A stretch of DNA of 15,253 bases from Actinomycetes bacterium. GTDB lineage: Bacteria > Actinomycetota > Actinomycetes > Propionibacteriales > Propionibacteriaceae. Within the stretch, counting starts at the first letter, position 1; each line of letters starts with the position of its first letter. The stretch spans positions 1-15,253 of the forward strand of contig JAJYQH010000112.1 in NCBI GenBank assembly GCA_021794705.1, read 5' to 3'. Shown here one piece after another: positions 1-15,253 of this stretch. Position numbers and translations under genes: made by a program. Under the pieces are notes generated by a model. That model did no database searches. It was not told the origin of the DNA and saw only the letters and a program-made list of their open reading frames with translations.

Positions 1-1
1 C

Positions 2-940
2 GAGTCGGCGCTGGCGGCCACCCGGGTGGCCGTCGCTCTCGGCCGCCAGAACCTGCGGCGCGAGCAGCAGGTCGCCGGGGCCGTCGTGCGACAGACCACC
101 CAGCAGAGCACCCCGCTGCTCGGCGTCGCCGCCCTCGTCACCAACCTCACCACCGGCGACGTCAACGAGCAGCTGCAGTGGTCGACCACCCTGTTCGGCA
201 CGACCCAGAGCCGGATGGACGCGCTCCGCACGCTCCAGTCTCAGGTCGAACTCGCCCAGCAGGCGCAGGAGGCCGCCCGGGCCCGGGTCGACCGGGCCAA
301 GACCGCCGCCTCGACCCACGTGGTCGAGACCCGAGGGGCCGAGGCCCGGGCCACCGCGCTCGCGGCCGAGCTCTCCGCCCGGGTTCGCGCCACCCTCGAG
401 GCCAAGCGTGAGTTCGAGGCGCAACTGGCCCAGGAATACCGCCGCCAGACCGCGCTCCGCTCCGAGGCATCCTCCGTGGAGGACAAGATCCGGGCGCGGA
501 TGGCGCTGCTGGCCAGCGAGGAGTGGGCCGGCTCCCCGGCGTCCGGTGCGCTGCCGCTGCCGGTCGCCGGGCCGATCACCTCCGCCTACGGCATGCGGTT
601 GCACCCGGTCACCCACGACTGGAGCCTGCACGACGGCACCGACTTCGGGGCGGCCTGCGGGACGCCGATCCGCGCGCCCCGCGACGGGGTCGTCGTGGAG
701 GAGTATTTCAACACCGGCTACGGCAACCGGTTGATCGTCGACCACGGGATCATCGACGGGCACTTCCTCACCACCGGCTACAACCACGCGGAGCGCTACG
801 TCGTGCGGGTGGGCGACCGGGTGTCGGCCGGTCAGGTCATCGGCTACGTCGGAACCACCGGCTACTCCACCGGCTGCCACCTGCACCTCATGGCGTGGCA
901 GGACGGCCGGGTCGTCGACCCCATGGCGCGCTGGTTCTGA
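2..940 (+). CDS. M23 family metallopeptidase with N-terminal coiled coil (5' end outside window)
   Basis: The reading frame is open to the left edge (codons from base 2), so the N-terminus, and probably a signal peptide, lies outside. The visible part begins with a long Ala/Arg/Glu/Gln-rich helical stretch (about bases 190-510) that looks like a coiled coil. A LytM/M23 endopeptidase domain follows from about base 560. The zinc ligands are present: LHDGTDFG (His at 629-631, Asp at 641-643) and GCHLHLM (His at 878-880 and 884-886). M23 enzymes cut peptide cross-links in peptidoglycan outside the membrane. A coiled coil followed by an intact LytM domain resembles EnvC/RipC-like proteins, which act with FtsEX. 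In many actinobacteria ftsE, ftsX and such a peptidase lie just upstream of smpB, so this may be the FtsEX-linked hydrolase; that link is inferred. The family call is firm because all metal ligands are intact. Confidence 0.9.
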   Translation, partial: ESALAATRVAVALGRQNLRREQQVAGAVVRQTTQQSTPLLGVAALVTNLTTGDVNEQLQWSTTLFGTTQSRMDALRTLQSQVELAQQAQEAARARVDRAKTAASTHVVETRGAEARATALAAELSARVRATLEAKREFEAQLAQEYRRQTALRSEASSVEDKIRARMALLASEEWAGSPASGALPLPVAGPITSAYGMRLHPVTHDWSLHDGTDFGAACGTPIRAPRDGVVVEEYFNTGYGNRLIVDHGIIDGHFLTTGYNHAERYVVRVGDRVSAGQVIGYVGTTGYSTGCHLHLMAWQDGRVVDPMARWF

Positions 941-996
941 CCGGCGCCCACTCCGCACACCGGGAAAACCGGTCGAGGCGCCCTCGCCGGTCGGGA

Positions 997-1002
997 TAGC
1001 CT
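997..1002 (+). promoter_or_regulatory. Possible -10 element for smpB (TAGCCT)
   Basis: TAGCCT fits the actinobacterial TANNNT -10 pattern in the 109-base gap between the M23 gene and smpB. It would start a transcript near 1009 with a leader of about 40 bases. No convincing -35 was found, so this is tentative. Readthrough from the M23 gene is equally possible. Confidence 0.3.
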
Positions 1003-1049
1003 GAGGGCTTCGAACCGGGCCACACCGGTGACACTGCACGGAGGACGCC

Positions 1050-1526
1050 ATGCCGCGCGAGAAGGGCCGCAAGCTCATCGCCCAGAACAAGAAGGCCTTC
1101 CACGACTACCACGTGGGCGACCGTTTCGAGGCCGGAATGGTGCTCACCGGCACCGAGGTGAAGTCACTGCGCCAGGGCCGGGCGTCCCTCGTCGACGGCT
1201 TCGTCACCATCGACGACGGTGAGGCCTGGCTGCGCAACGCCCACATCCCCGAGTACGAGATGGGCACGTGGAAGAACCACGCGGCCCGCCGCACCCGCAA
1301 GCTTCTGCTCAACCGGCGCGAGATCGACAAGCTCGAGCGCGAGGTGTCGCACAGCGGGCGCACCATCGTCCCCCTCGCCGTCTACTTCTCCGACGGGTAC
1401 GCGAAGATCGAGATCGCCGTCGCCACCGGCAAGCGCGACTGGGACAAGCGCCAGTCGATCGCGGAGCGGGACGCCCGCCGCGACGCCGAACGCGAACTCG
1501 CCGAGCGGAATCGACGCCGTACCTGA
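1050..1526 (+). CDS. smpB: SsrA-binding protein SmpB
   Basis: This 158-residue protein is the usual length for SmpB, the essential partner of tmRNA in trans-translation. SmpB binds the tRNA-like end of tmRNA and brings it to ribosomes stalled on non-stop mRNA. Family signatures are clear: [22 protein letters not shown] at the start (split here as [13 protein letters not shown] and HVGDRFEAG), [27 protein letters not shown], and the basic C-terminal tail [16 protein letters not shown] that reaches the decoding centre. The start is ATG 1050, with GGAGG at 1040-1044 and a 5-base spacer. The partner RNA ssrA lies about 3.2 kb downstream on the same strand, separated by three unrelated genes, rather than directly adjacent. 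Identification is secure. Confidence 0.98.
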
Positions 1527-1545
1527 GGGCGGTCCGGGCGTACGT

Positions 1546-1551
1546 CACACT
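1546..1551 (+). promoter_or_regulatory. Possible -10 element for the DUF2207 gene (CACACT)
   Basis: CACACT matches the -10-like hexamer seen before three other genes in this window (CANACT). CTGAGG at 1523-1528 would sit 17 bases upstream as a weak -35. The start would fall near 1558, leaving a short leader that includes AGAAGG before the ATG at 1584. Confidence 0.35.
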
Positions 1552-1583
1552 GGCGACGTAACCACAGAAGGGTGTCGCGGCCG

Positions 1584-3461
1584 ATGTCCAGATCCGCACG
1601 ATGGTTCCTGCTCGCCGTCCTCACGCTGGCGGCCTGGACCCTGGCGGCCCCGGCCTGGGGGGGCAGCGCCGACAGCATCGACTCGATGACCGCCGATTTC
1701 ACGGTGTCCCAGGCCGGCCCGGTGCACGTCACCGAGAGCGTGGTCTACCGCTTCGGCACGGCGTCCGGGCGCCACGGCATCACCTGGACGCTGCTCACCC
1801 GCGAGCCGTACGACGACGCGTCCGACGCCGTCTACACCATCAGCAACATCGCCGTGAGCAGCCCCAACGCCTCGGCCGCCGTCCAGACGAGCACCCGGCG
1901 GAGCGGCCGCAACCAGTGGCTCACGCTGCGGATCGGTTCCCCCGACCGCACCGTCGCGACGCCCACCGCCAGCTACACGATCAGCTACGACGTGGCCGGG
2001 GCCCTGCGTCACTTCTCGGGGTACGACGAGTTCTATTGGGACGTCGTGAGCGAGGACACGCCGGCCATCAGCAACCTCGGCATCACCGTCCACGTGCCGG
2101 GGGGCGTCCGCGACGTCTCGTGCTTCAACGGGCCGGTGAAGAGCACGCAGCACTGCACGGGCGCGACGGTGAGCGGGGGAGTCGGCCACTACACGGTCGC
2201 GAGCAAGCTGCCGGGCGACGTCGTGAGCATCGGCGCGAAGATCGGTTCCGGTCTCGTCGCCGACCCACGGCCGCACCTCGTGACCCGCGCCGACCACACC
2301 GCACGGCAGCTCGCGTCGCTCGCGCGCGTGGCAGGTCCCATCGCGGCCGTCGTCCCGCCGATCCTGGGGGTCATCGCCTGGCGCCGGCGCCGTGACGAGC
2401 GGTACGTGGGGCTGCCGCCCGGCGTCGTGCCCGCTGCGGGGCAGGCGTCAGCCGTCGGGCCGAGCACCCGGATGGAGATCCCCGTCGCCTTCGCGCCGCC
2501 CCGGCTCACCGTGGCGGAGGCGGGCCTGCTCGAGGACGGGCGCTTCGGGTCGCCCGAACTGGCCGGCACCCTCGTCGACCTGGCAGTCCGGGGGGTCGTG
2601 ACGCTGGGGGGTGACGAGAGCACCGCGACCGTGCGCCTGCGCCGCTCCGACCTTCCCCTGGCCCCGCACGAGGACGCGCTGCTGGGAGCGGTGTTCGGCG
2701 GTCCGGGCAGCAGGTCGCTGTCGGACGCCGGCGTCGAACTGGGCCGCACCGCCGACCTGTCCACGGCCGGTCAGATCTACCGGGCGGAGGCCCGGATGCG
2801 CCGCCTCGTGCTCGAGTCGGCCAGGGAAGGACGCTGGTACAAGCGGCTGCCCGGCTTATCAGCCGGCAACCTCGGTGCCCCCGGCTGCCTGCTGCTGCTC
2901 GTCGTCGGCATGGCGGTCGCGGTCGGCTGGTCGGCGATGAGCTCAGGGGCCGGGCTGACCGGCGTCCTCAGCCCCACCCTCGTCGTCTGGGTGATCGTCG
3001 TGCTGCTGTCGGCAGCGGCCACCGTCGTCGTGGTGCATGCGCGGTCGATCCGGGGCCAACGCAGCGCCGACGGCACGGCGCTCACCGACCAGATCCGCGG
3101 CTTCCACACCTACCTCGCCACCGCGGAGGCCGAGCAACTCCGCTTCGAGGAGGGGGAGGACATCTATTCGAAGTACCTCCCCTGGGCGATCATCTTCGGC
3201 CTCACCGAGCGCTGGGCGAAGGTGTGCCAGCGGCTGGTGGAGCTCGGACGACTGCCCGACACCCCGCCCACGTGGTACGCGGGCCCGGCCTGGATGTGGA
3301 GCCCCTACTGGATCACCGGCCAGGTCGGCCACATCACCACCGCCGCGATGCCGCCAGTCGCCGTGAGCTCCGGCAGCTCGGGCTTCGGCGGCGGGTCGAG
3401 CTTCGGCGGCGGCGGGTTCTCGGGCGGAGGCGGGGGCGGCACGAGCATCGGCTCGTGGTGA
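1584..3461 (+). CDS. DUF2207 domain membrane protein with glycine-rich C-terminus
   Basis: This 625-residue protein starts with a signal peptide (ARWFLLAVLTLAAWTLAAPAW). A DUF2207-type extracytoplasmic domain follows (about residues 30-235), with the family's YDEFYWDVVSED motif near residue 150. A membrane segment lies near 247-268 and ends in a basic RRRRDER stop-transfer. A cytoplasmic region comes next, then two close membrane segments (about 431-451 and 461-482). The tail is almost all Gly and Ser (SSGFGGGSSFGGGGF), typical of DUF2207/YciQ-like and TPM-type proteins. The function of this family is unknown. I chose ATG 1584 because GAAGG sits 12 bases before it; an in-frame GTG at 1572 lies directly on that site. 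The gene ends 2 bases from the convergent FKBP gene. The family assignment is good, the role open. Confidence 0.88.
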   Translation: MSRSARWFLLAVLTLAAWTLAAPAWGGSADSIDSMTADFTVSQAGPVHVTESVVYRFGTASGRHGITWTLLTREPYDDASDAVYTISNIAVSSPNASAAVQTSTRRSGRNQWLTLRIGSPDRTVATPTASYTISYDVAGALRHFSGYDEFYWDVVSEDTPAISNLGITVHVPGGVRDVSCFNGPVKSTQHCTGATVSGGVGHYTVASKLPGDVVSIGAKIGSGLVADPRPHLVTRADHTARQLASLARVAGPIAAVVPPILGVIAWRRRRDERYVGLPPGVVPAAGQASAVGPSTRMEIPVAFAPPRLTVAEAGLLEDGRFGSPELAGTLVDLAVRGVVTLGGDESTATVRLRRSDLPLAPHEDALLGAVFGGPGSRSLSDAGVELGRTADLSTAGQIYRAEARMRRLVLESAREGRWYKRLPGLSAGNLGAPGCLLLLVVGMAVAVGWSAMSSGAGLTGVLSPTLVVWVIVVLLSAAATVVVVHARSIRGQRSADGTALTDQIRGFHTYLATAEAEQLRFEEGEDIYSKYLPWAIIFGLTERWAKVCQRLVELGRLPDTPPTWYAGPAWMWSPYWITGQVGHITTAAMPPVAVSSGSSGFGGGSSFGGGGFSGGGGGGTSIGSW

Positions 3462-3463
3462 GT

Positions 3464-3835
3464 TCAGCGCACGTCGACGAGGTCGCACACGAAGATGAGC
3501 GTCTCCCCGGGCGCGATGACGCCGCCCGCGCCCCGGTCGCCGTAGGCGAGGTGGGGAGGGATCACGAGCTGGCGCCGTCCGCCGACCTTCATCCCCTGGA
3601 TGCCGGTGTCCCAGCCCGGGATCACCCTGCCCGCGCCCAGCGGGAAGCCCAGCGGCCCGCGTCCGAACGAGGAGTCGAACTCCTCGCCGGTCGAGTAGGA
3701 GACGCCGACGTAGTGCACGAGCACCGTGTCGCCCGCGGACGCCTCCCGCCCCTCGCCCTCGACGAGGTCGGTGATCTGCAGGTCCTGCGGCGGCGGGCCG
3801 TCGGGGCGGTCGACTTCTGGCTTGTCCTGGGTCAT
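3464..3835 (-). CDS. FKBP-type peptidyl-prolyl cis-trans isomerase (cytoplasmic, single domain)
   Basis: This 123-residue protein is one FKBP domain after a short charged N-terminus. It catalyses cis-trans isomerisation of X-Pro bonds and so helps folding. Active-site features of FKBP12-type proteins are all visible: VHYVG, EEFDSSFGRG, FPLGAGRVIPGWDTGIQGMK, RRQLVIPPHLAYGDRG and LIFVCDLVDV. There is no signal peptide or lipobox, unlike many secreted actinobacterial FKBPs, so it should be cytosolic. The frame is open upstream to 3964, but ATG 3835 is preferred: the FKBP domain follows shortly after, and TAGGGT (3848-3843 on this strand) ends 7 bases before it, as expected for a leaderless message. 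It is convergent with the DUF2207 gene and divergent from the DUF1707 gene. Confidence 0.95.
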   Translation of the reverse strand: MTQDKPEVDRPDGPPPQDLQITDLVEGEGREASAGDTVLVHYVGVSYSTGEEFDSSFGRGPLGFPLGAGRVIPGWDTGIQGMKVGGRRQLVIPPHLAYGDRGAGGVIAPGETLIFVCDLVDVR

Positions 3836-3842
3836 GCCCGGA

Positions 3843-3848
3843 ACCCTA
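3843..3848 (-). promoter_or_regulatory. Putative leaderless -10 element for the FKBP gene (TAGGGT)
   Basis: On the minus strand TAGGGT is followed by 7 bases and then the ATG. This places the expected transcription start on the A of the start codon. No Shine-Dalgarno sequence of note is present. The rest of the 119-base divergent gap (3836-3954) is GC-rich, with no other clear signal apart from the opposing element at 3943-3948. Confidence 0.45.
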
Positions 3849-3942
3849 CCGTCCGCCGTGAAGCGCGTGCCCGCGGTGGCCCGGGGCCGATCCCGGGTCG
3901 GGCTGGGGGAGCACCCGATCCCCGTCGGGGAACGAGGGGGCG

Positions 3943-3948
3943 CACACT
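3943..3948 (+). promoter_or_regulatory. Putative leaderless -10 element for the DUF1707 gene (CACACT)
   Basis: CACACT is followed by exactly 6 bases (GGACAC) and then ATG 3955, so transcription would begin at the start codon. A G-rich patch near 3935-3940 is too far away to be a normal ribosome site. No -35 is evident. Confidence 0.45.
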
Positions 3949-3954
3949 GGACAC

Positions 3955-4602
3955 ATGTCAACATCCCCGTTCTCCGGTGCGCCGGAGCACCCCAGCCTGG
4001 ATTGGGCGGTGACGCCCGACCAGCGGGCCCGCGCCGAGGACTACCTGCAGCGCGCCTACGCCGACGGACGCCTGTCGGGTGAGGAATTCGACCACCGCAT
4101 CGGCATCGCCCTCTCCGCGACCACGCGGCGGGAGCTCAACCAGGCGTTCGAGGGGCTCGCGAGGATCCCGACGACACCAAATCAGTACCGCTCCTCGTAC
4201 GGCCTGGCCCCCGCCAACCCGTTCTCGAGCGCTGTCGCCCGCAACCCGGAGGCAACGGCGGGCGGGGCCGTCGCGTACTTCAGTGGCGCGATCTTCCCCT
4301 TCATCGGGCCGGCCGTCGGTGCGGCCGTCACCCCGGCCGGGTCCCCGGCCCACCGCCAGGCCGCCAAGGCGTTCAACGCCACCCTGTCGGCGACCATCAT
4401 CGTGGCCGTGCTGTCGGTGCTGCAGCACATGGTCCACCCGCTCAACGCGGTGACCGGCCTGGTGTGGCTGATGTGGTTCGTCTTCATGATCGTCGGCGGC
4501 GTCAAGGCCGCCAACGGCGACGACTGGACCAACCCGTTCACCCGGGTGCTGCCCGTACGCCCGCTCAACGACGGCACCCGCCGCCGCGGCTCGCGCCGCT
4601 GA
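3955..4602 (+). CDS. DUF1707 / DUF4870-like small membrane protein
   Basis: This 215-residue protein has two parts. Residues about 15-70 form a DUF1707 (SHOCT-like) module: TPDQRARAEDYLQRAYADGRL, SGEEFDHRIGIALSATTRRELNQAF, the usual pattern of 'Arg/Glu...GRLs-EEf-eR...A-tt-eL'. After a short linker come three membrane segments (about residues 103-123, 141-162 and 164-186) arranged like DUF4870/Tic20-like proteins, with NPF motifs before and after. Both families have unknown roles; DUF1707 proteins are very common in actinobacteria. The ATG is preceded by a -10-like hexamer at 6-base distance rather than a ribosome site. A hairpin follows the stop codon. The family call is fairly sure; the function is not known. 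Confidence 0.85.
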   Translation: MSTSPFSGAPEHPSLDWAVTPDQRARAEDYLQRAYADGRLSGEEFDHRIGIALSATTRRELNQAFEGLARIPTTPNQYRSSYGLAPANPFSSAVARNPEATAGGAVAYFSGAIFPFIGPAVGAAVTPAGSPAHRQAAKAFNATLSATIIVAVLSVLQHMVHPLNAVTGLVWLMWFVFMIVGGVKAANGDDWTNPFTRVLPVRPLNDGTRRRGSRR

Positions 4603-4611
4603 GCAGCGGAA

Positions 4612-4642
4612 ACCGGGTCGCGGGAACAGGACGCGACCCGGT
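4612..4642 (+). terminator. Hairpin after the DUF1707 gene, before ssrA
   Basis: A perfect 11-bp inverted repeat, ACCGGGTCGCG / CGCGACCCGGT, encloses a 9-base loop (4623-4631). It starts 10 bases after the DUF1707 stop codon. There is no T-run after it, but actinobacterial terminators often lack one. Its right arm abuts the probable ssrA -10 element, so it could also affect ssrA transcription. Confidence 0.55.
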
Positions 4643-4647
4643 AACGT
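4642..4647 (+). promoter_or_regulatory. Possible ssrA -10 element (TAACGT)
   Basis: TAACGT fits TANNNT and lies about 43 bases before the mature tmRNA 5' end, which would leave a short leader for RNase P to remove. TACGAC at 4650-4655 is an alternative. No -35 stands out; the expected place is occupied by the preceding hairpin. Confidence 0.3.
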
Positions 4648-4689
4648 TGTACGACGTGCCGGCCGCTCGCGGTCGGGGACAACTCAACA

Positions 4690-5057
4690 GGGGGTGACTG
4701 GTTTCGACTTGGGACGGTAGTCCCAGGAGAAGCGGGCCGAGGATCCAGACTCAACTCGTTAACGATCGCCTGGAAACCAATAAGTGCCGACAACGCTCGC
4801 ACTGACTTCGCTCTCGCTGCCTGATCAGTGATCGAAGGGTCAGCCCGGATGTGCCTTCCGTCCGGATCCTGGCCTCATTCAGAAGGCTTGCTTGACGTTC
4901 CGCGCTCGGCGGATCGTCCGGGACATTAACCGAGCTGGGCTTGTCTGCAACATGCTGACGTGAGTGCAGGAGCCGAGTAGAACGTGATGTCAGCTGCGCC
5001 CGGAGAAGTCCTGGTTCGCCGCTCGAGGACGCGGGTTCAATTCCCGCCACCTCCACC
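4690..5057 (+). ncRNA. ssrA: Transfer-messenger RNA (tmRNA, one-piece form)
   Basis: The two ends form the tRNA-like domain: GGGGGTG at 4690-4696 pairs with CACCTCC at 5048-5054 (one G-U). The 5' end continues with the tmRNA hallmark GACTGGTTTCGAC. The T arm is GCGGG (5031-5035), loop TTCAATT, CCCGC (5043-5047). The discriminator is A5055, followed by CCC, so the terminal A of CCA is not encoded and must be added. Inside is the mRNA-like segment with the tag reading frame at 4786-4824, and GC-rich pseudoknot regions after it. With SmpB it rescues stalled ribosomes and tags the unfinished proteins for proteolysis. The length of about 365 bases and the single-piece order are normal for actinobacteria. 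Exact ends are set by pairing logic, not by experiment. Confidence 0.97.
4786..4824 (+). other. tmRNA proteolysis-tag reading frame (ADNARTDFALAA)
   Basis: The resume codon is GCC 4786, after the typical AATAAGT. Translation gives A-D-N-A-R-T-D-F-A-L-A-A and stops at TGA 4822-4824. The DFALAA ending is typical of actinobacterial tags and is the degron read by Clp proteases. The tag is part of ssrA and is not an independent gene. Confidence 0.95.
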
Positions 5058-5087
5058 CCGAGGTCAACGCGTCAGAGGCGAAGACTC

Positions 5088-5125
5088 ACGACGGTCCCAT
5101 CCGCATCAGCGGATGGGACCGTCGT
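5088..5125 (+). terminator. Strong hairpin terminator after ssrA
   Basis: A perfect 17-bp inverted repeat (ACGACGGTCCCATCCGC and its complement) flanks the loop ATCA (5105-5108), beginning about 30 bases after the tmRNA end. Only a weak T-containing stretch (CATGTTCTGG) follows. Position and stem strength make it the ssrA terminator, insulating the GH26 gene downstream. Confidence 0.85.
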
Positions 5126-5141
5126 CATGTTCTGGACCGGT

Positions 5142-5170
5142 TTGGTGATCCCTCTCTCCTCATCGACGAT
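5142..5170 (+). promoter_or_regulatory. Possible promoter for the GH26 gene (TTGGTG-N17-GACGAT)
   Basis: TTGGTG (5142-5147) and GACGAT (5165-5170) are separated by 17 bases. They lie between the ssrA terminator and ATG 5210, which suits a start near 5177 and a 33-base leader. Neither box is a perfect consensus match. Confidence 0.35.
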
Positions 5171-5209
5171 TCTCGGCATTTGCCGTTGTCAGAGGCGAGG
5201 TCAGCGGGG

Positions 5210-6178
5210 ATGAGCAGACGTTCGCGACGAGGGGCGGGCCGCCCCTGGCTGTCGCTGGTTCTGGTGCTGGCGACCCTCGCCGCAGTCGCGGTGGCCGACA
5301 CCGGCACCGCCGCCGCGGCAACGACACCGCGCACGTTCGGCGTCACGCTTCCGGGCGTGCCCACCGATCTCTCGGGGCTGCAAGCCCTCCAGACCGAACT
5401 GGGTCACGATGCGCAGACGGTGATGTGGTACCAGGCCTGGTCGTCGGGGACCGGCTTCCCGGCTACCGCGGCGGCGCAGATCGCCGCGTCCGGCGCCACG
5501 CCGGAAGTCACCTGGGAGCCGTGGGATCCGTCCGCGGGGGTGGCGCAGCCGAAGTACGCGCTGGCGCGCATCGCCTCCGGCGCCTTCGACAGCTACATCT
5601 CGTCGTGGGCCCGGCAGATCCGCGGTTACGGCAAGCCGGTGATCCTCCGCTTCGCCCACGAGATGAACGGGAACTGGTACCCGTGGTCGGAGCAGGTCAA
5701 CGGAAACCGGCCCGGCGACTACGTCGCGGCGTGGCGGCACGTGCACGCCGTCTTCGACAAGAACACGGTGACGAACGTCACCTGGCTGTGGTCGCCGAAC
5801 GTCCCCTACGCCGGGTCGACGGATCTCGGCGAGCTGTACCCGGGGGACGCGTCGGTCGACGAGGTGGCGCTCGACGGGTACAACTGGAGCACCCTGCAGA
5901 CCGGGAGCACCTGGCAGTCGTTCGACCAGGTGTTCGACCCCGGGCTCGCGGCGGTGGAGAGTCTCACCACCCGACCGGTGTCGATCGGCGAGGTCGGCTG
6001 CCCCGAGGTGGGCGGCGACAAGCCCGCCTGGATCACCGACATGTTCTCGACGCTGTCGACCCGCACCGACATCCGGGGCTTCGTGTGGTTCGACTACACC
6101 AAGGAGACCGACTGGCGGATCGACAGCTCGGCGGGCTCCCTCGACGCGTTCGCCTCCGGCCTGTCCACGTTCCACTGA
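5210..6178 (+). CDS. Secreted glycoside hydrolase family 26-like enzyme (beta-mannanase/endoglucanase type)
   Basis: The 322-residue product begins with a twin-basic N-region and hydrophobic core (RPWLSLVLVLATLAAVAVA) and an Ala-rich cleavage area near residue 36, so it is exported. The rest is one TIM-barrel domain. The GH26 acid/base motif RFAHEMNGNWYPW has Glu151; the nucleophile motif SIGEVGCPE has Glu261. Their spacing of 110 residues matches known GH26 enzymes. The aromatic motifs VTWLWSPN and GFVWFDYTKETDWRID also fit. Family 26 members cleave beta-1,4-mannan or mixed beta-glucans; substrate cannot be told here. No carbohydrate-binding module is present. I chose ATG 5210 because GCGAGG (5195-5200) lies 9 bases before it; an earlier TTG at 5180 has no such site. 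It lies 68 bases before a polysaccharide synthase cluster and may trim that product. Confidence 0.88.
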   Translation: MSRRSRRGAGRPWLSLVLVLATLAAVAVADTGTAAAATTPRTFGVTLPGVPTDLSGLQALQTELGHDAQTVMWYQAWSSGTGFPATAAAQIAASGATPEVTWEPWDPSAGVAQPKYALARIASGAFDSYISSWARQIRGYGKPVILRFAHEMNGNWYPWSEQVNGNRPGDYVAAWRHVHAVFDKNTVTNVTWLWSPNVPYAGSTDLGELYPGDASVDEVALDGYNWSTLQTGSTWQSFDQVFDPGLAAVESLTTRPVSIGEVGCPEVGGDKPAWITDMFSTLSTRTDIRGFVWFDYTKETDWRIDSSAGSLDAFASGLSTFH

Positions 6179-6191
6179 GCGGAATGCCTAG

Positions 6192-6207
6192 TGGCAGGAG
6201 ATTGCCA
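6192..6207. repeat. Short inverted repeat between the GH26 and phosphatase genes
   Basis: TGGCA-GGAGAT-TGCCA forms a 5-bp inverted repeat in the 68-base gap before the phosphatase gene. TAGGGT at 6216-6221 could be a -10 element for the downstream genes, in which case this repeat would overlap the -35 area and might be an operator. It is too short to be sure of anything. Confidence 0.25.
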
Positions 6208-6246
6208 GGTCTGCATAGGGTCGGATGACCACGAGAGGGGACGCCG

Positions 6247-7413
6247 GTGAGCGCAGCTGTTGAGCAGGCACGGATCGAGGAGATCGCGTCGCTGGGCCTG
6301 CTCGACGCACCCTCCGAGAGCCGCTTCGAGCGCATCGTGCGGCTCGCCTGCCGCATCCTCGACGTGCCGACGGCGCTGGTCACCCTCGTCGCCCAGGACC
6401 GGCAGTTCCACGTCGCGGAACAGGGGTTCGGCAGCCGGGAGATCCCACTGTCGCAGTCCTTCTGCCGCTACGTCGTGGACGACGACCGTCCGATGGAGGT
6501 GAGCGACGCCCGGCTCGATGAGCGGTTCCGGACCAACCCGTTGGTGACGGGGGACAGGTCCGTCCGGTTCTATGCCGGGCAGCCGCTGCACTCGCCCGGC
6601 GGGGTGCCGGTCGGGGCGTTGTGCATTCTCGACACGACGCCGCGCGCGCTCACCGAGGACCAGCGCGAACTGCTCGCCGACCTCGCCGGGCTCGTCCAGG
6701 AGGAACTGGGGCGCTCCGAGGAGTTCGACCGCGGCCGCGACGTGCAACTGCAGCTGCTGCCGAAATCCACCCCCGACCTGCCCGGGTACGAGATCGCCGG
6801 CGGTGCCGTGCCGGTCGGGCTGATGAGCGGCGACTTCTTCGACTGGTACCCCGTCGGCGACGCCCTGCAGGTCGTCGTCGCCGACGTCATGGGCAAGGGG
6901 GCGGGCGCGGCGATCATCGGTGCCGGCGTCCGGGCCGTCATGCGGGGGACCTCGCAGTACAACGAGCTGGACGAGGCGGTGCAGCGGCTGGCGGTGAGCA
7001 TGGAGTCCGACCTCGCCGAGACCGGAAGCTTCGTGACGATGTTCGCGGCACGTCTCGACCCCGTCCGGCACGAGCTGACCTACGTCGATGCGGGGCACGG
7101 CCTGGCCGGGACGGTCACCGCGGCGGGCGAGGCCCGCCTGCTCGACTGCGAGGGCCTGCCGATCGGCACCGTGACGCAGGGAGGGTGGCGGGCGGCGACC
7201 CATCGACTGCAACCCGGGGACACCTTCATCTGCCTGAGCGACGGGCTGCTCGATCTGTTCGACGACCTCGACGCCGCGGTCGCCGCCATCCGCCTCACGG
7301 CGCTGGAGAGCGGGCATGCGCAGGAGGTCGTCGACCGGGCCAAGGCCTACGCGCGGGGCCACGACGCCGCGGACGACGTGACGATCGTGGCGATCAGGAG
7401 AGTGGCGGCATGA
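6247..7413 (+). CDS. GAF domain-SpoIIE (PP2C-type) serine phosphatase
   Basis: This 388-residue cytoplasmic protein carries an N-terminal GAF sensor domain (about residues 10-160; SFCRYVVDD, DERFRTNPLV, VRFYAGQPL, GALCILD) and a C-terminal SpoIIE/RsbU-type phosphatase (about 165-388). Metal-binding motifs of the PP2C fold are intact: SGDFFDW (Asp196), VADVMGKGAGAA (Asp213), VDAGHG, LSDGLLD (Asp332) and DDVTIV (Asp376/377). Such enzymes dephosphorylate STAS proteins in partner-switching systems, with the GAF domain sensing a ligand or redox state. A STAS gene and a kinase-like gene lie downstream in the same run, so the STAS protein is the probable substrate (inferred). The start is GTG 6247, with GAGAGGGG at 6233-6240 and a 6-base spacer. 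The stop overlaps the next gene's ATG (ATGA). Confidence 0.93.
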   Translation: MSAAVEQARIEEIASLGLLDAPSESRFERIVRLACRILDVPTALVTLVAQDRQFHVAEQGFGSREIPLSQSFCRYVVDDDRPMEVSDARLDERFRTNPLVTGDRSVRFYAGQPLHSPGGVPVGALCILDTTPRALTEDQRELLADLAGLVQEELGRSEEFDRGRDVQLQLLPKSTPDLPGYEIAGGAVPVGLMSGDFFDWYPVGDALQVVVADVMGKGAGAAIIGAGVRAVMRGTSQYNELDEAVQRLAVSMESDLAETGSFVTMFAARLDPVRHELTYVDAGHGLAGTVTAAGEARLLDCEGLPIGTVTQGGWRAATHRLQPGDTFICLSDGLLDLFDDLDAAVAAIRLTALESGHAQEVVDRAKAYARGHDAADDVTIVAIRRVAA

Positions 7414-9359
7414 GACGCTGGCTGGTGCGGCTGCTGGTGCTGCTGACCCTCACCTTCGGGACCATCTACGTCGGCTGGCGGTGGGTCTTCTCGGTCAACT
7501 GGGCCAACTGGTGGATCGGCGTCCCCCTCGTCGTTGCGGAGACCTACAGCCTCATCGACGCGTACCTGTTCGGGCTGACCGTGTGGCGGCTCAGGGTTCG
7601 GGGTGAGCCGCCACCCCCGCCGGCCGACGCCACGGTCGACGTCTTCATCACCACCTACAACGAGCCGGTCGAGATGGTGCTCGCCACCGCGCTGGCCGCC
7701 CAGCGGATCGGGCACCCGCACGAGACCTGGATCCTCGACGACGGCGCCCGGGAGGACATGCGGGCCGCCGCCGAGGCCCATGGGGTGGGCTACATCACCC
7801 GGAGCGAGGATTGGCAGAACCGGCCGCGGCACGCCAAGGCGGGCAACCTCAACAACGCCCTGTTCCTCACCCACGGGGAGTTCATGCTCATCCTGGACGC
7901 CGACCAGGTGCCCGACCCGCTGATCCTCGACCGCACCCTGGGCTACTTCAGCGATCCCCGGGTCGCGCTGGTGCAGACCCCCCAGTGGTTCGTCAACGTC
8001 ACCGAGTCCGACCCGCTCGGCAGCCAGGCGCCGCTCTTCTACGGGCCGATCCAGCAGGGCAAGGACGGCTGGAACGCCGCGTTCTTCTGCGGTTCCAACG
8101 CGGTGCTGCGGCGCGAGGCGCTCATGCAACTCGGAATCGTCGGCTACGTGCGGGAGATGAGTGCGGCGGTCCGGGCGGCGTTGGACGCCGGCTCGCGCGT
8201 CATCGCCCGGGCGGTGCGACAGGCCCGGCGGGACGCCGACCCCGCACTGCCGGCCCTGCTCGGCGTCCAGCAGGCGGTGGGGCAGGCCCGGGAGCGGCTG
8301 GCGTCCGGCGACGCGGTCGCGGACGTGACCTACGAGTTCCAGCGTCAGGTCGACGAAGCCGCCCGGGGCCTCGTCTCGTCGGATCTGGCGGGCATCGAGG
8401 CCGACCTGCGGGCCATCCGGGCCCTGCCCGTCGACCATGACGACGAGCTGGGCGTGCTGGTCGTCGACGAGGCCGCGCTGGAGCGGCTGGCCGACCGGGA
8501 ATGGTCGCCGCTCGGGGCGATCGAGTCGGTGCGGGGGCTGCTCGCGGCCGTCGACGTCGACCGCGACGACGAGGCCCAGCCGATGATGCCGCTGGCGACG
8601 GTCTCGGTCACCGAGGACATGGCCACGTGCATGCGGCTGCACTCGCTCGGCTGGCGCTCGGTCTACCACCACGAGATCCTCGCCCACGGCCTCGCGCCGG
8701 AGGACCTGCGCACCATGCTGCAGCAGCGGCTCCGCTGGGCCCAGGGCACGATCCAGGTGATGCTGCGGGAGAACCCCCTGGTGCAGCGCGGGTTGAGCGT
8801 CGGCCAACGACTCATGTACTTCGCGACCATGTGGAGCTACCTGTCCGGGTTCGCCGCCCTCGTCTACATCGCCGCACCCGTCGTGTACCTCTGTTTCGGC
8901 GTGCTGCCCGTGCACGCGTTCGGCCTGCAGTTCCTCGAGCACTTCATCCCGTACATGCTGTTCAACCAGCTGCTGTTCCTCGTCGTGGGCTACGGGATCA
9001 GGACGTGGCGCGGCCAGCAGTACAGCCTGGCCCTGTTCCCGCTGTGGATCCGCGCCTGCGTCACCGCCGCGGCCAACGTGCTGTTCGGCAAGCCCCTCGG
9101 CTTCGTCGTCACGCCCAAGACGCGGCAGGCCCGGGGCGGGTTCCCCTGGCGGCTGATCCTGCCCCAGACCGTCGCCGTCGCCGTCCTGGTGCTCGCCTGC
9201 GCGATCGGCGTGTTGCGCCTGTGGACGGGGGCCAGCACCTCGACCATCGGTACGTTCGTCAACGTGGCCTGGGTCGCCTACGACCTGCTCGTGATGAGCG
9301 TCATCTTCCGGGCGGCCGCGTTCCGCGCCCCCGAAACCGACGACCAGAAGGTTGACTGA
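7410..9359 (+). CDS. Cellulose-synthase-like processive glycosyltransferase (GT2) with large catalytic-domain insertion, no PilZ domain
   Basis: The 649-residue membrane enzyme has two N-terminal membrane segments (about residues 4-24 and 35-57), a cytosolic GT-A domain, then five or six further segments. Catalytic motifs of BcsA-type synthases are complete: FITTYNE, ILDDGA (Asp110/111), DADQVP (Asp163, Asp165), FFCGSNAVLRREAL (from 225), VTEDMAT (Asp403) and QRLRW (Gln439-Trp443), plus GFVVTPK after the channel segments. It should polymerise a beta-linked polysaccharide from a UDP- or GDP-sugar and export it. Two oddities stand out: about 150 extra residues between FFCGS and TED, and no C-terminal PilZ domain for c-di-GMP. 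The start is ATG 7410, with AGGAGAG at 7396-7402, overlapping the phosphatase stop. The polymer is unknown; no BcsB-like gene is nearby. Confidence 0.93.
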   Translation: MRRWLVRLLVLLTLTFGTIYVGWRWVFSVNWANWWIGVPLVVAETYSLIDAYLFGLTVWRLRVRGEPPPPPADATVDVFITTYNEPVEMVLATALAAQRIGHPHETWILDDGAREDMRAAAEAHGVGYITRSEDWQNRPRHAKAGNLNNALFLTHGEFMLILDADQVPDPLILDRTLGYFSDPRVALVQTPQWFVNVTESDPLGSQAPLFYGPIQQGKDGWNAAFFCGSNAVLRREALMQLGIVGYVREMSAAVRAALDAGSRVIARAVRQARRDADPALPALLGVQQAVGQARERLASGDAVADVTYEFQRQVDEAARGLVSSDLAGIEADLRAIRALPVDHDDELGVLVVDEAALERLADREWSPLGAIESVRGLLAAVDVDRDDEAQPMMPLATVSVTEDMATCMRLHSLGWRSVYHHEILAHGLAPEDLRTMLQQRLRWAQGTIQVMLRENPLVQRGLSVGQRLMYFATMWSYLSGFAALVYIAAPVVYLCFGVLPVHAFGLQFLEHFIPYMLFNQLLFLVVGYGIRTWRGQQYSLALFPLWIRACVTAAANVLFGKPLGFVVTPKTRQARGGFPWRLILPQTVAVAVLVLACAIGVLRLWTGASTSTIGTFVNVAWVAYDLLVMSVIFRAAAFRAPETDDQKVD

Positions 9360-9360
9360 C

Positions 9361-9696
9361 ATGGACATGGAGACCCGTGACCTCGCCGACGGCGTGGGGC
9401 TGCTGGCGCTCGGCGGCAGACTGAACATGGTCTCGGCCCCGGGGGTGAAGGCGGCCATCGACGAGCTCATCGGCGGCGGCCGGCCGAGGGTGGTGGTCGA
9501 TCTCAGTTCCGTGAGCTTCATGGACTCCTCGGGCCTGGGCGCGCTCGTCGCCGGCCTCAAGCGGGCACGCCAGGCCCAGGGGGACCTGCGGATCTCCGGC
9601 GCCAACGAGCAGGTGCTCACGGTGCTGCGGCTGACCAACCTCGACCGGGTGCTGCGTCCCCGCGACACCGTCGAGGAGGCCGGCCGTGACTGGTGA
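9361..9696 (+). CDS. STAS domain protein (anti-anti-sigma factor-like, SpoIIAA/RsbV family)
   Basis: The 111-residue product is a single STAS domain of normal length. The phosphorylation site motif FMDSSGLGALVAGL is intact, with the Ser pair at residues 56-57; VVVDLSSVSF forms the strand before it and LRLTNLDRVL the usual C-terminal helix. In partner switching the unphosphorylated STAS protein binds and sequesters a kinase/anti-sigma factor, a kinase phosphorylates it, and a PP2C phosphatase reactivates it. Both partner types are encoded alongside. ATG 9361 is preferred because AGAAGG (9346-9351) lies 9 bases before it; TTG 9352 and ATG 9367 are other in-frame options. It begins one base after the glycosyltransferase stop codon, and its 3' end overlaps the next gene by 11 bases, so translation is probably coupled. 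Confidence 0.93.
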   Translation: MDMETRDLADGVGLLALGGRLNMVSAPGVKAAIDELIGGGRPRVVVDLSSVSFMDSSGLGALVAGLKRARQAQGDLRISGANEQVLTVLRLTNLDRVLRPRDTVEEAGRDW

Positions 9697-10123
9697 GTAC
9701 CGGATGGACGGCCTGGCGGTCCCCGAGTCGCTCGAGCAACTGCACGAGCTGCTCGAGAGGGTCCGCCGCGATCATCCGGACGTGGACGAGACCGCGCTCA
9801 TGATGTTCGAGACCGCGGTCGTCGAGATCCACGGCAACGTCATCCGGCACGGCCGTCCCCGGGGCAAGGTCTCCTATGAGTTCCGGCTCGAGGTGCAGGA
9901 CGACCGGCTCCGGGCGCACCTCACCACCGACGACGACGAGGTGCCCGACCTGTCGCACCTCCACGGCCTGGAGCCCGCCGATCCCATGGCCGAGAGCGGC
10001 CGCGGCCTGTGGTTGGCGGAGGCCATGCTCGACGAACTCCGCTATGCCAGGAGCGGGAACCACAACATCTGGACGATGGTGAAGCTGCTGGACTCGGTCT
10101 CGGGGGACGCCGGTCGCCCGTGA
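9686..10123 (+). CDS. RsbW/SpoIIAB-like ATP-binding protein (GHKL fold), possible serine kinase
   Basis: This 145-residue protein fits the small histidine-kinase-like ATPase family that acts as anti-sigma factor and STAS kinase. The N-box is clear: ETAVVEIHGNVIRHGRP, with Glu47, Asn51 and His55. The glycine-rich lid is ESGRGLWLAEAM (about residues 103-114), and NHNIWTMVKLL is the usual last strand. The central Asp-x-Gly box is degenerate: the expected place reads TTDDDEVPDL, with no glycine, so ATP binding may be altered. The start is GTG 9686, with GAGGAGG at 9673-9679 and a 6-base spacer, overlapping the STAS gene. An ATG at 9704 is less likely. No sigma factor gene is adjacent, so its downstream target is open. 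Confidence 0.85.
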   Translation: MTGEYRMDGLAVPESLEQLHELLERVRRDHPDVDETALMMFETAVVEIHGNVIRHGRPRGKVSYEFRLEVQDDRLRAHLTTDDDEVPDLSHLHGLEPADPMAESGRGLWLAEAMLDELRYARSGNHNIWTMVKLLDSVSGDAGRP

Positions 10124-10133
10124 CTCCACAGCG

Positions 10134-10167
10134 GGGCGCGAGGCCCTCCGGCGCCCCCTTCGCGCCC
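10134..10167 (+). terminator. Possible terminator of the glycosyltransferase cluster
   Basis: GGGCGCGAGG (10134-10143) can pair with CCTTCGCGCCC (10157-10167) with one bulged base, around a 13-base loop. It starts 10 bases after the last gene of the cluster. There is no T-run, so this is suggestive only. Confidence 0.35.
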
Positions 10168-10194
10168 TCGCCTGCGCTCACCCGGGACGCTGCT

Positions 10195-10200
10195 CATACT
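10195..10200 (+). promoter_or_regulatory. Putative leaderless promoter for the GyrI-like gene (CATACT)
   Basis: CATACT ends 7 bases before ATG 10208, and CTGCGC (10172-10177) lies 17 bases upstream as a possible -35. No ribosome site precedes the ATG, so the message is probably leaderless. Confidence 0.45.
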
Positions 10201-10207
10201 GTCGGGT

Positions 10208-10675
10208 ATGGAGACGTACCGGATCGAACAGCGTCAGGTGACCGAGTGCCACACCGCGGTGGTGCGCGCGACGGTGACCGTCTCGGACATGGGTGGCTTC
10301 GTCGGCCCGGCGATAGGAACGGTCGCCCAGGCGCTGGCACAGCAGCGGCTTGAGCCCATCGGACCGCCGTTCGCCCGGTATCACCGGACCGGGGGCCAGG
10401 AGTTCGACGTGGAGGCCGGGTTCGCCACGGCCGCCGAGGTCGCGCCGTCGGGCGACGTGAGGGCGTCCACGCTGCCCGGCGGTGCGGCCGGCGTGCTCAC
10501 CTATCTGGGACCGTACGACGAGATGGAGCCCGCCTACGGTGCCCTCGAGGAGTGGGTGGCCCGGCGAGGGGGCCGCGTGACGGGTGACCCCTGGGAGGTC
10601 TACTTCAGCGACCCCGCTCAGGAGCCGGACCCGCGCGCCTGGCGTACCGAGATCGTCCTGCCGTTCGAGGTGTGA
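10208..10675 (+). CDS. GyrI-like / AraC effector-binding domain protein
   Basis: This 155-residue stand-alone protein has the fold signature of the GyrI-like small-molecule-binding superfamily (as in BmrR and AraC/Rob effector domains). The start YRIEQRQVTECHTAVVRATV is the usual first strand after a Val/Gln pair. GPPFARYH, the strand EFDVEAGF, VLTYLGPYDEMEPAYGALEEW and DPWEVYFSDP followed by an EIVLPF ending are characteristic. There is no DNA-binding domain, so it may be a drug- or metabolite-binding protein, or hydrolase-like as some members are. It is monocistronic, with a leaderless-type start at ATG 10208. It is convergent with the FMN reductase gene, with only 36 bases between stops. 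Family assignment is good, ligand unknown. Confidence 0.85.
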   Translation: METYRIEQRQVTECHTAVVRATVTVSDMGGFVGPAIGTVAQALAQQRLEPIGPPFARYHRTGGQEFDVEAGFATAAEVAPSGDVRASTLPGGAAGVLTYLGPYDEMEPAYGALEEWVARRGGRVTGDPWEVYFSDPAQEPDPRAWRTEIVLPFEV

Positions 10676-10711
10676 GGCCGACGCCGCGGCGGGCGCCCAC
10701 CGGAAGCTGCC

Positions 10712-11293
10712 TCAGGCGGCGGCCGAGGCCGCGTCCTCACGCAGCGGACGCAGCGCGGAGTCGAGCCGCAGGAGTTCGTCGAGCATCGCGTCGGCGGCCT
10801 GCACCATCACGTCGTTGGCTTCGACCCGGCCCTCCTTGATGAAGCTCGCGTGGAACGGGATGTTCACGCTCTCGACCACCGGCACCATCTTCAGGGTCGT
10901 CACGACCTGCTTGAGCTGCTGCACCGCCCGGGTACCAGCCGCGACGCCGCCGTAGGAGACGAACCCCACCGGCTTGTCGCGCCACTCGTTGTGGAGGTAG
11001 TCGATCGCGTTCTTCAGCGGGGCCGGGTAGCCGTAGTTGTACTCCGGCGTGACGAAGACGATGGCGTCGGCCCGGTCGATGCGGGCGCTCCAGTCGCGGG
11101 TGTGCTGGTGGGTGTACTTGCCCAGCCGTGGGTGGTTCGGCTCGTCGAACAGCGGCAGGTCGATCTCGGCCAGGTCGGCGGTCTCGACGGTGAAACCGCC
11201 GTGCTGGCGGGCGCGCTCGGCGAACCACTGGGCGATGGGCAGGCCGGCACGACCCGGCCGGGTCGATCCGATGATCACGGTGAGATTGGGCAT
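10712..11293 (-). CDS. NAD(P)H-dependent FMN reductase, flavodoxin-like fold
   Basis: The 193-residue protein matches the NADPH-dependent FMN reductase family, which transfers hydride from NAD(P)H via bound FMN to quinones, azo dyes, chromate or other acceptors. The phosphate-binding loop IIGSTRPGRAG is at residues 7-17. The FMN-contact segment VTPEYNYGYPAPLKNAIDYL lies near residue 80, and SYGGVAAGTRAVQQLK in the second half is also typical. It has no signal peptide, so it is cytosolic. GGAAG on this strand (11308-11304) lies about 10 bases before ATG 11293, an acceptable ribosome site. It is a single gene, divergent from the AlgH gene and convergent with the GyrI-like gene. The physiological acceptor cannot be told. 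Confidence 0.93.
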   Translation of the reverse strand: MPNLTVIIGSTRPGRAGLPIAQWFAERARQHGGFTVETADLAEIDLPLFDEPNHPRLGKYTHQHTRDWSARIDRADAIVFVTPEYNYGYPAPLKNAIDYLHNEWRDKPVGFVSYGGVAAGTRAVQQLKQVVTTLKMVPVVESVNIPFHASFIKEGRVEANDVMVQAADAMLDELLRLDSALRPLREDAASAAA

Positions 11294-11496
11294 GAGGTGG
11301 TCACTTCCGCTCGGGGTCAGCTCTCACCGGCCCAAGAGCGGGCGAGCCCCGTTTATTCCCCGGCTGGTGCCGGCGCGGCTCATCGCGCACGACCTGCGGG
11401 TGGCCGACGCCAACCCCACGAGGGCATTGCGCCTGGTCAGGGCGCCAAGCTCGGCTCATGGACCGGATGATGTGCGGACCATGACAGACTGGACCG
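11294..11496. other. Divergent intergenic region, no gene seen
   Basis: These 203 bases separate the FMN reductase and AlgH genes. A plus-strand frame runs through it but has no start signal and no recognisable motif. The only AT-rich patch is TTTATT (11352-11357), which could belong to the minus-strand promoter. CAGACT at 11485-11490 is the likely AlgH -10 element. Confidence 0.5.
11485..11490 (+). promoter_or_regulatory. Putative leaderless -10 element for the AlgH gene (CAGACT)
   Basis: CAGACT is followed by 6 bases (GGACCG) and then GTG 11497, the same geometry as at 3943-3955. No -35 or Shine-Dalgarno sequence is evident. Confidence 0.4.
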
Positions 11497-12063
11497 GTGA
11501 TTCTGGCGCATCCCCCGAGGCCCGGCGAGCTGCTGCTCGCGTCCGCCGGGCTCGCCAGTGACTGGTTCGGCGAGACGGTGATCTACCTGCTCGACTGCGA
11601 CGACGACGGCTGTCTCGGCGTCGTCCTCAACAGGTTCGCGGACAGCTCCCTCGACGACGTCCTGCCGCAGTGGTCCTCGCTCGTGTGCCAGCCGCAGAAG
11701 CTGTTCGCCGGCGGCCCGGTGTCGCCCAACGGTGCGGTCTGCCTGGCCCGGCTCACCAATCCGCACGAGGAGCCGCCCGGGTGGCGCCGGGTGATCGACG
11801 ACGTCGGTCTGCTGCACCTCGACACCCCGGTCGAACTGGTCGAGGGCGCCTATTCGGAGTTGCGCATCTTCGCCGGCTACGCCGGGTGGAAGCCGGGGCA
11901 GCTGGAGGGCGAACTGCTGCGGGGCGACTGGTTCCGCACCGCCGGCCGGCCCGAGGACGTCTTCGGCACCGAGCCGCAGGGCCTGTGGCGCCGGGTGATG
12001 CGACGGGTCGGCGGCGACGCCGCCCTCATGTCGACCTGGCTCTCGGACCCCGACCGCAACTGA
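11497..12063 (+). CDS. YqgE/AlgH family protein (UPF0301)
   Basis: This 188-residue protein matches the UPF0301 family throughout its length: PRPGELLLASAGL, FGETVIYLLDCDDDGCLGVVLNR (split as FGETVIYLLDC and DGCLGVVLNR), LFAGGPVSPN, LRIFAGYAGWKPGQLEGEL and a final SWLSDPDRN-like end. The family is wide-spread; AlgH was linked to alginate regulation in Pseudomonas, but the biochemical role is not established, so no function should be assumed here. It starts with GTG 11497, only 6 bases after a -10-like hexamer, suggesting a leaderless transcript. It lies upstream of mtrA, with a 173-base gap that holds a GC-rich hairpin and a probable separate mtrA promoter. Confidence 0.93.
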   Translation: MILAHPPRPGELLLASAGLASDWFGETVIYLLDCDDDGCLGVVLNRFADSSLDDVLPQWSSLVCQPQKLFAGGPVSPNGAVCLARLTNPHEEPPGWRRVIDDVGLLHLDTPVELVEGAYSELRIFAGYAGWKPGQLEGELLRGDWFRTAGRPEDVFGTEPQGLWRRVMRRVGGDAALMSTWLSDPDRN

Positions 12064-12065
12064 CA

Positions 12066-12099
12066 GCGGCGCGTGGCACCGGCGCCTCTGGCGCGCCGC
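12066..12099 (+). terminator. Possible terminator after the AlgH gene
   Basis: GCGGCGCG (12066-12073) and CGCGCCGC (12092-12099) form a perfect 8-bp stem around an 18-base GC-rich region that can itself fold. It begins 3 bases after the AlgH stop. No T-run follows. Confidence 0.45.
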
Positions 12100-12150
12100 G
12101 GCACCATGGAACTGAGCACGGAGCGCGGGGCCCGTGGAGGTCCTCACACC

Positions 12151-12178
12151 GTGATCAAGCCGTTATCATCGCTACGAT
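12151..12178 (+). promoter_or_regulatory. Probable mtrA promoter (GTGATC-N16-TACGAT)
   Basis: TACGAT (12173-12178) is a good TANNNT -10 box, with GTGATC (12151-12156) 16 bases upstream. This is the most AT-rich part of the gap. Transcription would start near 12185, giving a leader of about 50 bases with a strong ribosome site before ATG 12237. Confidence 0.45.
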
Positions 12179-12236
12179 CCTGTCGACGGGCCGCCGCCCG
12201 TTCTGACAAGCCGGCGCAGGCTGAGGAGAAGTGGGC

Positions 12237-12959
12237 ATGTCCGAAGTCGGACGCGGTTCCCGGAACCGCATCCTCGTCGTCGACGACGACGTCGCCCTCG
12301 CCGAGATGCTCCAGATCGTGCTCCGGCAGGAGGGCTTCGAAACCATCTGGTGCGCGACCGGCGAGCGCGCGCTCAGCGCCTTCCACGAGGTGCGGCCCGA
12401 CCTCGTGCTGCTCGACCTCATGCTCCCCGGTCGCGACGGCATCGACGTGTGCCGGGACATCCGCAACGAGTCGGACGTGCCGATCATCATGCTCACCGCC
12501 AAGAGCGACACCGTCGACGTCGTCGTCGGTCTCGAGGCGGGCGCCGACGACTACGTGTCGAAGCCGTTCAAGGCCAAGGAGCTCATTGCCCGCATCCGCA
12601 CCCGGCTGCGCCGGGTGGCGAGCTACGCCGAGGACGACTCCGGCACCTTCCAGATCGGTGACATCACCATCAACACCCAGGGCCACAAGGTGCTGCGGGG
12701 CAACGTGGCGATCCAGCTGACCCCCCTGGAGTTCGACCTGCTGCTCGCCCTCGCTCGCAAGCCCCGCCAGGTGTTCAGCCGGGAGGTGCTGCTGGAGGAG
12801 GTCTGGGGGTACCGCCACGCCGCCGACACCCGGCTGGTGAACGTGCACGTGCAGCGCCTGCGCTCCAAGATCGAGAAGGATCCGGAGCATCCCGAGATCG
12901 TGGTCACCGTCCGCGGGATCGGTTACCGTGCCGGGGAGCCGGCCGATGCCCTCCGCTGA
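12237..12959 (+). CDS. mtrA: Two-component response regulator MtrA (OmpR/PhoB family)
   Basis: The 240-residue regulator has a receiver domain (residues 10-125) with acidic pocket Asp16-18, phosphoacceptor Asp60 in VLLDLMLPGRDG, Thr87 and Lys109 (SKPF). A winged-helix DNA-binding domain follows (about 140-235; LTPLEFDLLLALARKP, REVLLEEVWGY, RLVNVHVQRLRSKIE, VRGIGYRAG). The sequence is strongly MtrA-like, and the mtrB-lpqB genes downstream settle the name. MtrA controls cell-wall, division and osmotic genes in actinobacteria. ATG 12237 is preferred: GAGGAG (12223-12228) lies 8 bases before it, while the in-frame GTG 12231 is only 2 bases from that site. The gap of 33 bases to mtrB implies one transcript. 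Confidence 0.97.
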   Translation: MSEVGRGSRNRILVVDDDVALAEMLQIVLRQEGFETIWCATGERALSAFHEVRPDLVLLDLMLPGRDGIDVCRDIRNESDVPIIMLTAKSDTVDVVVGLEAGADDYVSKPFKAKELIARIRTRLRRVASYAEDDSGTFQIGDITINTQGHKVLRGNVAIQLTPLEFDLLLALARKPRQVFSREVLLEEVWGYRHAADTRLVNVHVQRLRSKIEKDPEHPEIVVTVRGIGYRAGEPADALR

Positions 12960-12992
12960 CGGCGTTCCCTCAGTGTCGCGGTCGTCATCCCG

Positions 12993-14573
12993 ATGAAACC
13001 GCCGATCACCCGGGTCGTCCGCGCGCCGGCGCGCGCGTGGCTCACCTCGCTCCCGTTCCGCGTCATCGTCTCGACCTTCGTCGCCTCGGTCATCATCATG
13101 GTGCTCGGCGGCTTCCTCCTCGTGCGCCAGGCGTCCACCGGCATCCTCGCCGCGAAGCGCCAGGCGAGCATCCAGGAGGCGTCCACCGCTCTCGACCGGA
13201 TGCAGCAGGAGTTGCGTCTGTCCAACTCCGACAGCAGCTCCATCTACGAGCGGCTCAACCAGCTGGCCATCGAGGTCGGATCGCAGGCGGGGCAGTACCG
13301 GATCATCATCCAGGGCCCGGTGTCGGGCTACGCCTCCGTGGGGATCGACGCCGCGACCGTCCCCGACAACCTCGCCCAGGCCGTCCAGCAGGGCGGCGGC
13401 ATGTACCTCGCGTCCACCATGGTGCGCTACACGCAGCCCGGCCTGGCCGACGAGCCGGGGCTGGTGGTGGGCTCCCAGCTCTACGCCCCGTCGGTCGGGG
13501 AGTCCTACCCGGTCTACTTCATCTTCCCGGAGGGGAAGGAGGTCCAGACCCTCGACGTCGTCCAGGGCGCCGCCGCCAGCACGGGCGCCCTGCTGACCCT
13601 GGCCCTCACGATCATGGCCGGGCTCGTCACCCGCCAGGTGGTCGGACCCGTGCGCCGGGCCAGCCTCGCCGCGGAGCGGTTGGCCTCGGGCCACCTCAAC
13701 GAGCGGATGGACGTGCGCGGCACGACCGAGCTGGCCAGCCTCGGCCGATCGATCAACAACATGGCCGCGGAGATCCAGCGGCAGATCGGGCAGCTGGAGG
13801 AGCTCTCCCGGGTGCAGCAGCAGTTCGTCTCGGACGTCTCGCACGAACTGCGGACGCCCCTCACCACCGTGAAGATGGCCGCCGAGCTGCTGTACGACCA
13901 GCGCGACGAGTTCGACGTGAGCGAGGCCCGCTCGGCCGAGCTCATGCACGCCGAACTCGAGCGGTTCGAGGGCCTGCTCGGCGACCTGCTCGAGATCTCC
14001 CGCTTCGACGCGGGCGCGGCCGTGCTCACGCTCGACGAGACCGACCTCGCGAGTGTCGTGCGGGCCGAGGTGGAGGCCCAGCAGCCGTTCGCCGACCGAC
14101 TGCACACCCGGCTCAGCGTGCACGTGCGGGGGGACACGACCGCGGAGATGGACGCCCGCCGGGTCCGGCGCATCCTGCGCAACCTCATCACCAACGCCAT
14201 CGAGCACGGCGAGCGGCGGCCGATCGTCATCACCGTCGCCGGCGACGAGCAGGCGGTGGCGGTCACCGTGCGCGACCACGGGGTGGGCTTCCTGCCGAGC
14301 CAGAACACCCAGGTGTTCCACCGCTTCTGGCGGGCCGACCCCAGCCGCACCCGCACCGTGGGGGGCACCGGCCTCGGCCTGGCGATCGCCCTCGAGGACG
14401 CCCGGCTGCACGGGGGGTGGCTGTCGGCGTGGGGCCGGCCCCGCAAGGGCGCCCAGTTCCGCCTCACGCTGCCCCGGCGGCACGGGCAGATCCTCACCGG
14501 CTCCCCGCTGCCCCTGGCACCGGTCGACGTGATGCCGCCGGCCCGGAGCTTCTCCTCCCGGGAGCTCGCATGA
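12993..14573 (+). CDS. mtrB: Sensor histidine kinase MtrB
   Basis: The 526-residue kinase has a first membrane segment at about residues 23-43 (IVSTFVASVIIMVLGGFLLV), an extracytoplasmic domain of about 150 residues, a second segment near 195-216, a HAMP linker, then the kinase core. The H-box SDVSHELRTPLTT puts the phosphorylated His at residue 284. The N-box NLITNAIEHG (about 397-406), DHGVGF and GGTGLGLAIA complete the ATPase. It phosphorylates MtrA. The short Pro/Ser-rich C-terminal tail after residue 495 is common in MtrB. ATG 12993 is the only usual start codon after an in-frame stop at 12957-12959, yet no Shine-Dalgarno sequence precedes it. Its stop overlaps the lpqB ATG. Confidence 0.97.
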   Translation: MKPPITRVVRAPARAWLTSLPFRVIVSTFVASVIIMVLGGFLLVRQASTGILAAKRQASIQEASTALDRMQQELRLSNSDSSSIYERLNQLAIEVGSQAGQYRIIIQGPVSGYASVGIDAATVPDNLAQAVQQGGGMYLASTMVRYTQPGLADEPGLVVGSQLYAPSVGESYPVYFIFPEGKEVQTLDVVQGAAASTGALLTLALTIMAGLVTRQVVGPVRRASLAAERLASGHLNERMDVRGTTELASLGRSINNMAAEIQRQIGQLEELSRVQQQFVSDVSHELRTPLTTVKMAAELLYDQRDEFDVSEARSAELMHAELERFEGLLGDLLEISRFDAGAAVLTLDETDLASVVRAEVEAQQPFADRLHTRLSVHVRGDTTAEMDARRVRRILRNLITNAIEHGERRPIVITVAGDEQAVAVTVRDHGVGFLPSQNTQVFHRFWRADPSRTRTVGGTGLGLAIALEDARLHGGWLSAWGRPRKGAQFRLTLPRRHGQILTGSPLPLAPVDVMPPARSFSSRELA

Positions 14574-15253
14574 CCAGCCGTCCTTCGCGCCTGCGCCTCC
14601 TGCTGCCGCTCGCCGTCCTGGCCGCCCTGCTGACCGGCTGTGCCGGCGTCCCCACCGCCGGCCCCGTCGAGCAGGTCAGCCCGAACGTCCGCCAGACGCA
14701 GGACAGCGGCGTTCGGATCGACGCCGAGCCGCCGCGCCCGGACGCCACACCCGAGCGGATCGTCGCGGGGTTCCTCAGCGCCATGGCCAGCCTGCAGCCG
14801 GGGTTCGACGTGGCCAAGCTCTACCTCACCGACCGCGCCCGGCAGCGATGGGACCCGGGCAGCGGCACGACGATCATCGACGCGAGCGCCGAGCAACTGG
14901 TGGCGACCCCGTCCTCGGAACTGCTCGACGCGCCGATCGTGGGCCAGCTCACCCGGGCCGGACGGTACCAGTCGGTGGGCGGCCAGTTCCGTCACGACTT
15001 CGGGCTGACCAAGGTGAAGGGCCAGTGGCGGATCTCCAGCCCACCCCCGGGACTGGTCATCACGACGAGCACGTTCGGGTCGTACTACGTGTCGATGCAG
15101 CGGTACTTCCTCACCCCGGACGGGTCACGGGTCGTGCCCGAGACGCTGCGCGTCCCCGCCCAGGACTTCACGCCCGGCCGCGCCGTCCGTGCCCTGCTCG
15201 AGGGACCCTCGTCGTGGCTCGCGCCGGCGGTCACCACCGCGATCCCCGCGAGC
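14570..15253 (+). CDS. lpqB: Lipoprotein LpqB (3' end outside window)
   Basis: The frame is open from ATG 14570 to the right edge (228 codons seen), overlapping the mtrB stop by 4 bases, with GGGAG at 14560-14564 as ribosome site. The N-terminus is a lipoprotein signal peptide with lipobox LLTGC, so Cys24 would be lipid-modified. After the LpqB-typical GVPTAGPV comes an NTF2-like region (PERIVAGFLSAM to SSPPPGL). A GerMN domain begins near residue 185 (VPETLRVP, AVRALLEGPSSWL, VTTAIP). Known LpqB proteins end with a beta-propeller-like domain, which should lie beyond the window. LpqB interacts with MtrB outside the membrane and modulates the MtrAB system. The call rests on both sequence and operon position. 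Confidence 0.96.
   Translation, partial: MTSRPSRLRLLLPLAVLAALLTGCAGVPTAGPVEQVSPNVRQTQDSGVRIDAEPPRPDATPERIVAGFLSAMASLQPGFDVAKLYLTDRARQRWDPGSGTTIIDASAEQLVATPSSELLDAPIVGQLTRAGRYQSVGGQFRHDFGLTKVKGQWRISSPPPGLVITTSTFGSYYVSMQRYFLTPDGSRVVPETLRVPAQDFTPGRAVRALLEGPSSWLAPAVTTAIPAS

Follow-up and report, generated by a model that had tools for sequence, protein, structure and literature searches.

What does a partner-switching trio of the sigma factor type control when it is built around the gene for a polysaccharide synthase? The RsbU/V/W and SpoIIE/AA/AB trios control sigma factors, and the BcsA-type polysaccharide synthases are best known as c-di-GMP-gated enzymes. The window, that is, the whole stretch of 15,253 nt analysed here (Actinomycetes bacterium, GCA_021794705.1, contig JAJYQH010000112.1, 1..15,253 of the forward strand), carries the following features:

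5180..6178, + strand: GH26 glycoside hydrolase, 332 aa (PF02156, E 1.8e-14)
6247..7413, + strand: GAF-SpoIIE/PP2C phosphatase, RsbU-like, the presumed input arm (PF07228, E 3.8e-30; PF01590, E 2.8e-15)
7410..9359, + strand: BcsA-like GT2 polysaccharide synthase of 649 aa that lacks PilZ (TIGR03030 CelA, 347 bits)
8136..8597, + strand: helical insertion in the GT2 (residues 243-396, 154 residues) that separates FFCGS from TED; a proposed docking module
8364..8528, + strand: stretch of the insert (residues 319-373) found only among GT2s of the clade with kinase and phosphatase
9361..9696, + strand: STAS protein, SpoIIAA/RsbV-like (PF01740, E 2.2e-20; TIGR00377 over its cut-off)
9526..9528, + strand: codon of Ser56, the predicted phospho-serine, from profile alignment to SpoIIAA structures
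9686..10123, + strand: RsbW/SpoIIAB-like ATPase, predicted STAS kinase (PF13581, E 3.9e-13)

The initial annotation placed phosphatase, GT2, STAS and ATPase in one overlapping run, and the spacings that it gave (4 bases shared, 1 base between, 11 bases shared) are all exact. Its statement that the run lacks a sigma factor gene is borne out by the gene list and the Pfam scan, which show no such gene there. It overlooked the GH26 gene, which is read in the same direction and ends 68 bases before the phosphatase gene, as well as two features of the GT2, the 154-residue insert and the missing PilZ domain.

The arrangement is widespread. All three partners are within the available stretch for 156 of 186 distinct full-insert GT2s (from 205 loci that include duplicates; loci L268-L287 and the third GT2 copy of G110 are outside these counts). 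The same gene order is found in 143 of the 156 distinct complete cassettes and is thus not confined to this strain; its recurrence is more than chance, the counts of conservation and co-occurrence being not phylogenetically independent. A match was present in 23 of 394 genomes of a class-level sample, and no published description of such a cassette was found in the literature searched.

Most of the residues on which a phosphorylation switch would depend are present in the three partners, and there are profile matches to 1th8, 1tid and 6m36. The phosphorylation site of the STAS protein, described earlier as intact, is indeed so, with DSSG at residues 55-58 aligned with FMDSSGLG of SpoIIAA, where the counterpart of Ser56 is the serine that is phosphorylated. 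All 151 distinct STAS proteins of the cassettes keep DSS. The ATPase matches RsbW (6m36_A, E 2.5e-10); among its distinct relatives the E and N of the N-box are found in 156 of 156 and GRG in 154 of 156, but the G1 box is degenerate. In the phosphatase, the first Asp of GDFFD and that of ADVMGKG are invariant over 157 distinct relatives, and the other aspartates are present in 149-150 of them. Locus L285 has an RsbW-GAF-PP2C fusion, and in L250 such a fusion is truncated where the locus begins.

The GT2 has the BcsA fold, with core, membrane part and catalytic motifs present. Its TIGR03030 score is below the NCBIfam threshold of 699 bits, the Pfam scan finds no PilZ in it, and the match to BcsA stops at residue 700 of the BcsA chain. 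The insert, which has no Pfam match, is skipped by all 14 of the insert-less relatives. In the model of the whole GT2 its pLDDT is 71-91 at residues 241-320 and 41-74 at 321-390; when it is folded alone, residues of about 246-315 reach 87-96. A second group of GT2s carries a short insert, aligning to about 311-326 and resuming at about 367-375, which means that residues 319-373 are missing.

Taken together, the cassette is quite probably a post-translational control unit of a processive glycan synthase, in which the STAS protein is a GT2 subunit switched by kinase and phosphatase. STAS would dock onto the helical insert, and the active state of the synthase would be that with bound, unphosphorylated STAS. 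Phosphorylation of Ser56 by the RsbW-like ATPase would break or block the contact between STAS and insert, and the GAF-SpoIIE phosphatase would strip the phosphate off again upon some signal. That control may be exerted on the enzyme itself is suggested by the related genomes in which STAS is fused to the GT2.

The partners also keep company when they are not neighbours. Of 293 genomes of one order, 45 have a full-insert GT2, and these are the very genomes that have the cassette STAS. Eight distinct GT2s have no partner within the available stretch, and the trio is elsewhere in their genomes, in one case on the same contig at a distance of 1.44 Mb; for three GT2s that have RsbW but no adjoining STAS, the STAS is likewise elsewhere in the genome. 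For a further 16 distinct GT2s, the available stretch shows STAS and RsbW but not PP2C, and for 15 of these GT2s it is shorter than 5 kb; locus L279 (genome G1093) has STAS with neither RsbW nor PP2C within the 11.5 kb examined. No STAS was found near the insert-less GT2s examined. The whole-genome searches scored part of the first-look candidates per genome (4 in one, 17 in another), and the alignment used for co-occurrence and unlinked trios (A2) includes STAS sequences from the window itself and from some of the counted genomes.

In the sister GT2 clade, which has the short insert, RsbW and PP2C are absent from all ten stretches, and STAS is directly 3' of the GT2 in eight and fused to it in two. 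Among the matches listed, every one of the 46 relatives of at least 735 aa has a C-terminal STAS by our own HMMs, and precomputed Pfam annotation agrees for 31 of these; the short-STAS HMM was trained on ten short-clade loci, L272 and L273 included. The phospho-motif is lost in these short or fused STAS, with D55 in none of 56 rows and S56 in 7 of 56 (L273 and P0121 among these rows being one protein). With the cassette-STAS HMM, the short-clade STAS score 26-36 bits in five loci and are undetected in the other five, against 77-86 bits for the closest STAS in genomes that lack the GT2. At such a distance between the short-clade and the cassette type of STAS, the two GT2-STAS pairings may or may not share a common origin. 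On balance, it is likely that this is an actinobacterial family of BcsA-like synthases, patchy over many families, in which PilZ/c-di-GMP control has been replaced by a dedicated STAS subunit, which in one clade would be set by phosphorylation of a serine, with a kinase and a phosphatase that co-evolve with it, and in the sister clade would be locked on or fused into the enzyme.

The co-occurrence and the fusions would fit any contact between STAS and GT2, including one in which the docked STAS holds the synthase off until phosphorylation by RsbW frees it. This appears improbable, as a fused STAS without the usual phospho-motif would then hold the synthase permanently inactive; that several genera nevertheless maintain such fusions instead points to the bound state being the permissive one.

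Similarly unlikely is true partner switching with an enzyme as target, in which RsbW would sequester the GT2 in place of a sigma factor until unphosphorylated STAS draws RsbW off. Within the insert, residues 319-373 were indeed found only in the clade with RsbW, and the shared insert co-varies with RsbW, at 0.28 in divergence and with 21 of the top 100 MI-APC pairs. However, residues 319-373 themselves do not track RsbW (0.08), and the sister clade retains STAS with its GT2 and no RsbW nearby. With the core and membrane parts of the GT2 removed, the divergence of the shared insert tracks STAS best (0.38), against 0.27 for STAS and RsbW. Insert-STAS pairs make up 21 of the top 100 inter-protein MI-APC pairs (3-fold) and 77 of the top 1000 (1.1-fold), the control of STAS and RsbW gives 12 of the top 100, and the top single pair joins membrane part and STAS; no contact between GT2 and partner was resolved by MI-APC covariation. 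We propose that the contact with the GT2 is made by STAS rather than by the ATPase.

That the trio acts on an unlinked sigma factor for polysaccharide or other genes, with the GT2 linkage a regulatory convenience, would be the classical role of such trios and would fit the SigB/F/G-type matches of more than 180 bits that 28 of the 47 cassette genomes have (in 13 of the 47 the score passes the curated cut-off) and the orphan trio of G907, but it is very improbable given the 19 of 47 without a TIGR02980 (SigB/F/G) match above housekeeping level, the co-occurrence of trio and full-insert GT2 even when unlinked, and the GT2-STAS fusions. The sigma factor search covered this one class, TIGR02980. 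Three of 12 full-insert genomes that are at least 90% complete are without a match above housekeeping level, and one of these three, G038, is apparently also among the 19. The window's own genome, 59.6% complete, has a best SigB/F/G-type score of 131.5 bits. G907 is the one genome with an orphan trio among 25 GT2-negative genomes, its GT2 search being empty in a run without a positive control. Of the two targets suggested for the trio in the initial annotation, direct gating of the synthase has thus gained strong indirect support, from the co-occurrence of unlinked partners and the adjacency or fusion in the sister clade, and the remote sigma factor has lost ground. Points that speak against STAS as a switched subunit are the distance between the two types of STAS, the G907 trio, locus L279, the seven rows that retain S56, the degenerate G1 box of RsbW and the lack of a resolved contact in the covariation.

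The cassette shares with RsbU/RsbV/RsbW and SpoIIE/SpoIIAA/SpoIIAB of Bacillus the PP2C phosphatase, the STAS with its DSSG serine and the GHKL ATPase. It differs from them in that the run has no sigma factor, the synthase gene is between phosphatase and STAS, and the partner of STAS would be the GT2. The likeness to the BcsA cellulose synthase is in fold and catalytic motifs, whereas the GT2 lacks PilZ, has the extra helical insert and would have STAS in place of c-di-GMP control. SypE of Vibrio fischeri combines kinase, receiver and phosphatase in one protein, whereas the window has one gene for the kinase and another for the phosphatase. Its STAS partner SypA promotes polysaccharide-dependent biofilm when unphosphorylated and is thought to differ from the usual anti-sigma antagonist; its target is not known, and the portions consulted of the SypE/SypA accounts mention neither a synthase-STAS pair nor a fusion (PMC11112999, PMC8256260). 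In the SiaABCD system of Pseudomonas aeruginosa, according to the sections consulted, a phosphatase and a kinase set the phosphorylation of the small protein SiaC, which unless phosphorylated binds the helical stalk of SiaD and so activates it (PMC8457831). The likeness is in mode of action alone, the target there being a diguanylate cyclase and here a BcsA-like synthase.

If the preferred reading, with STAS as a switched subunit, is true, a serine-phosphorylation gate taken from a sigma factor switch would be a second gating principle for such synthases in many actinobacterial families, and a concrete target outside transcription could be assigned to orphan RsbU/V/W trios. With the locked and fused forms, the direction of control is open to immediate testing.

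The GH26 gene would be an accessory gene with a BcsZ-like role, and because of this neighbour the product is perhaps a mixed-linkage or mannan-type glycan. Of 80 large cassette loci, 12 have a GH26 that scores above 100 bits with our own HMM, and no further neighbour family is present in more than 17 of the 80. Next to the short-insert GT2s, GH26-like ORFs adjoin all ten of those examined.

In the window, from a genome that is 59.6% complete in 389 contigs and whose relatives place it in the actinobacteria, five genes form a same-strand run bounded by a tmRNA on one side and a GyrI-like gene on the other. The last four are the cassette, and its three members other than the GT2 are called the trio.

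4690-5057, tmRNA, directly upstream of the run
5180-6178, GH26 gene, same strand as the rest of the run
6247-7413, GAF-SpoIIE phosphatase (PP2C), same strand as the run
7410-9359, GT2 synthase, same strand as the run
9361-9696, STAS protein, same strand as the run
9686-10123, RsbW-like ATPase, same strand as the run

These coordinates bear out the overlaps and gap at the gene junctions described in the initial annotation, and the STAS phosphorylation site that it called intact is indeed present, as DSSG at residues 55-58, aligned with the SpoIIAA site. Structure matches of the ATPase are RsbW and SpoIIAB. In a pattern scan nothing promoter-like came up, and the single terminator-like site lies on the opposite strand, versus 1.1 in shuffles. 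A tmRNA is missing from 37 of the 80 further large cassette loci that were scanned. At 12231-15253 there are response regulator and histidine kinase genes, which we take to be mtrA and mtrB, with the frame after both presumably lpqB.

A scan of genome contigs turned up 483 relatives, from which the top 80 were taken. Together with further genome searches and regions this gave 205 loci with a full-insert GT2 (154 residues of insert in the window's GT2), representing 186 distinct GT2s. All three partners are within the stretch examined for 156 of these; the others have STAS and RsbW (16), RsbW only (3), STAS only (1), PP2C and STAS (1), PP2C only, at a contig end (1), or no partner (8). The gene order, whose conservation was to be checked across genomes, recurs in 143 of the 156 complete cassettes, with the phosphatase last in 8 and another arrangement in 5. 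No further neighbour family is present in more than 17 of 80 large loci. DSS is conserved in all 151 distinct cassette STAS, the N-box E and N in 156/156 and GRG in 154/156 distinct ATPases, the G1 box being degenerate, and the phosphatase aspartates in 149 to 157 of 157.

In the class, the family occurs patchily: at E 1e-60 it is matched in 23 of the 394 genomes sampled and in 9 of the 138 genera. At the same threshold, a GT2 match is present in 47 of 293 genomes drawn from the order to which the window belongs; two of the 47 (G011, G265) have the short insert, lacking about residues 319-373. The cassette STAS is present in 45 of the 293, exactly those with the full-insert GT2, and some genera include both states. 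For each of the 8 distinct partnerless GT2s the trio is elsewhere in the genome: it was found by whole-genome search in G871 (about 2 kb away), G261 (1.44 Mb away on one contig), G816, G830, and G141, while in G110, G861, and G708 the partnerless GT2 is a second copy in a genome that also has a complete cassette. The same search found cassette STAS in 0/21 genomes without a full-insert GT2 (best 84 bits). In a second test, three genomes whose GT2 is flanked by RsbW without STAS have STAS elsewhere, and cassette STAS is absent from 5/5 short-insert genomes and from 24 of 25 without a GT2 match at 1e-100. The exception, G907, has the trio, with no GT2 found by the search; its locus carries an orphan cassette-type STAS, RsbW, and reversed PP2C (L295, 7341-10523). 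Two loci (L277, L279) have STAS with no RsbW or PP2C within 11-13 kb, the genome of L277 having a second STAS with both elsewhere. In G010, a second cassette-type STAS (L297, 5600-5932, 127 bits) stands in 11 kb that give no hit to GT2, RsbW, or PP2C.

GT2s with a 110-117-residue insert, fused to STAS or unfused, group as a clade (98/100) that is sister to the full-insert GT2s, also recovered without the insert-less rows; insert-less GT2s are apart from both (100/100). In ten stretches of 13-19 kb from this sister clade (L141, L142, L209-L211, L269-L273) there is no cassette-type RsbW or PP2C, and GH26-like ORFs adjoin the GT2 in all ten. A STAS-like gene lies directly 3' of the GT2 in eight (seven over Pfam's cut-off, L271 by HMM only), and L272 and L273 have the STAS, again above the Pfam threshold, as the C-terminal part of the GT2 chain itself. 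A database search with the L273 protein gave 4358 matches, 120 of them listed, with names that include Pseudoclavibacter, Bifidobacterium, Mycolicibacterium, and Mycobacterium. Among the matches listed, custom HMMs find a C-terminal STAS in 46/46 proteins of at least 735 aa, 31 with precomputed Pfam support, and in 0/74 shorter ones. Two of three scanned fused proteins fall under Pfam's STAS cut-off (18.4 and 18.3 vs 22.6 bits), and the fused STAS is therefore highly divergent. Of the DSSG aspartate there is no trace in 56 rows (55 distinct proteins) of short-insert and fused STAS, and the predicted phospho-serine position, 56, is Pro in 42, Ser in 7, and Ala in 7; this group is far from the cassette STAS. 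No STAS was found near insert-less GT2s in 8 regions, nor in 14 loci with 1.5 kb flanks; L160 has one weak PP2C match (28 bits). The GT2 tree gives no direction as to gain or loss of the phospho-switch.

In the lineage that lacks kinase and phosphatase, STAS and GT2 remain paired, even in one chain, and in the phospho-motif lineage both enzymes accompany them. The simplest reading is that STAS would be a subunit of the GT2, and that kinase and phosphatase may set the state of the synthase by acting on that subunit. Bound STAS is probably permissive, because in several genera synthases retain an attached STAS that lacks the usual phospho-motif. This would resemble SiaC, permissive for SiaD when bound, in the passages seen of PMC8457831, and SypA, the unphosphorylated form of which promotes biofilm according to passages of PMC8256260 and PMC11112999.

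Across 112 non-redundant cassettes, with distances of the GT2 core and membrane parts removed, the shared insert tracks STAS best (0.38, half-sample sd 0.05); insert-RsbW gives 0.28, STAS-RsbW, a known kind of contact, 0.27, and STAS-PP2C 0.13; insert residues 319-373 against RsbW give 0.08. By site-level MI-APC, insert-STAS pairs make up 21 of the top 100 (3-fold) and 77 of the top 1000 (1.1-fold). No contact is claimed from this, because insert-RsbW also has 21 of the top 100, the STAS-RsbW control has 12, and the top-ranked single pair links a STAS site with one in the membrane part of the GT2.

The initial annotation had also allowed for action through a remote sigma factor. TIGR02980 (SigB/F/G), the one model used, gives matches listed in 47 cassette genomes that fall into two groups, at 184-315 bits and at most 143 bits, the latter read as the level of housekeeping sigma factors. 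The curated cut-off is exceeded in 13 of the 47, and 19 have the low group only (one locus, L036, without locus sequence), among them Microbacterium sufflavum, represented by a chromosome record. The high group is present in 9 of 12 full-insert genomes at least 90% complete, the others being G038, which appears to be the same genome as G098 of the 47, G050, and G054. Since genomes with the cassette exist with the low group only, the cassette does not require a SigB/F/G-type sigma factor.

Neither the cassette nor a GT2-STAS fusion is described in the titles and abstracts searched, or in the passages seen of the two papers that mention both cellulose synthase and a STAS domain; most subscription papers fall outside this literature, and the novelty of both is therefore bounded by its reach.

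Some loci have unusual forms. In Microbacterium ureisolvens (L066, 11224-12669) the cassette STAS and RsbW are a single open frame, by fusion or frameshift. At L285 (2752-7361) a GT2-STAS-RsbW set has next to it another STAS and a protein in which RsbW, GAF, and PP2C are fused, and a similar fusion is cut by the start of L250. Two cassettes are decaying, with an in-frame stop within the GT2 in L197 and a GT2 fragment close to a phosphatase fragment in L213.
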